From the NCBI GenBank assembly GCA_000739535.1, contig DF820468.1, positions 235,685 to 299,684 of the forward strand: a stretch of DNA of 64,000 bases, read 5' to 3'. This DNA is from Candidatus Vecturithrix granuli. GTDB lineage: Bacteria > Moduliflexota > Moduliflexia > Moduliflexales > Moduliflexaceae. Positions within the stretch are counted from its first letter, which is position 1, and each line of letters opens with the position of its first letter. The position numbers and the translations under genes were made by a program. The notes under the pieces were generated by a model, which was not told the DNA's origin, made no database searches, and worked only from the letters and a program-made list of their open reading frames with translations. Shown piece after piece: positions 1 to 64,000 of the stretch.

Positions 1-88
1 CCATCTCCCCTGACCATAAAATTTTTATTCGCCGTGGTGCGCTCGCCACAACACATGAATAACTCCTCTGAAAACATGTGATGACAAA

Positions 89-1204
89 ATGGCAATCATT
101 GAACCTGAATTCATGGAATTAACCCGCTCCCTTGATGTTGAAGCGTTTTGGGAGGAAAATGACCGGTGTCAGCATTTTGGAATACATAAACCACGCTGCT
201 CGGTTTCATTCGCGCCGGACGATCACTGGATTTTTGAGTTTATGGCTGTCCCTTCCACCCTGCGCTATTATCAGGATAAAACCTATCGCGATGCGTTGCA
301 CCGCGACGTCAATCAAGTGACCAGGGAGTATGTTGGGAAAGCCTTCTTTGACGAGGATACCTGGCGTTATCAACCGAAGCGGATTGAAAACCTGTTTGGA
401 TGCGAATTTGCCTATCACGAAGGCGGGACGCCATGGTTTGTGCCGGTCACGGATGATCCGACAACCTTCTCCGACATCCTGGATCGGGCGGAAGCGATTG
501 ATTTGCACTCCTGGAGTTTCCCGGAAGAGTTTCTGGCTGAGTGGGAATCTCGAAAACAGAAGGGGCAAGAGATGCCATTGCTGGGCACAGGCAGCCGCGG
601 CCCCGCCACGATTATGAGTTCGGTGCTCAAACCGGAAACCCTCTTTTTTTGGATGTACGACCATCCTGACCTGATACGTCGCTTCCGTGACATCTTAGCC
701 GCAAAAATGGTGGAATTCAATCGGGTGCTGCGAGCATTCAGCGGCAACGCCTCGCCGGGCTGGTGGATTACGGATGACAACTGCGCCTTATTCAATCGAA
801 AGTTGTACAAAGAATATTGCTACCCGGTATTGGAGAAAGTATTAGATGCCATGGCTCCGGGCGATGTGCCGCGCTATCAACATTCTGACAGCGCCATGGG
901 ACATCTGCTGGAAATGCAATATGCGCTGGGGATTCAGCGGGTCAATTACGGTCCCACTGTAGATGCAGCCCTGATCCGCGCAAAAATGCCGAAAGCAATG
1001 ATTGACGGCCAGGTGCCGCCGCTGTTGCTGCGCGATGGGTGGCCCGAGGAGATTCAGCGGCGCATCGTCGAAGATTTTCAAAAAGCCGGCCAGACCGGAG
1101 GATTGAATGTGACCACCGCCGGCTCATTAGCGGCCGGCACCGGCGTCGGCCGAATGCGCTGGCTCATGCAGATTGTCCAGCAATACTGCCGGTACGATCT
1201 GTAA
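89..1204 (+). CDS. Uroporphyrinogen decarboxylase (UROD) family protein
   Basis: 371 residues, resembling the UROD/MtaA superfamily (TIM-barrel decarboxylases and corrinoid methyltransferases) across its length, e.g. the GTGSRGP turn near residue 165, WWITDDN near 225 and the C-terminal GGLNVTTAGSLAAGTGV stretch. Proteins of this subgroup in anaerobes are usually corrinoid- or sugar-linked enzymes rather than haem-pathway HemE; nothing here identifies the substrate. No corrinoid protein or haem gene lies nearby, which argues against HemE. The ATG at 89 has only a weak ribosome-binding site. The gene appears monocistronic, followed by a degraded toxin gene. Family assignment is fairly secure; function is not. 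Confidence 0.75.
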   Translation: MAIIEPEFMELTRSLDVEAFWEENDRCQHFGIHKPRCSVSFAPDDHWIFEFMAVPSTLRYYQDKTYRDALHRDVNQVTREYVGKAFFDEDTWRYQPKRIENLFGCEFAYHEGGTPWFVPVTDDPTTFSDILDRAEAIDLHSWSFPEEFLAEWESRKQKGQEMPLLGTGSRGPATIMSSVLKPETLFFWMYDHPDLIRRFRDILAAKMVEFNRVLRAFSGNASPGWWITDDNCALFNRKLYKEYCYPVLEKVLDAMAPGDVPRYQHSDSAMGHLLEMQYALGIQRVNYGPTVDAALIRAKMPKAMIDGQVPPLLLRDGWPEEIQRRIVEDFQKAGQTGGLNVTTAGSLAAGTGVGRMRWLMQIVQQYCRYDL

Positions 1205-1230
1205 GAAACTGTTTTAAAAGTTTGAGGGTA

Positions 1231-1264
1231 AGGAGTGTCAAAGCTCGTCTTTGACCGTCAAAGC
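1231..1264. repeat. Short repeat of the GGAGTG(G/C)CAAAGCTC family (partial copy)
   Basis: The sequence GGAGTGTCAAAGCTCGTCTT, continuing into a second GTCAAAGC, matches the palindromes at 8745-8794, 36840-36882 and 55951-56029. It abuts the place where the DUF3368 reading frame begins, where about 50 N-terminal codons of that gene are missing. Confidence 0.6.
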
Positions 1265-1267
1265 CGA

Positions 1268-1636
1268 ACTGTGCTGATCCCCAAAATGGTTTACCAGAAA
1301 ACTGTGATCGAAACGACGGATACCGGGCAACGCGAGGCCATCCAACAAGCAATCAATGACGGTTTCATTCGGATTGTGTAGCCATCTTCACAACACGTCT
1401 TTATGCGCAGATTACACGCTGGCGAGCAAGATGTCTTGAACGTTGCGCTTGAATTACATGCTGATATGTTGATTCTTGATGACAAAAAAGCCCGGAACGA
1501 AGCAAAAGCCCTGGGGTTTGATGTCTATTACACTTCCGCCATTCTGAAAGGTGCAGAGAAACGGGGACTGATCGTCTCAGCCGCGCAACTGATCGCCGAA
1601 CTCAGGAAGATGGATATTTATTTGCCGGTAGTATAG
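1268..1636 (+). pseudogene. Degraded DUF3368 PIN-like toxin gene
   Basis: The frame reads like the central and C-terminal part of DUF3368 PIN-family nucleases: a segment beginning VLIPKMVYQK, then LHAGEQDVLNVALELHADML, then LILDDKKARNEA, GVL-type helices and a C-terminal ELRKMDIYLP. Two lesions are visible. A TAG at 1379-1381 interrupts the frame between the residues for IRIV and the glutamate-rich helix; the ATG at 1403 is in frame just after it. The N-terminal third, which should carry the first acidic active-site residue, is absent and replaced by the short repeat at 1231-1264. DUF3368 proteins are normally toxins paired with a small antitoxin; no antitoxin remains here. Confidence 0.7.
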
Positions 1637-1682
1637 CCATTCGCCGCGCAGGCGTTACGCGGGCTGTAGGGAACTCACCCCC

Positions 1683-1709
1683 GTCCCTCTCTTTTTCAAA
1701 GAGAGGGAC
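1683..1709. terminator. Hairpin between convergent genes
   Basis: GTCCCTCTC (1683-1691) pairs with GAGAGGGAC (1701-1709) around a T-rich loop. It lies between the end of the toxin remnant and the end of the cellobiose phosphorylase gene on the other strand, so it could serve both. There is no U-run after the stem. Confidence 0.4.
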
Positions 1710-1734
1710 GCAAACTACACGGAAGCACCTGTTT

Positions 1735-4173
1735 TTATGCTCCGAGTGTGACTTCCACAACGTGCTCCTGGTCGTCGTCAAAGACCGGTGCAAGATTGCC
1801 GGGCAGGCTTTTTCCATCCACGCTGAACGAGTTTATCCCTTTACACACGTGCTCAGGATTGTTGACCTTGATCGTGTAAGTGCTGCCGCGAAAAACACGC
1901 CTGACCGTGAATTGTTCCCAGGCGGCGGGGATACACGGATCAATGCGCAAACCCGCATAATCAGGCTGAATGCCGAGAATCCATTGACTGATGGCGACAA
2001 AATTCCAGGCGGCAGTGCCGGTGAGCCAGGAATTCTTGGCTTCGCCGTGCCGTTTGGCGTCTTTGCCGGCGATCATCTGGGAATACACGTAAGGTTCGGT
2101 GCGGTGCAGGTCGCTGATTTCCTCTAAATAGGACGGACAGATTTTCTGGTAATACTCAAAGGCCAGATCGCCGCGCCCCAGAATCGCTTCGGCGATCATG
2201 ATCCAGGGGTTGTTATGACAGAATATCCCGGCATTTTCCTTGTAGCCCGGCGGATAAGTTGAGACTTCGCCCAGATTCAAATAGTAACGGCTGTAGGCCG
2301 GGTTCAACAGCACAATCCCATAGGGCGTATCCAGGTGGGTTTTGACTGAATCCAGCGCGATTTGAGGCAGATTGCGAGCCTGGCCGATCTGCGCCATGCT
2401 GCAAAAGCCCTGGGATTCAATAAAGATTTTTCCTTCGGGACATTCCTGGCTGCCGATCTTCTGACCGGCGTTATCGTAAGCGCGGAGAAACCATGCGCCG
2501 TCCCAACCCGCTTTTATCACGGCCTGTTCCATGTCCCGGATCTGTTTTCGGACGGCGTCGGCCTCAGCCGCTTTGCCAAGATGATCGCAAATTGCGGCAT
2601 ATTCTTTGCCGATAAAGACAAACATGCCAGCGATCAAGACTGATTCCGCTGTTTTCCCCTGTTTATTGGTGGTAGTCTGGAATGATTCATCCGGGTTGGT
2701 TGAAAAACAGTTGAGATTCAGGCAATCATTCCAGTCTGCCCTGCCGATCAGCGGCAGATTGTGCTGGCCGCGATGGTTGACCACGTGCGCAAAGGAGCGT
2801 TTCAGGTGTTCAAACAGGGAAGCCGCTTTGCGTTCATCATTATCAAAGGGCACGGATTCATCCAGAATGCTCCAATCGCCGGTTTCTTTGAGATATGCGC
2901 TGACCGCCAATATCAGCCAGAGCGGATCGTCGTTAAAATGGCTGCCGACTGCATCGTTGCCGCGTTTGGTCAGGGGTTGGTATTGATGATACGCGCTGCC
3001 GTCTTCAAACTGGGTTGCGGCCACATCCAGAATCCGCTGGCGGGCGCGTTCTGGAATCTGGTGCATACAGCCCAGCATGTCCTGATTGGTGTCGCGAAAT
3101 CCGATGCCGCGTCCGATGCCGGATTCAAAATAGGACGCGCTGCGAGCCATATTAAAGGTCATCATGCACTGGTATTGATTCCAGATATTGACCATGCGAT
3201 TGACGTTTTCATCGCAGCTTTGCACCGAGAAGCGGTTGAGCAGTCGATCCCAGGAGTCTTTCAGCTTCAGAAATGCCTGTCCGACCTTTTGCTCTGTATC
3301 AAATTGGGCGATCATCGTATGTGCTTTGCGCTTGTTGATCACCCCCGGAACTTCCCATTTCTGGTCAGGCGCGTTTTCAGCGTATCCCAGAATAAACACG
3401 TAACTGTGCTCCTCGCCCGGCTGCAAGCTGAGTTTCAGATGATGTGAAGCAATCGGGGACCAGCCATCAGCCACAGAATTGCCGGATTGTCCGGATTTGA
3501 CCACATCCGGCAGATCAAAGCCATTATACAACCCTAAAAAACATTCGCGGTCGGTGTCAAAGCCAGAGATTTCGGCGTTGACCGCATAGAAGGCGTAATG
3601 ATTGCGGCGTTCGCGATATTCGGTTGTATGGTAAATCACAGAGCCTTCAATTTCGATCTCACCCGTGTTGAAATTGCGCTGGAAATTAGTCATATCATCC
3701 AGAGCGTTCCACAGGCAGAATTCGAGCAGCGAAAAAATGTGAAGCGTTTTGGTTTCGGCAGAGGTGTTTTTGAGGCTCAATTTCTGCACTTCGCCGGTGT
3801 AATCGAGCGGCACAAAACAGAGCAGATCCGCGGCAACGCCTTGTTTTTCGCCCTGAATTCTGGTGTAGCCCATACCATGCCGGCATTCGTAGCGATCCAA
3901 CTCGGTCTTCACCGGCTTCCATCCTGGCGCCCAGAGGGTTTCGCCGTCTTTGATGTAAAAATAGCGTCCGCCATTGTCCAGAGGGACGTTATTGTAGCGA
4001 TAGCGCGTGAGACGCCTCAGTAAGGCATCTTTATAAAAGGCGTAACCGCCGGCCGTATTGGAAATCAATGCGAAGAATTCCTGACTTCCCAGATAATTGA
4101 TCCAGGGATAAGGCGTCCTGGGGGTTGTAATGACATATTCTTTGTGGGCGTCATCGAAATATCCGTATTGCAT
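1735..4173 (-). CDS. Cellobiose phosphorylase (glycoside hydrolase family 94)
   Basis: 812 residues, the usual length of cytosolic cellobiose phosphorylases. It matches the clostridial enzyme as I remember it nearly throughout: [12 protein letters not shown] near residue 18, [13 protein letters not shown] near 184, [20 protein letters not shown] near 345, NDDPLWL near 414, and [15 protein letters not shown] at 477-491, where Asp483 is the general acid position in characterised members. The enzyme splits cellobiose with phosphate into glucose 1-phosphate and glucose, saving ATP after ABC-type uptake. No signal peptide. AGGTGA lies just ahead of the ATG at 4173. No transporter is adjacent. The call is secure; closely related GH94 specificities (cellodextrin, laminaribiose) remain possible. 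Confidence 0.95.
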
Positions 4174-4210
4174 AAAAGCTTCACCTCAATTTTCAACGTA
4201 TAAATTACAC

Positions 4211-4263
4211 CTGTCTCGACTTCGCTCGACATGCGACGTACACTGAGCGGAGTCGAAGTGTGC
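4211..4263. repeat. TCGACTTCGCTCGAC-type palindromic repeat
   Basis: GTCTCGACTTCGCTCGACAT followed by an inverted GAGCGGAGTCGAAGTG. Related copies lie at 5790-5890, 21160-21240 and 50213-50265, always between genes. Confidence 0.7.
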
Positions 4264-4291
4264 AAGTATATTTCTGAGAAATTATAGCTAT

Positions 4292-4639
4292 TTAAACCGT
4301 CAGTATTTTGGCGTCCGACTTCAAGAACTGCGTTAAGGTTTCCCCGGTGTAAAACACCTTGATGCCAAGTTGTTCTAATTTTTCAACAATCCCCAGATTT
4401 TCAGCGCATTTCTTGCAGGCAATCACTTCAACTCCGACTTCTTTAAGTTTGGGGATATACAATTGTAATTCTTCATCTTGCGACAGGAGCTTTGAGGATG
4501 CGCCCCATATCAGCAAAGTGATCTCCTGCCACCAATTGTGTAGTCTTGAATTCAAGGTGTACATCATGACCATGTTAAGCGCAACATCTCGATCTCCGCT
4601 GGTCCATAACACAACTAATTTTTCAGGTTGTTCGTTCAT
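4292..4639 (-). CDS. DsrE family protein
   Basis: 115-residue soluble protein of the DsrE/DsrF/YchN fold: an N-terminal KLVVLWTSGD strand-loop, a helix with LNMVMMYTLN, LLIWGASSKLL, then KEVGVEVIACKKCAENLGI with two cysteines of a CKKC pair, and a C-terminal GIKVFYTGETLTQFL. DsrE relatives take part in sulfur relay or are of unknown function; the CKKC pair could be redox- or sulfur-active. No sulfur-relay partner gene (DsrF, DsrH, TusA) is adjacent. Monocistronic, flanked by palindromic repeats on both sides. Confidence 0.85.
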   Translation of the reverse strand: MNEQPEKLVVLWTSGDRDVALNMVMMYTLNSRLHNWWQEITLLIWGASSKLLSQDEELQLYIPKLKEVGVEVIACKKCAENLGIVEKLEQLGIKVFYTGETLTQFLKSDAKILTV

Positions 4640-4650
4640 AGGTGTTGGCT

Positions 4651-4712
4651 TGTAGTGAACGCTTCAGCGTTTCTGAAAGTGCCTGAAACAAAGCTAAAGC
4701 GTTGACTACAAA
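4651..4712. repeat. GTAGTGAACGCTTCAGCG palindromic repeat
   Basis: TGTAGTGAACGCTTCAGCG is followed after a short spacer by the inverted arm GCTAAAGCGTTGACTACA. A second copy is at 54066-54115, and a partial one near 63576. Confidence 0.7.
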
Positions 4713-4718
4713 CCTTAT

Positions 4719-5591
4719 TTAAATATATAGTTGCTTACATTCGTCTTTAAGCACGTTCCCAATAACTTCGATCATCACTGGCGACTTTTGGATGATTTCG
4801 GTTGATGGAATGAGTATTCTGGATTTCCCAAGCCGGGCGGTTTCCTCGATGGAGATGCCATAGACAATCGTGGTGACATTGGCCCAAATAGCAAGGCTGG
4901 TACACATCGGGCAGGGTTCGCACGTCGAAAACAGGATTGCGCCGCAAAGATTTCGATCTCCCAATGTCCTCACTGCTTGCCGAATCGCGTTCATTTCAGC
5001 ATGAAGGCTGGGATCATTTTCCGTGACAGCGGTATCATGCGCTTTTCCGACAACCTGACCCTCGAACACCACGACTGCACCATGGCCTTTATTGCCCTCG
5101 GATCTGGATTGTTTGGCTTCTTCGAGAGCGAGTTTCATCATCGCCTCGAAATCCAGGCGGATAATCATTTCACGGCAATATGGCGCATGGGGACGAATTT
5201 CTTGATAGCTCCGGTGGAAGCGTAATTGCGGATCAAGTTGCGACACAAACGCCTGAGTTGGTTTTTCATAGACGGCTCGACAGACCTCACGCGTATCGCG
5301 CCCTGAACGTTGGCAAGCTTCCAGGGTGGAGCAGCGATTGAATGAATTCCAGACAATCCGGGTTGGTGTTTCGAAGATGACCGGAACCCCTGATTCAGAA
5401 AGCCCTATATACTCAAAAAAGAATAATTCATACGCTTTACGTGGTGAAAGCGGAGTACGATTTTTTTCAGGAATATGCTCTTGAAACCATGCAATCCGCT
5501 TCTTTGCCACTTCAGCTTCTAATGTTGAATAGGCTTGCTGTTCGAACTGCTCTATTTGTTTATTTACTTTACTTTCAAACGCGTTTTCCAT
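4719..5591 (-). CDS. Two-domain protein: ATC hydrolase-like N-terminus fused to a zinc nucleoside deaminase
   Basis: 290 residues. The C-terminal half is a CMP/dCMP/guanine-deaminase-fold domain with the zinc signature HAE at 197-199 and CEPCPMC at 224-230 (zinc cysteines 227 and 230), Glu199 being the proton shuttle. The first 145 residues carry conserved-looking cysteines and the stretch RFHRSYQEIRPHAPYCREMI, reminiscent of L-2-amino-thiazoline-4-carboxylic acid hydrolase-like proteins. The deaminase is therefore likely active, on a nucleoside or free base that I cannot name; a tRNA adenosine deaminase is less likely because of the large N-terminal addition. No SD is obvious before the ATG at 5591. 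Monocistronic. Confidence 0.8.
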   Translation of the reverse strand: MENAFESKVNKQIEQFEQQAYSTLEAEVAKKRIAWFQEHIPEKNRTPLSPRKAYELFFFEYIGLSESGVPVIFETPTRIVWNSFNRCSTLEACQRSGRDTREVCRAVYEKPTQAFVSQLDPQLRFHRSYQEIRPHAPYCREMIIRLDFEAMMKLALEEAKQSRSEGNKGHGAVVVFEGQVVGKAHDTAVTENDPSLHAEMNAIRQAVRTLGDRNLCGAILFSTCEPCPMCTSLAIWANVTTIVYGISIEETARLGKSRILIPSTEIIQKSPVMIEVIGNVLKDECKQLYI

Positions 5592-5914
5592 GATCGTATT
5601 TTGTAGTTATTGGCCAGGTTTATTCGCTGTAGGCGATACAGTATTGTAGCAGAACTGAGTCTCTCCCCGATCTGTTGTTCACCGTAGGCGATCTACAATA
5701 GTACAACCGCCACGCGGTAGGAGGATAATGGTGGTATCGCCCATTGCTACAATACTTAAAGCCCTACGAGCTAATTCATAGTTTTTTAATATTAAATTGC
5801 ACACTTCGACTTCGCTCAGTGTTCGGCGGTTATTAAATTGCACACTTCGACTTCGCTCAGTGTTCGGCGATTGTCGAGCGAAGTCGAGACATACATTTAT
5901 TTTTATAGTTATTC
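5592..5914. other. Intergenic region with nested inverted repeats and a tandem repeat
   Basis: 323 bp without a gene. About 5625-5755 has a nested inverted repeat: GATACAGTATTGTAGCA pairs loosely with GGTATCG and TGCTACAATACT. 5790-5890 holds the tandem repeat listed separately. No promoter or RNA gene recognised. Confidence 0.5.
5790..5890. repeat. Tandem copies of a TCGACTTCGCTCAG repeat
   Basis: Two identical 39-bp units (5790-5828 and 5831-5869, period 41) each containing CACACTTCGACTTCGCTCAG, followed by the inverted arm TTGTCGAGCGAAGTCGAGAC. It belongs to the same family as 4211-4263. Confidence 0.8.
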
Positions 5915-6715
5915 TTACAAAAACACTTCAGGTTCTTTTCTGGCCTGACAGGTGGTATGTAAGCGATTCACAATATTGAGCATGATCTCGTTTTGTACAG
6001 AGCGTGCCTGCGCCGGACAAATTTTGATACAGGCGCAGCAGTGAGTGCAGATATTTTCATCCGATGTCGCCGGATTTTCCGTGGCAATGGCGTTGACAGG
6101 GCAGATGTGTGCACACTTTCCGCACAGGGTACAGAGCGAAATATTTGTTACCGGAGCCATGGGAGGAAGTGTTCCAGGATCGCGATAGGGAAAATTACCC
6201 GGCACTGTCAGAGGCTTAATGGCAGCAATCGTTTCAATCTGTTGAAGTTTCTCCCGGATTTTCGCGCCAAAGGCTCTGGCGTGATGGCGATCTTGCGTAT
6301 CCGGTCTGCCGTGTGCAATAGGTTTCTGTTCCGAAGAATAGGAATGTTCGCCGATAAAAGCCCCGCCAGCAATCGGCATAAACCCGGATTGTACGGCAAG
6401 ATCGCGTAATTCCCGCAGGGCATCTTCGTATGCCCGGTTACCATAGACCGCCACGAGTACTGCCAGCGTATTGCGCGCCCTGAACGTGGCAAAATGTTCT
6501 GCTGCGACCTTTGCAATCCTGCCAACATACACCGGCGCGGCTAAAATTACCAATTCATCCTGAAACACAGGCATCGGCGCTGTTCTGCTGCCTGGCAGCG
6601 TACAATCAAGATGCTGAACCTGCTCTGCTTTTATGCCTTTGGTGATTTCTTTGACAATGGCTCTGGTTGTCGCGGTTGGCGAAAAATAGACGAGTTTGAC
6701 AGTCTGTACTTTCAT
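5915..6715 (-). CDS. EFR1-like flavodoxin/ferredoxin fusion protein
   Basis: 266 residues from the ATG at 6715, taken because an upstream in-frame start would overlap the preceding gene. The N-terminal half is flavodoxin-like, with the FMN phosphate loop YFSPTATTR near residue 10. The C-terminal half has two [4Fe-4S] motifs of the CxxCxxCxxxCP type, CTLCGKCAHICP and CTHCCACIKICP, followed by PAQARS. Such proteins are cytosolic electron carriers of anaerobes with no fixed partner. The gene follows the acetyltransferase gene by 13 bp, so the two are probably co-transcribed. Assignment to family is solid; the redox partner is unknown. Confidence 0.9.
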   Translation of the reverse strand: MKVQTVKLVYFSPTATTRAIVKEITKGIKAEQVQHLDCTLPGSRTAPMPVFQDELVILAAPVYVGRIAKVAAEHFATFRARNTLAVLVAVYGNRAYEDALRELRDLAVQSGFMPIAGGAFIGEHSYSSEQKPIAHGRPDTQDRHHARAFGAKIREKLQQIETIAAIKPLTVPGNFPYRDPGTLPPMAPVTNISLCTLCGKCAHICPVNAIATENPATSDENICTHCCACIKICPAQARSVQNEIMLNIVNRLHTTCQARKEPEVFL

Positions 6716-6728
6716 ATTTTTGATCAAC

Positions 6729-7514
6729 TTAGAATGTAAATTCAAGCATACGATACCTGGCGATAAACCCGGTTTTTTCCAGGCAACGCCGTGAGGCGAT
6801 GTTCTCAATCGCGCAGCCGCAGATCGGACGCCAGCCCTGCTGCTGACAATAATCGGCCAGATAGTGAATAATTGCGGCGCCATAGCCTTGCCGGCGGTAT
6901 TTGGACGTCACCAACATGCCAATATCGAATTCCGGTCGTCCGACAATGACGCGCTGAAAGAGACCAACCCCAATCAGATCGTGATCCTGTTCAAAGATGA
7001 ACAGATTATGATTCGCAATGACCTCGTCGATTTCTTCCTTATTATCAAAAACCTCTTCATTCACTGCCGCAATCTGCTGGGCATCATGCGGCTCGGCAAA
7101 GCGGGTTGTGACATGCTCTCCCAATAACGACAAACTTCGCAGATCGCGTTCTCGAAACAGGACACCGACAGCTTTTGTCTGTTTCTGGGCCTGGACGCAG
7201 CACGATAATAACGCATGATCAAAGGATTTACAAAAGGCTTTTTTGATTGAGAATTTTTGAATGAGATCCTGAAAAATCCTATCGATCTGATGAAAATGCG
7301 TGCGACTGATAAAATACTCCAGTAAAAGATTATCGTCGCCCAGGAGCACATATCCTATCGGTCTAGCATAGGATTGGATTTTCACCACTCGCGCCCGGCG
7401 AATTTTTAATTCGAGAAACAATTCCTGCGCTTCTCCTAATTCGTCAAGATAGTGCGCGCGCATCCCCTCAATCTCTTTCAGCGAGTTGGCAAACATAAAC
7501 TCATAGTTATCCAT
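6729..7514 (-). CDS. GNAT family N-acetyltransferase
   Basis: 261 residues from the ATG at 7514; a TTG at 7541 would add nine residues and cannot be excluded. The C-terminal half is a GNAT domain with the acetyl-CoA pyrophosphate loop RRQGYGAAIIHYLADY and the later strand PICGCAIENIASRRCLEKTGF. The N-terminal half, about 130 residues, is probably a degenerate second GNAT or a substrate domain. The acceptor is unknown; tandem GNAT proteins act on small amines or protein N-termini. Probably the first gene of a two-gene operon with the flavodoxin-ferredoxin downstream. Confidence 0.85.
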   Translation of the reverse strand: MDNYEFMFANSLKEIEGMRAHYLDELGEAQELFLELKIRRARVVKIQSYARPIGYVLLGDDNLLLEYFISRTHFHQIDRIFQDLIQKFSIKKAFCKSFDHALLSCCVQAQKQTKAVGVLFRERDLRSLSLLGEHVTTRFAEPHDAQQIAAVNEEVFDNKEEIDEVIANHNLFIFEQDHDLIGVGLFQRVIVGRPEFDIGMLVTSKYRRQGYGAAIIHYLADYCQQQGWRPICGCAIENIASRRCLEKTGFIARYRMLEFTF

Positions 7515-7744
7515 TGGTCTCTTTCGTCCCTCTTCGATCAATGAAAATTTTATCCCTTACCCAACGCTGATCATGTCATGTACTGGATGCGCGTAAAAAA
7601 GACAAAGAAAAAATGAGACTGAAAAGAAAAATGGCTCTTGCGTGAAGTAATCGAAGTTGTTAAGAGTGTTCGCCACCAGGATAAGATAATTAAGCGAAAG
7701 CCCAGGCGAGAATTACAACATCTCTCGCCTGAATTTCTACGATT

Positions 7745-8248
7745 TTAAAGCTCATACAAGGTTTCGTCAACATTCGGTCGCGGTCGCTGGCCTGCTCCTT
7801 TTACACCTTTTTTGCCTTCCATCACAAAGGGATCTTCGCCTTCCAGTAAGTCGCCCATCTCTGCTTCAACTTTATCAGGGTCTTCGCCGCGTTCCATACG
7901 GCTAAGGGCTTCTTCCATTGCAGATCCCATTTTCAGGCCGGTGGCGTCCGAAAGCTTACGCATTAACTGGGCGGCCTGGCGCGGATCGTCCTCATTGATA
8001 TGTTCTGCTTCGCGGGCTAACATGCCCATCGCTTTTTCCATTTTGGCTTCATCAATCGGCGGCATGTCGGCCTCCATCTCGCCGCTGCTGTCGCCACGGT
8101 TGGAGATTGCGGCAAAGAGCGAGACTTTGCGTTGAAGTTTGACATCTTGACACTTCGGACAATCCGGAATTTTTTCCGTGTTGATTCGCCGCGAAAAGAA
8201 ATTATAGATCGTATTACATTGTTCACAATAAAATTCGTAAATTGGCAT
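7745..8248 (-). CDS. FmdB-type zinc ribbon protein
   Basis: 167 residues. It begins MPIYEFYCEQCN and has a second cysteine pair CPKC at about 36-39, the FmdB zinc ribbon. The rest is acidic and charged, with helices around residues 70-140 that I do not recognise, and ends GQRPRPNVDETLYEL. Most FmdB proteins are about 70-110 residues; the long tail is typical of versions in delta-proteobacteria-like anaerobes. FmdB was named as a regulator of formamidase, but its role is mostly unproven. The purine-rich GAGGAGGAGAAGG precedes the ATG. It lies 18 bp after the DUF5662 gene, so it is probably in an operon with it. Confidence 0.85.
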   Translation of the reverse strand: MPIYEFYCEQCNTIYNFFSRRINTEKIPDCPKCQDVKLQRKVSLFAAISNRGDSSGEMEADMPPIDEAKMEKAMGMLAREAEHINEDDPRQAAQLMRKLSDATGLKMGSAMEEALSRMERGEDPDKVEAEMGDLLEGEDPFVMEGKKGVKGAGQRPRPNVDETLYEL

Positions 8249-8266
8249 CCTCCTTCTCCTCCTCTA

Positions 8267-8728
8267 CTATATGCGAAAAACGTCTTTGGCGGTATTTTTC
8301 AGAATATGGACAAGATCATCAGAGAGCGCAAAACGCTCTTGAGCATGTTCGATTGATTTATAAATATCACTATTTGCCATGCGTTGCGTCGAGGCCAGCC
8401 AATCGCAGAACATTTCCACCAGATCAACCAGATTCATGCCGCGGTATCCGTTCGAAAAATGTTCAGGGTGATGACGATTCTCTTGATAGTGATGCGTGAG
8501 TACCGGTTTCAATTCTTTGAGAAAACTTTGGTATTCCTCCGACCCAAACTCAGTATTTTTCAGCTTTGGGGTGTACTCAGTGAAGCCATCAATTTCTGCT
8601 TCACTGAGTTTCGATTCATCATGGTGCTGCGCCCGGTCGTGCAACTGCTCGATGATGATTGACAGATTTTCCCGAACGTGTTCAATGTGCTGCGTGGTAT
8701 CACGAATGCAATCGTTTTGTGTGTACAT
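8267..8728 (-). CDS. DUF5662 family protein
   Basis: 153 residues, all helical, with histidine-rich motifs RAQHHDESKLSEAE near residue 33 and THHYQENRHHPEHF near 78 that look like a metal site of an HD-like hydrolase fold. It matches what I know of DUF5662 proteins, which occur in phages and bacteria and have no established reaction. It precedes the FmdB-type gene by 18 bp on the same strand. An AGGAAAA sequence is 5 nt before the ATG. Family call moderately certain; a phosphohydrolase role is speculation from the histidine pattern. Confidence 0.75.
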   Translation of the reverse strand: MYTQNDCIRDTTQHIEHVRENLSIIIEQLHDRAQHHDESKLSEAEIDGFTEYTPKLKNTEFGSEEYQSFLKELKPVLTHHYQENRHHPEHFSNGYRGMNLVDLVEMFCDWLASTQRMANSDIYKSIEHAQERFALSDDLVHILKNTAKDVFRI

Positions 8729-8744
8729 AAATTTTTCCTGTATA

Positions 8745-8794
8745 GGAGTGCGAAAGCTCTGCTTTCGCGGTCAAAGCAGAGCTTTGGCCACTCC
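8745..8794. repeat. GGAGTG...CACTCC palindromic repeat
   Basis: GGAGTGCGAAAGCTCTGCTT pairs with AAAGCAGAGCTTTGGCCACTCC. It lies between the histone-deacetylase-like gene and the DUF5662 gene and may act as a transcription terminator for the former. Confidence 0.7.
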
Positions 8795-8833
8795 TCCTGA
8801 TTCTCGCTGTGATAAAGATTTTTACAACATTTT

Positions 8834-10144
8834 CTAATACAGATACTCTCTGTCTCGTCGGTTAATCAGGCTGATATGCGCGTATTTTTTGGACTTCCGC
8901 GCTTTTTCCAGAACCCGGTAACCTTCGTCACGACAGCGCTCACACGCGCCGAAAGGAATTTGAATTCCGAGACACAACGGATTAACTGACGATCTGGTTT
9001 CAATGCTCAACACCCCGGAACAGGCTTCGCACACCATGATCGCTTCGGTCTGCTGCTCATGAATGTTATCAGTGTCATAAAAAATATTTTTCTGACGAGT
9101 GTGGTAAGTTCCAGGCTCAGTATTATAGGAACAGAATTGTTCAGGATGCTCATAACATGTCAATACAGTCTCAGCCACTTGTTGAATATATTCGTTCAGT
9201 TTCGCACTTTGCCGCAGGGTGTTCGGATTATAATCCGGTTCATGGACATAGGAATAATCAATGCCAGCCATTGCCAGCACAATACCAGCATTGATGTATG
9301 GCAGCGCGCCCTGAATGGAATATCCGCCTTCAAGCACGGCAATATCCGGGTTCAATTTCTCATTCAGTTGGGCATAGCCCTGGGCCGAAAAATTCATGTT
9401 CGTGATCGGATCAGTGTAATGATTATCCTGTCCGGCGGAATTAATGACCAAATCCGGCTGAAAATCTTGCAGAATCGGCAGCACCACGTGGTCGATCACA
9501 TATAAAAAGCCTTCATCGCTGGTTCCCGGAGGCAGAGGAATATTGATATTCTTACCCAAAGCATTGGGGCCGCCTAGTTCCGAGGGAAATCCGGTACCCG
9601 GATACAAAGTGCGCCCGTCCTGATGGAGTGAGATGTACAATACCTCGGGATCGTGCCAATAGATATCCTGCGTGCCATCACCGTGATGACAATCCGTATC
9701 TACTATTGCAATGCGTTTGGGGCCATAATGTTCACGGATATATTCGATCATAACCGCTTCGATATTAATATTACAAAACCCGCGGTTACCATGCACGACT
9801 TTCATGGCATGGTGCCCTGGCGGTCTCACGAGGGCAAAGGCTTTTTCCGTCTGCTTTTCTAATACCAGCTTTGCGGCTTTGATCGCGCCTCCGGCAGAGA
9901 TAAAATGGGAAACTGTGGTCACCCGATCAATACCAGGAAAACAGAAATGGGTTCGGGCTACATCTTCAGGCGTGGCCATCTCTGGTTTGTACTCGATGAT
10001 CCCCTCGATGTCGAAAACGCCTTCTTCGCGCAATTGATCCTGAGTGTAGAGTAAACGTTCTTCTCGCTCCGGATGCGTCGGGCTAATCGCCCAATCAAAG
10101 GCCGGGAAAAATATCAGACCGAGAGAGTTCTTTGCGTGTATCAT
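8834..10144 (-). CDS. Histone deacetylase superfamily amidohydrolase
   Basis: 436 residues. All catalytic elements of the arginase/deacetylase fold are visible: RPPGHHA with the His111-His112 dyad, VDTDCHHGDGT with zinc ligands Asp151 and His153, SAGQDNHYTDP with the third ligand Asp240, and the LEGGYS tyrosine loop. Bacterial members deacetylate acetylpolyamines, acetoin-related compounds or acetyl-lysine. The last 60 residues carry two CxxC pairs (CEAC and CERC) that could form a zinc ribbon, uncommon in the family. It follows the hydantoinase gene by 54 bp on the same strand, suggesting joint expression. Enzyme class is secure; substrate unknown. Confidence 0.92.
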   Translation of the reverse strand: MIHAKNSLGLIFFPAFDWAISPTHPEREERLLYTQDQLREEGVFDIEGIIEYKPEMATPEDVARTHFCFPGIDRVTTVSHFISAGGAIKAAKLVLEKQTEKAFALVRPPGHHAMKVVHGNRGFCNINIEAVMIEYIREHYGPKRIAIVDTDCHHGDGTQDIYWHDPEVLYISLHQDGRTLYPGTGFPSELGGPNALGKNINIPLPPGTSDEGFLYVIDHVVLPILQDFQPDLVINSAGQDNHYTDPITNMNFSAQGYAQLNEKLNPDIAVLEGGYSIQGALPYINAGIVLAMAGIDYSYVHEPDYNPNTLRQSAKLNEYIQQVAETVLTCYEHPEQFCSYNTEPGTYHTRQKNIFYDTDNIHEQQTEAIMVCEACSGVLSIETRSSVNPLCLGIQIPFGACERCRDEGYRVLEKARKSKKYAHISLINRRDREYLY

Positions 10145-10156
10145 AGCTAATTTTTA

Positions 10157-10203
10157 GGTAGTGGTTAAATTGTAAGTGATGGGTACCCGGATTAACCACT
10201 ACC
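10157..10203. terminator. Hairpin overlapping the hydantoinase stop codon
   Basis: GGTAGTGGTTAA (10157-10168) pairs perfectly with TTAACCACTACC (10192-10203), around a 23-nt loop. The arm at 10192-10203 contains the hydantoinase stop codon. It could reduce read-through into the deacetylase-like gene. Confidence 0.5.
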
Positions 10204-11854
10204 AATTTTTACGAATGCCTGGTTTGATCTGGCATTTTACTCGAATATTTTTGCTGGTCATATAGAAGCCGTTGACCATTGTAAAGGCTTCGGCTTCGGT
10301 CACTTCAATGAATTGGGCAGTTTCTTCGGTTCCAAGCTGTTTGACATATTTCTGTAAATACCGCACCGCATCCTGTTTCGCCTCGTCTAACGAATAGCGC
10401 CCTGAAATTTTCTGCTGCACGTTCAGTGTGGGAATCAGCATGATATTCTTTTCGGTATCCGCAAAGAGTTCAATTTCCATTGTCTGTCTTGTCAAAGCTG
10501 CTCCAACAGCATTGGCGACCGCATAATTTTCCGGTATGATCGCTTGATAGCCAAACTCCGAGGCTAAGGTCTGAGAAAAGACCGGCGCTGGACCGCCCAT
10601 GATATACAGCGTTTGCGGCGTAATGGTTTGCTCTTCCAGGAATTCATGGATCGTATAGACTGGTTTAGCGTTGATTTCCGCTAACAGGCATTCTACTTCT
10701 CGGTGAATTGTCCGCGTTGCATACTGAACGGCCTCTTCAGCCAGATTTTCAGGGGAAAGGGACGCGGAGGCTGCGAGTTTTTTAAGTCCTGCTTGCGAAG
10801 CGTGAAGATCGCCATAGGCGGCCAGACCTTTGACATTACAGGCATCAATCAGAGTCGGATGCTGTCCGCCTTTTGCCATAGCTGGTCCCAGACGAACCGG
10901 GCCGACTGTCAATCCATGTTCCGAGAGGCGTAACGCAGAATCTCCGCCGATGCCAATCGAGCGGGTTTTCAATGCACGTACAAGGGTATGGTGGCCGTTT
11001 AGCGCAATGCCCTGGGGTTCAATGAGCGGCGCGCCCCCGACAAAAATCGCGATATCAGTGGTTGTGCCGCCAATATCCAAAATCACCGCATCCTCATGAA
11101 TGTCGCACAGAGCGATAATACCCATAATACTGGCCGCTGGACCCGAAAGAATGGATTCAACCGGAAATTTTTTGGCGATCGTCATAGGCATGGTGCCGCC
11201 GTCCGCTTTGAGAATATGGGCACTGGCTTGAAGACCGAGTTCCTGCACGCTCTGTTCAATAGCATCAGCAAATCGGTTGTAAATACGCCAGACAGCGGAA
11301 TTATAATAGGCGGTAGCAATCCGGCGTGGAAAGTTCAACTGGCCTGACAGGCGATGACCGACCGTGACATAATCTGCTCTGTCTTTCAAAGAGGCGAACA
11401 TGCTCTGTTCGTGCGCAGGGTTGCGAGGAGAAAACTTACTGATAACCGCATAGAGATTGACGCCATTCTGCTGACAGACGGCGACAGCCTCTTGAATCTG
11501 ATGGGAATTCAGGGGCCGAATTTCCGTCCCGCGATGATCAAGGAAGCCGTCAATCACAAAGTAATGTTCTCCGATACAATAACACCGTGGATGAATGCCG
11601 GGACCGGCGGAGACCATGACACCGACCGCTTCGAGCGTATCTTCGACAATCGCATTGGTTGACAGCGTGGTGCTCAGATGAATACGACGAACCTGTTCAG
11701 GGTCTCTACCCTGCAACACCATAGCGAAGCCTTGACAGATAGAATCAAGGAGGTTCCGGTGATTGGTGAGCACTTTGGCCGTGGCAAGAATCTGTTGGTG
11801 TTCTGTGAGAACAACGTCTGTGTGCGTGCCGCCCACATCAAGTCCAATCATCAT
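10199..11854 (-). CDS. Hydantoinase/oxoprolinase family protein (HyuA-like)
   Basis: 551 residues from the ATG at 11854, where the protein begins MMIGLDVGGTHTDVVL, the nucleotide-binding motif of the HyuA/ASKHA fold. Further upstream the frame continues without family resemblance. Other landmarks are LSTTLSTNAIVE near residue 82, ILSGPAASIMG near 255, DIGGTTTDIAIF near 278 and TRSIGIGGDS. Family members cleave hydantoins or 5-oxoproline with ATP, usually with a HyuB partner or as a single-chain fusion; no HyuB is present here. The neighbouring deacetylase-like amidohydrolase makes a joint role in amide or lactam catabolism plausible but unproven. Confidence 0.88.
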   Translation of the reverse strand: MMIGLDVGGTHTDVVLTEHQQILATAKVLTNHRNLLDSICQGFAMVLQGRDPEQVRRIHLSTTLSTNAIVEDTLEAVGVMVSAGPGIHPRCYCIGEHYFVIDGFLDHRGTEIRPLNSHQIQEAVAVCQQNGVNLYAVISKFSPRNPAHEQSMFASLKDRADYVTVGHRLSGQLNFPRRIATAYYNSAVWRIYNRFADAIEQSVQELGLQASAHILKADGGTMPMTIAKKFPVESILSGPAASIMGIIALCDIHEDAVILDIGGTTTDIAIFVGGAPLIEPQGIALNGHHTLVRALKTRSIGIGGDSALRLSEHGLTVGPVRLGPAMAKGGQHPTLIDACNVKGLAAYGDLHASQAGLKKLAASASLSPENLAEEAVQYATRTIHREVECLLAEINAKPVYTIHEFLEEQTITPQTLYIMGGPAPVFSQTLASEFGYQAIIPENYAVANAVGAALTRQTMEIELFADTEKNIMLIPTLNVQQKISGRYSLDEAKQDAVRYLQKYVKQLGTEETAQFIEVTEAEAFTMVNGFYMTSKNIRVKCQIKPGIRKNW

Positions 11855-11968
11855 ATATATGCTCGCTTTCTCTGATTTCTGAAGATAGTTCCCTCTGATT
11901 TTCATGTCTGTCAGAACTATCACAAATTTCTACTCTCTGATTTGTCAACTCTTTTTTCTATTTTTCAA

Positions 11969-11996
11969 TTGACAAGAGTGATGCTTTTTGTATGGA
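11969..11996 (+). promoter_or_regulatory. Candidate promoter for the DUF7309/DUF6930 gene
   Basis: TTGACA at 11969 and TATGGA at 11991 with 16 bp between. The surrounding CAATTGACA context is repeated at the promoter candidate at 13222, upstream of the next gene. Confidence 0.4.
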
Positions 11997-12027
11997 ATGA
12001 GAATAAGTTGGAGTCGTTCGATTTCAT

Positions 12028-12060
12028 AGAACCGGGTTTTTCGAAAAACTCGGTTTTTAG
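12028..12060. repeat. ACCGGGTTTTT-type hairpin repeat
   Basis: AGAACCGGGTTTTTCGAAAA followed by the complementary ACTCGGTTTTT. This roughly 35-bp hairpin recurs at 15014, 15805, 23173, 26204, 29650, 42246, 43562 and 50082, always outside genes. Confidence 0.75.
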
Positions 12061-12176
12061 AGGTGCAATTATTTCTCTGACAGGCTTCTATCAGGGGGAT
12101 GTTTTGAGGTCTGAATCGGGTTGGAGATAGCCCTTTTCCTGAACCCATCAATGATAACAACTGCTATGAGGGAAGT

Positions 12177-13208
12177 ATGACTACAACACCAACGCTTGAA
12201 GAATGGCGGAAATTGTATGATCTCATGGGCAAGGTAAAGGCGCTTGCGCCATGGGAATGGATGAAAGAAACGGATGTATTTGGTATTCAACATCCGGAAA
12301 CAGCAGAATTCCGATTTATCAGCGTCATGGGGATGTTAGGTGAATATTATGCGGTGGCGATCTATCTCGGACCAGCAGCATTATACGATCTTAGGGACCT
12401 TCAGGACGCCGGCCCTTCCGGTTTTCCCGGAAGGATCCTTGAAATCCCTCAACTCCAGGCGTCATTCACAGATCGTCAGGGTTTGCAAAAGGAGGATCAT
12501 AAGATCATCAAACAATTGGGACTTCGCTTTCGGGGCAAATCGGCCTGGCCTTGTTTTCGGAGTCACCAGCCCGGATGTATGCCCTGGCTGATTGACGTAG
12601 AGGAAGCGCGCCTGCTCACCTGGGCTTTGGAACAAACGCTTGAGGTCACCCCCCGATTCAAAGAGACTCCTGCGCTCATGGCCTTTACTGATCGGGAAAG
12701 CTATCTGGTACGAATCCCGATCAAAGGGGAGAGCGGATTCATCTGGCGCGATCAGGTGATGCGGATTCCCCGGCCTGAACCAGAAACTATTGCGCTGGAT
12801 ATTGCTGAAGAATTCCTTAACTCACTCACCCATTTGACAAAAGCCAGACAGGATATTGAAATTGACGTGTTTATGTTTCCTTCGCCCGTCCGTGAAGAAA
12901 CTGTATCGCCGCGTCCATTTTTCCCCTACGTGATGCTACTCGTGAGCGCCCAAAATGGGATGGTTCTGGGAACAGAAATGCTCTCTCCATTCCCTTCATT
13001 AAATGCCATGCGTGGTTCTATTCCGGCTAAAATCTTCGCCACATTTAACAAGTTGGGGATTCTCCCTGAACGGATCCTGGTGAGTTCGGATATGCTCTTT
13101 GATCTGCTTGAACCGGTAACTCAACATCTGGATGTCAAATTACGGCGCACCCGCAAGCTGAAAAACCTTGAACAGGTGAAGCAATCGATGTTTCAATATT
13201 TCAGGTAA
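12177..13208 (+). CDS. DUF7309/DUF6930 domain protein
   Basis: 343 residues, soluble. The N-terminal portion EEWRKLYDLMGKVKALAPWE and the following aromatic-rich segment resemble DUF7309; the C-terminal 150 residues (from about 215), with DIDVFMFPSPVREE-like sequence and a final coiled region, resemble DUF6930. Proteins with this pair occur scattered in Firmicutes and environmental bacteria and have no known activity. The ATG follows GAGGGAAGT. It has its own promoter candidate and is followed by another with nearly the same sequence. Recognition is from sequence memory only. Confidence 0.6.
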   Translation: MTTTPTLEEWRKLYDLMGKVKALAPWEWMKETDVFGIQHPETAEFRFISVMGMLGEYYAVAIYLGPAALYDLRDLQDAGPSGFPGRILEIPQLQASFTDRQGLQKEDHKIIKQLGLRFRGKSAWPCFRSHQPGCMPWLIDVEEARLLTWALEQTLEVTPRFKETPALMAFTDRESYLVRIPIKGESGFIWRDQVMRIPRPEPETIALDIAEEFLNSLTHLTKARQDIEIDVFMFPSPVREETVSPRPFFPYVMLLVSAQNGMVLGTEMLSPFPSLNAMRGSIPAKIFATFNKLGILPERILVSSDMLFDLLEPVTQHLDVKLRRTRKLKNLEQVKQSMFQYFR

Positions 13209-13221
13209 GCACACTTTTCAA

Positions 13222-13251
13222 TTGACAAAACTCTGACTTTTGTCATATATA
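13222..13251 (+). promoter_or_regulatory. Candidate promoter for the STAS/SEC14-like gene
   Basis: TTGACA at 13222 and TATATA at 13246 with an 18-bp spacer, preceded by TTTTCAA as at 11961. The downstream gene starts at 13361. Confidence 0.45.
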
Positions 13252-13360
13252 AAATTATTGTAAATAAAATTTACCATGGATTCTGTTAGTGCCTGAAAAT
13301 ATAGCATTTCCACGAGCGAAATCCATATTTGACTTTACATTGACATGAGAGGGGCAGGAG

Positions 13361-13753
13361 ATGGCAAGTCTAAACCGAGGATATGAATTTTTTGTGGACA
13401 AAAAGCAAGGAATTTTGAAAATTCGCGCCTGGGGCTTATGGGATGTAGAATTTGCTGAGCAATATGATCGGGAATTACAAAAGCGAATTTTGGATATTAA
13501 CAAACAATGCCCTCAAGGGTGGTATGCTCTGGCTGATCTTAATGATTTTCCCCCTCAATTACCGGAGGTGCAGCCAATTCTGATAAGGGGAATGGAATTT
13601 GGCGCAAAACGTGGTCTGAAAAAAGAAGCCCGACTGATCGGAAAAGCGTTAACCAAAGCGCAGTTAGCCCGTCTGGTGAAAGAGGCAAAAATGCCCGAAA
13701 ATTCAACATTTCAAACAGAAGATGAGGCTATTAAGTGGTTATTGAGTAAATAA
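13361..13753 (+). CDS. STAS/SEC14-like (SpoIIAA-like) small protein
   Basis: 130 residues, soluble. The pattern of a leading strand (YEFFVDKKQGILKIRAWGLW), a helix with EFAEQYDRELQKRI, a strand WYALADLNDFPP and a late helix LVKEAKMPENSTF-x-TEDEAIKWL resembles the SpoIIAA-like/STAS-SEC14 group of small proteins found in bacteria with many regulators. No kinase or sigma factor gene is beside it, and the serine used in anti-anti-sigma factors is not evident. It has a good SD (AGGAG) 5 nt before the ATG and a promoter candidate 110 bp upstream. Function unknown. Confidence 0.6.
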   Translation: MASLNRGYEFFVDKKQGILKIRAWGLWDVEFAEQYDRELQKRILDINKQCPQGWYALADLNDFPPQLPEVQPILIRGMEFGAKRGLKKEARLIGKALTKAQLARLVKEAKMPENSTFQTEDEAIKWLLSK

Positions 13754-13904
13754 TTGTCCCTCGATTACGAAGGAAGCAGGGCAAAACAACTGCATCAGTA
13801 TGTTTTGGGCCAAAGAGCTTTGATGAGTTATTATCCTGAGAGTTCTTGAAAAATCTCTTCCCTGGCCTTTCTTATTTGGAGAATGACCAGGAGACAAAAT
13901 GCTG

Positions 13905-13967
13905 TTGAATTGAGAATTGAGAATTGACAATTGAGAATTCTCAATTGATAATTGACAATTCTCAATT
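13905..13967. repeat. Iterated AATTGAGAATTG repeat
   Basis: Short direct and inverted copies of TTGAGAATTGACAATT are stacked over 60 bp. An in-frame TTG at 13924 would extend the hydrolase gene into this repeat; I consider that an artefact. Confidence 0.75.
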
Positions 13968-13974
13968 TCCTCCT

Positions 13975-14727
13975 ATGCCGTATTTTAGCTTGAAGGATCA
14001 TCGAATTTTTTATCGTGAGCAAGGGGCTGGCCCCTTATTGCTGATTTTACCTGGAAATACTGCTTCATCTGCCTGCCATGCCGGAGAATTGGAATGTTTT
14101 GCCCGGCACTATCGCGTGGTTTCTTTCGATTTTTGGGGAACAGGGCAATCCGATCGACTCGCTTCCTGGCCGGAAACCTGGTGGGAAACCGGAGCTTATG
14201 ACGCCGCCGCGCTTATTGAACATTTAGGGGAAAGTCAGGCGTTTATAATGGGGACCAGCAGCGGAGGGATTGTCGCTCTTTTGCTTGCAATTTTGATTCC
14301 GGAACGAGTTCGTGCTGTAATCGCCGATAGCTGTCTTGAACGCTATCCAGCCGCGCTTTTGCGCATGGTGGTTGCCGAACGGAAACAGCGCAATGAAAAA
14401 CAGATTGCCTTCTGGCAATTTGCTCATGGCGATGATTGGCAGCAGGTGGTGGAAGCCGATAGTCAGTTATTGCTCAAAGCTTCTGAATCCGGCGTCTTCG
14501 ATTGGGCCCAGGGGCGATTGCAAAACATTCACTGCCCTGTGCTCCTGACTGCCAGCTTGTACGATAAAAGCTTGCCCGATGTTGGCGTCAAATTGTGTCG
14601 CATGGCCGAACAAATTCCTGAATGCCGAGTATTTCTAGTGAACGCAGGCGATCATCCGCTCATGTGGAGCCGTCAGAAAGACTTTTTTTACGCCAGTGAG
14701 TCTTTTTTGAAGAATGCTGTCATATAA
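13975..14727 (+). CDS. Alpha/beta hydrolase
   Basis: 250 residues from the ATG at 13975, placed just after the AT-rich repeat, where resemblance to the family begins (a PYFSLKDHRIFYREQG strand). Motifs: oxyanion loop LPGNTAS, nucleophile elbow GTSSGG with the catalytic serine near residue 95, acid in SLYDKSLPD near 201 and histidine in AGDHPLMW near 229. No signal peptide, so it acts in the cytosol. It could be an esterase, lactonase or C-C hydrolase; the sequence does not decide. No SD is visible, and the repeat directly upstream may supply an AT-rich leader. Monocistronic. Confidence 0.88.
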   Translation: MPYFSLKDHRIFYREQGAGPLLLILPGNTASSACHAGELECFARHYRVVSFDFWGTGQSDRLASWPETWWETGAYDAAALIEHLGESQAFIMGTSSGGIVALLLAILIPERVRAVIADSCLERYPAALLRMVVAERKQRNEKQIAFWQFAHGDDWQQVVEADSQLLLKASESGVFDWAQGRLQNIHCPVLLTASLYDKSLPDVGVKLCRMAEQIPECRVFLVNAGDHPLMWSRQKDFFYASESFLKNAVI

Positions 14728-14814
14728 ATAATTTCACACTACGCATATCAGCCAGGCTGAATAATTATTACAGCATTATTCAGTAGCATTGACCTTCTTG
14801 ACGATGTAGCGCGA

Positions 14815-14867
14815 AATTCCTTTTCGCGGCTGTATGATGGGGGCGCGAAAAGGAATTTCGCGCTACA
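14815..14867. repeat. TGTAGCGCGAAATTCC palindrome
   Basis: TGTAGCGCGAAATTCCTTTT and its inverted arm AAAAGGAATTTCGCGCTACA enclose about 13 nt. A second copy is at 22211-22275 and a half copy at 56426-56453. Confidence 0.85.
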
Positions 14868-15013
14868 TGTCCTCTATCACAGGCCAACAGGAGTGAATAG
14901 TGCGTACCTCTGGTTTCCGAAATGCCTCTGGAATTTCCGATTTAACTTTGGCTCTCCTCCTTTTTTTTCAGATGTAACAACTCAGAGGCTTTCTCCGTTC
15001 TCTCCATCTTCTT

Positions 15014-15050
15014 TAAAAACCAGGTTTTTTCGAGAAAGCCTGATTTCTGA
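15014..15050. repeat. ACCAGGTTTTTT-type hairpin repeat
   Basis: AAAAACCAGGTTTTTTCGAG paired loosely with AAGCCTGATTTCT; member of the family described at 12028. Confidence 0.6.
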
Positions 15051-15160
15051 TCACCGACATCTTCATTGGCATCATTATTGCTTTAAAATGAAAAGTGAGT
15101 CGTAGTGAAGGTTATGAAAATCTCTATCGAAAAGAATATATTATTGAGGAGGAGAGGTTT

Positions 15161-15775
15161 ATGAATATTATACAAAAAATCAGTTTATGCTTTTTCTTCG
15201 TTCTATTGGTTTTAATCGCCGGACAAACGGAAGTTGCAGCAGCGGAATATCGGCGTCAACCCCAACCTTCGCAGCCGGCCTCATTCCAATCCGCGCCTGT
15301 TATTCAGGCAGGCGTTGGCGGTAGCGTGAATATTCCGTTTGAAGATACTGACGATTTCCTGGATGTCAGTGCATCAGTGCATGGAACGCTCCTGATCCCC
15401 TTGGATCAGGCCATAAAGTTTGAAACCGATCTTGGGTACTGGTTTTTGCAAGCTGCCGATGACCTTGATGGCGAAAGCGATGATCCGTCACTCCTGACAT
15501 TTACAGGTGGGCTCCGTTTTTATCTGAATCAGATGGTACACCTTGATGCCGGTATGGGACTCTATCGTTTTGACGATTGGAGTTATACCCACAATGGCAT
15601 CGTCAACAGCTATGATGATCAGAATAAGTTCGGCATCTATGGAGGAATTGGCCTTGAACAATTCCCATTCGATATTGCCCTTCGAGTTCATCACTCAAAT
15701 TTTTATACAGATGACTTTTGGAATATTGGGATTTCAGCGCGATTTTTCTTTGGTTCGTCAACGTCTCGCTGGTAA
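15161..15775 (+). CDS. Outer-membrane beta-barrel protein
   Basis: 204 residues. The ATG at 15161 follows GAGGAGAGG, and a signal peptide begins there (IIQKISLCFFFVLLVLIAG, cleavage likely after EVAAA). The mature part alternates hydrophobic and polar residues in strands typical of small eight-stranded barrels: GVGGSVNIPF, SASVHGTLLIPL, FTGGLRFYLN, LDAGMGLYRF, KFGIYGGIGLEQFP, and a terminal NIGISARFFFG strand ending in aromatic residues. It is probably an OmpA/OmpW-like membrane anchor or lipid protein of unknown role. An ACATCCGGG hairpin with T-run follows the stop. Confidence 0.85.
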   Translation: MNIIQKISLCFFFVLLVLIAGQTEVAAAEYRRQPQPSQPASFQSAPVIQAGVGGSVNIPFEDTDDFLDVSASVHGTLLIPLDQAIKFETDLGYWFLQAADDLDGESDDPSLLTFTGGLRFYLNQMVHLDAGMGLYRFDDWSYTHNGIVNSYDDQNKFGIYGGIGLEQFPFDIALRVHHSNFYTDDFWNIGISARFFFGSSTSRW

Positions 15776-15804
15776 ATATCCCTTCAAAAATTCTTCCCTC
15801 ATTT

Positions 15805-15835
15805 ACATCCGGGTTTTTTAGGAACCCGGATGTTT
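15805..15835 (+). terminator. Rho-independent-like terminator after the beta-barrel gene
   Basis: ACATCCGGGTT pairs with AACCCGGATGT around a TTTTAGG loop, with a short T-run after. It is also a member of the CCGGGTTTTT hairpin family. Confidence 0.65.
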
Positions 15836-15994
15836 CTGCGACTTGCCATACAACCCTTTAAGCTATTCATATTTCTCTTCTGAACAAAAAAAGCATGAGA
15901 AGAGCTTGACAATTTTCTTCAATTACTGATACCTCAGCCTGCATAAATTGTTATTGCGGATCAATCTGTCATCGTTTCGTAAAGGAGTATTTTC

Positions 15995-18244
15995 ATGCAA
16001 GTACGATGTTTTTCTACGCTTACAGTGATCATCGGAGTGATAATCTGTATTTTCCCTTTTGCACACGCGCAAGAACCTGTACTGCTTACCAATGCGCAGG
16101 GGCAATACCCCCTGGGCCGCTATCTGGCAATTCTGGAAGATCCTCAAAAACAGTTCAGTATTGAAGACATTCGTTCGCCGGAATTTGCCGGGCGTTTTAC
16201 AATCAGCCAGGCTGATACGCCAAACTTCGGTTATACCCATTCTGCGTATTGGGTACGCTTTCAGGTAAATAATCGAGCACCCCTGTCAACACAATGGCGT
16301 TTAGTGATGAGCTTTCCGAATATGAACCACATCGAGCTTTACTCGCCTGAGCCTACCTGTCAGGACACCGCTGATCCTGTTTCCGCCTGTAACATGGTTG
16401 TGGCGCGCTCCGGGAATCTACTGCCATTTACGCAACGACAAATCCCCTATCATCATTTTGTGTTTCCGTTGACCTTGCCGCCTGATATGCTCTCCACGAT
16501 GTACCTGCGCTTTGAAAATAAGGGGGCCATGACTTTACCCCTTACGATTTGGAGCTTGGAAGCTTTTGCACGGCAGTCGCAGGTTGAACATCTGTGGTTA
16601 GGATTGTTTTATGGAGTGCTCTGCATTATGATCGGCTATAACCTGTTTCTATCGTTTTCGCTGAAAAATAGCAATCATGTTTATTACGTGTTATTCCTCC
16701 TCACCTACTTGTTGTACCAGGCTTCTTTTGACGGTCTGGCCAGTCAATATTTCTGGCCGGGATACGCCGGAATCAATGGTTTCATCGTCACGGTCGGGGC
16801 CGGATTAACGATTTTTGCGGCTTTGCGTTTTGCCGATAGTTTTTTGCTCTTGCCCCGGATGCTTCCGAGGTTTCATCGTGTAGCTCAGATTCTGGCCTGG
16901 TTTGACGTTGGCCTGACCCTCCTGGCCCCGTTCGTCGAAGTATCCACAATTATTAAACTGATGGCGGTCGTGGCCTTAGCGGCGATTTTCCTTATTGTTT
17001 TGGGCGCGACAATGGCATGGCGGCAAAGCTATCGTCCGGCCCGCTATTTTCTCCTGGCGTGGTCGGCGTTTCTGTTCACCATGGTCTTACAGCTCTTATC
17101 TCGTTCCGGAGTTCTGCCCAGTACGTCGCTCACCGAATATAGCGACCGGGCTGGCGCAATGCTCTTAGTATTGCTGCTCTCGTTAGCGTTAGCGGATCAA
17201 ATTCGTGATATTCATTCGGAAAAAGATGTGGCGCAGGCCGAAGCATTGCGTTTGAAGGATGAATTAAATGCTGCGCTGCAACAGACCAAAGCCGAATTAG
17301 AAAACCGGGTAACGGCTCAACACGATGAATTAAACCGGGCCAACGCCGAAATTCAACTTCTGAATCAGGTCATGCAAAGCGCCGCCCAGTTAGGCGACGC
17401 TTCGACCGGATTGACCGATATCAGCGTCCATATTGCCGCAGACGCGGAATATATGGCCAACCGCGTGGCGACCGTGTCATCGAACAGTCAGCAGACTAAT
17501 CAATTGATCCACGAACTATCTGAGGCGACTGAACATGTAGCAGCCAACATTCAAGAGATTTCCCGCACAGTGGCGCAAGTAGTGCAAAAAATTACCCAGG
17601 CTCTCGAGAGGGCCAATATGGCCAATACGACCATTATCGCCTTAAAAAGCCATTCTCAGGAAATTGACAACATTATTAAATTGATTACTAATATTGCCCA
17701 ACAAACCAATTTGTTAGCGCTGAACGCGACTATCGAAGCGGCCCGGGCCGGCGAAACGGGACGTGGATTTACAGTGGTAGCAGGCGAAGTGAAGGAATTA
17801 GCTCGTGAAACCTCAACTTCGGCTGAAGACATTGCCCATCGAATCGAAACTATTCAGGGGAGCAGTCAGGAAGCTACGACTGCGATTACTGATGTGGTCG
17901 AGGCCATGAGACAGGTGGCAAACCTGTCTCATACGATTTCTGCGGCCATCAACCAGCAGAGCATGATGGCTACCACCATCTCAGGCTCTCTTGTTCAGGC
18001 CGCCGAAGGAAGCCGCGACATTAGTCATGCTATGACCGATCTCTCTTCCACCGCTCGCGATGCCTCGGAACGTGCTACGACAATCCAGGCTGAAGCGCAA
18101 AAACTTTTTGCTTTAGCCGTGCATTTGCGTACCCTGGTTGACACGGCTCAACACGCCGATAACTCAGCCTGCACAATGAGTCACAAAGTTCCGCAGGATT
18201 GGCGCACAATGAGTTCGGTGGGTAGCACGACCGAGACAGGCTGA
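15995..18244 (+). CDS. 7TM sensor with methyl-accepting signalling domain
   Basis: 749 residues. Signal peptide ([15 protein letters not shown]), then a periplasmic 7TMR-DISMED2-like domain around residues 30-170 (the segment [15 protein letters not shown]), seven membrane helices around 190-400 (7TMR-DISM), a coiled coil and a chemoreceptor signalling domain with the hairpin tip [20 protein letters not shown] near 565. This is an uncommon fusion; DISM receptors more often end in kinase or GGDEF domains. It likely senses a carbohydrate or envelope signal and controls a CheA-type kinase. No che genes are in the window. AGGAG lies 9 nt before the ATG. Its end overlaps the convergent lacI-type gene by 64 bp. 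Confidence 0.9.
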
Positions 18245-19236
18245 GTATCGGGATAGGCTTCGTGCATGGCCAGCATCCGCAGGGCGTGGACGCCCATTTG
18301 CTGACGGGGTACCCGGACCGTAGTTAAAGCCGGACGGATCATCGGCGCAAAATCCAAATCGTCAATACTGACCAGAGCGACATCCTCTGGCACGCGCAGC
18401 CCGTGATCGTGTACCGCGCCTAAGACCCCCAGCGCAACTTCATCGCTGGCGGCAAATATCGCGGTCGGACGCTCAGCCAGATCCAGTAACACTCTGGTGC
18501 CTTCGTATCCTTCTTCCGGCGTATTCTTTTGCTCTCCGGGATGTCGCAGCAAATGCTCATGGTACGGCAATCCATGTTCGAGCAACGCCTGGCGGTATCC
18601 ATCCACTCGGTTATCACGCTTGCCGACAAACCCTATGCATTGATGTCTCAGCGCGATAAGATGCTGGGTGGCAATGCGAGCCGCTCCAATACGATCAAAG
18701 ACGACAGAAGGCAGGTCGGCAATGCTCGCTTCCAGGCAAATGACATTGCTGATGCGTTCCGTAATCCGAGCAATCAACGCGCTGTTCTGTGGATTGGTCA
18801 GGGAATCGTAAGGCGGAAAAAAAATCAGAGCCGAAATTTCTTCAGGATGGACATGCTCATTAAATAAGAGCGGATCGTGCAGTTCTTCTAAAAAATGAAA
18901 GAAACGAATACGCTGCCCCTGCCGATACGCCTCATCATAAATGCCGGATAAGATGTCGCCGTAATAGGGGCGGCGTAAAAATTCACTGCCAGCTCCCATG
19001 ATAATCCCTAATTGATGTTTCACTGGAATCTTGCGGGATTTTAAGCTTTGTGCGTGTTTGTTCGGGCGATAGCCTAAGTCTTCGATGGCTTTTAAGACAC
19101 GCTGTTTCGTTTTTTCGGCCACAGAACGCGGTCCATGATTGATCACATACGAGACCACTGTTGAGGAAACGCCAGCCTGTCTGGCAATATCCTTTTGAGT
19201 CACAGCTATGTGTTTCTGGCTTTTTAATCTGTTCAT
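18181..19236 (-). CDS. LacI family transcriptional repressor
   Basis: 351 residues from the ATG at 19236 (a GTG two codons earlier is possible). Helix-turn-helix at about residues 12-34 ([20 protein letters not shown]), hinge helix with [14 protein letters not shown], and a periplasmic-binding-protein-like sensor domain including [14 protein letters not shown] and [14 protein letters not shown]. It is transcribed away from the sugar importer at 19831-23168, and three copies of a TCTAWACGTATAGA-like palindrome lie in the shared upstream region, so it most likely represses that importer and itself. The inducer is probably the sugar or a derivative carried by the importer. The 3' end overlaps the opposing receptor gene by 64 bp. 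Confidence 0.95.
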
Positions 19237-19280
19237 ATTCACTCGTTTCTACGTATTCACCACACAACATAAAATTTTTA

Positions 19281-19294
19281 TCTAAACGTATAGA
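19281..19294. promoter_or_regulatory. LacI-type operator candidate O1
   Basis: TCTAAACGTATAGA, a CG-centred palindrome with one mismatched pair, about 45 bp upstream of the repressor start. Probable autoregulatory site. Confidence 0.65.
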
Positions 19295-19380
19295 CACTAT
19301 GTCTATACCATATAAAAAAGTCAAATAGATTTTCTCTGAAATCTGCTTGAAGTAACAACAAGGATAAGAAATAAGAAAAG

Positions 19381-19432
19381 GATGTCTGACGATTGCATGA
19401 AAACGAATGTTTTTATGCAATCGTCAGACATC
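19381..19432. repeat. Perfect 18-bp-stem hairpin
   Basis: GATGTCTGACGATTGCAT pairs perfectly with ATGCAATCGTCAGACATC around a 16-nt loop and is followed by a CTCTTTTTT run. It resembles a terminator on the plus strand but sits upstream of the importer genes, so it may insulate them from read-through or be an inserted repeat. Confidence 0.7.
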
Positions 19433-19537
19433 TCTTTTTTATGAGAAATCCTGTAGTTACTTATAGTCACAATTTTTCATTGTGGTTTCCTCAATGGTGT
19501 AACAGAAAAATTTTCAAGAAAAATTGTAAAGCATTCA

Positions 19538-19551
19538 TCTATACGTATTTT
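19538..19551. promoter_or_regulatory. LacI-type operator candidate O2
   Basis: TCTATACGTATTTT: the left half matches the consensus fully, the right half is degenerate. It lies 48 bp from O3, nearly five helical turns, a spacing compatible with cooperative binding. Confidence 0.5.
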
Positions 19552-19585
19552 TTTCATTCAGACGGATCATGCTTTAAATAAGCTA

Positions 19586-19599
19586 TCTAATCGTATAGA
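19586..19599. promoter_or_regulatory. LacI-type operator candidate O3
   Basis: TCTAATCGTATAGA, embedded in the longer TATCTAATCGTATAGATA palindrome. It ends 21 bp before the TTGACA box of the importer promoter candidate. Confidence 0.65.
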
Positions 19600-19620
19600 T
19601 AAGAAATCATGAAATTTTCC

Positions 19621-19648
19621 TTGACAACTCTTTCATCCTGGGTATGCT
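19621..19648 (+). promoter_or_regulatory. Candidate promoter of the sugar importer operon
   Basis: TTGACA at 19621 and TATGCT at 19643 with 16 bp between. Transcription from it would leave a leader of roughly 175 nt before the binding-protein gene. Confidence 0.5.
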
Positions 19649-19702
19649 TGTGCACACTTCAGACGAAATGGTCATACGATGATTTACCCTGTACCTCACG
19701 CA

Positions 19703-19757
19703 CGAGGAGGTGATGGCTTGCCTGTGCGAAACACATAACGGGATGTGATACCCCGTT
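19703..19757 (+). other. Possible leader ORF and hairpin ahead of the importer
   Basis: GAGGAGGTGATGG contains a nearly complete anti-16S match. An ATG at 19713 gives an 11-codon ORF ending at 19748; a TTG at 19718, better spaced, gives six codons ending at 19738. Right after it, ACGGG pairs with CCCGT (19738-19756). This could be an attenuator-like leader or chance. Confidence 0.3.
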
Positions 19758-19830
19758 TTGCCCGATGTATTTCATAACGAGTTCTTATTTTCATCAAATA
19801 TATTTCGACACCTTATGTAGGAGGAAGAGT

Positions 19831-21075
19831 ATGAAAAAGATTCTTGTGTTGACGATGATGTTTGTACTGGCTGCTGGTTTGTCTCTGGCCTATGCCGAAG
19901 AATTAACTATCAATAGCATGCATAGCGACCCCTTGCCCAAAGAAACGCTTGAGGCACTGGTCGCAAAATTTCAGGAGTTGAACCCTGACATTCAGGTCAA
20001 AGTGAATACGACCGCGCACGAAGAGTTCAAAAAAGCGGTCAGAATATGGTTGGCTTCAGATACGCCGCCCGATGTGATCACCTGGTTTGCCGGTAATCGT
20101 GCTATGTTTTTTATTGATAAAGGCCTGATTCTCAACATTACGGATGTGTGGCAAGAAGCCGGATTGTTTGAGAAGTTTCCCAAAGCCTTCCAGAGCATTA
20201 GCATGAGGGATGAGAAGGCCTATTTTCTGCCAGATAGCTATTACTGGTGGGCGATCTATTATCGCAAATCCATTTTTGAACAACACAACATTACGCCTCC
20301 GAAAACCTGGGAAGAACTGCTCAACGTGTGTGCGCTGTTGAAAGAAAAGGGAATTACGCCCTTCACCATCGGCACCAAATACCGCTGGACCGCCGCTGCC
20401 TGGTTTGACTACATTAATATGCGCATCAATGGACCTCAATTCCACATGGATCTCATGTTTGGCAAAGTACCCTATAATGATGAACGTGTCCTGAAAGTGT
20501 TCAGCGTGTGGCGCGAATTCCTGGATAAGGGCTATTTCCTGGAAAATGCCGCATCCTATTCCTGGCAGGAGGCCCTTACATTTTTGGTACAGGGACAATC
20601 AGCCATGTATCTGATGGGGCAATTCATCATGGATAGCGTGCCGGACGATGTGGAGGCTGATCTGGATTTCTTCCAATTCCCGATTATCGATCCTGCTGTG
20701 CCGGTAGGCGAAGACGCCCCGACCGATGGTTACATGATTCCGGCCAAAGCCGCCCATCCTGAAGCGGCCAAAAAATTCCTGAAATTCCTCTCTTCAAAGG
20801 AAGCGCAGGAAATTCAGGTCGCCAAAACCGGAAGAGTCGTGACGAATAAAGAGATTCCTCTGGATCTCTATCCGCCGGCCACGCAGAAAGGGATTCAAAT
20901 GATGCAAGGGGTTGATGCGCTGGCGCAATTTTACGATCGCGATACGCTCCCTGAGATGGCAGATAAAGGTATGGATGGCTTCATGGAATTCTGGTATAAA
21001 CCGGATAATATTCAACAGATTTTAGACCGTCTGGAAAAAGAGCGTGACCGCATTTTCAAACTGCCTCAGGAATAA
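19831..21075 (+). CDS. Carbohydrate ABC transporter substrate-binding protein (CUT1)
   Basis: 414 residues from the ATG at 19831, chosen because TAGGAGGAAG precedes it and a signal peptide (ILVLTMMFVLAAGLSLAYA) starts there. The mature protein belongs to the extracellular solute-binding family 1: ELNPDIQVKVNTTAHEEFKK, PDVITWFAGN, YYRKSIFEQHNITPPKTWEELL and a late GYMIPAKAAHPEAAKKFLKFL. It binds a sugar or oligosaccharide in the periplasm and delivers it to the two permeases downstream. It is first in an operon that probably runs to the glycosyltransferase genes at 25975 and is likely under the divergent LacI-type repressor. Confidence 0.93.
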   Translation: MKKILVLTMMFVLAAGLSLAYAEELTINSMHSDPLPKETLEALVAKFQELNPDIQVKVNTTAHEEFKKAVRIWLASDTPPDVITWFAGNRAMFFIDKGLILNITDVWQEAGLFEKFPKAFQSISMRDEKAYFLPDSYYWWAIYYRKSIFEQHNITPPKTWEELLNVCALLKEKGITPFTIGTKYRWTAAAWFDYINMRINGPQFHMDLMFGKVPYNDERVLKVFSVWREFLDKGYFLENAASYSWQEALTFLVQGQSAMYLMGQFIMDSVPDDVEADLDFFQFPIIDPAVPVGEDAPTDGYMIPAKAAHPEAAKKFLKFLSSKEAQEIQVAKTGRVVTNKEIPLDLYPPATQKGIQMMQGVDALAQFYDRDTLPEMADKGMDGFMEFWYKPDNIQQILDRLEKERDRIFKLPQE

Positions 21076-21159
21076 CCCACGCACGGGGAGGACGCTGATC
21101 CTCCCCCATATTCGATTTCTTGCTGGAATGCGGCAGAAGTGTTAAGTTTTGCACATTCT

Positions 21160-21240
21160 CTTCACCTCAACTTCGCTTGGTGAGCGGAAGCTCGGATTCT
21201 GATATCGAGCGGAAACCCGGACGTCGAGCGGAGTCGAGAC
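21160..21240. repeat. GTCGAGCGGAGTCGAGA-type repeat between binding-protein and permease genes
   Basis: CACCTCAACTTCGCTTGGTG, two GAGCGGAA units and a terminal GTCGAGCGGAGTCGAGAC; family of 4211-4263. It lies in the 215-bp gap between the binding-protein and first permease genes. Confidence 0.65.
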
Positions 21241-21289
21241 GTAAATTTTGACGAGAGCTTAACAGTCTTGCCTTATGGAGGGTCTGGTT

Positions 21290-22201
21290 GTGACCGCAAA
21301 AAAACTCACGCCCTGGTTGTTTTTGGCCGTACCTTTGCTGCTCTATTTCTTCTGGATCATCGGCCCCGCGCTCTATACGATGTATTTGAGCCTCACCGAA
21401 TGGGATGGTCTTTCCGCGCCAATCTTTATCGGGTTCGACAATTTCCGCTTACTCTTTTTTGGTGATCCCGTATTTATCACGTCATTGATGAATAATGTGA
21501 AATGGCTGCTGATTTTTCTTGTCATTCCTGTGATCTTAGGGCTGTCACTGGCCATGATTCTGAATAGGAACATCCAGGGCGAAAAATTCTTCAAAGCGGC
21601 CATTTATTCCCCCATGATTCTTTCTCCGGCGGTGATCGGCTTGATCTGGGGTTGGATTTATGATCCGGCCGGAGGCTTGCTGAATACGACGCTGTCGGTC
21701 ATTGGCGTCAAAGGCATTATTGCCGCGCTGATGGGCTTATCCAAAGGTGCGAATCCGGGTTGGCTGAGCGACCCGGATATTGTGCTGTATTGCATTATTG
21801 CGGCGGCAGCCTGGCGCCATACCGGCTATGTCATGATTCTGTATTTAACGGGATTAAAGGGGATTCCCGGCGATGTAATTGAAGCGGCCAAAGTTGACGG
21901 CGCAAAGGGCTGGACTCTGTTCTGGCATATTTTACTGCCCCTGCTCAAACCCGCGACGATTATTGTCGTTGTCGTCACAATAATTGAATCGCTACGCGCC
22001 TTTGATATGGTGAATATCATGACACAAGGCGGGCCATTCAACTCATCAAACGTGCTTGCGAATTTTATGTATATGGAGGCATTCAAAAACTATCGTATGG
22101 GCTACGGCGCAGCCATTGCGGTGGTATTGTTCATCATTATGTTTGGATTTATCGTGCTCTATCTGCGTGAAGTTGTCAAATCCGAAACAGATTTATCCTG
22201 A
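21290..22201 (+). CDS. Sugar ABC transporter permease, MalF type
   Basis: 303 residues from a GTG at 21290, preferred because GGAGGG lies 7 nt before it; an ATG at 21275 sits on top of that same GGAGG and has no SD of its own. Six predicted membrane helices and the permease signature EAAKVDGAKGWTLFWHILLPLLKP near residue 200, which contacts the ATPase. The long loop after the third helix (residues about 140-165) is typical of MalF/UgpA types. Partner of the permease at 22299. No ATPase gene in the operon. Confidence 0.93.
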   Translation: MTAKKLTPWLFLAVPLLLYFFWIIGPALYTMYLSLTEWDGLSAPIFIGFDNFRLLFFGDPVFITSLMNNVKWLLIFLVIPVILGLSLAMILNRNIQGEKFFKAAIYSPMILSPAVIGLIWGWIYDPAGGLLNTTLSVIGVKGIIAALMGLSKGANPGWLSDPDIVLYCIIAAAAWRHTGYVMILYLTGLKGIPGDVIEAAKVDGAKGWTLFWHILLPLLKPATIIVVVVTIIESLRAFDMVNIMTQGGPFNSSNVLANFMYMEAFKNYRMGYGAAIAVVLFIIMFGFIVLYLREVVKSETDLS

Positions 22202-22210
22202 TAAATGAGA

Positions 22211-22275
22211 TGTAGCGCGAAATTCCTTTTCGCGCATACGCCTGACATGGCCGCGAAAAGGAATTTCGTGCTACA
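22211..22275. repeat. TGTAGCGCGAAATTCC palindrome between permease genes
   Basis: TGTAGCGCGAAATTCCTTTT and inverted AAAAGGAATTTCGTGCTACA separated by about 25 nt. Same family as 14815-14867. It sits inside the operon, between the two permease genes. Confidence 0.85.
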
Positions 22276-22298
22276 TTTTCAAAAGAGGTTTCTACATC

Positions 22299-23168
22299 AT
22301 GGCGCAAGCAGTAATGATCCCAAAAGGCGGAACTGCCGGTGAAGTTCAGCACCCCTTCGTGAAACCGCTCCTTTTTATCCTGATGCTGAGTTTTGTGATT
22401 GTTTGGTTATTGCCGGTGTTCGGCGGCATTCTCACATCTATTCGCAGCATGGATGATTTAACGCGCAACGGCTTCTGGGCGATGCCGGAAAGCTTTTCGC
22501 TTGAATATTTCAAACAAGCCTGGACAATCGGGATGCTAGGGCGTTACCTTTACAACAGCTTTATTATTACTCTTCCGGCCCTGACCGCCACGCTGTTTTT
22601 ATCGTCTCTGGCCGCGTTCGCGCTGGCGGGTTATCGTTTTAAAGGCAACTTTGCCATTTATGTTACCTTTGTGGGCGGCATGCTGCTCCCCTTCCAATTG
22701 CTCATGCTGCCGATTTTTAAACTGAGCAATTTTCTCAAAGTGTATGACACCTACTGGGGCTTAATCCTGATTCATGCGGCTTTCCAGTTAGGATTCTGTA
22801 CCTTCTTTCTCAGAAATTTCATGCTGACTGTGCCGTCCCAACTGGCGGAAGCGGCGCGGATTGACGGGTGCAGGGAATTCGGCATCTATGCCAAAATCTA
22901 CCTGCCGCTCTCGCTGCCGGCCATAGCGGCGGTAGGCACGCTGGAATTCACCTGGATCTTTAACGATTATCTCTGGGCTTTGGTTTTACTCAAAGATAAC
23001 AACTTAAAACCGGTCACAACGGGTCTATCAACGCTGCAAGGGCAATATATCTCTTCCTGGAACGTGCTTGTGGCCGGGTCATTGTTAGCTACCATCCCTA
23101 CCGTCGTCGTTTTCATATTTCTGCAACGGTATTTTATCGAAGGCCTAACCATGGGATCAGGAAAATAA
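22299..23168 (+). CDS. Carbohydrate ABC transporter permease, MalG type
   Basis: 289 residues. Six predicted membrane helices after a 25-residue cytosolic N-terminus, and the signature EAARIDGCREFGIYAKIYLP near residue 187. The C-terminal stretch YFIEGLTMGSGK is typical of MalG-like subunits. It completes the importer formed with the gene at 21290 and the binding protein at 19831. AGAGG precedes the ATG by 10 nt. Confidence 0.93.
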   Translation: MAQAVMIPKGGTAGEVQHPFVKPLLFILMLSFVIVWLLPVFGGILTSIRSMDDLTRNGFWAMPESFSLEYFKQAWTIGMLGRYLYNSFIITLPALTATLFLSSLAAFALAGYRFKGNFAIYVTFVGGMLLPFQLLMLPIFKLSNFLKVYDTYWGLILIHAAFQLGFCTFFLRNFMLTVPSQLAEAARIDGCREFGIYAKIYLPLSLPAIAAVGTLEFTWIFNDYLWALVLLKDNNLKPVTTGLSTLQGQYISSWNVLVAGSLLATIPTVVVFIFLQRYFIEGLTMGSGK

Positions 23169-23172
23169 AAAG

Positions 23173-23206
23173 AGAAATCCGGGTTTTGACAAAAACCCGG
23201 GTTCTT
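23173..23206. repeat. CCGGGTTTTGACAAAAACCCGG hairpin
   Basis: GAAATCCGGGTTTTGAC with inverted AAAAACCCGGGTTCTT, four bases after the permease stop codon; the next gene's SD follows directly. Confidence 0.75.
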
Positions 23207-23224
23207 ACATGGAGGAGCGATGCT

Positions 23225-24748
23225 ATGAAAATGGAAAATGGGCGTTTTATCTTGTACGGCAACGCCTTAAGCGAATCTCATTCACAGAAAGCCATCAAAT
23301 GGCAAAACATGTTTATTAAAAAATTCAACTACGATCCGAACGAACGCTATACGCTGAGTCTGGAAGAAAATCCATATTTAGGCCCGATTTTTGGCTTAAA
23401 GAATATTGTGCGCAGCGACAAGGGGGAACCGATCAGCAAGGAAAATACCGTGATTTGCAGCACGATCCGTATGGGGTTCGGTCATTATCGTATTGCTATG
23501 GCCGGGGCCTCCTGCGCCAAAGCCATGGGATTCACGCCCTATTGGCTTGATCTGCTGGCGATTCCGGGCATCACGACCGATATTATCAACTATTGTAACA
23601 CCTGGTATAGCAAATTTTCACGCATCTCGCAGCGCAGCAAATTTTTCAATAAATATGTGTGGGAATCGGTCACCACGGGCGAACCGACCCTGCCGGGTTT
23701 ATCTTTCCTGCTCAATAATTGGATCGTGGGCTGGCCCTGGCGTTTTTTAAAAACCAATGTCAAAGATTGTAAGATGAGCGAACTGTTTCGGAATTTACAT
23801 CAGGCGTTGCCGTCGGATATGCCAGTTTTGACGGCGCACATGTGGAACTGCATGGGCGCGGTGGCGGGCGGCATGACGAACGTGGTGGACATGATGTTCG
23901 ATAACTGGCCGATGGCTTTTCAACTAACCGAAGGCGCGAAACATGGCGTACAATCTCCCTCCGGCTATTACGGCTTCCGCGCCATGCGCGGGTTTGATGA
24001 ACATGGCAAGATTATGAAGCCGACGCCCCCTGATGCCATTTATTACGTCGGCCATCATGTGGATCATGAACTGGTGGAAAATATCGAAGGTGATTGCGAA
24101 GCTCGGCTGCGGCGTATGCATAACCATGAACCGCGCCGTTTTATGTTGACCATGGGCGGCGCGGGCGCACAGCGCGAACTGTTTAAAGCGATGATCGAGC
24201 ATTGCATCCCGCTGATCAAGCAGGATAAAGTGACCTTGTTTGTGAATCTGGGGGATCACAAAGATAACTGGACCTGGTTGGAAACAGAACTTGCCGGGTA
24301 TAAAGAAATGCTACACACACATTTCACCTGGGAGGATACACAAGCCTTTGCAGATCAAATTCGAGTTCAGGCCGCCAATGGGCTGCATGTGTTCTTGCAC
24401 GATAACATCTTCCACGCAGTTTATGCGACCAACTATCTCATGCGGGTTGTGGATGTCATGATCACCAAACCGAGCGAGTTAGCGTTTTATCCTGTGCCCA
24501 AAATCTTCAATGAGCGCGTCGGCGGGCATGAAATGTGGGGCGCGATTCGCGGCGCGGAACTCGGCGACGGCACGGTGGAAGTGCGCACCATTCCGCAAAC
24601 CCTGCAAGCCATTGATTTGCTGACCGATGCCAGTGATCTGTTAGCGATGTACTGTGACTGTATCGTCAAAAATAAACGCATCGGTGTCTATGACGGCGCG
24701 TATAAGTGCGTCGAACTCGCCACCGGCAAAAAATTCGAACGCAAATAA
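23225..24748 (+). CDS. GT-B-like putative glycosyltransferase
   Basis: 507 residues from the ATG at 23225, which has GGAGGAG 7 nt ahead. An N-terminal nucleotide-fold-like motif CSTIRMGFGHYRIAMAGAS near residue 96 and a second Rossmann-like start FMLTMGGAGAQRELFKA near 316 are reminiscent of MurG and monogalactosyldiacylglycerol synthases. The part between is large and aromatic-rich, and a C-terminal segment DVMITKPSELAFYPVPKI resembles the acceptor/nucleotide end of GT-B enzymes. I do not recognise the exact family. Its position between a sugar importer and a GT4 gene hints at glycolipid or storage-glycan synthesis, but this is inference. Confidence 0.5.
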   Translation: MKMENGRFILYGNALSESHSQKAIKWQNMFIKKFNYDPNERYTLSLEENPYLGPIFGLKNIVRSDKGEPISKENTVICSTIRMGFGHYRIAMAGASCAKAMGFTPYWLDLLAIPGITTDIINYCNTWYSKFSRISQRSKFFNKYVWESVTTGEPTLPGLSFLLNNWIVGWPWRFLKTNVKDCKMSELFRNLHQALPSDMPVLTAHMWNCMGAVAGGMTNVVDMMFDNWPMAFQLTEGAKHGVQSPSGYYGFRAMRGFDEHGKIMKPTPPDAIYYVGHHVDHELVENIEGDCEARLRRMHNHEPRRFMLTMGGAGAQRELFKAMIEHCIPLIKQDKVTLFVNLGDHKDNWTWLETELAGYKEMLHTHFTWEDTQAFADQIRVQAANGLHVFLHDNIFHAVYATNYLMRVVDVMITKPSELAFYPVPKIFNERVGGHEMWGAIRGAELGDGTVEVRTIPQTLQAIDLLTDASDLLAMYCDCIVKNKRIGVYDGAYKCVELATGKKFERK

Positions 24749-24796
24749 GTTTTCCATGGAGGCCATCTTCCGAGGTGTCCTCCACATTGCTTGCTG

Positions 24797-25975
24797 ATGA
24801 AGATTGGAATTTTTACGGACTGTTATTTCCCTACCAAAAACGGCATTTCTACCTCGATTGTCCATCTGAAAGAAGGATTGGAACAACAGGGCCATCAGGT
24901 CATGATCTTGACCGTCAAGTATCCGCACTATGAAAAACAAGAACCCACAATTTATCGGTTTCCCTCATTTCCCTTCAACTCCATGCTGGAACTACGGGTA
25001 GGGCTGGCAGCGCAACGCACGCTGAACCGGATCGTGCAAACACGACAGTTTGACATTCTGCACACCCACACAGAATTTAGTCTGGGTTGGTCTGCCAAAC
25101 GTGCAGCCCGAACCCTGTACCTTCCCATTGTCCATACGGTGCACACCATGTATCAGGACTATCGTCATTATCTCTGGGGCGGGAAATGTGTGTCTCCAAA
25201 CATGATTCAATGGTTCTTCACCCGATTTTTGGCCGGTTACGATGCGGTGATCTGCCCTTCACAAAAAATGCAAGCATACCTGTCAGGCTTTCTCCCCGCA
25301 CTGAAAACGGTTGTGATCGGCAATGGCGTGTCCCAAACTCGATTTTCGCCGAATCGGTTGACAACAGAAGAACGCGCACGAATCCGCGGCAATGTGGGGC
25401 TCTGCGCTTCAGACAAGATGATCCTTTTTGTCGGTCGTTTAGCTCAGGAGAAGCGAGTTTTGGAACTCTTGCGTGTGTTGGCTTCGCTTTTACAACAGCA
25501 TCCGCACTATAAAATCGTGTTTGTCGGCGACGGCCCCTTGCATCAGCAAATACAATCGTTGGCTCGAAAACACGCTATCGCCCAGCAGGTGATTTTGACA
25601 GGCTACATACCCTGGGAGAACATGTATAACATTTATGCCCTGGCGGATTTGTTTGTGACCGCTTCGCTTAGCGAGGTGCATCCCATGACCCTGATTGAAG
25701 CCGCAATGTGCGGATTACCGATTGTCGTCCGGCGTGACAAGAGTTATACGGATATCGTGCAAGATGATTGCAACGGCTGCCTGGCTGACACAGATGGACA
25801 ACTTGCCGAGCAGGTCGCCGCGCTCCTGCAAGATGATGTGAAACGACATATATTCTCACAACACGCTCTGAGTGTCGCCGAAAAATTGACGAGTGAAAAA
25901 TATGTTGAACGCTGTGAAGCCTTATATAAGGATGTTATTCAGAGAAAAATTCTTACCACAGATACCCACAGATAG
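24797..25975 (+). CDS. Glycosyltransferase family 4
   Basis: 392 residues from the ATG at 24797. Begins KIGIFTDCYFPTKNGISTSI, the GT4 start typical of diacylglycerol glucosyltransferases and similar cytosolic-face enzymes. The C-terminal Rossmann half has FVGRLAQEKRVLELL near residue 213 and the retaining-enzyme E-x7-E motif in SEVHPMTLIEAAMCGLP near 292. Donor probably UDP- or GDP-sugar. The close relation to glycolipid synthases (alpha-monoglucosyl-diacylglycerol type) is my reading of the N-terminus. It follows the GT-B-like gene by 48 bp and likely shares its transcript. Confidence 0.88.
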   Translation: MKIGIFTDCYFPTKNGISTSIVHLKEGLEQQGHQVMILTVKYPHYEKQEPTIYRFPSFPFNSMLELRVGLAAQRTLNRIVQTRQFDILHTHTEFSLGWSAKRAARTLYLPIVHTVHTMYQDYRHYLWGGKCVSPNMIQWFFTRFLAGYDAVICPSQKMQAYLSGFLPALKTVVIGNGVSQTRFSPNRLTTEERARIRGNVGLCASDKMILFVGRLAQEKRVLELLRVLASLLQQHPHYKIVFVGDGPLHQQIQSLARKHAIAQQVILTGYIPWENMYNIYALADLFVTASLSEVHPMTLIEAAMCGLPIVVRRDKSYTDIVQDDCNGCLADTDGQLAEQVAALLQDDVKRHIFSQHALSVAEKLTSEKYVERCEALYKDVIQRKILTTDTHR

Positions 25976-26145
25976 ACACAGATATTTTTGACATGTTTCA
26001 CAGACACCCCGGTTGTCCGAGAGGTCACCTGGGGTATTCCCTCCTGTCATGAGCAATACCCGGTGACTCACTATGTTCGACAACCGGGATTTCTGAATCA
26101 TGCCATATTTTTCTGTTATCAGTGTCCATCTGTGTATATCTGTGG
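25956..26145. repeat. Nested 190-bp palindromic element
   Basis: Outer arms CCACAGATACCCACAGATAG and its inverted counterpart ATATCTGTGG; inner arms CCCGGTTGTC/GACAACCGGG and GGTATT/AATACC. It has no ORF. The form is that of a MITE-like or REP-like insertion. Confidence 0.7.
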
Positions 26146-26203
26146 TTCAATATATTGACAGAATACAAAAAAGGGTATATGCTATAACAAAAGGAATCAG
26201 GCA

Positions 26204-26239
26204 GAGAAACCGGGTTTTTGACAAAAATCCAGTTTCTTA
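26204..26239. repeat. ACCGGGTTTTTGAC hairpin repeat
   Basis: AGAAACCGGGTTTTTGAC with AAAAATCCAGTTTCTT; ends 18 bp before the CULT-gene start. Confidence 0.7.
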
Positions 26240-26257
26240 CATGCTGCGGTGGAGATC

Positions 26258-26665
26258 ATGGGACTGAAACAGGGCGAATTTACGCATAACAAGCTGGAGC
26301 AGAGCCAACTCACTGCAACCAAAAATACCGATGAACCGGAACGGCGGCGTTTTCTCTACTGCACAGCATGTCATGCGCCGATTACCCGCCAGACCGATCG
26401 GATCAGCATTAATGAACAGCATGAACATGTGTTTGCCAATCCGCACGGCTATATTTATCACATCGGCTGTTTTGCCCAGGCTCAGGGCTGTGTGAGAGCC
26501 GGTGAAGAAACCGATTTTTTTTCCTGGTTTCCCGGTTATGCCTGGCAAATTGCCCTGTGCGGACGTTGTCTGGCGTTTTTAGGCTGGGCCTTCCATTCCT
26601 CGCAATCGCAATTTTGGGGCCTGATTTTGGATAAATTGATCGCTGGTGAAGAGAAAATATCTTGA
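26258..26665 (+). CDS. Stand-alone CULT (cereblon-like) domain protein
   Basis: 135 residues from the ATG at 26258 (GGTGGAG just ahead; a GTG at 26249 is possible). The protein is essentially one CULT domain: zinc pair CTAC (Cys35, Cys38), a GYIYHIGCF segment, then FSWFPGYAWQIALCGRCLAF and LGWAF. Trp90, Trp96 and Trp110 have the 6- and 14-residue spacing of human cereblon's aromatic cage (Trp380/386/400) and of the Magnetospirillum single-domain homologue; Phe112 matches cereblon Phe402. The second zinc pair is Cys101/Cys104. Such proteins bind uridine, thalidomide and cyclic-imide ligands in vitro; their bacterial role is unknown. clpS and clpA follow directly on the same strand, suggesting a link to protein degradation. 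Confidence 0.88.
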   Translation: MGLKQGEFTHNKLEQSQLTATKNTDEPERRRFLYCTACHAPITRQTDRISINEQHEHVFANPHGYIYHIGCFAQAQGCVRAGEETDFFSWFPGYAWQIALCGRCLAFLGWAFHSSQSQFWGLILDKLIAGEEKIS

Positions 26666-26753
26666 CTCATTGACAGCAAGAGAACTTGTTGTAGTTTAAG
26701 GAACTACATGAATAAAGACTAAGCAAGAATTGACTTTTTATAGAGATACAACT

Positions 26754-27068
26754 ATGAGTGAATTTGATTATGAATTTGACAGCGATGTCGTCACAGAAGA
26801 AGATATAGAGGTGCGCGAACCGCGACTCTATCATGTGATGCTCTATAATGATAATTATACCACGATGGATTTTGTCGTGTATGTGCTCGAAACGATCTTC
26901 CATCATTCCGGTCCGGCCGCAGAGAAAATCATGCTCGATGTGCATCAGCGCGGGAAAGGGGTGGCCGGTACGTATCCGCGCGACATTGCCGAAACCAAAG
27001 CTCTGCAAACCCGCAACCTGGCTCAGGAACATCATTTTCCATTAAAATGCGTCGCAGAGCCTGTATAA
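26754..27068 (+). CDS. clpS: ATP-dependent Clp protease adaptor ClpS
   Basis: 104 residues, the normal ClpS size. An acidic flexible N-terminus (DSDVVTEEDIEVREP), then YHVMLYNDNYTTMDFVVYVL, which holds the Asn-Asp pair binding the substrate alpha-amino group, then VHQRGKGVAGTYPRDIAETK. ClpS delivers N-degron proteins with bulky first residues to ClpA. The gene lies 88 bp after the CULT gene and 165 bp before clpA. The ATG at 26754 was preferred to one eight codons upstream because the resulting protein has the usual ClpS N-terminus. Confidence 0.95.
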   Translation: MSEFDYEFDSDVVTEEDIEVREPRLYHVMLYNDNYTTMDFVVYVLETIFHHSGPAAEKIMLDVHQRGKGVAGTYPRDIAETKALQTRNLAQEHHFPLKCVAEPV

Positions 27069-27086
27069 CAATGATATGATCGAACA

Positions 27087-27228
27087 TAAAGAAACTCACG
27101 CAAAGCCGCAAAGAACGCAAAGGTTATTATTTATAACAGGCGACAGGTTTTCGGTGCAAAAGAATAATCAAGGACATGTTCGCCTTTACACTCTTTGCGA
27201 CTTCGCGTCTTTGCGTGAGACTTTTCGT
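27087..27228. repeat. Inverted repeat element between clpS and clpA
   Basis: CTCACGCAAAGCCGCAAAG near 27094 and its inverted counterpart CTTTGCGTCTTTGCGTGAG-like arm at about 27191-27222 enclose about 70 bp. The family CGCAAAGACGCGAAG is common in environmental bacterial genomes; diverged copies are at 55892 and 63535. It ends a few bases before the clpA start codon. Confidence 0.7.
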
Positions 27229-27233
27229 GTGTA

Positions 27234-29621
27234 ATGAGTCGTCAGGAAGTCCAATCTGTCGTTGACACGGCTATTCGTGAAGCTATTTTGCGACGACATG
27301 AATATATTACCGTTGAACATTTATTGTACAGCATTTTGCAGCACGACACCGGCGTCACGATCATCAGTGCATGCGGCGGCGATGTGGATCGGCTGTTAAA
27401 ACAATTATTGCACTTTTTTGCAGAACACATCCCCGAGCTTCCGGTGCTTTCGGTATGGCAGAACGATTCTGCTGCTGAAAGTGAGAGAGAGACGGAAGTA
27501 GAGGAACCCTCGCCTGTTCAAACCCTGGGATTCCGCCGGGTATTGGAACGCGCGGTGAATCAGGGGATGTCGTCAGGCCGGCAGGATTTGGATGTCGGCG
27601 ATCTCCTGGCCGGAATATTTTTGGAACAGGATTCTCACGCCGTTTATCTGCTCAAAAAACAGGGGATCACGCGCTTAGACATTCTTAATTACATTTCTCA
27701 TGGCATGACGAAAGATGACGATGAGTTATCCCTTGCGAAATTTGATGAGCCCGGCGAACTTGAAGAATCCGAAGAGGAGGAAGACGCCTTTTCTCGTGAG
27801 CGAACGCCGCAGAAAGGCTTCAAGCTGGAATCCTTTGCCGTGAATCTAACGGAGTTAGCGCGGCAGGGGAAACTTGATCCGCTCATCGGACGCGAACGTG
27901 AAATGAAGCGAGTGACGCAGGTGCTCTGCCGTCGTCTGAAACATAATCCTGTGTTAGTCGGTGAACCCGGAGTGGGGAAAACCGCGATTGTCGAAGGATT
28001 AGCGCAAAACATTGTGAAAAGTGCGGCGCCAAAAATCTTGCACAACGTGGAGATTTTCGCTCTGGATATGGGCGCGCTCTTAGCTGGTACAAAATTTCGA
28101 GGTCAGTTCGAACAACGCTTAAAAGCTGTGCTGAAAGCGATTAACAAATATAACCGCAAAGCCGCTTCCGGCCTGGGGGCGATCCTGTTTGTGGATGAAA
28201 TTCATACCATTGTGGGCGCAGGCGCGACGACCGGCACGTCAATTGACGCTTCGGGATTGCTGAAACACGCGCTTCACGCTGACAATTTGCGTTGTATCGG
28301 TGCAACCACGCATGATGAATATCGCCGTCATTTCGAACACGACCGCGCCTTAGTGCGCCGCTTTCAAAAAATTGACATTACTGAAGCCTCGGTGGAAGAT
28401 TCTATCGCCATCTTACACGGTCTGCGCAACCGGTTTGAAGAATATTACCAGGTTCAATACACAGACCCGGCTTTAGAAAGTGCGGCGCAACTGGCGTTTC
28501 GACATATTGCGGAACGTTTTATGCCGGATAAAGCGATTGATGTGATTGATGAGGTCGGCGCGTTGAATCAAATCCGCGAACCGGAACAACAAAAAGCCGT
28601 GCTGGATGTGGCCGATGTGGAAGAGGTGGTCGGCCAGATTGCACACATTCCGGATCTCAATCCTGGCGAATCTGAACGCGACCAACTGGCGGTGCTTGAA
28701 CGCAAAATGAAGGAGAAAGTTTTCGGTCAGAATCGCCCGATTGAGGCCGTGTCCGCTGCCATCAGATTATCTCGCGCCGGATTGAATCTGCCCGATAAGC
28801 CGGTCGGCGCATTTCTATTTGCCGGGCCAACCGGCGTGGGCAAAACCGAAGTGGCGCGGCAACTGGCTCTGGTTCTGGGAGTCGCTTTTAAACGCTTTGA
28901 CATGAGCGAATACATGGAAAAGCACACCGTATCGCGCTTAATCGGCGCGCCGCCGGGCTATATCGGCTACGACCAGGGGGGACTCTTAACCGAAGCGATC
29001 CGCAAAAATCCGCACTGTGTGCTGCTGCTGGATGAAATTGAAAAAGCGCATATTGATCTGTTTGATATTCTGCTGCAAGTGATGGATCATGCCACGCTGA
29101 CCGATAACACCGGACGCGAAGCGGATTTTCGCAACGTGATTCTGATTATGACCACGAATGCCGGCGCGCGCGAAATGGGCAAACGTATCATTGGTTTCGA
29201 TCAATCCATCGATCTTTCAGCGAGCCATCACGCGATTGAAAAACTGTTCAGCCCGGAGTTTCGCAATCGTCTGACCGAGATCGTCTATTTTGACCCTCTA
29301 TCGCAACAGATTATGATCCAAATCGTGGGAAAATTTATTGATGAACTGAATGGGCAGTTGGCTGCGCAGGAAGTCCGTCTGGAACTTGATGATGCCGCCA
29401 AACTCTGGCTGGCAGAGCACGGCTATGATGAAATGTACGGCGCGCGTCCGCTGGCGCGGTTGATTCAAACCACCATCCGTCAGCCCTTAGCCGAAGAAAT
29501 CTTATTCGGCCAGTTGCAAAACGGCGGAGTAGCACGAGTAACCCTGGAAGATGAGAAGTTGGTAATTCACGCGGGCACTTCAGCGTTATGCCAGCCTGCT
29601 AACAATTCCCTGAGAGGATAA
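27234..29621 (+). CDS. clpA: ATP-dependent Clp protease ATP-binding subunit ClpA
   Basis: 795 residues. Clp N-domain at 1-155 (ClpS docking site), acidic linker 160-195, first AAA+ with Walker A GEPGVGKT at 243-250 and Walker B ILFVDEIH at 317-324, then second AAA+ with Walker A GPTGVGKT at 531-538 and Walker B VLLLDEIEKA from 596. There is no ClpB-type middle coiled coil. An IIGF loop near 662 matches the IGL/IGF tripeptide that docks ClpP, so it unfolds proteins into ClpP, whose gene is not in the window. No SD is visible; the start codon lies right after an inverted repeat. Confidence 0.96.
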   Translation: MSRQEVQSVVDTAIREAILRRHEYITVEHLLYSILQHDTGVTIISACGGDVDRLLKQLLHFFAEHIPELPVLSVWQNDSAAESERETEVEEPSPVQTLGFRRVLERAVNQGMSSGRQDLDVGDLLAGIFLEQDSHAVYLLKKQGITRLDILNYISHGMTKDDDELSLAKFDEPGELEESEEEEDAFSRERTPQKGFKLESFAVNLTELARQGKLDPLIGREREMKRVTQVLCRRLKHNPVLVGEPGVGKTAIVEGLAQNIVKSAAPKILHNVEIFALDMGALLAGTKFRGQFEQRLKAVLKAINKYNRKAASGLGAILFVDEIHTIVGAGATTGTSIDASGLLKHALHADNLRCIGATTHDEYRRHFEHDRALVRRFQKIDITEASVEDSIAILHGLRNRFEEYYQVQYTDPALESAAQLAFRHIAERFMPDKAIDVIDEVGALNQIREPEQQKAVLDVADVEEVVGQIAHIPDLNPGESERDQLAVLERKMKEKVFGQNRPIEAVSAAIRLSRAGLNLPDKPVGAFLFAGPTGVGKTEVARQLALVLGVAFKRFDMSEYMEKHTVSRLIGAPPGYIGYDQGGLLTEAIRKNPHCVLLLDEIEKAHIDLFDILLQVMDHATLTDNTGREADFRNVILIMTTNAGAREMGKRIIGFDQSIDLSASHHAIEKLFSPEFRNRLTEIVYFDPLSQQIMIQIVGKFIDELNGQLAAQEVRLELDDAAKLWLAEHGYDEMYGARPLARLIQTTIRQPLAEEILFGQLQNGGVARVTLEDEKLVIHAGTSALCQPANNSLRG

Positions 29622-29649
29622 CTCAGTAGGTGATCATAAGTTTTCAGGT

Positions 29650-29685
29650 GAAAAACCAGGCTTTTTCGAAGAAACCGGGTTTTTA
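29650..29685. repeat. ACCAGGCTTTTT / AAACCGGGTTTTT hairpin
   Basis: GAAAAACCAGGCTTTTTCG with inverted AAGAAACCGGGTTTTT, 28 bp after the clpA stop; possible terminator as well as a member of the hairpin family of 12028. Confidence 0.65.
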
Positions 29686-29714
29686 AATGCCTGAAAACTC
29701 TTGAACCAGTATTT

Positions 29715-30242
29715 ATGTCAGAATTTCGTTATGATTCATATTGTGGGCTTTATTGCGGGGCTTGTGACATCTTAGTAGCCTATAAAAACGGACTTGAAAC
29801 CGGAACAACCCCGCAGTGGAGCGACTTGCCTCCTGAATTTGCCAACAACCTGCCCTTTAACGCCCAAAAAGCTGAGATCAAGTGCTATGGGTGTAAAACG
29901 GATACGGTATTTGCCGGATGCTCAAAATGTTTCATCCGCAAGTGCGCTCGCAAAAAGGTGGGAATCGAAACCTGTTTAGATTGTGAGCGTTACCCGTGTT
30001 ACCGGGTGAAGATCATGGCGTTTGCCAAAAAGCTGCTGAAGATTGAGACAAAACTTCCGCACCTGAAGGCGATAGCGTCTAATATCGAGGTCATCAAAAA
30101 CAATGGCGTGCAGTTTTGGCTGGAAGAGCAGCAGCGCAAGTGGCAATGTCCGCATTGCGGGAAACGCTTATCATGGTACCGCGCTTCCTGCCCTGACTGC
30201 AACAGCCACGGAGAACAGCCCGACTCATTTTCGGTCAGGTGA
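29715..30242 (+). CDS. DUF3795 cysteine-rich protein
   Basis: 175 residues. Begins with the DUF3795 signature YCGLYCGACDI, then CYGCKTDTVFAGCSKCFIRKC, CLDCERYPCY and a C-terminal zinc-ribbon-like CPHCGKRLSWYRASCPDC. DUF3795 proteins of anaerobes are thought to bind metal through these cysteines, but no activity is established. No signal peptide, so cytosolic. It is a single gene, with no SD in front of its ATG. Confidence 0.88.
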   Translation: MSEFRYDSYCGLYCGACDILVAYKNGLETGTTPQWSDLPPEFANNLPFNAQKAEIKCYGCKTDTVFAGCSKCFIRKCARKKVGIETCLDCERYPCYRVKIMAFAKKLLKIETKLPHLKAIASNIEVIKNNGVQFWLEEQQRKWQCPHCGKRLSWYRASCPDCNSHGEQPDSFSVR

Positions 30243-30617
30243 ACGAACTAAATAAGTACAAGGATTTCTCATAAGAAAAGGATTTCTGAATATTGCCTGA
30301 AAACAATTGTTTTACGACAATGAAAAACGGAATGATTTTTGCAAAAAAAGAATATGCCCGCGAAACACGCGAAATACGCGAAAATTTTGCATGAAATGAC
30401 GCGGTGTCTCTTGAAACACTCATGTCATCAACCTGTGTTTTCAACGTATGTTTTCGCGTGTTTGGCGTGTTTGGCGGGCTATCTTCCTGCTTATGCCATA
30501 TCCGTTCCGTTTTTGATTTGCGAAAAGCTCAGTTATTCTGCAAAAGTCCGAATATTCTTTCTTATATGTGATTCTTGTAGTTACTCAGGAAAACAACAAA
30601 GCAGAGGTTGCAAAAAC
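30243..30617. other. Intergenic region with an inverted-repeat element
   Basis: 375 bp. 30356-30479 holds GCCCGCGAAACACGCGAAAT and its inverted counterpart GTTTGGCGTGTTTGGCGGGC, a MITE-like element. Reading frames through it, continuous with the next gene, are considered non-coding. Confidence 0.6.
30356..30479. repeat. GCCCGCGAAACACGCG inverted-repeat element
   Basis: About 29-bp imperfect terminal inverted repeats (GCCCGCGAAACACGCGAAAT and, inverted, GCCCGCCAAACACGCCAAAC) enclose 66 bp. No transposase. Confidence 0.7.
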
Positions 30618-31037
30618 ATGAGAGACGCAAACAAAACCATTGGCAATCTAATTGACAAAGCAAGCGTTGCGATTATCGGTTCCGTTGATGAAGATGGTTT
30701 TCCAAATTCAAAGGCCATGCTCCCGCCGAGGAAGCGGGAAGGCCTGAAGCACATTTTCTTTACAACCAATACCTCCTCCATGCGGGTCAAGCAGTATCTC
30801 AAGAACCCGAAAGCGTGCGTCTATTTCTTTGATAAACGCTTCTTCAAAGGCGTGATGCTGAAAGGCGTCATGGAAGTCCTGCACGACAGCGGCTCAAAGG
30901 AAATGATCTGGAGGCCGGGCGATGAAATGTATTATCCCCAAGGCGTCACGGATCCCGATTACTGCGTGCTCAGATTCACGGCGCAACAGGGAAGGTATTA
31001 CAGCAATTTCGCCTCTGAGAATTTTGAAACTGAATAG
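30618..31037 (+). CDS. Pyridoxamine 5'-phosphate oxidase-like flavin-binding protein
   Basis: 139 residues from the ATG at 30618, preceded by AGAGG. The frame is open further upstream through a repeat element, but the family begins here. The split-barrel fold of general stress protein 26/PNPOx-like proteins is seen in ASVAIIGSVDEDGFPNSKAM, HIFFTTNTSSMRVKQYLKNP and VMLKGVMEVLHD. These small proteins bind FMN, FAD or F420 and reduce unknown compounds. The lack of PdxH active-site context makes a vitamin B6 role unlikely. Convergent with the aspartic protease gene, three bases apart. Confidence 0.85.
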   Translation: MRDANKTIGNLIDKASVAIIGSVDEDGFPNSKAMLPPRKREGLKHIFFTTNTSSMRVKQYLKNPKACVYFFDKRFFKGVMLKGVMEVLHDSGSKEMIWRPGDEMYYPQGVTDPDYCVLRFTAQQGRYYSNFASENFETE

Positions 31038-31040
31038 AGT

Positions 31041-31460
31041 TCAATCAGGCTGTTGCTTTGGAGCGATCTCAAAGATAGTTTGCGAGCCAAAAAAGTACAC
31101 ATCAAACTCACGAAAGAAATTCATCTGTCCCAAAATGACAGGCACATGACGATGTTGCGTCCAGGCAAACACGAGCTTGACCGGGGCAAATGGCTCAACA
31201 GTCGCTGATACGATCAAACTGCGTGCCTCATAGCCGCCAAGATTGCCAGTCAACCGAACTGGCGCAGGGAGGCGATCCCATACTGCGCCAAGTTGAATCC
31301 CAAGATCATAGGGTAACACATTGACCGTTGCGCCGGTATCCAATAACCCAGAAACGGATACCGATCTCCCCTGGTAGGTCAAGAGCATTGGCAAAAAAGG
31401 GAGCTTGATGCTTCCTGGGCGTGGATCAGTAAAGGGGAATCGTCGTGTGTTCGTCTGCAT
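31041..31460 (-). CDS. Retroviral-type aspartic protease-like protein
   Basis: 139 residues from the ATG at 31460. The active-site motif LLDTGATVNVLPYDLGIQLG carries the DTG triad near residue 40, after a strand PMLLTYQGRSVSVSG that forms the flap side; a later VILGQMNFFREFDVYF matches the second psi loop. A single DTG means it would work as a homodimer, as retropepsins do. No membrane helix. It overlaps the end of the upstream small gene by 35 bp, so the two are translationally linked; such pairs look like addiction- or processing-type modules, but I know of no proven case. GGAG lies 11 nt before the start. Confidence 0.8.
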   Translation of the reverse strand: MQTNTRRFPFTDPRPGSIKLPFLPMLLTYQGRSVSVSGLLDTGATVNVLPYDLGIQLGAVWDRLPAPVRLTGNLGGYEARSLIVSATVEPFAPVKLVFAWTQHRHVPVILGQMNFFREFDVYFFGSQTIFEIAPKQQPD

Positions 31461-31668
31461 ACATGTTCGTCTCCTTCTGTAGTTCGCGCCATAAAGTCTC
31501 TGCGGCGTCATACGCGTCATAAGGAGACCAGATCGGATATGTTGCGCCTGGTCGCAACATGAGTGCCGCTTCTTCCTGTGCTAAGTCTGCCATGATCCAT
31601 TGTATTAACTGAAATTTTTCAAGGCGTGGTAATGGCTTGATCGCGGATTGTAATTCAATCAATGACAT
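31426..31668 (-). CDS. Small protein paired with the aspartic protease
   Basis: 80 residues from the ATG at 31668, nine bases after GAGGA. Helical N-terminus (SLIELQSAIKPLPRLEKFQL, then IQWIMADLAQEE) similar to antitoxin-like or addiction-module proteins, then the segment TYPIWSPYDAYDAAETLWREL and a polar tail. I recognise the shape from small proteins encoded before single-domain aspartic proteases in cyanobacteria and other repeat-rich genomes. It may be the protease's substrate, chaperone or antitoxin; nothing in the sequence decides. Upstream in-frame ATGs (to 31737) lack an SD. Confidence 0.6.
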   Translation of the reverse strand: MSLIELQSAIKPLPRLEKFQLIQWIMADLAQEEAALMLRPGATYPIWSPYDAYDAAETLWRELQKETNMYADEHTTIPLY

Positions 31669-32277
31669 CAGCATACTTCCTCGCTTACCATGTTGCATGT
31701 TAGGAATATCAATTGAAAGCCTGTTGAGACCCCACATGCTTTCAAAGATGAAACTTCTCTATGACAATATAATCACTCATTATCTCTCCGTCAAGACAAA
31801 AACAGGGAAGAACACAAATCTTGTCTTCTCTGTTCATTGCTCGCCGTGTTTCGGGAATGAGCGAAGCGATTTCCCGAAACAACAAAAACTGGGCTGCGAC
31901 TACTCTGTAAACTAAATTGGATGATTGAAAGTCATATCATCACTCTCCAGAGATTTCTATAACGCAATGTGCAACTTCGGATGACTAACACCAGGCTTTA
32001 GCCTGGTGATGGGCGAAAACGCTCCTTCACCCTCTCCTTCTGCCGTCCACAGGACGGCGGAAGGAGAGGCGAGGGGAATGGTGCTGCCCTTTCCCCCGGC
32101 ATAAATGCCGGAGTGAGTCATTCGAAATTACACATCGCGTTAATAGATTGATTTTAGGCTCATTGAGTGTCTCCTGAGTTTCCTGAATTATCACTCGAGC
32201 TAAGGCCAAATGCTGGAATCCCTTGATAAGTACCTCCTGATATGACCGGAATGTTTGCTTTTCCCAAATAACCCTCA
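31669..32277. other. Intergenic region
   Basis: 609 bp. An AT-rich part precedes the small gene; 31988-32010 contains CCAGGCTTTAGCCTGG, a hairpin; 32020-32080 contains CTCTCCTTCTGCCGTCC with inverted GGCGGAAGGAGAG. A minus-strand frame of 83 codons at 32027-32278 begins on the permease stop but resembles nothing I know. Confidence 0.45.
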
Positions 32278-33102
32278 TTATGCCTTCATCCCGCTGGTGG
32301 CGATACCCTGCAAGATATTCCGGCGCAGGAAAAAGAACACGATCACCATCGGGATAATTGTGATGACGGCCCCGGCAGAAATTGCGCCGTATTCAATGTA
32401 AAATTGGCGTTGATAGATGGCCAGACCCAACTCGGTAGTGTATTTATCTTTGGTAGTCACCACGACAAGCGGCCAAATAAAGTTGGCCCAGGCTTCGGAA
32501 AACGCAAAAATCCCCAGCGCCATCATCGCGGATTTACTTAACGAAAGAACAATCCGCATGTAAATCCAGAATTCATTTGCGCCGTCTATGCGGGCCGAGT
32601 CTATTAAATCGTCCGGAATCGCCATAATATTCTGGCGCATGAAGAAAACCCCAAAAGTCATGATTGACATGGGAAAAATCATGGCCGCATAAGTATTCAT
32701 CATTTTGGCCTTGAACACCATGATAAAGAGCGGGATCATATAGACTTGCAGCGGAATAATGGCCGTGGCCAGAATCAGCGTAAACAACAGGCCTTTGTAG
32801 GGAAATTTATATTTCGCAAAGATAAAACCGGCCAGGCTGGAAGTCAGCAAGATGCTGACCATCGATCCCAGCGAGACGATCAGGGAATTCAGCATATATC
32901 GTAAGAAATCTTCTTTCACCAGAATTTGGGAAAAATTTTCCAACGTGATGCGCTCCGGTAGAAATTTTGGCGGCCACACGCTGATATCAGCGGGGGTCTT
33001 CAGGGCGGTTGTCAACACCCACAAAAACGGAATAATCACCATGACGGCAAACACCATGCACACCCCATACGCCACAAGTTGAACCCAACGTTCTCGAAAC
33101 AT
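32278..33102 (-). CDS. Carbohydrate ABC transporter permease, MalG type
   Basis: 274 residues, six membrane helices, permease signature DSARIDGANEFWIYMRIVLSL near residue 166, and the C-terminal NILQGIATSGMKA. Third gene of the importer operon 35450-32278, starting six bases after the MalF-type stop codon, with GAGGAG overlapping that gene's end. Confidence 0.93.
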   Translation of the reverse strand: MFRERWVQLVAYGVCMVFAVMVIIPFLWVLTTALKTPADISVWPPKFLPERITLENFSQILVKEDFLRYMLNSLIVSLGSMVSILLTSSLAGFIFAKYKFPYKGLLFTLILATAIIPLQVYMIPLFIMVFKAKMMNTYAAMIFPMSIMTFGVFFMRQNIMAIPDDLIDSARIDGANEFWIYMRIVLSLSKSAMMALGIFAFSEAWANFIWPLVVVTTKDKYTTELGLAIYQRQFYIEYGAISAGAVITIIPMVIVFFFLRRNILQGIATSGMKA

Positions 33103-33108
33103 AAGTGC

Positions 33109-34017
33109 TCACTCCTCATCTTCCCGAAACACAAGAAACTGGATAATAATCAGCGTCATCACCAACACCAGCAGCACCACAGACTGCGCGCCGGCGTAGC
33201 CCATGCGATAATATTGAAACGCGTTCCGATAGATTTCGCTTACCACCACTTTCAGATCATAGGCCGGTGCGCCCTGGGCCGAGGCCGTCAACACATAGAC
33301 CGGCGAAAATACATTAAAAAACGTGATTGTGCTCATGACCACCGCAAACAGGATAATGGGGCGCAATAAAGGAAAGACGATATGCCACAGGCGATTCCAC
33401 GGCGTCGCACCGTCAATTTCGGCGGCTTCCAGATAGGTGGTAGGAATATTTTTCAGCCCCACGCTGAACACAATAATGTAGTAGCCTAACATCTTCCAGA
33501 CCGCGACAATGACGACGGCATAAATAATTAATTTGGGGTCTTGCAGCCACCCTTGCCTGCGAATCCCAAAAATCGAAAGACTATAGTTTAATAAGCCGTA
33601 CATCGGATCATAAATCCATTTCCAGATCACTGAGGCCGGCACCCACGGCGTCACCACCGGAATGTAAAAGATAATTTCAAACAGTCCCGATATGTGCTCG
33701 ATACTGCGCAGTAAAATGGCGATCAGCAGCGCCAGAACAAGAGTGAGCACCACCGCAAGCGCTGTGAATTGAATGGTATTGACCAGGGCCGTATGAAAGG
33801 CGTCGTCTTCCAACAATCGCCGATAATTTTGAAGCCCGATAAAAGGTTTGTTTTTTTGGGTAATATGATAGCGATAGAAGGAGAGGCGAATTGTTTCAAG
33901 GATCGGATAAATCCGCACCACGACAAACAAGAAATAGACTGGCCCTAGCGCCAGCAAGATCCACAGGCCATGATGTTTTTTAAAACTCTGATAAGCTTTG
34001 CTGGAGGATTCCGCCAT
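33109..34017 (-). CDS. Sugar ABC transporter permease, MalF type
   Basis: 302 residues from the ATG at 34017 (AGGTAGAG just before). A start 20 codons upstream would run through a C-rich palindromic repeat and is unlikely. Six membrane helices and the signature EAAEIDGATPWNRLWHIVFP near residue 205. The loop WKWIYDPMYGLLNYSLSIFG is typical of CUT1 MalF subunits. Same operon as the binding protein at 35450 and the MalG-type gene. Confidence 0.93.
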   Translation of the reverse strand: MAESSSKAYQSFKKHHGLWILLALGPVYFLFVVVRIYPILETIRLSFYRYHITQKNKPFIGLQNYRRLLEDDAFHTALVNTIQFTALAVVLTLVLALLIAILLRSIEHISGLFEIIFYIPVVTPWVPASVIWKWIYDPMYGLLNYSLSIFGIRRQGWLQDPKLIIYAVVIVAVWKMLGYYIIVFSVGLKNIPTTYLEAAEIDGATPWNRLWHIVFPLLRPIILFAVVMSTITFFNVFSPVYVLTASAQGAPAYDLKVVVSEIYRNAFQYYRMGYAGAQSVVLLVLVMTLIIIQFLVFREDEE

Positions 34018-34136
34018 GTTCTCTACCTGTATACCCACCCCTCCCCCTCCTTTGGAGAGGGCTGGGGGTGAGGCCATAGAACTTAACAGCCCTGCCTGCT
34101 CCTGGGAGGAGCAGGAGGGGTTGAGGAATACGACTC

Positions 34137-35450
34137 TTATTCCGAAAGAATCCCGTTATCTGCCAAAATGTCTTCAGCGACTTTTTGCATCTTTTGAATC
34201 ACCGCTTTGCACCCTTCAGGATTATCCACCAGCGAGGCGTCCCGGAAGGCTTCCTGTAGCACTTCGCCCACCCTGGTCGTCATTTCTTCATAGGCGATAT
34301 TCGGGGCTTCCAGATATTGATTGTAGCCCTCAACATCTTCCATCACGGCTTTATATTTCGGATTCTCTGTCAGGAACCAGCCAAAATCCCGATCCTTGCG
34401 CAGCGGGCTATACCCTGCTGTTTTGAGCAGCACGTCCAGAGCTTCCTGTTCTTGCAGCATCCTGATAAAGTCCCAGGTTTCGTCTTTCAGTTTCGACTGA
34501 TTATTGACCGACAGGATCTCGATGTAGTTGAACGCGCCGCGCACAACCCCTTTGGGCATCGGCGCGGTGTCAAAATTAATGTCGGGGCCGTTGGTTTTAA
34601 TGAAGGCGATCGCCCAGGTTTCCCGCAAAAACATTGACGCCACTCCCGAGGCAAATCCTTGCGCGTCGTGCTTGAGATCCCAGTCGTCAACTTTCCGGTC
34701 GCCGTGCAAATGGTTGACATGATCCAGCAGGGCCTGCACGGCCACATCCAGGTGATCGTTCAGGGTTACGCGCACCGTGCCCGGTTGGTTGCCAACTTCA
34801 AAAATCTGTTCGCCCGCCATCTGATAGTACAGATACCCGAATTTCTGGATTCCGCCGGAAGGTCCGGTTAAGCGCATAGAAAAACCAGCCCGTTCAAGCG
34901 TTCCGGAAGCGTCTTTTTTGACGAGTTTTTCAGCATACTCCCACATCTGCTCAACCGTATCCGGCGGTCCGGGCAGGCCGGCTTCTTGAAAATGATCGAC
35001 ATTATAATACAGGGTGCTGCGCCCGGTCCAGTAGGGAACTCCATAGGCCACACCGTCACCGGTCACGATAGCCGTATAAGTTTGATTCATTTTTTCCGGA
35101 TCGTTTACGATTTGGGCCAGATCATCTGGTAATGGTTCCAAATACTCGTTATTGTAATAGCGCGGGAACAGAAAATCATGTAACGCCAACAAATCCGGAC
35201 CGGCTCCGGTCGGCACGCTGCTGGCGAGTTTCGCTTCAAAGTCGCGCAGTTCAAAGGTCAGAATTTCCACTTCAATCTCAGGATATTTCTTCTCAAATTC
35301 GGCTTTCACAAGCTCAAATGCCGGCAAGGTTTCGCCATATCCCAGCCAGATCGCTAATTTTTCTTTGGCCAAAGCCGGACTCCCGATCATCAGCATACTG
35401 GCAACGACGAAAATAAGAGTGACCATCCACAAAAATTTTTTAGTCTTCAT
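34137..35450 (-). CDS. Carbohydrate ABC transporter substrate-binding protein (CUT1)
   Basis: 437 residues. Signal peptide FLWMVTLIFVVASMLMIGSP, cleavage likely after ALAKE or the preceding ALA. Family-1 binding-protein features include FELRDFEAKLASSVPTGAGP, YGVPYWTGRSTLYYNVDHFQ and ASMFLRETWAIAFIKTNG. First gene of a three-gene importer operon without an ATPase. AAGGAGGC precedes the ATG by about 9 nt. A near-match to the LacI-type operator lies 260 bp upstream (35711), so it may share that repressor with the importer at 19831. Confidence 0.93.
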   Translation of the reverse strand: MKTKKFLWMVTLIFVVASMLMIGSPALAKEKLAIWLGYGETLPAFELVKAEFEKKYPEIEVEILTFELRDFEAKLASSVPTGAGPDLLALHDFLFPRYYNNEYLEPLPDDLAQIVNDPEKMNQTYTAIVTGDGVAYGVPYWTGRSTLYYNVDHFQEAGLPGPPDTVEQMWEYAEKLVKKDASGTLERAGFSMRLTGPSGGIQKFGYLYYQMAGEQIFEVGNQPGTVRVTLNDHLDVAVQALLDHVNHLHGDRKVDDWDLKHDAQGFASGVASMFLRETWAIAFIKTNGPDINFDTAPMPKGVVRGAFNYIEILSVNNQSKLKDETWDFIRMLQEQEALDVLLKTAGYSPLRKDRDFGWFLTENPKYKAVMEDVEGYNQYLEAPNIAYEEMTTRVGEVLQEAFRDASLVDNPEGCKAVIQKMQKVAEDILADNGILSE

Positions 35451-35790
35451 ACTATATTGCCTCCTTCGTTCTTTAAATGATCCTTATAAATCAATGAACA
35501 GACAATTCCACCAAAGCAGGATAAATCAAGCAGATAAACCAGGCAACAGAGGTTCGCGAGGATTGTATTTGTTAAGGAGGGATTTTCAGCCTGGCGGCAT
35601 TGTCGTAGCGGATATTATATCTTTTGTAGAAAACGTCTCCGTTCATCATGCTCTCCATAAGGCCCCATATAGCCGCAGAAGATTTTATTTCTATCGAAAA
35701 GCATCATAAATCTATACGAAAACAGCAGGTGTCAAGAAAAATCTTTGCGTTTTTTGGTCATGACACCTCACAAAACAAACGGCGTCGCGC
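35451..35790. other. Intergenic region upstream of the second sugar importer
   Basis: 340 bp. It carries an operator-like sequence at 35711 next to a TTGACA on the minus strand (35730-35735). No gene recognised. Confidence 0.5.
35711..35724. promoter_or_regulatory. LacI-type operator half-match upstream of the second sugar importer
   Basis: TCTATACGAAAACA. Read on the minus strand, TGTTTTCGTATAGA keeps the complete right half CGTATAGA of the operator seen at 19281-19599. The minus-strand TTGACA at 35735-35730 lies 5 bp upstream of it, so a bound repressor would overlap the promoter. Confidence 0.35.
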
Positions 35791-36828
35791 TTACTTATAA
35801 TTGAAAACCAGCACATTCGTCAGTTCGACGTTCTGGCCCTTCCCGCCGTAGAGGACGACGCGCTGGTCATTGTCATAGCGGCCGCAATACCCATAAGGTC
35901 CCGTATCCAGATTCATGGCATACATGGCAGCATACTGCTCTTTGAGGATGTCTGCCGCTTCGTAAAGCGTCAGTTTCTGATTAAAGGAATCATAGATTGA
36001 CACAGTCTCAGAAACATCCTGAAAAATGACGCGACGGCGATCTGGCTCTGTATTGTCCAGCGATTTGTCAATATTGCCATTGCTGATCAACAGATGCGAT
36101 TGGAAGATTGAAAATCGCTGGCGTTCCGCTAATTTGAGAAAATCCAGATAATCCTGGTGAACGTGCTTGATCGCATAGCGTCGGAACTGATACTCTAAAT
36201 TCTCAATGTTTCGAATGTGGAATTTTCCTGAAGAATCAAGAATCGCCAGGCCATCCCAGGCTTGTAAGACCGGGTTCAACACCTGGCCATCCACAACAAA
36301 TAACCCGGTCGGATATTGAAACTCTGAAGTATAAGTTGCCGTCATTTCTAAGCGTTTTGTATAACCTTTCACCTTCCGAACGCCCTTGAGAATGAGCGCA
36401 TCAGGGCCGGAAATCCGCAGGAGTTTCGCCACATAATCAGACTTGCGCGTGAAGGTTGCCAGAATTGTTCCTCGTTGTTCGGGGGATGCCGGGGTTTGTT
36501 CTCCGGATTGTAAAAATTCCGGCACCACCTGGCGAAAAAAGAAGCGATAATCATAGGGTATCTCGGTATGCGTTCGCAGATTCCCCAGATAACTTTTATC
36601 GAGCCGTTGGAGCACTTTATACAGCCGCTCGTGCTCATCAACGGGGGGAATATGGCGTTCTTCCAGACTTTTCAGAAAGGTTTCAAACGTATAAGGGCTT
36701 GTATTAAACAGGTAAATATCAACTTCGGGGTGCGTCCAGGTCAAATAGAACAAATACACCAGATAGACAATCATTCCCATGAGCACAAACACTACTATAA
36801 ATTTCAACACATCCAAAATCCTGTACAT
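35791..36828 (-). CDS. Membrane-anchored NAGPA-like (phosphodiester glycosidase) protein
   Basis: 345 residues from the ATG at 36828 with AGGAG ahead. A single N-terminal membrane helix (FIVVFVLMGMIVYLVYLFYL), the rest outside the cytosol. The C-terminal 170 residues look like a phosphodiester glycosidase (NAGPA) domain: TGLFVVDGQVLNPV, FHIRNIENLEYQF, then TLYEAADILKEQYAAMYAMN and LDTGPYGY in the place of the usual LDGG. Members act on phosphodiester-linked sugars of exopolysaccharide or wall polymers. Together with the transpeptidase gene just upstream, an envelope role is likely. Identification is moderate because the LDGG motif is modified. Confidence 0.6.
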   Translation of the reverse strand: MYRILDVLKFIVVFVLMGMIVYLVYLFYLTWTHPEVDIYLFNTSPYTFETFLKSLEERHIPPVDEHERLYKVLQRLDKSYLGNLRTHTEIPYDYRFFFRQVVPEFLQSGEQTPASPEQRGTILATFTRKSDYVAKLLRISGPDALILKGVRKVKGYTKRLEMTATYTSEFQYPTGLFVVDGQVLNPVLQAWDGLAILDSSGKFHIRNIENLEYQFRRYAIKHVHQDYLDFLKLAERQRFSIFQSHLLISNGNIDKSLDNTEPDRRRVIFQDVSETVSIYDSFNQKLTLYEAADILKEQYAAMYAMNLDTGPYGYCGRYDNDQRVVLYGGKGQNVELTNVLVFNYK

Positions 36829-36839
36829 GCGTTCTCCTG

Positions 36840-36882
36840 AAAGGTCGGAGTGCAAAAGCTCTGCTTTTGCACTCCGACCTTT
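36840..36882. repeat. Perfect GGTCGGAGTGCAAAAGC hairpin
   Basis: GGTCGGAGTGCAAAAGC pairs perfectly with GCTTTTGCACTCCGACC around TCT. It ends one base before the transpeptidase stop and may separate it from the NAGPA-like gene. Member of the GGAGTG...CACTCC family. Confidence 0.8.
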
Positions 36883-39858
36883 CTACTGTTGTGGCTGTTG
36901 AAACAGTTCAGGGTATAATAAAACGGTTTTTTCCCAGATGCCGCGTGCAACTTCCACAGCTTCACCGGAAATGATCGGGCCTTTTTCAAGGACGATCGCT
37001 ATCGCAAGCTGCGGGTTCTCGACCGGGACAAAACTGATAAACCAGACGACATTGTATTTACGTCCGCGCTGATCTTCTACTTCGGCTGTTCCGGTTTTGC
37101 CGGCTACATGGTCTTTCAATGAATAATAGGGAATCGTGCTGCGCGCCATACGCACCGCACTGCCGACCTGTACCACGTGCTGCATCATCGGAAAAAGCTC
37201 GCCCAGCATGTCCGCCTGGAACACTCTGATTTGTTGCGGATACGGAAATGCCCGAGTCGTTTTGGTCACCCGATCTTCAATCTCCTTGACAATATGCGGG
37301 TAAGGCCGCAAGCCCAGGTTCCCAACAGTCATGGCGACGGTCGCCATTTGTAATGGTGTGGCTAAAATTTCCCATTGACCGATACCCATCCGCGCCAATT
37401 GCGATAATTTTAATTCTTCTTGTGGGGTAGGTACCTGACTTTTGAGGCTGATTAGCGGATCGCGCGCATCACGCTCAATCCGAGAAACCAATTGGAGATC
37501 CCGGCGAAACATCTCGTACGGCAGAAAATCGAATTCCTGATTAAACCCATAGCGCTCAGCATACTGTTGAATCGTTTGCCATCCGGCGCTTAAGGCCAGA
37601 AAGGCAAAGGTATTATTGCAGGATTTCGTCAAGGCCGTATCTAGCGTTAATTCGCCATGCGCGGAGCCGCCGAAATCGGGAATGCCGTATTTCCCAAAAC
37701 TGACACCGCGAAAAGATGTGAGGTGACCGGTGCAGGCAAACGCTCCGCCGCCGCTTTTGATTTTATATTGACCATCCCCAATGTCCCAGAGAAATTGCGC
37801 TTTATTATCCAGGGCGATGGTGGACATGATCACTTTCATGGTTGAGCCAGGCGGATAACTTTTCTGCGTGGCGCGATTAATATAGGAACTGTTCCAATGA
37901 TCTGCTTCAGATTCGTTCAGGGCCTTCAAAATGCTATGCAGATCATTGGGATTGTAAGACGGAATGCTGGCTGAAGCCAGAATCTCGCCTTCTTTATTAA
38001 TCATAATTGCCGCCCCGGTAAAGGCTGATGTTCGATAGCGCGTGTTTAATTCTACCAGCTTTTTATTCAATTCAGCATACACTACGCGCTGTAAATCATC
38101 GTCAAGGGTTAAGATCAAATTATTGCCCGGTCTGCGTTGAATAGTGCGTTGCAGCGACCACCAGGGCGGCTGCTTTTCCTGTCCTAACAAAATTTGATCA
38201 AAGACTTTCTCAATGTTGCCCTTAAATTGATTTTTCGCAAAACTATAGCCAAGAATATGCGCTAACCGGTCTCCTAACGGATAAAACCGCTGACCGTTGC
38301 CGGCATTTTGCGCCAGCACGCCTTTTCCCGGCGCAACATAGCGAAACGTATAGCGTCCGAGGGTGAATTGCTGTCCGTTTTGTAAAGGAATGTCCTTCTC
38401 TCCGGATTTCAAGTGAACCATTCCATCAGCATAGGCAACTGACGTATCTTTTGAAAAGGTATAGCCGCCGGCTACGTAAATCAGATTATCAGGATCTTTA
38501 TTCGGGTTGAAGGCAATGATCGTTTTGGGATCCGTCGAAGGGGTAATGAGCAACTCCGTCACCGGAGACTTCGTAAGATCGGTATAAGCCCACAAACGCG
38601 CATGAGAATAGCGATCTCGATCAAAAATTTCGCCTCGTTCTGTCGCCAGTTCTTCCGCAATCGTGTGCGGATTGGTCAATCTGGCCGCATATTGATAAAT
38701 GTCTTTGACCTGATTGGTCTGCTCATTGAAAATAAAATTTTCGATTTGATCCGGATAAAATTGATAGCTGTCTTCCGCTTCCCGATTAAAAGGGCGTCGC
38801 CAGCGTAAAGCCGCTCCGGCCTCTTCCCGAAATCGGAAAATTTTTCCCAGGAGAAATTTTTGTTTAGGCGAGAGTTGTTCAAATTCTGCTTGCACGAATT
38901 TTCCGGTGTGATCAAAGCCTTTGACAAAGATTTTCGGCATTCCCTGGCGCTGCGCCGGATCATCCAGGGAAAACAAACCATGTTCGATTGCCTGGCGTAC
39001 ATACTCTAAAAACTCTTCATCAATCAGGTAATCAGGAATGTATTTCTTTGGAATCATGCGCAACCCGCCGATGATGTTGCGAGCATCGCGGGACAATTTA
39101 TAGGTCGGACGCACGCCCCGGATGATTTTCAAAGCCAGGGCTTCTTGCTGCTCAATGTGTACAAATTCAAAAGTGGTATTCTCAATTCTGATCTGTTGAC
39201 CGGCCTGAACTGTCGTCTCAGTAGTTACATGCACCCACTCGGGTGGTTTTGGCTTGGAAGAATCCGGCGATGACGGCGCGGTAAGAAGCTCAACCCCTTT
39301 CTGTCCGACATTTTTGAGCCGGTATTGCTGCGGCTGACCGGGGAAAAGAAAAAAGTGTACTGGTTCAACCGCATTATCTTTCACGATAATATCATTGATC
39401 TGCCATTGGTTCAGTTCTTCCGGGTGAATGGAACGTCCGACGGACACGCCGTCATTCAAATCCCGGTCAGGGGCATAATAGCCGATTGTCAACAGATGCG
39501 GAGTCCAGTCGTTCAATTGGCGTACCTGAAAAATGGTATGCCCAATCACAAGCTGATCCTGTTCTTTCAGTTGTGTGGTGTTGCGAACAGGTGCGAAATT
39601 GAGTAAGAGATGCTTACTCAGCGGTCTCAAATAAAACGAGTCGTCTCGGTAGTATATCTCCGCCACAAGCCCGGAAAACGAAGGATCACGGTTGACAATA
39701 TACTCTACATCAGGCTGTTGGTGTAAGCGCAGGAACCAGAAGATCAATCCGGCAATAAACGGTAGTAATATCGCCGCCAGCCAGAACAGATTATTGCTCA
39801 TGCGGTCAAATTTGAATTTATGCAGAATCCAATGTTCAATACGCAACAGGTGTCTCAT
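36883..39858 (-). CDS. PBP2-like class B transpeptidase with FHA-like beta modules
   Basis: 991 residues, much longer than the usual 600-700. One membrane helix at about 24-43. The transpeptidase domain from about 575 has the three penicillin-binding motifs: S672-TMK (SxxK), S746-CN (SxN) and K921-TG. Between the anchor and catalytic domain are repeated beta segments with the pattern L..GDQ..IG...F..., e.g. LKEQDQLVIGHTIFQVRQL (97-115), VQAGQQIRIENTTFEFVHI (217-235) and LQNGQQFTLGRYTFRYVAP (492-510), like FHA or similar sandwich modules. It cross-links peptidoglycan, probably in cell elongation. No FtsW/RodA partner is adjacent. A NAGPA-like gene follows downstream. Confidence 0.88.
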   Translation of the reverse strand: MRHLLRIEHWILHKFKFDRMSNNLFWLAAILLPFIAGLIFWFLRLHQQPDVEYIVNRDPSFSGLVAEIYYRDDSFYLRPLSKHLLLNFAPVRNTTQLKEQDQLVIGHTIFQVRQLNDWTPHLLTIGYYAPDRDLNDGVSVGRSIHPEELNQWQINDIIVKDNAVEPVHFFLFPGQPQQYRLKNVGQKGVELLTAPSSPDSSKPKPPEWVHVTTETTVQAGQQIRIENTTFEFVHIEQQEALALKIIRGVRPTYKLSRDARNIIGGLRMIPKKYIPDYLIDEEFLEYVRQAIEHGLFSLDDPAQRQGMPKIFVKGFDHTGKFVQAEFEQLSPKQKFLLGKIFRFREEAGAALRWRRPFNREAEDSYQFYPDQIENFIFNEQTNQVKDIYQYAARLTNPHTIAEELATERGEIFDRDRYSHARLWAYTDLTKSPVTELLITPSTDPKTIIAFNPNKDPDNLIYVAGGYTFSKDTSVAYADGMVHLKSGEKDIPLQNGQQFTLGRYTFRYVAPGKGVLAQNAGNGQRFYPLGDRLAHILGYSFAKNQFKGNIEKVFDQILLGQEKQPPWWSLQRTIQRRPGNNLILTLDDDLQRVVYAELNKKLVELNTRYRTSAFTGAAIMINKEGEILASASIPSYNPNDLHSILKALNESEADHWNSSYINRATQKSYPPGSTMKVIMSTIALDNKAQFLWDIGDGQYKIKSGGGAFACTGHLTSFRGVSFGKYGIPDFGGSAHGELTLDTALTKSCNNTFAFLALSAGWQTIQQYAERYGFNQEFDFLPYEMFRRDLQLVSRIERDARDPLISLKSQVPTPQEELKLSQLARMGIGQWEILATPLQMATVAMTVGNLGLRPYPHIVKEIEDRVTKTTRAFPYPQQIRVFQADMLGELFPMMQHVVQVGSAVRMARSTIPYYSLKDHVAGKTGTAEVEDQRGRKYNVVWFISFVPVENPQLAIAIVLEKGPIISGEAVEVARGIWEKTVLLYPELFQQPQQ

Positions 39859-40105
39859 AACATTCTACCATCCATCTCATTGTGAAAAGTATCTGGAAAA
39901 ATTCTTTTTGTTCTTGAATAAATCACAGCAGGTTTTATCATCTTTGTCAATATATTCTTGCAAAAGTTCCTGTGAACTTCTAAAGATGTCCAGACTGTTG
40001 GAACTCTTCGTCAATAATGGAACATGAAACCTTGTACCCGACAGCAATGAATTTTCATGATGATCGTGATTCATGATGATGAGGTACAAAAGCAGCATAG
40101 AGGTT

Positions 40106-40912
40106 ATGGAAGCAACGCTTTTTGATCATAAGCAATCAATTGAAGTTCGGGCGATTCTGATGGGGGAACGCATAGATTTACGTTCATTGGAAACGGCGCG
40201 TCGTCTGGCCATGTCGCCGCTGATATTAACCTCCGGGGAATCTGGCTGCGCCGCTATTTTTCGCTATGGCGCCGTGGTACTGTTTGGACTAGAGCCAATG
40301 GAAGAGGTCGCCTTTTTGTCTCAGATTGAATCAATGGTGATCAAACCCTATCCTGACCATGAAACCGAACAAGTGACGGTGTATCTCGATCCAAAACGCG
40401 AAGAGCTGGTCGATCGAAATGGCGATATTGTGCTGCGTGAATTTTCGATTGACCGTCTCCAAATCGTCGCCGATATTCTGGGGAAAAGCGTGGTGTTAGG
40501 ACGGTATGAATCACGTGTGGCCGAAGCCTTTGATCGCATTGAACCCTTAGCGGAAACCTTGCAGATTCGCGGCAAAGGCTTAGGCAAAGACCGGGAACTG
40601 ATGCGGCACATTGGCGATACGCTTCTGATTCAGCATAAAATGGTCGGGCGCGTGGAAGTCAGCGAAAAACCGGAAATACTCTGGGATCATCCGAAACTTG
40701 AACGCTTATATGTTCATCTGGAAAGTGAATATGAACTGCGCGAACGCCATCTGGCCCTGGAACGCAAATTAGAACTCATTTCCAGAACGGTTGAGACTCA
40801 GCTCGATCTGTTGCACAACAATCGTTCACTGCGCGTCGAATGGTACATTGTGATCTTAATTGTAGTCGAGATTTTACTGACCCTCTATGAGATGTTTTTT
40901 AAAGCCTTATAA
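40106..40912 (+). CDS. RMD1/YagE family (DUF155) membrane protein
   Basis: 268 residues from the ATG at 40106, though an ATG at 40073 is possible. The DUF155 core is seen in CAAIFRYGAVVLFGLEPMEE, DRLQIVADILGKSVVLGRYE and LLIQHKMVGRVEVSEKPEIL. A helical segment and a C-terminal membrane helix (YIVILIVVEILLTLYEMFF) follow. Yeast relatives are mitochondrial inner-membrane proteins tied to translation; bacterial function is unknown. Single gene. Confidence 0.85.
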   Translation: MEATLFDHKQSIEVRAILMGERIDLRSLETARRLAMSPLILTSGESGCAAIFRYGAVVLFGLEPMEEVAFLSQIESMVIKPYPDHETEQVTVYLDPKREELVDRNGDIVLREFSIDRLQIVADILGKSVVLGRYESRVAEAFDRIEPLAETLQIRGKGLGKDRELMRHIGDTLLIQHKMVGRVEVSEKPEILWDHPKLERLYVHLESEYELRERHLALERKLELISRTVETQLDLLHNNRSLRVEWYIVILIVVEILLTLYEMFFKAL

Positions 40913-40940
40913 TCGGGTTTCCGCACCAATTCTATAAATT

Positions 40941-42233
40941 TCATCCCTGATACCCATCCATAAAACCGGCATTGGCGGTTTTGAGTGCCTGCCAGAGGGG
41001 TTCTACGTGCGACAGCCTGGGACCGAGCGGATGAATCAGCATGGCCTGGCGGATCAAGTCTTCGTTTTTTTGCAGATAGCCTTCGATGACCAGGCGTTCA
41101 AAGTTTTTGATCGTGACAATCAGGCCGCTCACCGCTTTGTGACTGTTTCCTAACATGAGAGGTTCAGTGCCTTGTTGGATGATCGTGACCGGAATTTCCA
41201 TGATGTAGTTATCCGGGAAATCCTGAATCGCTCCGTTATTGCGGGTATTGATGATATGCGTAGTACGGGCGCCGGTAACAAGATCGTGAATCAATTCCGC
41301 AGCGGCGGTTGAATACAGCGCGCCGCCGCGTTGCTCAAGCTGCGGGGGTTTGTGATCTAAGCTCGGATCAGCATACAGATTGAGAAGTTCCGTTTCAATC
41401 GCTTGCACGATTTCGCCGCGTGTGCCTTGTGCTTGTTGGGCTTCGCACTGCTGTTGCAGCATGGTATCAGTCATATAAAAATACTTGAGATACGGATTCG
41501 GCAGTAGTCCGAGTTGTTCTAAAAATTCGAGTGGAAATGGGGCATCGGGGATATTTTTCGGGTTCAGGTGGAAGCTTTGCCAGAGATCAGCAGTGCGGTC
41601 AATGCCCTGAATCATCACCTGTTCGATCCAACTGAGATGATTCAACCCATAATATTTGACAAAAATTTCCTGCTGCTGACAGCCAAACAGATTTTGCAGG
41701 GAACGCAGCACATTGATCGGATAATTACACAACCCGATCGTGCGTTCATACTGCAAATAGTTGCGGATAAATTCAGTCAACATACCGGACGGATTGGAAA
41801 AGTTGATAATCCAGGCTTGATTTGACATGTGCTTTGCCAGTTCGACGTACTGTTCCAGAATAGGAAAGGCGCGCAGCGCACAGGCCATACCGCCCATGCC
41901 GGTGGTTTCTTGACCGATCAGGCCGTAGCGCAAAGGAATCGTTTCGTCGGCAATGCGCCCTTGCAAGCCGCCCGGGCGAAATTGATGGATGATGAAATCC
42001 GCGCCCTCTATTGCTTCCTGGGGAGTAAAAGTAGAGTGCAAGGCGACGCCGCAATTCGCCTTCTGCACCATACGCCTGGCAAAATCCGCGACAATGCCGA
42101 ACTTGTGGTCATTTTGCTTGAGATCCAGCAGCCAGAGTTCTTTAAGCTGAATTTGTTCGTGAATATTGATAAACCCTTCGATCAGTTCAGGGGTGTAGGT
42201 GCTGCCGCCGCCAATCACGCAAATTTTCATCAT
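40941..42233 (-). CDS. Glycoside hydrolase family 4 (6-phospho-beta-glucosidase type)
   Basis: 430 residues. NAD-binding start CVIGGGSTYTPELIEGF; phospho-sugar and metal motifs NPSGMLTEF, LCNYPINVLRSL (metal-binding Cys) and GLNHLSW (metal-binding His). GH4 enzymes cleave by oxidation-elimination using NAD+ and Mn2+. Sequence is closest to 6-phospho-beta-glucosidases. PTS-type uptake would be expected, but no PTS gene is present, so the phosphorylated substrate may come from the sugar kinase whose gene lies 45 bp upstream on the same strand. GAGAGG precedes the ATG. Confidence 0.9.
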   Translation of the reverse strand: MMKICVIGGGSTYTPELIEGFINIHEQIQLKELWLLDLKQNDHKFGIVADFARRMVQKANCGVALHSTFTPQEAIEGADFIIHQFRPGGLQGRIADETIPLRYGLIGQETTGMGGMACALRAFPILEQYVELAKHMSNQAWIINFSNPSGMLTEFIRNYLQYERTIGLCNYPINVLRSLQNLFGCQQQEIFVKYYGLNHLSWIEQVMIQGIDRTADLWQSFHLNPKNIPDAPFPLEFLEQLGLLPNPYLKYFYMTDTMLQQQCEAQQAQGTRGEIVQAIETELLNLYADPSLDHKPPQLEQRGGALYSTAAAELIHDLVTGARTTHIINTRNNGAIQDFPDNYIMEIPVTIIQQGTEPLMLGNSHKAVSGLIVTIKNFERLVIEGYLQKNEDLIRQAMLIHPLGPRLSHVEPLWQALKTANAGFMDGYQG

Positions 42234-42245
42234 GAGTACCTCTCA

Positions 42246-42281
42246 GGAAAAACCGAGTTTTTTCAAAAAACTCGGTTTTTA
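42246..42281. repeat. ACCGAGTTTTTTCAAAAAACTCGG hairpin
   Basis: GGAAAAACCGAGTTTTTTC with inverted AAAAAACTCGGTTTTTAA, in the 45-bp kinase-GH4 gap; the strongest copy of the 12028 family. Confidence 0.8.
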
Positions 42282-43250
42282 AGGGTGTAAACAATTACAA
42301 TAAGTCTGAATGATACGTTGTGAAATCTCGTTTGTAAGCTGAATTCCGCCATTTTCAAGGGCATAGAAGAGTGCGCCGACCACCGGGTCCCACTGCGGGA
42401 CAATGATGTTGACGTGATAGCGCTGACGTAAGGCCAGTTCGATCATACGCATCAAGGGCTGATATTGCGCTCGAAAAACAGGACCATCCAGGACCAGAGT
42501 GAGTTGTTCGTCCAGCGTAAACAACGTCGTAGAGAATTCACGCACAATGGTTAAGACTTCTTTGGTCAGCATCCAGGTGATTTCTAGAGCCTTGCCGTCC
42601 CCCATCTCGGCGGCTTTGAAAAATGTCTGAATCACTGTTTTCACCGTCGCCGCATTCATGGGCAGATTGATAATATCTTCCGGCTGCTTCACTTCGAGGG
42701 CGTCCGGTATCATGCGGGTTAATATGGTTGGCTCAGCGCGACCGTCGGCCGAACGCATCGCCGCGCTGCATGCAAAGTGCGCAATTCTATACGCGCCAAG
42801 CACATCGCCTAAATATTCGCATAAGCCGCCGATACGCTTGCGCTGGCCTCTGGCGTTCATGGCAAAATTCGTATTGCCGGAACCGCAGGTCACGACCATG
42901 CCGATCCCATCAATGGTCCCGCTTTTGAGGGAAATCCAGCCGTCATTCTCAAAATCGAAACTGATTGAGGGAGTGACAGAGGCGAGAATGTTGCGTAACA
43001 TCTCAAAATCATGAGAGGTATCGGCCCCGGCTGCGCCATAATACAGCCCGGATATCTCCGAAAAACTGCATCCGCTTTGTTGCAGAAGAGTGCTGAATCC
43101 GGCTTGCAGAATCGCAATCGCCTGTTCGCGGCCGCAGCCCTGATAATTCGCACCGCGACCGTAATACACGGATTTTACGTCACCGGTCTCATCAGCCAGG
43201 ACGTACAACGTTTTGGTGTTACCAATATCAATACCGATAAAATGTTTCAT
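42279..43250 (-). CDS. N-acetylglucosamine kinase-like sugar kinase (BadF/BadG family)
   Basis: 323 residues. ASKHA phosphate-1 motif HFIGIDIGNTKTLYVLAD at the start, GLYYGAAGADTSHD near 75, phosphate-2 TCGSGNTNFAMNARG near 125 and GEGCEY-like RIGGLCEYLGDVLGAYRIA. Members phosphorylate GlcNAc, MurNAc or related amino sugars at C6. The GH4 gene follows after 45 bp, making a kinase plus 6-phospho-glycosidase module plausible: the kinase phosphorylates an imported disaccharide or glycoside and GH4 splits it. No SD is visible in front of the ATG. Confidence 0.88.
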   Translation of the reverse strand: MKHFIGIDIGNTKTLYVLADETGDVKSVYYGRGANYQGCGREQAIAILQAGFSTLLQQSGCSFSEISGLYYGAAGADTSHDFEMLRNILASVTPSISFDFENDGWISLKSGTIDGIGMVVTCGSGNTNFAMNARGQRKRIGGLCEYLGDVLGAYRIAHFACSAAMRSADGRAEPTILTRMIPDALEVKQPEDIINLPMNAATVKTVIQTFFKAAEMGDGKALEITWMLTKEVLTIVREFSTTLFTLDEQLTLVLDGPVFRAQYQPLMRMIELALRQRYHVNIIVPQWDPVVGALFYALENGGIQLTNEISQRIIQTYCNCLHP

Positions 43251-43283
43251 AATGATAATGTTGTTTCGGAAATTTTACCATGA

Positions 43284-43408
43284 CGACAACGGATTTGAGA
43301 AATCAGCGGATTTTGAAGGAGAAATCCAATAAATTCTTCGCGACAACGGATTTGAAAAATCAGTAGATTTTGAAGGAGAAATCCGGTAGATTCATCAATC
43401 CGTTGTCG
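43284..43408. repeat. 57-bp tandem direct repeat with inverted end
   Basis: Two near-identical units beginning CGACAACGGATTTGA at 43284 and 43341, each ending around GAAGGAGAAATCC plus TTC, then an inverted ATCCGTTGTCG at 43398-43408. Could be a REP-like element with one arm duplicated. Confidence 0.8.
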
Positions 43409-43561
43409 TATTGATATCCTTTGAATCACCTGAATATTTCGGGAATTTTGAAGATTCATTCCCAAAACAACAAAAATTTCTTGATCTTTACTGCATATCT
43501 TGTCAAGAAAAAATTTAAGCACAAATTTTTCATTTGTTAGCACTTTAACGGAGGAATTATG

Positions 43562-43599
43562 TGTAAAATCGAGTTTTTCAAAAAATTCAGTTTTTACAC
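43562..43599. repeat. ATCGAGTTTTTCAAAAAATTCAG hairpin
   Basis: TGTAAAATCGAGTTTTTC with AAAAAATTCAGTTTTTACA, 35 bp before the DUF1349 start; a degenerate member of the 12028 family. Confidence 0.65.
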
Positions 43600-43634
43600 G
43601 CGTGTATGAAAATTCTATTTTTGCGGGAGAAATT

Positions 43635-44273
43635 ATGAATACAATACTACTTGACGAAAACTTCGATCAAAAGACTCTTAATGCAAAACTGCAATGGTAC
43701 AATCCGTCGCAAAACTGGCAGATTCGTGATTCCTGGTTGATAATTGAACCGGATGCCAATACCGATTATTGGCGTAAAACGCATTACGGTTTTATTGCGG
43801 ATAATGGACATTTTTTGTGGACTGAAGTCACGGGGGATATGATCATGACGACGCACGTGTGTTTTCATCCGGCGCATCAATATGATCAGTCTGGATTAAT
43901 GGTACGCCTTTCCCCGACCTGCTGGTTGAAAACCTCGGTCGAATATGAGCCACACGAACCAGATCGTCTGGGGGTGGTTGTCACCAACGATGGCTATTCG
44001 GACTGGTCAACCCAGAATTTTCCCGGGAACAGGGATGAATTGATGCTGCGTGTTCGCCGCGAAGGCAGCGACTATTTTGTCGAATATCTGCTGCCCGACA
44101 GACGTAAACACACAGAGTCCGGAACCTGGACTCAAATACGTATGGCGCACTTACACGAGGATGATGGCCAGCGTCCGATTCAGTGCGGATTGTATGCGTG
44201 CAGCCCAAAAGAAGCAGGGTATCGCACTGAATTTGAATTTTTGAAGATCGAAGCCGGGCGTGTAAGCGTTTAG
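43635..44273 (+). CDS. DUF1349 family protein
   Basis: 212 residues from the ATG at 43635, with GGGAGA before it. The DUF1349/ConA-like beta-sandwich is recognised from LQWYNPSQNWQIRDSWLIIE, TYDQSGLMVRLSPTCWLKTS-like strands, SVVVTNDGYSDWSTQNF-like segment and DELMLRVRREGSDYFVEY. These proteins, related to yeast Ree1, resemble carbohydrate-binding or glycosidase-associated lectin folds; activity is unknown. No signal peptide. The response-regulator-like gene starts 25 bp downstream, probably on the same transcript. Confidence 0.85.
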   Translation: MNTILLDENFDQKTLNAKLQWYNPSQNWQIRDSWLIIEPDANTDYWRKTHYGFIADNGHFLWTEVTGDMIMTTHVCFHPAHQYDQSGLMVRLSPTCWLKTSVEYEPHEPDRLGVVVTNDGYSDWSTQNFPGNRDELMLRVRREGSDYFVEYLLPDRRKHTESGTWTQIRMAHLHEDDGQRPIQCGLYACSPKEAGYRTEFEFLKIEAGRVSV

Positions 44274-44297
44274 GGCTGTTTGCAGATAGGAAGGTGT

Positions 44298-45161
44298 ATG
44301 CGCGCAAATACGAAAAAGAAACTTCTGGTGATCAGCCATGTTGAAGCCTTACGAGGGTTGCTCTCAACCCTCGTGCGCTCACATGGAGCGTATGACGTGG
44401 TTGCCGTTGAAGATGGCGTGAAAGGGATGGAACGCGCTCTGCGTGAGAGGCCGGATTTGATTCTGCTCGATATTATGACCCCGCGCATTGGAGGTTATCA
44501 GGTTGCTAAATTTTTGCAGGCGAATGTGCATGCCCCTCTTCCGATTTTGATGCTGTTAACAAAACATGCTATTGGTCAAACTGACAATTTCGCCCTGCAT
44601 TTTGATGTGATGAATCTCCTGTCGCGGATTGACGTGTTGCTACACCGCAGGATTCCCAGTGTGAGCGTCAATCCCCTCCTTGGTTTTCCTGCAAACATAG
44701 ACCTTGGGCGAGAACTTACTACGCGGTTGTCTCGGCAGGCCAAATTTGCTGTCGGCTATATTGAACTCCATGGGCTGCAAACATATAATGCCCACTATGG
44801 GTCAACCAGAGGCGATCAACTTATTCTGCGTGTCAGACATCTTCTTGAAGAAACACTACACGCATGGGGCGATCAATCTGACGTACTGAGGCACATTCGC
44901 GGCAAAGATTTTGCGTTCCTGACGACTTCTGACCAGGTTGAACCCCTGTGCCAGCAGATGATTGCTATCTATGAATGTGAAATTTCAGCCTCTCACCCTG
45001 ACCTGAGCCATGCTCTCAAACTGACTCTTGCGGTAGTGACGAATCGTGAACGCGAATTTACAGATTTCATCGAGATCGGAGAACATGCGCTAGATCTTCA
45101 GCGCTATCTGCAATCACTTCCCGGAAGTCATTATGCGATTGATCGGCGCATTACACGATAG
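44298..45161 (+). CDS. Degenerate receiver plus GGDEF-like protein
   Basis: 287 residues from the ATG at 44298 (AGGAAGGTG ahead). Residues 5-115 are a receiver domain with the phospho-acceptor in LILLDIMTPRIGG near 57 and a K in LTKHA, but the N-terminal acidic pair is replaced by VISHVE, so metal-dependent phosphorylation is doubtful. The C-terminal 160 residues resemble a GGDEF domain in which the signature is RGKDF, so it should not make cyclic di-GMP. It might bind the nucleotide or another regulator. It follows DUF1349 by 25 bp. Confidence 0.8.
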   Translation: MRANTKKKLLVISHVEALRGLLSTLVRSHGAYDVVAVEDGVKGMERALRERPDLILLDIMTPRIGGYQVAKFLQANVHAPLPILMLLTKHAIGQTDNFALHFDVMNLLSRIDVLLHRRIPSVSVNPLLGFPANIDLGRELTTRLSRQAKFAVGYIELHGLQTYNAHYGSTRGDQLILRVRHLLEETLHAWGDQSDVLRHIRGKDFAFLTTSDQVEPLCQQMIAIYECEISASHPDLSHALKLTLAVVTNREREFTDFIEIGEHALDLQRYLQSLPGSHYAIDRRITR

Positions 45162-45239
45162 TAGTTGGATTATTACTCTTTTAACTTCACCCACAGTTTC
45201 CTTCTACTAATTCTTGTTTATATGTCATTGGTGTAATTG

Positions 45240-46094
45240 CTATTCTCCGCGCACGTTCCTGCGATTCAGATGACGCTCCAGGCCACGCACCATCAAAGAG
45301 AGTGAAATCGTCATGATCAAATAGAGATAGGCGACCACGTTGTAGGTTTCAAAAAATTTAAAGGTTGAAGCCGAATAGACTTTCCCAAGTTGAGTAATGT
45401 CCTGGACTCCCAGGGCGGAAACCAGGGCGGAGTCTTTGATCATTGCCACAAATTCGTTACACAGCGGCGGCAGTACGTTACGAACAGCCTGGGGCAGAAT
45501 AACGCAGCTCATAGCCTGTCGCCAGGTCATGCCAGAGGCGGTTGCAGCTTCCATCTGACCTTTATCTATTGATTCAATACCGGCGCGAAAAATTTCTGAA
45601 ATAAACGCGCTATATCCGATGGTTAACGCCAGAATCGCCCGCCAGACGAAATTTAATGTTCGAATATTGAGTTCTGCTATCAGTCCGATGCTAATCAAGG
45701 GGTGAAATACCCAATTGACCGCTTGCACCAGAGCCGGTGCACCTACAAAGGCGATGTAGTATAAAATCACCAACATGGGCACGCCGCGCACAATCTCGGT
45801 GTAGAGCGATGCGCTTTCGCGCAGCAGGCGCAGCGGAGCGATGCGCATGAGTCCGATCAGCAACCCCAGAATAATTGAAAAGGTATAAGCGACCAGCGAC
45901 ACGTAAATAGTCGTGGCGATCCCTTTTGATACAGCGGACAGAATGATGCGGTAATCACTGCCGGTTGCGGCGCGCCATAAGAAAAACAGCCCCAGAAGAA
46001 TAATGATTAACAGCCAATAGGGGACCCTGGAAAACAAATCTGCCACCTGAAACCAGCGCGAACGTCCGAATCTGCCGCCAAGTTGAAAATTCAC
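45240..46094 (-). CDS. Polar amino acid ABC transporter permease (HisM/ArtM type)
   Basis: 284 residues from a GTG at 46094, which has AATAGGA about 8 nt upstream. One N-terminal hydrophobic segment and five more. Signature [23 protein letters not shown] near residue 180, [15 protein letters not shown] and the start [20 protein letters not shown] identify the PAAT family. It pairs with the binding protein gene upstream at 46978. The single permease should act as a homodimer. The ATPase gene, usually the third in such operons, is missing here. Confidence 0.92.
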
Positions 46095-46177
46095 GATACA
46101 TTCCTATTCCCTGAGAAAAAAGGGGCGGAGAATTCCGTCCCTTTTACAGTACATTTACGATTCCAGCAAAGCACGAT

Positions 46178-46978
46178 TTACTGGTTATATTCAAAAAACC
46201 ATTTGGTATTCAGGTCATCCAAAAAGCCGTCGGCTTGCATTGCCTGAATGGCGGTGTTAAAGGGTTCTACCAGATCTGAACCGGGGGTGAAGATAAAGCC
46301 GAATTCTTCAGTGCCTAAAGGTTCGCCAACAAGCTTGAGTTTCCCGGCGTGCGCGCCAATGTAGCCCCGACTGGATGCGGCATCCATCAAGACCATATCA
46401 ACATCGCCGCTGAGCAAGGCCTGCACCGCTGCGCCAAAATTCTCAAAGAGTTTGATGCGCGGATTGGCTTCGTCGCCGTCCAATACTTCATACACCGCCA
46501 CATAAAAATTGGTCGTTCCGGTCTGGGACCCGATCAAAAGATCGGTCTGATCGCTGAATTCTTTCGCCGTAGCAAAACGGTTTTCATCAACACGCGCCAG
46601 CATAAACTGCTGCGACACCATATAAGGGATCGAAAAATCCACTTGCTGTTTGCGCTCATCGGTGATGGTAATGCCATCCATCCCCACGTCGAATTGTCCG
46701 TTACGCACCGCTGAGATCATCGCATCCCAGGAAGACACCTGCCAATCAACTTTGCAATTCAAACGCGCACAGATCTCATTAACTGCATCATATTCCCACC
46801 CCACAGCTTCGCCGGTTTTGGGGTCAATGAAATTCAAGGGCGGATAATCGTTGCCAGTGACCGCGACCACGGTGCGCCCCGCTAAATCCGGCAGAGCGGG
46901 CTGCGCCCATAAAATACCGCTACTCAGACATATTCCAACCACAATCAGGCTAATCACGCACACAGATTTTACTCTCAT
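46178..46978 (-). CDS. Polar amino acid ABC transporter substrate-binding protein
   Basis: 266 residues. Signal peptide VCVISLIVVGICLSSGILWA. SBP family 3 features: GNDYPPLNFIDPKTGEAVGW, YDAVNEICARLNCKVDW, NGQFDVGMDGITITDERKQQ and VDFSIPYMV, with DVMLMDAASS-like wording at DVDMVLMDAASS near 195. It is a periplasmic amino acid receptor. AAAGGAGGG lies before the ATG at 46978. A TTGACA/TATAAG promoter candidate is 170 bp upstream. Confidence 0.92.
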   Translation of the reverse strand: MRVKSVCVISLIVVGICLSSGILWAQPALPDLAGRTVVAVTGNDYPPLNFIDPKTGEAVGWEYDAVNEICARLNCKVDWQVSSWDAMISAVRNGQFDVGMDGITITDERKQQVDFSIPYMVSQQFMLARVDENRFATAKEFSDQTDLLIGSQTGTTNFYVAVYEVLDGDEANPRIKLFENFGAAVQALLSGDVDMVLMDAASSRGYIGAHAGKLKLVGEPLGTEEFGFIFTPGSDLVEPFNTAIQAMQADGFLDDLNTKWFFEYNQ

Positions 46979-47145
46979 AACACCCTCCTTTGAAACGACA
47001 GGAATTATAAATAAGCAGGAATCGCTTTGTCCCTTTTCATATAGTCGGGCGAGCGCCAGCTCATGACAACTCCTTTGTTAATAAAAAAATGACACCATGC
47101 CCCTACTGAATGTGACAAAAGGATAGCCTCAGTTCAACGTATGGT

Positions 47146-47175
47146 CTTATAAGGTTGCACAAGGAGAATTGTCAA
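47146..47175 (-). promoter_or_regulatory. Candidate promoter of the amino acid importer
   Basis: On the minus strand, TTGACA (47175-47170) and TATAAG (47151-47146) with an 18-bp spacer. Confidence 0.5.
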
Positions 47176-47380
47176 GAAAAAGTCGCTGCGACCCGAAAAC
47201 AGACAATCCCTTCATCCTTCGACAATCTCGCTGTGAAAGGCTTATCAGTTTCTCGAAAAATGAAGACCCTTAAAGAACTTGAACATGTGACATCTGCCCT
47301 GGGGTTTGTCTTTTCGCGCAGAACGTATAAAAAGAACTTTTTTGCGATATTATGAGATTGGGGGAGTGCTTTTTTTCTCC

Positions 47381-47409
47381 TTGACAAGATTCTACGATGT
47401 CTATAAATA
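47381..47409 (+). promoter_or_regulatory. Candidate promoter of the DUF362/polyferredoxin operon
   Basis: TTGACA at 47381 with TATAAA at 47402 (15-bp spacer) or TAAATA at 47404 (17-bp spacer). Confidence 0.45.
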
Positions 47410-47454
47410 AAGATAAATGTGAATATACCTGGAAAAAACTCATTTTTTCTTTGA

Positions 47455-47519
47455 GCATGGTCAGCGACCTGAAGTGCTTTCGCCGGGGAAGGCGTCGGAC
47501 ACATCAATGTTCACCATGC
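47455..47519 (+). promoter_or_regulatory. Structured leader of the DUF362 operon
   Basis: GCATGGT (47455-47461) pairs with ACCATGC (47513-47519); inside, CGCC pairs with GGCG around GGGGAA, with further G-C rich sequence. The RBS (GGAGAAGGA) follows at once. I do not recognise a known riboswitch class. Confidence 0.35.
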
Positions 47520-47533
47520 GGGAGAAGGATGTT

Positions 47534-48463
47534 ATGAAAATATGCCCGATGATGAATCGCCGTGAATTTTGCAAAACCAGCCTGGCTGTGGGGGCTGTGG
47601 TGTACGGAGCCTCATTATTCGGCTGGACGAATGATGTTGATGCGCAAAGCACCGCGTTACCGGATCTGCTGGCTATTAAAAATGGCGAGCCGGATGTCAT
47701 GTTTGAGCAGGCCATTGCCGCTATGGGGGGCATGGAGCGGTTTGTGCAGGCCGGCCAGATTGTGGCCGTGAAACCCAATATCGGCTGGGATCGCCCTCCG
47801 GAAACCGGAGCAAATACCAATCCGCTTCTGGTCAAACGCATCGTTCAGGAATGCTTGAAAGTCGGAGCAAAAAAAGTCTATGTGTTTGATAATGGCGTCG
47901 ATTCGAGCCGGCGCACATACAAGACCAGCGGGATTGAAGAGGCTGCCGCTGCTGCCGGAGCGATTGTGGTGCCGGCGCATACGAAGGACATTTATGAGGA
48001 AGTTGCGCTGACAGGCACACAAAAGCTGACAAGCGTCAAGCTACACAAAACGTTGTTGGAGTCGGATGTCTTGATTAATGTGCCGGTGCTCAAACATCAT
48101 TCTTCCTCACAACTAACTTGTGCCATGAAAAACCTGATGGGCGTTGTGTGGGATCGCAATGCTTATCATTGGAAGGGACTGCACGATTGTATTGCGGAAT
48201 TTTGCCTGTATCGCAAACCGACCTTGAATATTGTTGATGCTTATCTTGTTACCATGGCCAATGGCCCGCAACGCGCCCGCCCAAAGGATTTGCAACTCAT
48301 GAAAACGCTCCTGATTTCGCCCGATATTGTGGCTGTGGATGCCGCTGCTGCCAAACTGTGGGGCATTGAGCCGGAAAAAATTCGCCATATCGTCCTGGGC
48401 CACGAAAAACAGATAGGCACGATGAACTTAGATCAATTGAATATTCAACGAATTGTGCTCTGA
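47534..48463 (+). CDS. DUF362 domain protein with Tat-type signal
   Basis: 309 residues from the ATG at 47534. Twin-arginine-type leader MNRREFCKTSLAVGAVVYGA. DUF362 landmarks follow: GQIVAVKPNIGWDRPPETGA, DVLINVPVLKHHSSSQLTCA, MKNLMGVVWDRNAYH and a late ISPDIVAVDAAAAKLWGI. DUF362 proteins of anaerobes are often paired with ferredoxin-like genes and are of unproven function; here the exported form lacks its own [4Fe-4S] domain. The NapH-like polyferredoxin gene starts five bases later, so the two are an operon. Confidence 0.88.
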   Translation: MKICPMMNRREFCKTSLAVGAVVYGASLFGWTNDVDAQSTALPDLLAIKNGEPDVMFEQAIAAMGGMERFVQAGQIVAVKPNIGWDRPPETGANTNPLLVKRIVQECLKVGAKKVYVFDNGVDSSRRTYKTSGIEEAAAAAGAIVVPAHTKDIYEEVALTGTQKLTSVKLHKTLLESDVLINVPVLKHHSSSQLTCAMKNLMGVVWDRNAYHWKGLHDCIAEFCLYRKPTLNIVDAYLVTMANGPQRARPKDLQLMKTLLISPDIVAVDAAAAKLWGIEPEKIRHIVLGHEKQIGTMNLDQLNIQRIVL

Positions 48464-48468
48464 GACTC

Positions 48469-50052
48469 ATGATGAAATATTCCATGCTTCGGAACAGCCG
48501 CAAAATACTTGCGGCGATTGTGCTGATCCTGAGTCTGCTTATCTTTTTGCAGGGCGGTCGCCTGGCGGTCGCCCTGTCACGGCCGGTACTCTTTTGGCAG
48601 TTTGTCCCTTCTGCCGTAAAATTTATCCTGAATGCCGGAGGGATTGCGGCGCTTGGTTTTCTGCTCATCGTGCTGTTGACCCTCCTGTTCGGACGCATCT
48701 ACTGCGCCTGCCTGTGCCCGCTGGGAGTTCTCCAGGATAGTTTCAGTCTCTTTCGTCGTAAGCCGCGACGCTATACGTATCTTGCTCCGCGCCCGAAACT
48801 GCGTTATGGCCTGATCGCGCTGGTCAGTCTGACTACCATAGCCGGGTCGCTCGGACTGCTGAATCTGCTCGATCCGTACAGTCTGTTTGGGAGAATCGGC
48901 AGGCAAATCTTCAAACCGCTTGTCATTCTTGGCAATAACCTCCTGGCTTCCATGCTGGGCCGGTTCGACATTTATACTGTTCCGCGCCTTGTTCTGCCGC
49001 AGTTTTTTCTGGCGTTATTCGTGATGACGCTTGGGATGTTCGGCTTGTTGTTCTGGCTGGCATGGCGCTATGGCCGCCAGTATTGCAACACACTGTGTCC
49101 GGTGGGAACGGTTCTGGGCGTGTTGTCCCGCTTTTCGCTGTACCAGATCCGCCTGTCTGCCGAGAAATGTACGGCCTGTATGCGCTGTGAACGCCTGTGT
49201 CGGGCAGGGTGTATAGACAGCCGCCATAAAACTCTTGATGCGTCGCGCTGTGTGGCGTGTTTCGATTGCCTGACAGTGTGTCCTGTTGCAGCGCTGACTT
49301 ATGATCCGATGCTTCCGCACAGAACGACTGCGGCCGTAAACGCTTCACGACGAAAATTTTTGGTGACATCGATCTCAAGCATCGGGGCAATTCTCCTGGC
49401 CGGCTTACCCTTGCGTTCTCTGGCAAAAACTTTCCTATCCTGGGAACAGAGCGTGTTGACCCAGGCGGATCCTCTCAGAGATAATATCATCCCGATTGTA
49501 CCGCCTGGAGCGGGGAGTATTACCCGGTTTGCCGCGAGTTGTACCGGCTGCCATCTGTGCGTCAGCGTGTGCCCGACCCATGTTTTGCAATTTACAGGGC
49601 GAAAATACGGATTCCAGGGCGTCTTACAGCCCACCTTGGATTATCAATCAGGCTATTGCGACTATGAATGTACGGCGTGCGGACAGGTCTGTCCGACCGG
49701 TGCGATTGACTTATTGAGACTGAATGTCAAACAACGTGTCCAGATCGGAACCGTGAAATTGATCACGGATCGTTGTATTGTCTATGACCGCAAAGAAGAA
49801 TGCGGCGCGTGTATGGAAGTGTGTCCGACCCACGCCGTCCACGCCGTAGAACTGGATGGGTTGCAGCATCCCCAGATTAAGACCGAGCACTGCATTGGCT
49901 GCGGTCGCTGCGAATACGTCTGCCCCGTGACTCCGACCGCGATATTTGTCGAAGGTATGCGCGAACATGCGCAAGCCCTGCCGCCGTTGTATATTGAACC
50001 CCCACAAGCCGCGCCGCGAATGCAAGAAGATAGCGATGATTTTCCGTTCTAG
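48469..50052 (+). CDS. NapH-like membrane polyferredoxin with internal Tat-like motif
   Basis: 527 residues. The first 240 have about five membrane helices with the cysteine motifs CACLCP (79-84) and CNTLCP (206-211) typical of NapH/YccM proteins. [4Fe-4S] motifs follow: CTACMRCERLC (234-244), CVACFDCLTVCP (261-272), CTGCHLCVSVCP (358-369), CTACGQVCP (401-409), CGACMEVCP (445-453), CIGCGRCEYVCP (475-486). A second leader-like segment, SRRKFLVTSISSIGAILLAG at 293-312, sits in the middle, as if a Tat-exported NapG-like ferredoxin had been fused on. It likely passes electrons between quinol and the exported DUF362 protein. Confidence 0.88.
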   Translation: MMKYSMLRNSRKILAAIVLILSLLIFLQGGRLAVALSRPVLFWQFVPSAVKFILNAGGIAALGFLLIVLLTLLFGRIYCACLCPLGVLQDSFSLFRRKPRRYTYLAPRPKLRYGLIALVSLTTIAGSLGLLNLLDPYSLFGRIGRQIFKPLVILGNNLLASMLGRFDIYTVPRLVLPQFFLALFVMTLGMFGLLFWLAWRYGRQYCNTLCPVGTVLGVLSRFSLYQIRLSAEKCTACMRCERLCRAGCIDSRHKTLDASRCVACFDCLTVCPVAALTYDPMLPHRTTAAVNASRRKFLVTSISSIGAILLAGLPLRSLAKTFLSWEQSVLTQADPLRDNIIPIVPPGAGSITRFAASCTGCHLCVSVCPTHVLQFTGRKYGFQGVLQPTLDYQSGYCDYECTACGQVCPTGAIDLLRLNVKQRVQIGTVKLITDRCIVYDRKEECGACMEVCPTHAVHAVELDGLQHPQIKTEHCIGCGRCEYVCPVTPTAIFVEGMREHAQALPPLYIEPPQAAPRMQEDSDDFPF

Positions 50053-50212
50053 TGCTTGATCGATGTGCTGTTGACTGGCCGAGAAACCGGGTTTCTGATG
50101 GGCAAAAGAATTTTTCATCATCACGTATATTTTCCCTAATTCAATCTACAACATTAAGGAGTACATATTCTCCTCCTGGGAGCAGGGCTGTTACGTTCTC
50201 GCAAAATATAGC

Positions 50213-50265
50213 GTCTTGACTCCGCTCGACGTGCGGTGTTCCGGTCATCGAGCGAAGTCGAGATG
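50213..50265. repeat. GTCTTGACTCCGCTCGAC palindrome
   Basis: Inverted GTCATCGAGCGAAGTCGAGA arm; family of 4211-4263. Confidence 0.7.
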
Positions 50266-50333
50266 ACAAACATCTATAGAACTTAACAACCCTGTCTCAT
50301 GGGAGGGGCAAGGGGTGGGTGCTTGGATCAGAA

Positions 50334-50553
50334 AATTATTAACCCATGTTACGCGGCCCCCCTTGTTCCGCCCGCAAGCGGGGGGAAACGGCTCGACCTC
50401 CCCCGCTTTTGCGGGGGACTGAGGGGGGCGAACTTAACAGCCCTGCCCGCAAGCGGGGGAAACGTTCAATGGAACCCTGCGCTGCTCAAGTTGGGCTTCC
50501 CCCCGCTTGCGGGGGGATTGAGGGGGGTGGGACGTAACATGAGTTATTAATAT
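50334..50553. repeat. 220-bp inverted-repeat element with CCCGCAAGCGGGG cores
   Basis: Terminal arms ATTAACCCATGTTACG / CGTAACATGAGTTATTAAT; inside, several CCCGCAAGCGGGG and GGGGGACTGAGGGGGG-type palindromic units in both orientations. No transposase. Confidence 0.7.
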
Positions 50554-50792
50554 TTTCATTTTTTTCTTTACTTTTTCGTCCTCTTCAGGCCACATTACGA
50601 TCCATTGTAGAGGATGTATGCTTTTTATGCGTTGTGTTACAGGGCTATTTGCCTATGAAACGTTCGTATGTGCAGGAGGAGCCTCAAGGCCGCCTGCACT
50701 CAAATACATTCATATAATTGACGTTGGTTGGCTCGTGTATTTCCCCCATTGCGGAGAGATTAACGAATCAATTCGACCGAAGGAGGTGAGGA

Positions 50793-51680
50793 ATGAAACA
50801 AACGCGGTTTTACGGAGAACCTGATCATGAGCGACTTGCAGCACTGGCATTGCAGTTACGTCGAGATACGGTACGCATGATACACCATGCCGGTTCGGGT
50901 CACATCGGAGGGGCGTTGGGATTGGCAGATTACATGGCAGCCCTCTATGGTTACGCGCTGGAGTACGACACGGAACAGCGCGATCATCCTGATCGAGATC
51001 GTGTGATTCTCAGCAATGGACATACTTGTGCAGTCTGGTATGCGGCGTTAGCGCGCACGGGTTTTATTCCTCTTGCAGAACTCAATACCTTCAGAAAGCT
51101 TGGAAGCCGGCTGCAAGGTCATCCGGCTCGAAAATCCATGCCAGATATCATTGAAACCTCAACCGGGCCTTTAGGACAGGGGTTTTCAGTGGCTAATGGC
51201 ATTGCGCTTTCGATGAAGGCCCGCAATTCTCAGGGAAAAGTCTATTGTATTCTTGGGGATGGCGAGATGCAGGAAGGACAGGTCTGGGAAGCGCTTCTCA
51301 CCGCAGCTCATTATCGCTTAGATCATCTTATTGTATTTGTCAATTATAACAACCTGCAAATAGACGGGAAAGTCAGCGAAATCATGAATCTCGCGCCTCT
51401 TGCTCCACGCTTAGAGGCTTTTGGATGGAATGTGTATGAAATAGACGGACATGCTCTGAAAGCGATCACAACGACTCTGAAAGCGGCCAGCAATACAAGA
51501 GGAACGCCCTCGATTATCATTGGTCATACGCTTATGGGAAAAGGGGTTCCCTTTATGGAAAATGACGCAATCTGGCACGGTACCTGCCCATCGGACTCCC
51601 AGGCGGCAGCGGCGTTGGAAGCGATTGGAACATCTGAACTCTATGAGGATTTTAGCATTGAACAGGAGGGAGTTTCATGA
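50793..51680 (+). CDS. Transketolase, N-terminal (thiamine diphosphate) subunit
   Basis: 295 residues with an excellent SD (AAGGAGGTGAGGA). It holds the pyrophosphate half: GSGHIGGALGLADYMAALYG near 35, SNGHTCAVWYAALARTGF near 75, and the ThDP motif GDGEMQEGQVWEALLTAAHY near 152 ending in VNYNNLQ. Split transketolases are common in archaea and anaerobes. The C-terminal subunit gene overlaps it by four bases (ATGA). Followed by an importer, it may feed imported pentose or related sugar into the pentose phosphate pathway. Confidence 0.93.
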   Translation: MKQTRFYGEPDHERLAALALQLRRDTVRMIHHAGSGHIGGALGLADYMAALYGYALEYDTEQRDHPDRDRVILSNGHTCAVWYAALARTGFIPLAELNTFRKLGSRLQGHPARKSMPDIIETSTGPLGQGFSVANGIALSMKARNSQGKVYCILGDGEMQEGQVWEALLTAAHYRLDHLIVFVNYNNLQIDGKVSEIMNLAPLAPRLEAFGWNVYEIDGHALKAITTTLKAASNTRGTPSIIIGHTLMGKGVPFMENDAIWHGTCPSDSQAAAALEAIGTSELYEDFSIEQEGVS

Positions 51681-52633
51681 CATACACACAAGCAACGCCG
51701 ATGCGCGAGGCCTTCGGAGCCGCTCTGGTCGAACTTGGAAAAAAGAATCCAAGGGTTGTTGCGCTTTGCGCTGATCTCACCGATGCGATCAAATTAACAC
51801 AATTTAAGGAGAATTTTCCTGAGCGTTTTTATCAAATGGGCATTAAGGAAGCCGATATGATTGGAACAGCCGCAGGAATGGCTATAGATGGTCTGATTCC
51901 ATTTGCCGCGACTTTTGCGATTTTTGCAACCAGCCTCGCCAATCAGGCTGTGCGTCTGTCGGTGGGGTACAATGAAGCGAATGTAAAAATTGTGACCAGT
52001 CATGGAGGCGTGTGTGTTGGCGCTGACGGGGCCACACATCAGGCTTTTGAGGACGTTGCCCTCATGCGGATGATTCCCGGCATGACAGTGCTTGTTCCCT
52101 GCGATGCTCATGAAGCCTGGAAAGCCACAATGGCTGCCGCAGGGCTTGACGGTCCGGTGTATCTCAGGCTTGGACGCATCGCCTCTCCGATTGTCACCTC
52201 CGAATCGGCCCCCTTCGTCATTGGCAAAGGACAGGTGCTCAGACCTGGCAATGACGTCGCGGTCGTCGCGATGGGGATGATGGTGCCTGAAGCTATGAAA
52301 GCTGCTGACCAACTTGCCGAGGAGGGCCTCTCGGTTCGGGTGATCAACATGAGTACCGTGAAACCGCTTGACACGGAAATTCTCACCGCCACCGCAAAAG
52401 AATGCGGGTGTCTGGTGACTGTTGAAGAACATTCTGTCCTGGGCGGCTTGGGAAGCGCCTGTGCAGAATACCTCACCCAGGAATATCCGATCCGGGTCGC
52501 ACGGGTCGGTGTATTGGATACCTTTGGTGAATCCGGAGAACCGGCAGAGATTTTGAAGAAGTATAAACTCGACACAGAAACAATCATAACAACAATCAAA
52601 AACGTCTTTTCACAAAAAAGGAGAATGTCATGA
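51677..52633 (+). CDS. Transketolase, C-terminal subunit
   Basis: 318 residues containing the pyrimidine-binding half and the C-terminal domain: MREAFGAALVELGKKNPRVV, GIKEADMIGTAAGMAIDGLI, EVNVKIVTSHGGVCVGADGA-like segment ANVKIVTSHGGVCVGADGAT, and the late VTVEEHSVLGGLGSACAEYL. It begins within the preceding gene's stop and ends in an ATGA overlap with the binding-protein gene, so three genes are translationally coupled. Confidence 0.93.
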   Translation: MTYTQATPMREAFGAALVELGKKNPRVVALCADLTDAIKLTQFKENFPERFYQMGIKEADMIGTAAGMAIDGLIPFAATFAIFATSLANQAVRLSVGYNEANVKIVTSHGGVCVGADGATHQAFEDVALMRMIPGMTVLVPCDAHEAWKATMAAAGLDGPVYLRLGRIASPIVTSESAPFVIGKGQVLRPGNDVAVVAMGMMVPEAMKAADQLAEEGLSVRVINMSTVKPLDTEILTATAKECGCLVTVEEHSVLGGLGSACAEYLTQEYPIRVARVGVLDTFGESGEPAEILKKYKLDTETIITTIKNVFSQKRRMS

Positions 52634-53853
52634 AAAAATGTCTGATGATATGTCTGGTAATGTTCGTTTCTCTCGTCATGGCGACCGGCATGGTGTCTGC
52701 GGATCAGGTAGTCAAATTTTGGTATCATTTTGACGACCCTGAAACTGCGTTAAACCCGTTGATTCAAAAATTTGAATCGGAAAATCCGGGAATCCGCATT
52801 GAAGCGGAACGCATTGCGTGGGATGTGTATAACCAAAAACTCTTAACAGCAATCGCCGGAGGGTTTCCGCCTGATGTCGCGCAGGTGAAACTGTGGTGGC
52901 AGCCCCAATTGGTCAGCATGAAGGCCCTGCTTCCACTTGACGATTATATTGCTAAGTGGCCCGGAAAAGATGATGTCTTTGATCGGGTGTGGGAACTCAC
53001 CAAATATTCCGATGGTCATCAATATTACATGCCTCTCCAGATGGTCATCTTGTACCTGTACTATCGGGTTGACATGTTTCAGGAACTTGGACTCGAAGTG
53101 CCGAAAACCCGTGAAGAATTTCTTGAGGCCGCGAAAAAGCTGACACGCGACACGAACGGAGACGGAGAGATTGATGTGTATGGTTTCGGTATTCGCGGCG
53201 CTCGCGGCGGTCACGATTGGTGGGGAACATTTGTTCTTTCAAGCGGCGCGCAATTTTTTGATGAAAACGGCAATTCCGGTCTGACCACTCCCGAAGCTAT
53301 CGCTGCCAATCAGTGGTTCATCGATCTGTATCGCGTGCATAAAGTCAGCCCTCCGACCACACCAAGCGATGGATTTAAGGAAATTATCGCCAATATGGCC
53401 TCCGGTCGAACAGCGATGACGATCCACCATTTAGGAAGCGCGGCTCAGTTAGAAGAAGCTCTGGGAGATAAAATCTCCGCCGCTCCGGTTCCCAAAGGAA
53501 CGAAAGGGTACTGGACTTCGTTCGGAGATGAGGAAAACGCCGTATTTGCAGCCACAAAAGTCCCTGATGCTGCCTTCAAATGGGCTTCTTTTCTTGCAGA
53601 AGCCGAAAATAACGCCATCTGGCAGAAATCAAGCGGTCAGGTTTCCATCAATAAAAGTAATGCGTCTGCCGATGCCAATAGATTCCTGAAAGCGACAACA
53701 GATTCTTCGGATTTCGCCGGCGTTCTTCCCGCGCATGTTAAAACGGCGGAATTTGTTGAATCTCTCTGGCCGGCCCTTATGCAGCAGGCCTTTGCCGGTC
53801 AAATCAGCAGCGAAGAAATGATGCAGAAAATCGCAGACCATTTTGCTGAGTAA
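52630..53853 (+). CDS. Carbohydrate ABC transporter substrate-binding protein (CUT1)
   Basis: 407 residues with signal peptide CLMICLVMFVSLVMATGMVS, cleavage probably after ADQ or the preceding VSA. Family-1 binding protein, with QKFESENPGIRIEAERIAW, GFPPDVAQVKLWWQP, the acidic DTNGDGEIDVYGFGIRG segment (a calcium-loop-like DTNGDGEID) and VSINKSNASADANRFL. Coupled by a 4-bp overlap to the transketolase gene before it; the permeases follow after a 285-bp gap with a palindrome. An ATPase is lacking, as in the other importers. Confidence 0.93.
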   Translation: MKKCLMICLVMFVSLVMATGMVSADQVVKFWYHFDDPETALNPLIQKFESENPGIRIEAERIAWDVYNQKLLTAIAGGFPPDVAQVKLWWQPQLVSMKALLPLDDYIAKWPGKDDVFDRVWELTKYSDGHQYYMPLQMVILYLYYRVDMFQELGLEVPKTREEFLEAAKKLTRDTNGDGEIDVYGFGIRGARGGHDWWGTFVLSSGAQFFDENGNSGLTTPEAIAANQWFIDLYRVHKVSPPTTPSDGFKEIIANMASGRTAMTIHHLGSAAQLEEALGDKISAAPVPKGTKGYWTSFGDEENAVFAATKVPDAAFKWASFLAEAENNAIWQKSSGQVSINKSNASADANRFLKATTDSSDFAGVLPAHVKTAEFVESLWPALMQQAFAGQISSEEMMQKIADHFAE

Positions 53854-53896
53854 GTGCTGTCATACTCAATGAATTAATATGATAGCCCCGCCATCC

Positions 53897-53930
53897 AGAC
53901 CTGACAGGTGTTCAACACCTGTCAGGTCTT
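53897..53930. terminator. Perfect palindrome after the binding-protein gene
   Basis: AGACCTGACAGGTGTT pairs perfectly with AACACCTGTCAGGTCT around one base. It lies 43 bp after the stop codon, inside what is otherwise one operon, and could stop or attenuate transcription before the permease genes. Confidence 0.6.
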
Positions 53931-54065
53931 GTGCAAACGCGCTTTTTTTTCATAAATCTTATTGAGAGCTTCTCATGACCTTCAAGAAAAAATAACCAGG
54001 ATACAGTCAATTGAAGAGAAGATGTCATGAACTGACGGCTCCCCCGACTAATGAAAATCAGGCTC

Positions 54066-54115
54066 GTAGTAGCCGCTTCAGCGGCGTGAAGAAACGCTAA
54101 AGCGTTTACTACAAA
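54066..54115. repeat. GTAGTAGCCGCTTCAGCG palindromic repeat
   Basis: GTAGTAGCCGCTTCAGCG with inverted CGCTAAAGCGTTTACTACAA; same family as 4651-4712. It ends 24 bp before the permease start. Confidence 0.7.
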
Positions 54116-54138
54116 CAGGTATTTCCAGAGGAGCAAAC

Positions 54139-55035
54139 ATGGGTCAACCTGCTGTAAAATCGAAAAGAGATATCTTCCCCTATGCTCTTGTGTCTCCAGC
54201 CTTGATCGCGACGATAGCGATTATTTTTATCCCCATGTTCCGTACGATCAGCTATAGTTTCATGAATTACATCCTCTATAAGCCTGACGACAAAGCCTTT
54301 AACGGGGCAGCCAATTACATTCAGGCTATGAACGATTCCGTCTTTTGGAGTTCCTTTCTCCATACCATCATCTGGATCGTCGGAATTATCAGCTTCCAAT
54401 TTCTGCTTGGCCTGGCGACGGCAATCTTGCTCAACAGGAGCTTTCCATTCAGAGGTCTCGCACGTTCTCTGATTCTGATTCCCTGGGTCACGCCCAGCGT
54501 TATCACCGCCCTTATGTGGCGTTGGATGTATGATGGCAATTATGGAGTGATCAATCAATTGCTTGTACAAGCCAGGCTGATTGAGCGTTTTATTCCCTGG
54601 TTAGCCAACAGTTCCACCGCCTTACTCGCCATTATTATCGCTTTGATCTGGCAAGGGTTTCCTTTTTTTGCCATCATGCTGCTTGCCGGCCTTCAAGCGA
54701 TTCCGCAGGAAATCTATGAAGCTTCCGAGATCGACGGAGCAAGCCCCTGGCAAATCTTTCTGAGGATTACGCTCCCCTTGCTTCGTCCTGTTATTTTTAC
54801 GACCATCCTGCTCCGGACGATTTGGGTCGCCAATTCTTTGGACGTGATTATTATCATGACCGGTGGAGGCCCTGGATACAGCACCTATACCTTGCCGGTG
54901 TATTCCTATGTCAAGGCCTATAAAGGCATGGATTTCGGTTATTCCTCTGCCTTAGCGGTCATTCTGACCATCTTTATCATGATTTTCGTATCCAGTTATA
55001 TTCGAAAAATACTCCGAGTAGAGGCGTCATCATGA
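54139..55035 (+). CDS. Sugar ABC transporter permease, MalF type
   Basis: 298 residues, with AGAGGAGC before the ATG. Six membrane helices, signature EASEIDGASPWQIFLRITLP near residue 195. The long N-terminal region FPYALVSPALIATIAIIFIP is typical. Overlaps the next permease gene by 4 bp (ATGA). Confidence 0.93.
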   Translation: MGQPAVKSKRDIFPYALVSPALIATIAIIFIPMFRTISYSFMNYILYKPDDKAFNGAANYIQAMNDSVFWSSFLHTIIWIVGIISFQFLLGLATAILLNRSFPFRGLARSLILIPWVTPSVITALMWRWMYDGNYGVINQLLVQARLIERFIPWLANSSTALLAIIIALIWQGFPFFAIMLLAGLQAIPQEIYEASEIDGASPWQIFLRITLPLLRPVIFTTILLRTIWVANSLDVIIIMTGGGPGYSTYTLPVYSYVKAYKGMDFGYSSALAVILTIFIMIFVSSYIRKILRVEASS

Positions 55036-55865
55036 AAAAAACGAGCTCGTTCAAAACCTGGGTTGGGCTGTATCTGCCTGTCGTACTAATCGTCTTTTTT
55101 GCTATTGGACCCTATCTTTGGACCTTCATTTCATCAATTACCCCAGAAAATGAACTGTACATGAAAGAATTTCACTATTTCCCCGCAAATCCGACGACTG
55201 AGAATTATACCCGGCTTTTTACAAAACTCAGTTTTCAAACCAATATGCGGGACAGTCTGATTATCGCACTAAGCACCGCTGTTGTCGGCTTGATATTGAC
55301 CGTTCCGGCAAGCTACAGTTTTTCGCGCTTCATCTTCAAAGGCAGAAAAATCCTCTTGATGCAGTTTCTTGTGATCAACATGTTTCCGATCATGCTCCTC
55401 ATCATCCCGCTGTTTATTATGATGAGAATCCTGAGTCTTATGGATACCTACTTTGCCCTTATTATTGCCTACTCGACCTTTACGATCCCTTTCAGTGTGT
55501 GGATGCTGACCAGTTTCTTTAATGCGATTCCTACGGATCTGGATAAAGCCGCTCAAATTGACGGCTGCTCAAAGATCGGCGCCATGCTTCGCGTGGTGCT
55601 GCCGATTGCCATGCCAGGTGTGCTTTCAACCGGGATCTATATTTTTATTACCGCCTGGAACGAATTTCTTTATGCCGCGATCCTGACCAACAGCAATGTT
55701 CGCACAATTCCGGTCGCTCTTCAGAACATGATCGGAGAATATCAGATCGAGTGGGGCTTATTGACGGCCGGAGGAGTTATAAGCGCTCTTCCGGTGATCG
55801 TGTTATTTTTCTTCATCCAACAGCAATTGATCTCAGGCATGACAGCCGGGTCTGTGAAAGGTTAA
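55032..55865 (+). CDS. Carbohydrate ABC transporter permease, MalG type
   Basis: 277 residues, six membrane helices, signature KAAQIDGCSKIGAMLRVVLP near residue 177 and the MalG-like C-terminus ISGMTAGSVKG. Translationally coupled to the MalF-type gene. Last gene of the transketolase/importer operon. Confidence 0.93.
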   Translation: MKKTSSFKTWVGLYLPVVLIVFFAIGPYLWTFISSITPENELYMKEFHYFPANPTTENYTRLFTKLSFQTNMRDSLIIALSTAVVGLILTVPASYSFSRFIFKGRKILLMQFLVINMFPIMLLIIPLFIMMRILSLMDTYFALIIAYSTFTIPFSVWMLTSFFNAIPTDLDKAAQIDGCSKIGAMLRVVLPIAMPGVLSTGIYIFITAWNEFLYAAILTNSNVRTIPVALQNMIGEYQIEWGLLTAGGVISALPVIVLFFFIQQQLISGMTAGSVKG

Positions 55866-55950
55866 GTACCTGGTCAAAATTATTTTTATACGCCGCGAAG
55901 ACACGAAGACACAAAGAATCGCGATGAAAAGATACGGCTCTTTGATCATT

Positions 55951-56029
55951 CCGGTGATCAGGAGTGGCAAAGCTCGTCTTTGCCGTCCACAGTTTCGGCA
56001 AAGACGAGCTTTGCCACTCCCGATCACGG
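55951..56029. repeat. GGAGTGGCAAAGCTCGTCTT palindrome
   Basis: GTGATCAGGAGTGGCAAAGC and further CGTCTTTGCC, with the inverted arm AAAGACGAGCTTTGCCACTC running into CGATCAC. It is the longest copy of the family at 1231, 8745 and 36840. Confidence 0.85.
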
Positions 56030-56149
56030 GAATTCACAGAGAACCAAAGATGCTTCGTGCCTTCATGGCAAAATGAGCAGATAATTGTGTCTGACTACTT
56101 AGTAAAGAGTTTCGGAAATACGTACACATCGTTCACGCCTTGAGAGCAC

Positions 56150-56227
56150 GACAACAGCGGATAGGAGGCATCAACGGATAGGCGTCGGCGCCCTCCCATC
56201 CGAAGATTCCTCCCATTCGCTGTTGTC
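56150..56227. repeat. GACAACAGCGGAT element, left copy
   Basis: GACAACAGCGGATAGGAGGC ... CATCCGAAGATTCCTCCCAT and GCTGTTGTC. It matches the pair of units at 58646-58779, on the other side of the toxin-antitoxin and caspase genes. Confidence 0.75.
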
Positions 56228-56629
56228 TTCCTGTCATGGACTGAACCGTGTGTCCATATTTACGAAACGCTGTAATATAGCTTGTCGGGCGCTCTCACTG
56301 TTGGGTTCAGCCTTTAAGGTTGACAAATCTCCCAATTCATATAAGCTTGTCCTGAGTAGCAACAAGGAGTCATCGAATGACACGAATACAACGAATGTGA
56401 TGCGCGCACGGATGAAAATCACGGTGTCGCGCGAAAAGGAATTTCGTATGACATCTCAATTTACATGGGAGAATAACTACACAAAATGATATTCTTGCAA
56501 TTCTATGCTTGTGAGAGATGATGAATCAGAGAGATGTGGTCTTGTGAGGAAGATTTGAGAAAACAAATACGATCAGAGAGATTATAGAGCAGGATACAGA
56601 GAATGAGGGCGACTGCACGGCATTAACGA

Positions 56630-56899
56630 ATGAAACATTATAATTGGAACACAGACAAAAATGAGCAACTGATAAAAGAACGGGGCGTTTCGTTCGAACA
56701 TGTGGTGATTCTTCTCAAAGAAGGGCATATTCTGGACGTAATTATTCATCCTAATCAGGAACGCTATCCGGGGCAGCGCATGTTTATTTTGGAAATCAAT
56801 AACTATTGCTATCTCGTGCCTTATGTGGAAAACGACGACGAAGTCTTTTTAAAAACAATCATTCCAAGCCGGAAGGCGACAAAGAAATATTTAGGGTAA
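56630..56899 (+). CDS. BrnT-like toxin
   Basis: 89 residues. Starts KHYNWNTDKNEQLIKERGVSFEHV, the FxWDxxKxxxNxxKHGVSFEEA-type opening of BrnT RNase toxins, with VILLKEGHILDV, then strand/turn stretches and a last helix IIPSRKATKKYLG. It probably cleaves RNA, kept in check by the antitoxin whose gene follows four bases later. BrnT toxins normally precede the antitoxin, as here. Identification is by family shape; the DUF4258 family is an alternative. Confidence 0.75.
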   Translation: MKHYNWNTDKNEQLIKERGVSFEHVVILLKEGHILDVIIHPNQERYPGQRMFILEINNYCYLVPYVENDDEVFLKTIIPSRKATKKYLG

Positions 56900-56903
56900 T
56901 GTC

Positions 56904-57185
56904 ATGAAACATCCACCACTTAACCAGGAAGAACAGGATTGGCTTGATTCTTATGAACGTGATGAATGGGTTTCGATAAACAACGCCGAGACGCGAAAAA
57001 AATATCAAGCGATCGCTCAGTCAACGTTACATGCAGAACGGCAGGTCAAGATTAGTCTCTCGGAACGGGATTGGACGTTAATTCAGGAAAAAGCCATGAG
57101 GGAAGGGCTGTCGTATCAAGCCTTTATGAGAAGCGTGTTACATAAATACATCACTGGCAGATTGACAGAACATCCTGGCACGTAA
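56904..57185 (+). CDS. BrnA/CopG-like antitoxin
   Basis: 93 residues. The C-terminal half has a ribbon-helix-helix DNA-binding look (VKISLSERDWTLIQEKAMRE, then GLSYQAFMRSVLHKYI); the charged N-terminus (LNQEEQDWLDSYERDEWVSI) would wrap the toxin. Paired with the toxin gene by a 4-bp gap. It probably autorepresses the promoter upstream of 56630. Confidence 0.75.
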   Translation: MKHPPLNQEEQDWLDSYERDEWVSINNAETRKKYQAIAQSTLHAERQVKISLSERDWTLIQEKAMREGLSYQAFMRSVLHKYITGRLTEHPGT

Positions 57186-57402
57186 CTGAAGAATGATTGA
57201 CCCGTTCTGCCATGCGAAATGATGCGGGACGCCGCGTTATCCTTACTCCTGGGCGCAAGAGCGGCTCTTCGCTCGGTGTTTTTCTTTGCCATGAAGACGC
57301 ATCTGGCGGCGAATACTTTCTTTCTGCAAACCGCCAATCCGTCCTAAGAAATGTATTCTTGCTTATATATCAATTCCTGTAGTTTCAAGGAGGAAGGGGA
57401 TT

Positions 57403-58404
57403 ATGCACATTCATGGAGAGTCTCAAGCGCAGGCCGGGGGCCAGCTTTTTGATCACGGTTACGCTTTGTTGATCGGGGTCGGAACAACCGCTGATCCGCG
57501 CTGGTCTCTGCCGGTCACGGTCAACGATGTTCAGGCCATTCACAAGATTCTCACGGACGCCGCCCTGTGCGCCTATCCGCACAACAGGGATCATATCCGG
57601 CTGTTGTGCAATGCTGCGGCGACCCGGCCGGGCATCCTGGATGGACTCGCCTGGCTCAAGCGACAGGCCGCGGCTGACCCGGACGCCACGGTCGTGGTGT
57701 ATTATTCCGGGCATGGCTGGTTAGATGCGCACGCGCTGCAATATGCGTTGATTCCGCATGAGTTTGATGCGACTGACATTCCGGGCTCAGCCCTGTTAGC
57801 TAACGATTTTGCCGCAGCCTTGCGCGAGATTGAGGCCCGGCGTTTAGTCGTGTTTGTGGATAGCTGTCACGCCGAGGGGATGGCCGCGGCCAAAGGGGAA
57901 CCGGGACTCCCAGCGGATTTTGTGCAGGCCGTGCTGCCCAAAGGCGTGATCGATTGTCTCAAACAGGGCGAAGGACGCGCGGTCTTTACATCGTCGCGAG
58001 GCAGGCAATCGTCCTATATCCGTCCGGATCAGAGCATGAGCATTTACACCTATCACCTGCTCGCAGCCTTGCAAGGGGCCGGCAGCAGTCCGGGCGATAC
58101 GGTGGTGCGCGTCTCCAATCTGATGAACCATTTAGGGAAGACCGTGCCGGCGAGCGCTCGGCAATGCTGGCAGGTTGAGCAAGTCCCCTTTTTTGACGCG
58201 GCCACTGAGGATTTCCCGGTCGCCCTGCTGCGCGGCGGCAAAGGCTTGCCGGCCGAGGACCGGGATGACGCCGCGCAAGCAACGGCAGAGTCACCGCCAA
58301 CGCCGCAAAAAACAGGCGAGAGGATCCGCATTCATCAGGAAGCAGGCGATAATGCCGTGCAGATTGGTCTGGTGCATGGTGATGCCAACATCAGGAAGAC
58401 ATAG
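57403..58404 (+). CDS. Caspase-like (C14) peptidase with C-terminal RHIM-like motif
   Basis: 333 residues, with AAGGAGGAAGGG ahead of the ATG. The catalytic dyad is His104 in VVYYSGHG and Cys155 in VVFVDSCHA; the opening HGYALLIGVG and HDIRLLCN-like NRDHIRLLCN are typical of bacterial caspase homologues. Residues 290-305 are a flexible linker. The last 20 residues contain AGDNAVQIGLVHGDANI (314-330), whose QIG core and glycine spacing resemble RHIM/PP-type amyloid motifs. The NB-ARC protein downstream carries the same pattern at its N-terminus. It is probably the death-executing protease of a two-protein module. Substrate unknown; basic (Arg/Lys) specificity, usual for such homologues, is possible. 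Confidence 0.88.
   Translation: MHIHGESQAQAGGQLFDHGYALLIGVGTTADPRWSLPVTVNDVQAIHKILTDAALCAYPHNRDHIRLLCNAAATRPGILDGLAWLKRQAAADPDATVVVYYSGHGWLDAHALQYALIPHEFDATDIPGSALLANDFAAALREIEARRLVVFVDSCHAEGMAAAKGEPGLPADFVQAVLPKGVIDCLKQGEGRAVFTSSRGRQSSYIRPDQSMSIYTYHLLAALQGAGSSPGDTVVRVSNLMNHLGKTVPASARQCWQVEQVPFFDAATEDFPVALLRGGKGLPAEDRDDAAQATAESPPTPQKTGERIRIHQEAGDNAVQIGLVHGDANIRKT
58342..58392 (+). other. RHIM/PP-like amyloid motif, caspase C-terminus
   Basis: Codons 314-330: AGDNAVQIGLVHGDANI. A, G, D, Q, I, G, G and I all recur at the same spacing in the NLR motif at 58812. Confidence 0.65.
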
Positions 58405-58787
58405 CGATTGTATTCGAGATAGGCATGTTTCACCACAGAATCACAACAACGAATTTTGGAAAAGAACGAATTGACAGAGTATCCCGAACGATTTCGTTCC
58501 TTTCTTCAATTCGTTGTAGTATTTATTATAAAAATCTGTGAACTCTGTGAAATCTGTGGTGAAAATAATGCGTCGAAAATTCTTTGTACATTCAACCCTT
58601 GTCGCGCATGATTTCGGAAATAATGAGACATCACGTCCGTAGGCAGACAACAGCGGATGAAAGGAATCTTCGGATGGGAGGCGGAACATTTGCAACAGGA
58701 CAACAGCGGATGAAAGGAATCTTCGGATGGAAGACGAAGAAACCGAAACAATCCGAAGATTCCTCCCATCCGCTGTTGTAACGTAAT
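58405..58787. other. Intergenic region between caspase and NLR genes
   Basis: 383 bp. About 58435-58560 carries imperfect inverted copies around GAATTTTGGAAAAGAACGAA and TTCTTCAATTCG; 58646-58779 holds the doubled GACAACAGCGGAT element. No gene. A shared transcript would have to cross these hairpins. Confidence 0.5.
58646..58779. repeat. GACAACAGCGGAT element, right copies
   Basis: Two direct units with GACAACAGCGGATGAAAGGA at 58646 and 58699 and an inverted ATCCGAAGATTCCTCCCATC...GCTGTTGT arm ending at 58779. The same element, single copy, lies at 56150-56227. Confidence 0.8.
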
Positions 58788-61700
58788 ATGTCCGATCAGA
58801 TCAAACAAAAAGCCGGAGATTACAGCACCCAAATTGGCGTAGCCTACGGGCCTGTTCACATTTATCAATCAGGTCGTCCGCCGACCTATTTTGCGCCGTT
58901 TCCAGCGCAGTCGCTGCCGCCGCACTTTGTGCCGCGGCCGGAAGTGACCGATGACCTCAAAGCGCGGCTGATGAACGAACAGCCGGCAGCGCCCGGTATC
59001 CTGGTGATCAGCGCGCTGCATGGACTGGGCGGCATCGGCAAATCCACATTGGCGGCGGCGCTGGTGTATGATGAAGCGGTGCAAAAGCGCTTCCCGGACG
59101 GCATTCTCTGGGCCATCTTAGGCCAACAGCCGGAAATCCTTTCAATCATAAGCGGCTGGATTCACGCTATGGGCGATTGTAATTTCCGGCCGACAACCGT
59201 CGAAACCGCTTCGAACCATTTGCGAACCCTGTTGCACGACAAAGCCGTGTTACTGGTGGTAGATGACGTCTGGCAGTCGGATCATGCCGTCCATTTCAAA
59301 GCCAGCGGCCCGTGTTGCCACGTGCTGATGACCACGCGCGACGCCCTGGTGGCCAAAGCGGTTGGCGCGGAATTGTACCGCCTGGATGTGATGACTGCGG
59401 CGCAGGCCCTGACTCTGCTTTCCGCCCGTTTAGGCCGCGCGCTCCACGGCGAGGATCTGGCGCAGGCCCAGGCTCTGGCGCGCGACGTGGGCTATTTGCC
59501 TCTGGCGCTGGAACTCCTGGCGGCTCAGGTCGCGGAGGGCATCCCCTGGACCGAACTACGCGCAGAGTTCCAGGCCGAAATCGTGCGGCTGGAAGTCCTG
59601 GAAACGCCGGGGGTGGATGAAATCAGTGCGGAAGGACTGACAAAGCGGCTCAGTTTACGCGCCTCATTTGCGCTCAGTTTGCGGCGCCTGTCGCCGGAGC
59701 ACCTGGCGCGCTTCGCCTGGTTGGGGATTCTGCCTGAAGACGTGAGCATCAGCGCGGCAATGGCCGCAACCTTATGGGACACCGATGTGTGCGGCGCGCG
59801 CGACGCTCTCCGCTACTTATGCGACAAGGCGCTCCTGTCGCCCGGCCCTGCACTCCCGGAGCAGCCGCCCATCTATCGCCTGCACGACCTGCTGCACGAC
59901 AGCGCGCGCGCCTTAGTCCCTGCGCCGCCCACCCCGCCTTCGCCCGCGGAATTGCCCGGTTTAGGCCTGGCATTGCCAGCCGCCCACGCTGCGTTCCTGG
60001 CACGCTATCACGAGAAAACGCGGAAACATAACCGCCTGATTTTTAAGGGATTTAAGGATCGAAAAATTGCGTTTCAGTCCCAATTGAGCCTTTTTCAAAA
60101 AACACTTTCCAGCTATCAGGGGATTTTCAGAAAATGTTTCCGTGTTTTCTCTCACAAACAGCTTCAGGATGGTCTCTGGCACACTCTGTCTGACGATGGC
60201 TATATTCACGCCCACCTCACCTGGCATTTGCACAAGGCCGGTCAGGTCGCACAGCTTCACGCCCTGCTGCGCGAGGAAACCGCCGCAGGCCGCCATGGCT
60301 GGCATCAGGCGCGTGAACGGTTGGGGCAAACCGCCGGCTTTTTGGAAGACGTGAGGCTGGCCAGGACAATAGCCGAACAGGAGCGGCAGATCGGGCTGCA
60401 ATGCCGCTATGCCCTGATCCTCGCCTCCTTCAACAGTCTGGCAAAAAACATCCCCCGCCCGCTCTTATGCGCCCTGGTCCGGCATGGCCTCTGGTCTCCG
60501 GCCCAGGGCCTGGCCTATGCCCGTCAGGTTCCTGGCGCAGAAGCGCGAACAGACGCCTTCCTCGAACTGCTCCCCGAACTGCCGCAGCTGCTCCGCGACA
60601 TGGCATTACGAGACGCGCTCAACGCGGTGCAGGTGATTCAGTCCGGTTATTATCAGGCAGAGGCCCTGGCCGCGCTGGCACATCACCTGCCGACGGCGTT
60701 GCTAAATGAGGCGTTGAGCACGGCGCAGAAGATCGAGCGTGAGATGTTTCGGGCAAGTGCCCTGACCGCCCTGGTGCCGCACCTGCTTGAGGAACAACGC
60801 GCGGCCGTGCTGCGGGAGGCGTTACGCGCGGCACAGGCTATCCAGTCTGAGTATTTTCGGGCAAAGGCCCTGGTCGCGCTGGCCCCGCACCTGCTTGAGG
60901 AACAACGCACGGCAGTGTTACAAGCGGCGTTGAGCGTGTCGCAGGCGATCCAGGATGAGAAGTATCGGGCAGAGGCCTTGACCGCGTTGGCCCCGCACCT
61001 GCCGGAAGAGCAGCGCACTACGGTGCTACGAGAAGCGTTGAGCGTGTCGCAGGCGATCCAGGATGAGAAGGATCGGGCAGAGGCCTTGACCGCGTTGGCC
61101 CCGCACCTGCCGGAGGCGCTGCTGCGGGAGGCGTTGAGCGCGGCACAGACGATTGAGTCTGAGTGGCAACGAGCAGAGGTCCTGGCCGCGCTGGCACCGC
61201 ATTTGCCGGAGGCGTTGCTGGAGGAAGCGCTGCTCGCGGCGCAAGCGATTGAGTCTGAGTGGCAACGGGCAGAGGTCCTGGCCGTGCTAGTGGTACCGCA
61301 CCTCCCCAAGGCGATGCTGCCGGAGCCGTTGAGCGCGGCGCAGGTGATCGAGTCTGAAGGGGGGCGACCAAAGGCTTTGAGCGAGCTGGCGCCGCACCTG
61401 CCGGAGACGCTCTTGTGGGCGGCTCGGATCGCGGCGCTGAAGATTCGGATCGCGGCGCTGAAGATTAATTATGAGTATCGTCGGACAGACACTCTGGCCG
61501 CGCTGGAGCCGCACCTGCCGGAGGCTCAACGGACGGCGGTGCTGCGGGAGGCGTTGAGCGCGGCGCAGGCGATAGAGTCTGAGTATGATCGGGCAAAGGT
61601 CGTGACCGCGCTGGCACCGCACCTGCCGGCGGCGCTGTTGCTAGAGGCGTTGCGCGCGGCGCAGGCGATCCGGGATAAGGACGATCGGGCAAAGGTCCTG

Positions 61701-62321
61701 GCCGCGCTGGCGCCGCGTCTGCCGGAGGCGCTGCTGCCGGAGGCGTTGAGCGTGGCGCAGGCGATCCAAGATGAGTGGCGGCGGGTACAGGCCCTGACCG
61801 CGCTAGCGTCGCGCCTGCCGACAGCGCTGCTGCCCGATGCGTTGAGCGTGGCGCAGGCGATCCAAGATGAGTGGCAGCGGGTACAGGCCCTGACCGCGCT
61901 AGCGTCGCGCCTGCCGACAGCGCTGCTGCCCGATGAACAGCGCGCGGCGGCGCTGCGGGAGGCGTTGAGCGTGGCGCAGGCGATCCAGGATGAGAAGGAT
62001 CGGGCAAAGGCGTTGGCCGTGCTGGCACCGCACCTGTGCAAGGAGTTACTGTCGGAGGCGTTGACGCTGGCTCCGGCGATAGACTATGCGGATAATCGAG
62101 CACAGGCGTTGAAGTCCGTGGTCCCACGGTTGATAGAATATCCTGTCGAGGAGCTGCTCCGGCTGTGGCCCGGCGTGTTGGCGCGTCTGGCCCAACGCAG
62201 CCGGCAAGACCTGCTCTCTGACTTAGAGGCCTTGACGCCGGTAATCGCCATAATCGGCGGGGACGAGGCCATTGCGGAGCTTGCCCGCGCCATTCAGGGC
62301 GTGGGGCGCTGGTGGCCCTAA
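58788..62321 (+). CDS. NB-ARC STAND (NLR-like) protein with N-terminal RHIM-like motif and helical repeats
   Basis: 1177 residues. N-terminal motif AGDYSTQIGVAYGPVHI (9-25). NB-ARC: Walker A GLGGIGKST (79-87), Walker B VLLVVDDVW (154-162), MTTR sensor (181-184), GYLPLAL (235-241), winged helix and an MHD-like RLHD (364-367). A basic linker (405-455) and a helical arm with YIHAHLTWHLHKAGQ follow, then about 15 repeats of 32-36 residues (about 600-1135) of the form ALSxAQAIxDExxRAxALxALAPHLPEALL. Nucleotide exchange after ligand binding by the repeats should oligomerise the protein and expose the motif, seeding the caspase's matching motif. The gene is the last in the TA-caspase-NLR cluster. 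Confidence 0.92.
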   Translation: MSDQIKQKAGDYSTQIGVAYGPVHIYQSGRPPTYFAPFPAQSLPPHFVPRPEVTDDLKARLMNEQPAAPGILVISALHGLGGIGKSTLAAALVYDEAVQKRFPDGILWAILGQQPEILSIISGWIHAMGDCNFRPTTVETASNHLRTLLHDKAVLLVVDDVWQSDHAVHFKASGPCCHVLMTTRDALVAKAVGAELYRLDVMTAAQALTLLSARLGRALHGEDLAQAQALARDVGYLPLALELLAAQVAEGIPWTELRAEFQAEIVRLEVLETPGVDEISAEGLTKRLSLRASFALSLRRLSPEHLARFAWLGILPEDVSISAAMAATLWDTDVCGARDALRYLCDKALLSPGPALPEQPPIYRLHDLLHDSARALVPAPPTPPSPAELPGLGLALPAAHAAFLARYHEKTRKHNRLIFKGFKDRKIAFQSQLSLFQKTLSSYQGIFRKCFRVFSHKQLQDGLWHTLSDDGYIHAHLTWHLHKAGQVAQLHALLREETAAGRHGWHQARERLGQTAGFLEDVRLARTIAEQERQIGLQCRYALILASFNSLAKNIPRPLLCALVRHGLWSPAQGLAYARQVPGAEARTDAFLELLPELPQLLRDMALRDALNAVQVIQSGYYQAEALAALAHHLPTALLNEALSTAQKIEREMFRASALTALVPHLLEEQRAAVLREALRAAQAIQSEYFRAKALVALAPHLLEEQRTAVLQAALSVSQAIQDEKYRAEALTALAPHLPEEQRTTVLREALSVSQAIQDEKDRAEALTALAPHLPEALLREALSAAQTIESEWQRAEVLAALAPHLPEALLEEALLAAQAIESEWQRAEVLAVLVVPHLPKAMLPEPLSAAQVIESEGGRPKALSELAPHLPETLLWAARIAALKIRIAALKINYEYRRTDTLAALEPHLPEAQRTAVLREALSAAQAIESEYDRAKVVTALAPHLPAALLLEALRAAQAIRDKDDRAKVLAALAPRLPEALLPEALSVAQAIQDEWRRVQALTALASRLPTALLPDALSVAQAIQDEWQRVQALTALASRLPTALLPDEQRAAALREALSVAQAIQDEKDRAKALAVLAPHLCKELLSEALTLAPAIDYADNRAQALKSVVPRLIEYPVEELLRLWPGVLARLAQRSRQDLLSDLEALTPVIAIIGGDEAIAELARAIQGVGRWWP
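58812..58862 (+). other. RHIM/PP-like amyloid motif, NLR N-terminus
   Basis: Codons 9-25: AGDYSTQIGVAYGPVHI, aligned residue for residue with codons 314-330 of the caspase gene. Confidence 0.65.
60600..62193 (+). repeat. Region encoding about 15 helical repeats
   Basis: Each unit is near 96 bp, some lengthened by an EEQRTAVL-type insert. The two units at 61743-61838 and 61839-61934 differ by very few bases, indicating recent duplication. Confidence 0.85.
61743..61934 (+). repeat. Near-identical 96-bp tandem duplication in the NLR gene
   Basis: Both units start GCGTTGAGCGTGGCGCAGGC and encode the same LSVAQAIQDEW(R/Q)RVQALT stretch followed by ALASRLPTALLPD. Confidence 0.9.
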
Positions 62322-62421
62322 AGGTAAATTAACGTGAGTTCGGAAGAAGCAGATAGAACCACCGATGACGCGGATGTCACAGATTTCGGAACGCCAGGTC
62401 TTCAACACATCCTGGTCGCAT

Positions 62422-62596
62422 TATTCATTAGACCTTATCGGAAATAGAACGCTGATTGGGCTGATTGGACTGATCTCCACTGATTTTTCGGGAACAGCGA
62501 TACGCGCGGGGCCGGTCATGAATCCGTCGTGAAATCAGTGAACATCAGCCCAATCAGTCCTATCAGTGTTCTATTTCCGATAAGGTTTAATGAATC
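62422..62596. repeat. 175-bp inverted-repeat element
   Basis: Left end ATTCATTAGACCTTATCGGA and AATAGAACGCTGATTGGG; right end the inverted CCCAATCAGTCCTATCAGTG and TTCTATTTCCGATAAGG-TTTAATGAAT. MITE-like, without a transposase. Confidence 0.75.
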
Positions 62597-62603
62597 CGGC
62601 GAC

Positions 62604-62694
62604 TGTCATTTCGAGCGAAGCGAGAAATCTTCTGCCTGTGGTGGGCAACCCGTTCGCCCCAGGCAGAAGATTTCTCGCTTCGCTCGAAATGACA
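62604..62694. repeat. Perfect 35-bp inverted repeat TGTCATTTCGAGCGAAGCGA
   Basis: TGTCATTTCGAGCGAAGCGA through TCTGCCTG (62604-62638) pairs without mismatch with 62660-62694. This sequence type is widely scattered among bacterial genomes as a REP-like element. Confidence 0.9.
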
Positions 62695-62748
62695 CGCACT
62701 CGACATGGCCGTCGAGTGCAAAGTTGCACATCGCGTTTCTTTATATTT

Positions 62749-63525
62749 TTATGCGATAAAGGCTCGCCGGGCTTCGTCATGACTCAGTCCGGTCAGCATG
62801 CCGCTGCCCAGTTTTTTCTGGCGGCAATCCGGACAAATCAGGATTTCTTCTTCCGGCAATTCAGTCTTCTTCTGCATATACGCGACCATGCGCTGAGTAA
62901 TATGCTGCTCGCCGCAGATCGGGCAAGCCAGCAGTTCAAAGCGATGCCGCCAGATTGCGCGTTTACCATCAGGTTCCATCATACGAATCGCGCCAGTTGG
63001 ACAGGCTGCCGCGCAAGAGCCGCAGCCGATGCAATCGTCATTCGCCTCTTTGAAAGGCGTCTCCACCACCTTATTGGCTCCGCGGCCAATCGTATAAATA
63101 GCAGCAGTGCCCTGGGACTGGCAGACGCGATAGCATAAGCCGCACAACACGCACTTTTTATTGAACACATCGAGCGGTTCAAATTCCGGTTCAAACGATT
63201 CTCCTAACAAATTTTCCAGCGTTTCTTTGGCTTCTGGCGCTCTGGCAAGCAGGAGTTTGGCAGTCATACGCCGACTGTTGCGGACTTTCTCGGAATCCGT
63301 ATAAAAATGTTCCGGTCGTTGCACCGGATACTCACAGGCCGTGACCAGTTTCGACCACTCTCCTTTGCGCAATTCCACCACACACAAGCGACACCCTGCA
63401 AACCCCGGCAAAGCAGAATGATAGCACAGCGTCGGCACCGGAATATCGTGCGCTTTGCATACCTCTAACAATTTCAAATGCTCCTCAGCCTCGTAAGACT
63501 GATCGTTGATATATATTTCAATCAT
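62749..63525 (-). CDS. NuoG/HoxU-like 2Fe-2S/4Fe-4S electron-transfer subunit
   Basis: 258 residues from the ATG at 63525. N-terminal [2Fe-2S] ferredoxin fold with Cys34, Cys45, Cys48 and Cys64 (CYHSALPGFAGCRLC), then two [4Fe-4S] motifs CVLCGLCYRVC and CIGCGSCAAACP, and a C-terminal zinc-ribbon-like CPICGEQH...CPDCRQKK. The usual His/Cys cluster of NuoG is not clear. It is the diaphorase-type small subunit seen in NAD-linked hydrogenases, formate dehydrogenases and electron-bifurcating complexes. Partner of the NuoF-like gene upstream on the same strand. The catalytic subunit lies outside the window. Confidence 0.88.
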   Translation of the reverse strand: MIEIYINDQSYEAEEHLKLLEVCKAHDIPVPTLCYHSALPGFAGCRLCVVELRKGEWSKLVTACEYPVQRPEHFYTDSEKVRNSRRMTAKLLLARAPEAKETLENLLGESFEPEFEPLDVFNKKCVLCGLCYRVCQSQGTAAIYTIGRGANKVVETPFKEANDDCIGCGSCAAACPTGAIRMMEPDGKRAIWRHRFELLACPICGEQHITQRMVAYMQKKTELPEEEILICPDCRQKKLGSGMLTGLSHDEARRAFIA

Positions 63526-63534
63526 AGCTTTTTT

Positions 63535-63714
63535 AGCCGCGAAGAAACACGAAATCACACGAAGGCACAATCGTTTGTAGTAAGCACTTTAGTGCTTTTT
63601 CGTACCGTGGACAGCCCTGTCCGCAGAAGTTTTCGACGAACAGGGGTGTTCGTCGGTACGGTCGTCACTCAGCCTCCAAAATTTCGTGCTTCTTTGCGCC
63701 TCTTCGCGGCTCGT
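63535..63714. repeat. CCGCGAAG inverted-repeat element with nested hairpin
   Basis: Outer arms AGCCGCGAAGAAACACGAAA and TTCGTGCTTCTTTGCGCCTC-TTCGCGGCT; inside, GTACCGTGGACAGCCCTG and CAGGGGTGTTCGTCGGTAC. Lies between the NuoF-like and NuoG-like genes. Confidence 0.65.
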
Positions 63715-63716
63715 AT

Positions 63717-64000
63717 TTACCAGATAACAGCGTTGAAATTACAGACGGCTCGACATTCGCCGCAAGTGATACATTTTTCTTGATCAATCACTACATTCCC
63801 GTTCTGTGAAATCGCGCTCACCGGACAGGCGCGTACACACGCGCCGCATTGCGTACATTTTTCCTGATCAATCATAAAGGTCGTCAGGGCTTTGCATACT
63901 CCGGCGCTGCAATGATGATGTTTGATATGATCCACATATTCCTCACGGAAATAGCGTAACGTGCTTAAAAGGGGATTTGGGGCTGTTTTTCCCAGACCAC
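63717..64000 (-). CDS. NuoF/HydB-like NADH-binding subunit, C-terminal end (partial)
   Basis: 94 codons are present; the 5' part lies beyond the window. The visible portion begins [20 protein letters not shown], the conserved end of NuoF-type subunits, then [15 protein letters not shown], followed by a ferredoxin tail with [12 protein letters not shown] and [11 protein letters not shown]. The tail is typical of the HydB/HndC type in NADH-linked or bifurcating hydrogenases and formate dehydrogenases rather than respiratory complex I. An inverted-repeat element separates it from the NuoG-like gene. Confidence 0.92.

What the first reader, a model, noticed from the sequence alone, without database searches (positions are those of the whole stretch)
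26258..29621. Cereblon-like CULT protein encoded directly before clpS and clpA
The sequence shows a 135-residue single CULT domain with both zinc pairs and the three cage tryptophans at cereblon spacing (90/96/110), followed on the same strand by clpS and clpA. Human cereblon recruits proteins bearing C-terminal cyclic imides for degradation, and ClpS recruits proteins by their N-terminal residue. Inference: in this organism the CULT protein may be a second Clp adaptor that recognises aged proteins with C-terminal cyclic imides and hands them to ClpA-ClpP, a bacterial counterpart of the cereblon pathway. I know of no described CULT-Clp link.
Basis: partly seen in the sequence, partly recalled or inferred. 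Interest (0 to 1): 0.88.

Follow-up and report, generated by a model that had tools for sequence, protein, structure and literature searches.

The report
Bacterial cereblon-like gene beside clpS-clpA
A small bacterial relative of the drug-binding part of human cereblon really does sit just before the genes for the ClpS-ClpA protein-destruction machine, but this neighbourhood was found in only one narrow lineage, so a shared job in clearing damaged proteins is an open and testable idea rather than a shown one.

Summary
Window 26258-26665 encodes a single-domain CULT protein (phmmer to Magnetospirillum cereblon MsCI4 2e-23, to human cereblon about 1e-11; AlphaFold domain pLDDT about 97; Foldseek to MsCI4 2e-11). 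It is followed on the same strand by genuine clpS and clpA. A scan of 84,980 species genomes gave 65 CULT loci. Exactly one, L004, repeats CULT-clpS-clpA, with 60/80/73% identity, a 21-bp CULT-clpS gap and a different upstream gene. L004 is a stray contig in a Chloroflexota bin and is the window's closest relative. The other 64 loci, and the 30 loci from a further Myxococcota survey (28 of them new), lack clpS. The same-family genome G001 keeps clpS-clpA but has no CULT.

At 60-80% CULT identity, 19 of 25 locus pairs keep some neighbour, including unrelated ones, so the retained adjacency is weak evidence. ClpS and PIMT are near-universal in these clades, so their co-occurrence says nothing. 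The best reading is a member of the known bacterial CULT family, with an intact imide-binding cage, probably co-transcribed with clpSA in one lineage. A ClpAP adaptor role is possible (about 0.2) but unproven. Side observation: many bacterial CULT proteins carry a disordered N-terminal tail with a recurrent short hydrophobic/basic motif.

The parts
26258..26665 (+). Single-domain CULT (cereblon thalidomide-binding-domain family) protein, 135 aa; CxxC at 35/38 and 101/104, cage W90, W96, W110 plus F112; disordered N-terminal tail of about 25-30 aa containing the weak motif MGLKQG
26754..27068 (+). clpS, N-degron adaptor of ClpA; aligned pocket segment NDNYTTM against E. coli NDDYTPM, and the conserved VH segment
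27234..29621 (+). clpA, two AAA+ domains, Clp N-domain, ClpP-binding-type loop IGF
26155..26183 (+). Sigma-70-like promoter match TTGACA-17-TATGCT upstream of CULT; none found on the + strand between CULT and clpS. Consensus match only, count within chance
25956..26145 (+). Dispersed-type repeats (ATCTGTGNNTATCTGTGG, inverted copies) separating the upstream glycosyltransferase gene from CULT
27084..27230 (.). Inverted repeat (30-nt arms, 77% complementary) in the clpS-clpA gap

Best explanation
The gene encodes a free-standing bacterial CULT protein of the MsCI4 type. A zinc-pinned beta-tent domain carries a Trp-Trp-Trp-Phe cage expected to bind cyclic imides, such as C-terminal aspartimide or glutarimide ends of damaged proteins, or related small ligands such as uracil-type rings. 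In this one lineage it lies at the head of the clpS-clpA cluster and is probably co-transcribed with it. Its most likely role is as a reader of imide-bearing molecules acting in damage or stress proteostasis. Direct delivery to ClpA is a further, unshown step. Shown: family, fold, conserved cage, gene order, one recurrence. Inferred: ligand, co-transcription, role.
For: Sequence and fold match to MsCI4 and cereblon. Invariant zinc and cage residues in 66 proteins. Purifying selection on the domain between window and L004: pN 0.20 against pS 0.67, next to 0.12/0.75 for ClpS and 0.16/0.77 for ClpA. Same strand and order in L004 with a 21-bp CULT-clpS gap. Window and L004 CULT are sisters at 99/93 support. 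The only + strand promoter-like match before clpS lies ahead of CULT. MsCI4 binds thalidomide-type imides and deoxyuridine in crystals (entry titles). Human cereblon reads C-terminal cyclic imides, which PIMT can generate (PMC11974815, PMC13001092), and G000 encodes two full-strength PIMT matches.
Against: No ligand has been shown for this protein. MsCI4's natural ligand in bacteria is not established in the papers read. The 88-bp CULT-clpS gap in the window leaves room for a separate clpS promoter. Across 65 loci no neighbour recurs in more than 3 of 47 CULT clusters, so genome context gives no consistent partner.
Confidence: 0.6

Rival explanations
1. CULT is a second Clp adaptor: it binds proteins ending in a cyclic imide and hands them to ClpAP, possibly docking through its disordered N-terminal tail, as ClpS does for N-degrons.
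For: Operon-like order with clpS and clpA in two related lineages with different upstream genes. Genuine ClpS and ClpA with a ClpP-type loop. An adaptor-like layout of a small folded reader plus a flexible tail with a hydrophobic/basic motif: 13 of 44 non-redundant extensions against 2.4 expected in shuffles, none of 2000 shuffles reaching it, usually 22-24 residues before the domain; the tail is predicted disordered in two proteins.
Against: No clpS near CULT in 64 other scan loci or 30 Myxococcota loci. G001 keeps clpSA without CULT. Neighbour retention at this CULT divergence is common for unrelated genes (19 of 25 pairs). ClpS presence is uninformative: 46 of 50 CULT genomes, but 115 of 120 in one class regardless of CULT. 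No fusion of CULT to AAA+ or protease domains was seen. The motif is weak in the window protein itself.
Confidence: 0.2
2. The adjacency is incidental. CULT is a patchily distributed gene that landed upstream of clpSA in the ancestor of this lineage; it works independently or simply shares a promoter.
For: Very patchy distribution: in a domain-wide sample of 385 genomes only the window's own and one other have CULT; 31 of 377 Myxococcota; none of 300 other Chloroflexota. Neighbours elsewhere are diverse: TauE, CysZ-like, parvulin, sigma factor, BatD, MscS, CorA, FolC-like. The adjacency is absent from the sister genome G001.
Against: The adjacency survived a split deep enough to leave ClpA at 74% identity and replace the upstream gene, and the CULT-clpS gap in L004 is only 21 bp.
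Confidence: 0.35
3. CULT is a small-molecule (uracil, hydantoin or dihydrouracil-like) binding or sensing protein rather than a protein-damage reader.
For: MsCI4 crystallises with deoxyuridine and several lactam or imide compounds. Lupas et al. argue for a widespread ligand rather than a linear motif (PMC4287342).
Against: [quoted passage not shown]). No pyrimidine genes were noticed beside CULT.
Confidence: 0.15

Closest known systems
MsCI4 (Magnetospirillum gryphiswaldense cereblon isoform 4; bacterial CULT family, Lupas et al. 2015, PMC4287342)
   Same: Single CULT domain, two CxxC pairs, three cage tryptophans, about 39-46% identity over the domain, same fold (Foldseek about 2e-11, rmsd about 1-1.5 A)
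   Different: Phe112 in place of Tyr101 in the cage; longer N-terminal tail. Magnetospirillum-type loci have other neighbours, in L043 and L060 a parvulin gene 3 bp upstream, not clpSA
Human cereblon thalidomide-binding domain
   Same: Zinc site, cage spacing, NPHGY and SWFPGYAW segments (human segments from general knowledge; homology)
   Different: No Lon-like domain, no DDB1-binding region, no ubiquitin system
ClpS, adaptor of ClpAP
   Same: Small reader of a chemical feature at a protein end, encoded beside clpA (analogy only for CULT)
   Different: Unrelated fold; ClpS reads N-terminal residues; CULT-ClpA contact not shown

Membership tests
CULT domain family (cereblon / MsCI4 type) | Sequence homology to the CULT core group | tested here: met
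   phmmer 2.1e-23 to MsCI4, about 1e-11 to human cereblon
CULT domain family (cereblon / MsCI4 type) | Two CxxC zinc pairs and three cage tryptophans at fixed spacing | tested here: met
   C35/C38, C101/C104, W90, W96, W110 invariant in 66 sequences
CULT domain family (cereblon / MsCI4 type) | Beta-tent fold | tested here: met
   AlphaFold domain pLDDT about 97, Foldseek best hits all MsCI4 then cereblon
CULT domain family (cereblon / MsCI4 type) | Binding of thalidomide or cyclic imides | not testable with these tools
   needs purified protein
Clp protease adaptor | Linkage to clp genes conserved across lineages | tested here: not met
   one related contig only; none of 64 other scan loci nor 30 Myxococcota loci; missing in G001
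Clp protease adaptor | Binds the Clp unfoldase N-domain or pore and delivers substrate | not testable with these tools
   no complex modelling or biochemistry available here
Cereblon (CRL4 substrate receptor) | Lon-like domain and DDB1-binding region | tested here: not met
   135-aa single domain with a disordered tail

The most novel reading that the evidence does not exclude
In this lineage CULT is a dedicated ClpAP adaptor for proteins with C-terminal cyclic imides: a bacterial C-degron pathway parallel to cereblon-CRL4, encoded as one operon with the N-degron adaptor ClpS.
Probability: 0.2. Interest if true: 0.9.

Novelty: new member of a known kind. Interest (0 to 1): 0.42.

Why it matters
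The physiological role of bacterial CULT proteins, widely used as stand-ins for the thalidomide target, is not given in the papers read here. A CULT gene at the head of clpSA supplies a concrete partner to test. If the link held, it would give a bacterial ancestor or parallel of the cereblon damage-clearance pathway.

Tried and rejected
(1) CULT-ClpS co-occurrence as support: 46 of 50 CULT genomes have ClpS, but so do 115 of 120 genomes of one CULT-containing class; uninformative. (2) CULT-PIMT co-occurrence: all 80 genomes passed the family cut-off, mostly with strong matches regardless of CULT; uninformative. (3) L004 as a true Chloroflexota occurrence: the bin's RpoB is about 54% identical to the window genome's while ClpA is 73-74%, and 300 other Chloroflexota lack CULT; taken as a mis-binned contig. 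(4) A conserved neighbour common to CULT loci: none in more than 3 of 47 clusters. (5) CULT fusions to Clp or protease domains: none seen. (6) In-frame TGA codons in some Myxococcota hits: in the three loci that could be read they lie outside the domain, so selenocysteine was dropped. (7) Plasmid and viral collections: no CULT. (8) Homology of 5' regions between window, L004 and G001: not above shuffles. (9) Papers linking CULT with ClpS or Clp protease: none in the held library.

Full report
Observation. The window lies in an 8.38-Mb genome (G000, contig C16 of 456,683 bases). It belongs to a group with very few held relatives: one other genome of its family, two of its order, and then only 'same domain'. 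The phylum was not determined. ORF 26258-26665 is a 135-aa CULT protein: MsCI4 2.1e-23, human cereblon about 1e-11. clpS (26754-27068) and clpA (27234-29621) are genuine by Pfam, NCBIfam and alignment with E. coli. The CULT gene occurs once in the genome, and so does ClpS.

The protein. In 66 aligned CULT proteins from several phyla, C35, C38, N61, W90, F91, G93, W96, C101, C104, G109, W110 and F119 are invariant. AlphaFold gives a confident beta-tent domain (blocks at 94-98 pLDDT) and a disordered tail for residues 1-25. Foldseek's best matches are MsCI4 crystal structures with thalidomide, other imides and deoxyuridine, then cereblon. F112 corresponds to MsCI4 Tyr101 and makes the cage human-like in composition.

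Recurrence. A pattern-plus-tblastn scan of 84,980 species genomes found 65 CULT loci; it requires exact short motifs, so it is not exhaustive. Only L004 has clpS-clpA after CULT: 60% CULT identity, 80% ClpS, 73% ClpA, with gaps of 21 and 167 bp and an NADH:flavin oxidoreductase gene upstream instead of the window's glycosyltransferase. L050 has a ClpA-like ORF about 7 kb away and no clpS within reach. Some of the 65 loci are short contigs; 53 have at least two called genes on each side. L004 lies in a 'Chloroflexi' bin, but that bin's RpoB is far from the window genome's (about 54%) while ClpA places L004 next to the window with G001 outside. 300 other Chloroflexota genomes have no CULT. The contig is therefore most simply a stray from the window's own lineage. 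L004 clpA carries an in-frame TAA at 6495, which may be an assembly error or real.

Absence in the nearest genome. G001 (same family) keeps clpS-clpA (72% and 70% identity by tblastn), but the roughly 460 bp upstream of clpS up to the contig end hold no CULT, and none is found in the genome. G002 and G003 (same order) have a divergent clpS without a nearby clpA match and no CULT. In the Myxococcota, 31 of 377 genomes have CULT; none of the 30 fetched loci (1.5-kb flanks, two of them already in the scan set) shows clpS or clpA.

How strong is the adjacency? I measured how often two CULT loci share a homologous neighbour within two genes on the same side. Pairs at 80% or more CULT identity share one in 6 of 6 cases, 60-80% in 19 of 25, 52-60% in 4 of 68, and 48-52% in 1 of 166. 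The window/L004 pair sits at 60%, at the edge of the zone in which retained neighbours are the rule, and those neighbours include a CysZ-like transporter, a parvulin and a DUF362 protein. The CULT-clpS retention is therefore compatible with an operon under selection but adds little specific support. The CULT domain itself is under purifying selection (pN 0.20, pS 0.67).

Co-transcription. All three genes share a strand. A TTGACA-17-TATGCT match lies upstream of CULT and no + strand match lies between CULT and clpS, but the number of such matches is within chance. In L004 the CULT-clpS gap is only 21 bp. Co-transcription is likely but inferred.

Co-occurrence controls. ClpS is present in 46 of 50 CULT genomes but is near-universal in one of their classes (115 of 120), so this is not evidence. 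PIMT, the enzyme reported to generate C-terminal cyclic imides (PMC11974815, PMC13001092), is present at full strength twice in G000, so a precondition of the imide idea is met; it is nearly universal elsewhere too.

A side observation. Many bacterial CULT proteins have a 25-60-residue N-terminal extension with a short motif of two hydrophobics, Leu or Phe, then Lys or Arg (HLLLRNK, VILFKK, HYWFKK, PLLLLREK), usually 22-24 residues before the domain, followed by a charged linker. It occurs in 13 of 44 non-redundant extensions against 2.4 in shuffles, none of 2000 shuffles reaching 13. The pattern was chosen after looking at the sequences, and start codons were picked by rule, so the figure is descriptive. 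AlphaFold leaves it disordered both in the window protein and in a strong-motif member. It could be a docking motif for an unknown partner. L004 has LFCLKPG and the window only a weak MGLKQG.

Verdict. Observation confirmed. The most likely reading is a CULT protein with an intact imide cage in a lineage-specific clpSA cluster. The adaptor hypothesis stays open at about 0.2. No described CULT-Clp link was found in the library searched.

Noticed in passing
L010:7944-8357, L013, L011, L012, L025, L018, L019, L017, L032, L036 (CULT genes); window 26258-26290: Recurrent short motif (two hydrophobics, Leu/Phe, Lys/Arg) in the disordered N-terminal tail of many bacterial CULT proteins, mostly 22-24 residues before the domain; possible docking motif, weak in the window protein.
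   Followed up: partly
L043:7290-8306 and L060:7290-8306: In Magnetospirillum-type genomes a double parvulin-type PPIase gene ends 3 bp before the CULT gene, a different proteostasis-flavoured neighbour.
   Followed up: partly
L004:6495-6497: In-frame TAA in the second AAA+ domain of clpA in the only other CULT-clpS-clpA contig; could be an assembly error or a real interruption.
   Followed up: no
window 25956-26145 and 27084-27230; L004:4446-4507: Different palindromic or dispersed-type repeats occupy the gaps around CULT-clpS-clpA in the two genomes.
   Followed up: partly
window 23186-24748: TTG-started ORF matching DUF6937 and DUF6938 (Pfam 1e-96 and 2e-103) between a sugar ABC transporter and a family-4 glycosyltransferase.
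   Followed up: no
G001 (whole genome): The same-family genome without CULT also lacks a full-strength PIMT match (best 3e-5), unlike G000 (two) and G002/G003.
   Followed up: no

Follow-up and report, generated by a model that had tools for sequence, protein, structure and literature searches.

Can a caspase and an NLR protein encoded by adjoining bacterial genes be coupled through a short motif that both carry, and what kind of contact would this motif provide? The question is raised by a two-gene locus of Candidatus Vecturithrix granuli, situated in a stretch of 64,000 nucleotides which we refer to as the window. In this locus the gene of a caspase-fold protease is followed by that of an NB-ARC NLR (Table 1). 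Judging from the sequences, it is very probable that the receptor activates the protease through like-with-like binding, and this contact is possibly an amyloid.

The two genes are co-directional, do not overlap and sit on one 457-kb contig of the 8.38-Mb genome (93.8% complete, 10.75% contamination). The host phylum (KSB3/Moduliflexota) is represented by four genomes only in the genome set. A BrnT-like/CopG-like toxin–antitoxin pair is found directly upstream of the locus. A second NLR of the same genome is paired with a small protein through a different motif.

Table 1. Position of the caspase and NLR genes and of their features in the window
Feature	Position	Strand	Remarks
Caspase-fold cysteine protease, likely effector	57403..58404	+	333 aa; Pfam Peptidase_C14 1.2e-15
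Catalytic His104 (YYSGHG)	57712..57714	+	Invariant in 30-sequence alignment
Catalytic Cys155 (VDSCHA)	57865..57867	+	Invariant in 30-sequence alignment
Putative effector-side adaptor motif AGDNAVQIGLVHGDANI	58342..58392	+	Caspase residues 314-330 of 333; in predicted-disordered tail
Intergenic spacer	58405..58787	.	383 bp; direct and inverted (REP-like) repeats
NB-ARC NLR/STAND protein, likely sensor-transducer	58788..62321	+	1177 aa; Pfam NB-ARC 2.9e-23
Putative sensor-side adaptor motif AGDYSTQIGVAYGPVHI	58812..58862	+	NLR residues 9-25
NB-ARC domain	58950..59534	+	NLR residues 55-249; Pfam
Tandem repeats, alpha-solenoid-like	60708..61930	+	32/36-residue units (96/108 bp); repeat analysis

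An AGGAGG ribosome-binding site lies immediately 5' of the caspase gene. The protein matched Pfam Peptidase_C14 (PF00656) with 58.3 bits, above the curated cut-off of 21.4. In the AlphaFold model the pLDDT is mostly above 85 at residues 11–280 and drops below 50 at residues 285–333. Comparison with VIA-align gave the predicted fold a Z of 22.6 against the plant metacaspase 4 and of about 20 against MALT1 and procaspase-6. With the domain score, the modelled caspase fold and the His/Cys dyad all present, sequence and model place the protein among the Peptidase_C14 caspases, whereas it falls below the curated cut-off for the EACC1-associated caspases (NCBIfam NF047832; 85.1 bits against 140). 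The C-terminal tail from about residue 285 onwards, which holds the motif, is predicted to be flexible or disordered.

The NLR matched Pfam NB-ARC with 82.9 bits (cut-off 23.5), and an APAF1-like WHD gave a sub-threshold Pfam match. The protein contains a Walker A motif (GLGGIGKS at residue 79), a Walker B motif (LLVVDDVW, 155), TTRD at about residue 182, a GLPL-like motif (GYLPLAL, 235) and an MHD-like motif (RLHDLLHD, 364). Together with the C-terminal repeats, which are probably the ligand-sensing region, these features assign the protein by its sequence to the NB-ARC NLRs. Its N-terminus is fixed by an in-frame stop codon 9 nt upstream of the ATG.

The caspase ends with the sequence ...IRIHQEAGDNAVQIGLVHGDANIRKT, and the NLR starts with MSDQIKQKAGDYSTQIGVAYGPVHI. 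An earlier note on this DNA had described a motif with eight identical residues at equal spacing at these two ends, and this description was borne out: both open reading frames and both 17-residue segments are present, and AGDNAVQIGLVHGDANI and AGDYSTQIGVAYGPVHI align without a gap, with 8 of 17 residues (A, G, D, Q, I, G, G, I) identical and in register. The similarity of the two proteins is confined to the motif and stops at its edges. We searched the 8.38-Mb genome at codon level for the pattern G[DN]xxxQ[IVM]GxxxG and found it in three places. Two of them are the caspase and NLR motifs, separated by 470 bp, and the third lies in an unrelated open reading frame of 135 aa that is partly overlapped by a longer one. 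Matches to a relaxed pattern elsewhere in the genome fell into short or unrelated open reading frames and were discarded.

Two explanations were considered that would make the resemblance either accidental or a copying product. A chance similarity between two Gly-rich termini would fit a short motif with only eight identities, the exact pair of which was found in no other genome, neither at the caspase loci of a scan of ~85,000 species genomes nor with the pattern in 291 genomes, and which is thus a singleton. Such an accident is nevertheless very improbable. The score of the local alignment of the two termini (22 columns, BLOSUM62 score 53) was reached in none of 50,000 shuffles of both sequences, and none of about 430 non-cognate N-termini, taken from neighbouring open reading frames of other caspase loci, equalled the score of the caspase tail with its own NLR. 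The occurrence of two of only three pattern sites at a distance of 470 bp and the same positional pairing with other motifs in orthologues (see below) likewise speak against chance. Among 3,192 pairs of a C-terminus and an N-terminus from different open reading frames of the window, the caspase/NLR pair ranked third, behind two pairs that are antisense open reading frames inside the NLR's own repeat array. The other explanation, a functionally meaningless local duplication or gene conversion that copied DNA from one gene to the other, could appeal to the adjacency of the genes and to their repeat-rich spacer. However, the motifs agree in only 27 of 51 DNA positions, and synonymous codons differ at six of the eight common residues, indicating a resemblance at the protein level and not a recent DNA duplication. 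As the similarity moreover ends with the motif, we regard this origin as highly unlikely, too.

If the motif couples the two proteins, traces of this coupling can be sought in relatives of the caspase. We used 80 caspase loci from one scan of ~85,000 species genomes plus four from plasmids. The closest orthologues, mostly from filamentous cyanobacteria, are 48–65% identical over the protease domain. The earlier note had regarded absence of the motif from both proteins in close orthologues as evidence against its reading. The exact QIG motif is indeed absent, as none of the closest caspase orthologues carries it; many of them, however, carry another matched motif on both partners, and this replacement strengthens the pairing inference. 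The orthologue tails often bear a motif matching the N-terminus of an adjoining NLR, NACHT, TPR or sulfatase-like protein, and the classes encountered are EAD10-type, 'SGDR', 'GKNIVG' and alpha-helical. Examples of caspase and neighbour motifs are ISGDRNDVIFSQSGTINIK and ISGDNNRVVFSQDGSIHIE (locus L135), NQSGQTVENQTNIQGGVHLG and DQRGQNVENQTNIEGGVHIG (L093), QHGKFITNINEAHSIHIGD and QLGKYITNIEEGKDIHIGD (L134) and GKNIVGNIEG and GKNIVGEIQG (L073); at L061 an alpha-helical segment is present in both proteins. In several orthologues the partner's N-terminus is a Pfam EAD10 domain (PF19954), and the caspase side comprises the terminal beta motif only and not a complete EAD10. Related caspases were also found on plasmids and on one viral contig.

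In a rank test the score of each caspase tail with the N-termini encoded next to it at its own locus was set against its scores with those of ~430 non-cognate neighbours. A match to the own neighbour at p<0.05 was obtained for 28 of 61 tails, about three being expected; since the 61 tails are not phylogenetically independent, the Fisher p of 4.8e-18 is to be taken as an indication. The remaining 33 caspases showed no significant match to a neighbour, and some of these lack a motif or end in a coiled coil. When 12 selected pairs were compared all against all (12 x 12), the highest score went to the cognate partner in ten cases and to a partner of the same class in the other two, but these partners had been picked for their match and the rank test is therefore the fair test. 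On the tree of the caspase domain the tail class, assigned by eye, changes 17–19 times. The sister caspases of L074 (IHIGD class) and L135 (ISGDFSQ class), joined with a support of 98, differ in class, and each aligns with its own neighbour. The alignment is strong for L135; for L074 the rank test gave only p 0.17, because the IHIGD class is common to many loci. L073 with its own matched motif is nested in the IHIGD clade. The own-neighbour matches above chance and the repeated changes of tail class argue, with good confidence, that the motif is a homotypic adaptor which couples the NLR to the caspase. These data are most simply read as an exchangeable tail whose match to the partner is maintained by selection. 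The joint exchange of motifs says nothing about the shape of the contact.

The distribution of the QIG motif itself was followed in 291 genomes of the phylum to which genome G050 belongs (cyanobacteria, judged from the caspase tail of G050). Only scattered single matches were found; many of them are one recurrent GDFTAQIGDPTG word, and the four loci inspected showed no NLR/effector context. A tblastn search of plasmids with each 29-aa motif and with an archaeal motif peptide gave no match. Plasmid relatives of the NLR core, 48–53% identical, have N-termini that differ from that of the NLR in the window, so that the motif cannot be predicted from the NLR core.

The shape of the contact was approached through the kinship of the motif. 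The earlier note had taken the QIG core as the hallmark of RHIM and fungal PP motifs, for which the core G-phi-Q-phi-G (PMC7885112) and the pattern NxGxQxGxN (PMC9815663) have been given. The cores read A-V-Q-I-G-L-V in the caspase and S-T-Q-I-G-V-A in the NLR. The hydrophobic-Q-hydrophobic-G core is thus there in the caspase, but position -2 is Ala or Ser instead of Gly, position +4 is Val or Ala, both flanking Asn residues are missing from both motifs, and the NLR has Thr at the first hydrophobic position. Dyrka et al. 2020 reportedly introduced the bacterial amyloid signalling sequences (BASS), of which BASS3 is said to be the RHIM/PP-related family. We built a BASS3 profile from three sequences, the ORT49035.1 peptide (PMC8086366) and two plasmid matches (H57 and H58). 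The match was weak for the caspase tail (4.2 bits; 14 of 3000 decoys as high, p ~0.005) and for the NLR N-terminus (0.2 bits; 58 of 3000 decoys, p ~0.02), these being two results out of 12 profile tests of this type. Still, BASS3 gave the best relative score, weakly, among the motif classes tried. EAD10 (PF19954) had no match in either protein at E<=1, and a profile of its core scored no better on them than on shuffles; the profiles of EAD10, SGDR, ARDI, DQxGQ and C20-pair motifs were all rejected as kin of the QIG motif, none being convincing. The RHIM/PP or amyloid label is thus only partly supported by the residues. We say that the pair appears to work like a BASS pair with a RHIM/BASS3 flavour and do not file it as a BASS3 member. 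The motif of L093 is similar to the archaeal peptide AEB69175.1, for which binding of Congo red has been reported (PMC8086366); in at least one caspase–NLR pair of this kind the motif is thus similar to one whose amyloid nature has experimental support.

From the sequence features we consider it probable that the locus is a two-gene NLR–effector cell-death module with homotypic motif coupling, possibly amyloid, in which the NLR activates the caspase. We have good confidence in the course of this activation: a ligand bound by the C-terminal repeats would make the NB-ARC domain open and oligomerise, the oligomer would cluster the N-terminal motifs and recruit the caspase tails, and the recruited proteases would be activated by induced proximity. 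By analogy with reports on BASS, RHIM and PP motifs, the contact could, with moderate confidence, be a small beta-arch or amyloid template. That the outcome would be suicide of infected cells (abortive infection) after a phage trigger, in a multicellular or filamentous bacterium, is speculative. Counted against the module are the absence of the -2 Gly and the flanking Asn of RHIM/PP from the QIG motif, the weak score with the three-sequence BASS3 profile, the singleton status of the QIG pair, the 383-bp repeat-bearing gap and the 33 unmatched caspases.

Two further alternatives leave the coupling in place and concern its chemistry and its output. The adaptor could be of the EAD type with a beta interface that is folded and not amyloid (strand addition or a small beta-solenoid filament), through which the NLR would still recruit and activate the caspase. 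The partial RHIM core of the two motifs would suit such an interface, as would the EAD10 partners of the orthologues, EAD10 being a mixed alpha+beta domain in the EAD papers, which make no amyloid claim; and since at L061 the adaptor slot is filled by an alpha-helical domain, the architecture can do without amyloid chemistry. A stretch of about 20 residues in a predicted-disordered tail is short for a folded domain, however, and NLR-paired G/N/Q-rich beta motifs of this size formed amyloid in reported cases (PMC8086366, PMC9815663), for which reasons we hold a folded interface to be rather unlikely. As to the output, the same coupling might serve cell death in development or kin recognition, or the limited cleavage of one specific substrate such as a zymogen in place of general suicide, instead of defence against phages. 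Work cited in PMC10907252 has established bacterial STAND/NLR proteins as antiphage sensors, and the plasmids and the viral contig on which related caspases occur also point to defence. On the other hand, the neighbour genes identified with Pfam are metabolic (transketolase, sugar ABC transporters, Fe-S proteins) with no recognisable defence island among them, and the relatives stem mostly from filamentous cyanobacteria; an output other than antiphage defence is hence a real possibility, if not the one we expect.

Whatever the contact, it appears that in this bacterium a short motif present in both proteins ties a caspase, the emblematic death protease, to an NLR, and in the orthologues the motif has been exchanged jointly on caspase and neighbour. 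Owing to this joint exchange, the long-standing question of how bacterial orthocaspases become activated, and whether NLR-to-caspase signalling predates animals, can be tested by motif swaps. Tentatively, and against our own expectation, one may go further and see the EAD10, SGDR-type, DQxGQ and QIG motifs as one amyloid-adaptor continuum in which each class forms an insulated channel. In multicellular bacteria, NLRs and other sensors would then routinely activate caspases via short, exchangeable, amyloid-templating tails and so form a bacterial amyloid apoptosome.

Compared with known systems, the caspase has the fold and His/Cys dyad of bacterial metacaspases and orthocaspases (PF00656) and differs in belonging to a specific subfamily whose C-terminal adaptor tail can be swapped and matches the product of the adjoining gene. 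With animal RHIM and fungal PP motifs the caspase has the hydrophobic-Q-hydrophobic-G core in common, and the pair departs from them at the Gly, Asn and Thr positions described above; common descent is not indicated. The two motifs match specifically, and their arrangement in an NLR and a neighbouring effector is the one that the earlier note had named for bacterial amyloid signalling: NLR/effector amyloid pairs in adjacent genes are known with the same layout (PMC7889193). As in BASS and BASS3, the same short motif with a phi-Q-phi-G-like core is found at the N-terminus of the NLR and at the C-terminus of the adjoining protein. BASS have been reported mainly from multicellular bacteria. The effector in the window is a Peptidase_C14 caspase and not Bell, CHAT and TIR effectors having already been reported for BASS; from BASS3 the pair, known here from its sequence, differs by the missing -2 Gly and flanking Asn and the weak profile match. 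The emphasis formerly laid on the caspase as partnered effector has to be tempered accordingly: a C14 caspase is matched, but CHAT (caspase-superfamily) effectors with BASS motifs (PMC7889193) and caspases fused to EADs (PMC7159879) make this less new. EAD10 is a recognised effector-associated adaptor (PMC7159879). In EAD-coupled STAND/effector systems, EAD10 among them (PF19954; Kaur et al. 2020, 2021), the same adaptor is present in the NTPase or sensor and in the effector of the adjacent gene, and in the window, too, the duplicate motifs lie in adjacent genes and are mutually most similar. The cyanobacterial orthologues of the caspase pair with EAD10 partners, whereas the motif in the window is not recognised as EAD10. 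This suggests that the literatures on BASS amyloid motifs and on EAD adaptors may describe overlapping things. The primary BASS tables may overlap with our findings; as far as the literature consulted shows, the C14 caspase as partner, the QIG motif and the exchange of the motif on both partners are new.

A relative of the window caspase, encoded on a viral-collection contig (L190), ends in a tail, SPVQPGIFVQPGWTVGNVI, that matches SDVESGRFTQPGWNVETVI of the following gene. The score of this match was reached by 0 of 5000 shuffles. The start of the third gene at this locus resembles a P-loop ATPase. The fusion proteins of the comparison loci L055 and L059 likewise close with a short motif, which is G/N-rich.

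At L061 a caspase of the same family carries an alpha-helical adaptor in place of the short motif, and this adaptor is also found in the adjoining P-loop protein. This locus shows that one adaptor can be replaced by another of a different fold class. The caspase partners also include non-NLR proteins with the effector-associated adaptor EAD10 (PF19954); the hydrophobic stretches of the one at L133 are possibly membrane-spanning.

Features at the comparison loci and in the window
Feature	Coordinates	Remark
Caspase at C-terminus of large P-loop-containing protein	L055:729-4007; L059:4698-9053	Fusion
Caspase-family protein and P-loop neighbour	L061:7989-9035 and 9031-11529	
EAD10 and FGE-sulfatase (C-type lectin-like sensor) protein	L134:6965-8329	Non-NLR caspase partner
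EAD10 protein with hydrophobic stretches	L133:7020-8240	Non-NLR caspase partner
Caspase and next gene	L190:5908-6918 and 6945-7958	IMG/VR contig
Small protein and NLR	L180:6516-6872 and 6935-9463	G000 (genome of the window), contig C20
Genes for a BrnT-like toxin (score below cut-off) and a CopG/NikA-like antitoxin	window 56630-57185	Immediately upstream of caspase
REP-like repeats, caspase-NLR spacer	window 58443-58779	38-nt direct repeat (95%), 28-29-nt inverted repeats

A second matched pair is situated in the genome of the window itself (L180). Its NB-ARC/TPR NLR starts with VEQQGAKSTSLVGDQTQI, matching the motif of the 119-aa protein encoded directly upstream, which carries VKQTGNQSTSVVGDQTQF and a hydrophobic C-terminus. 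This small protein is possibly similar to Bell, an effector type reported for BASS pairs.
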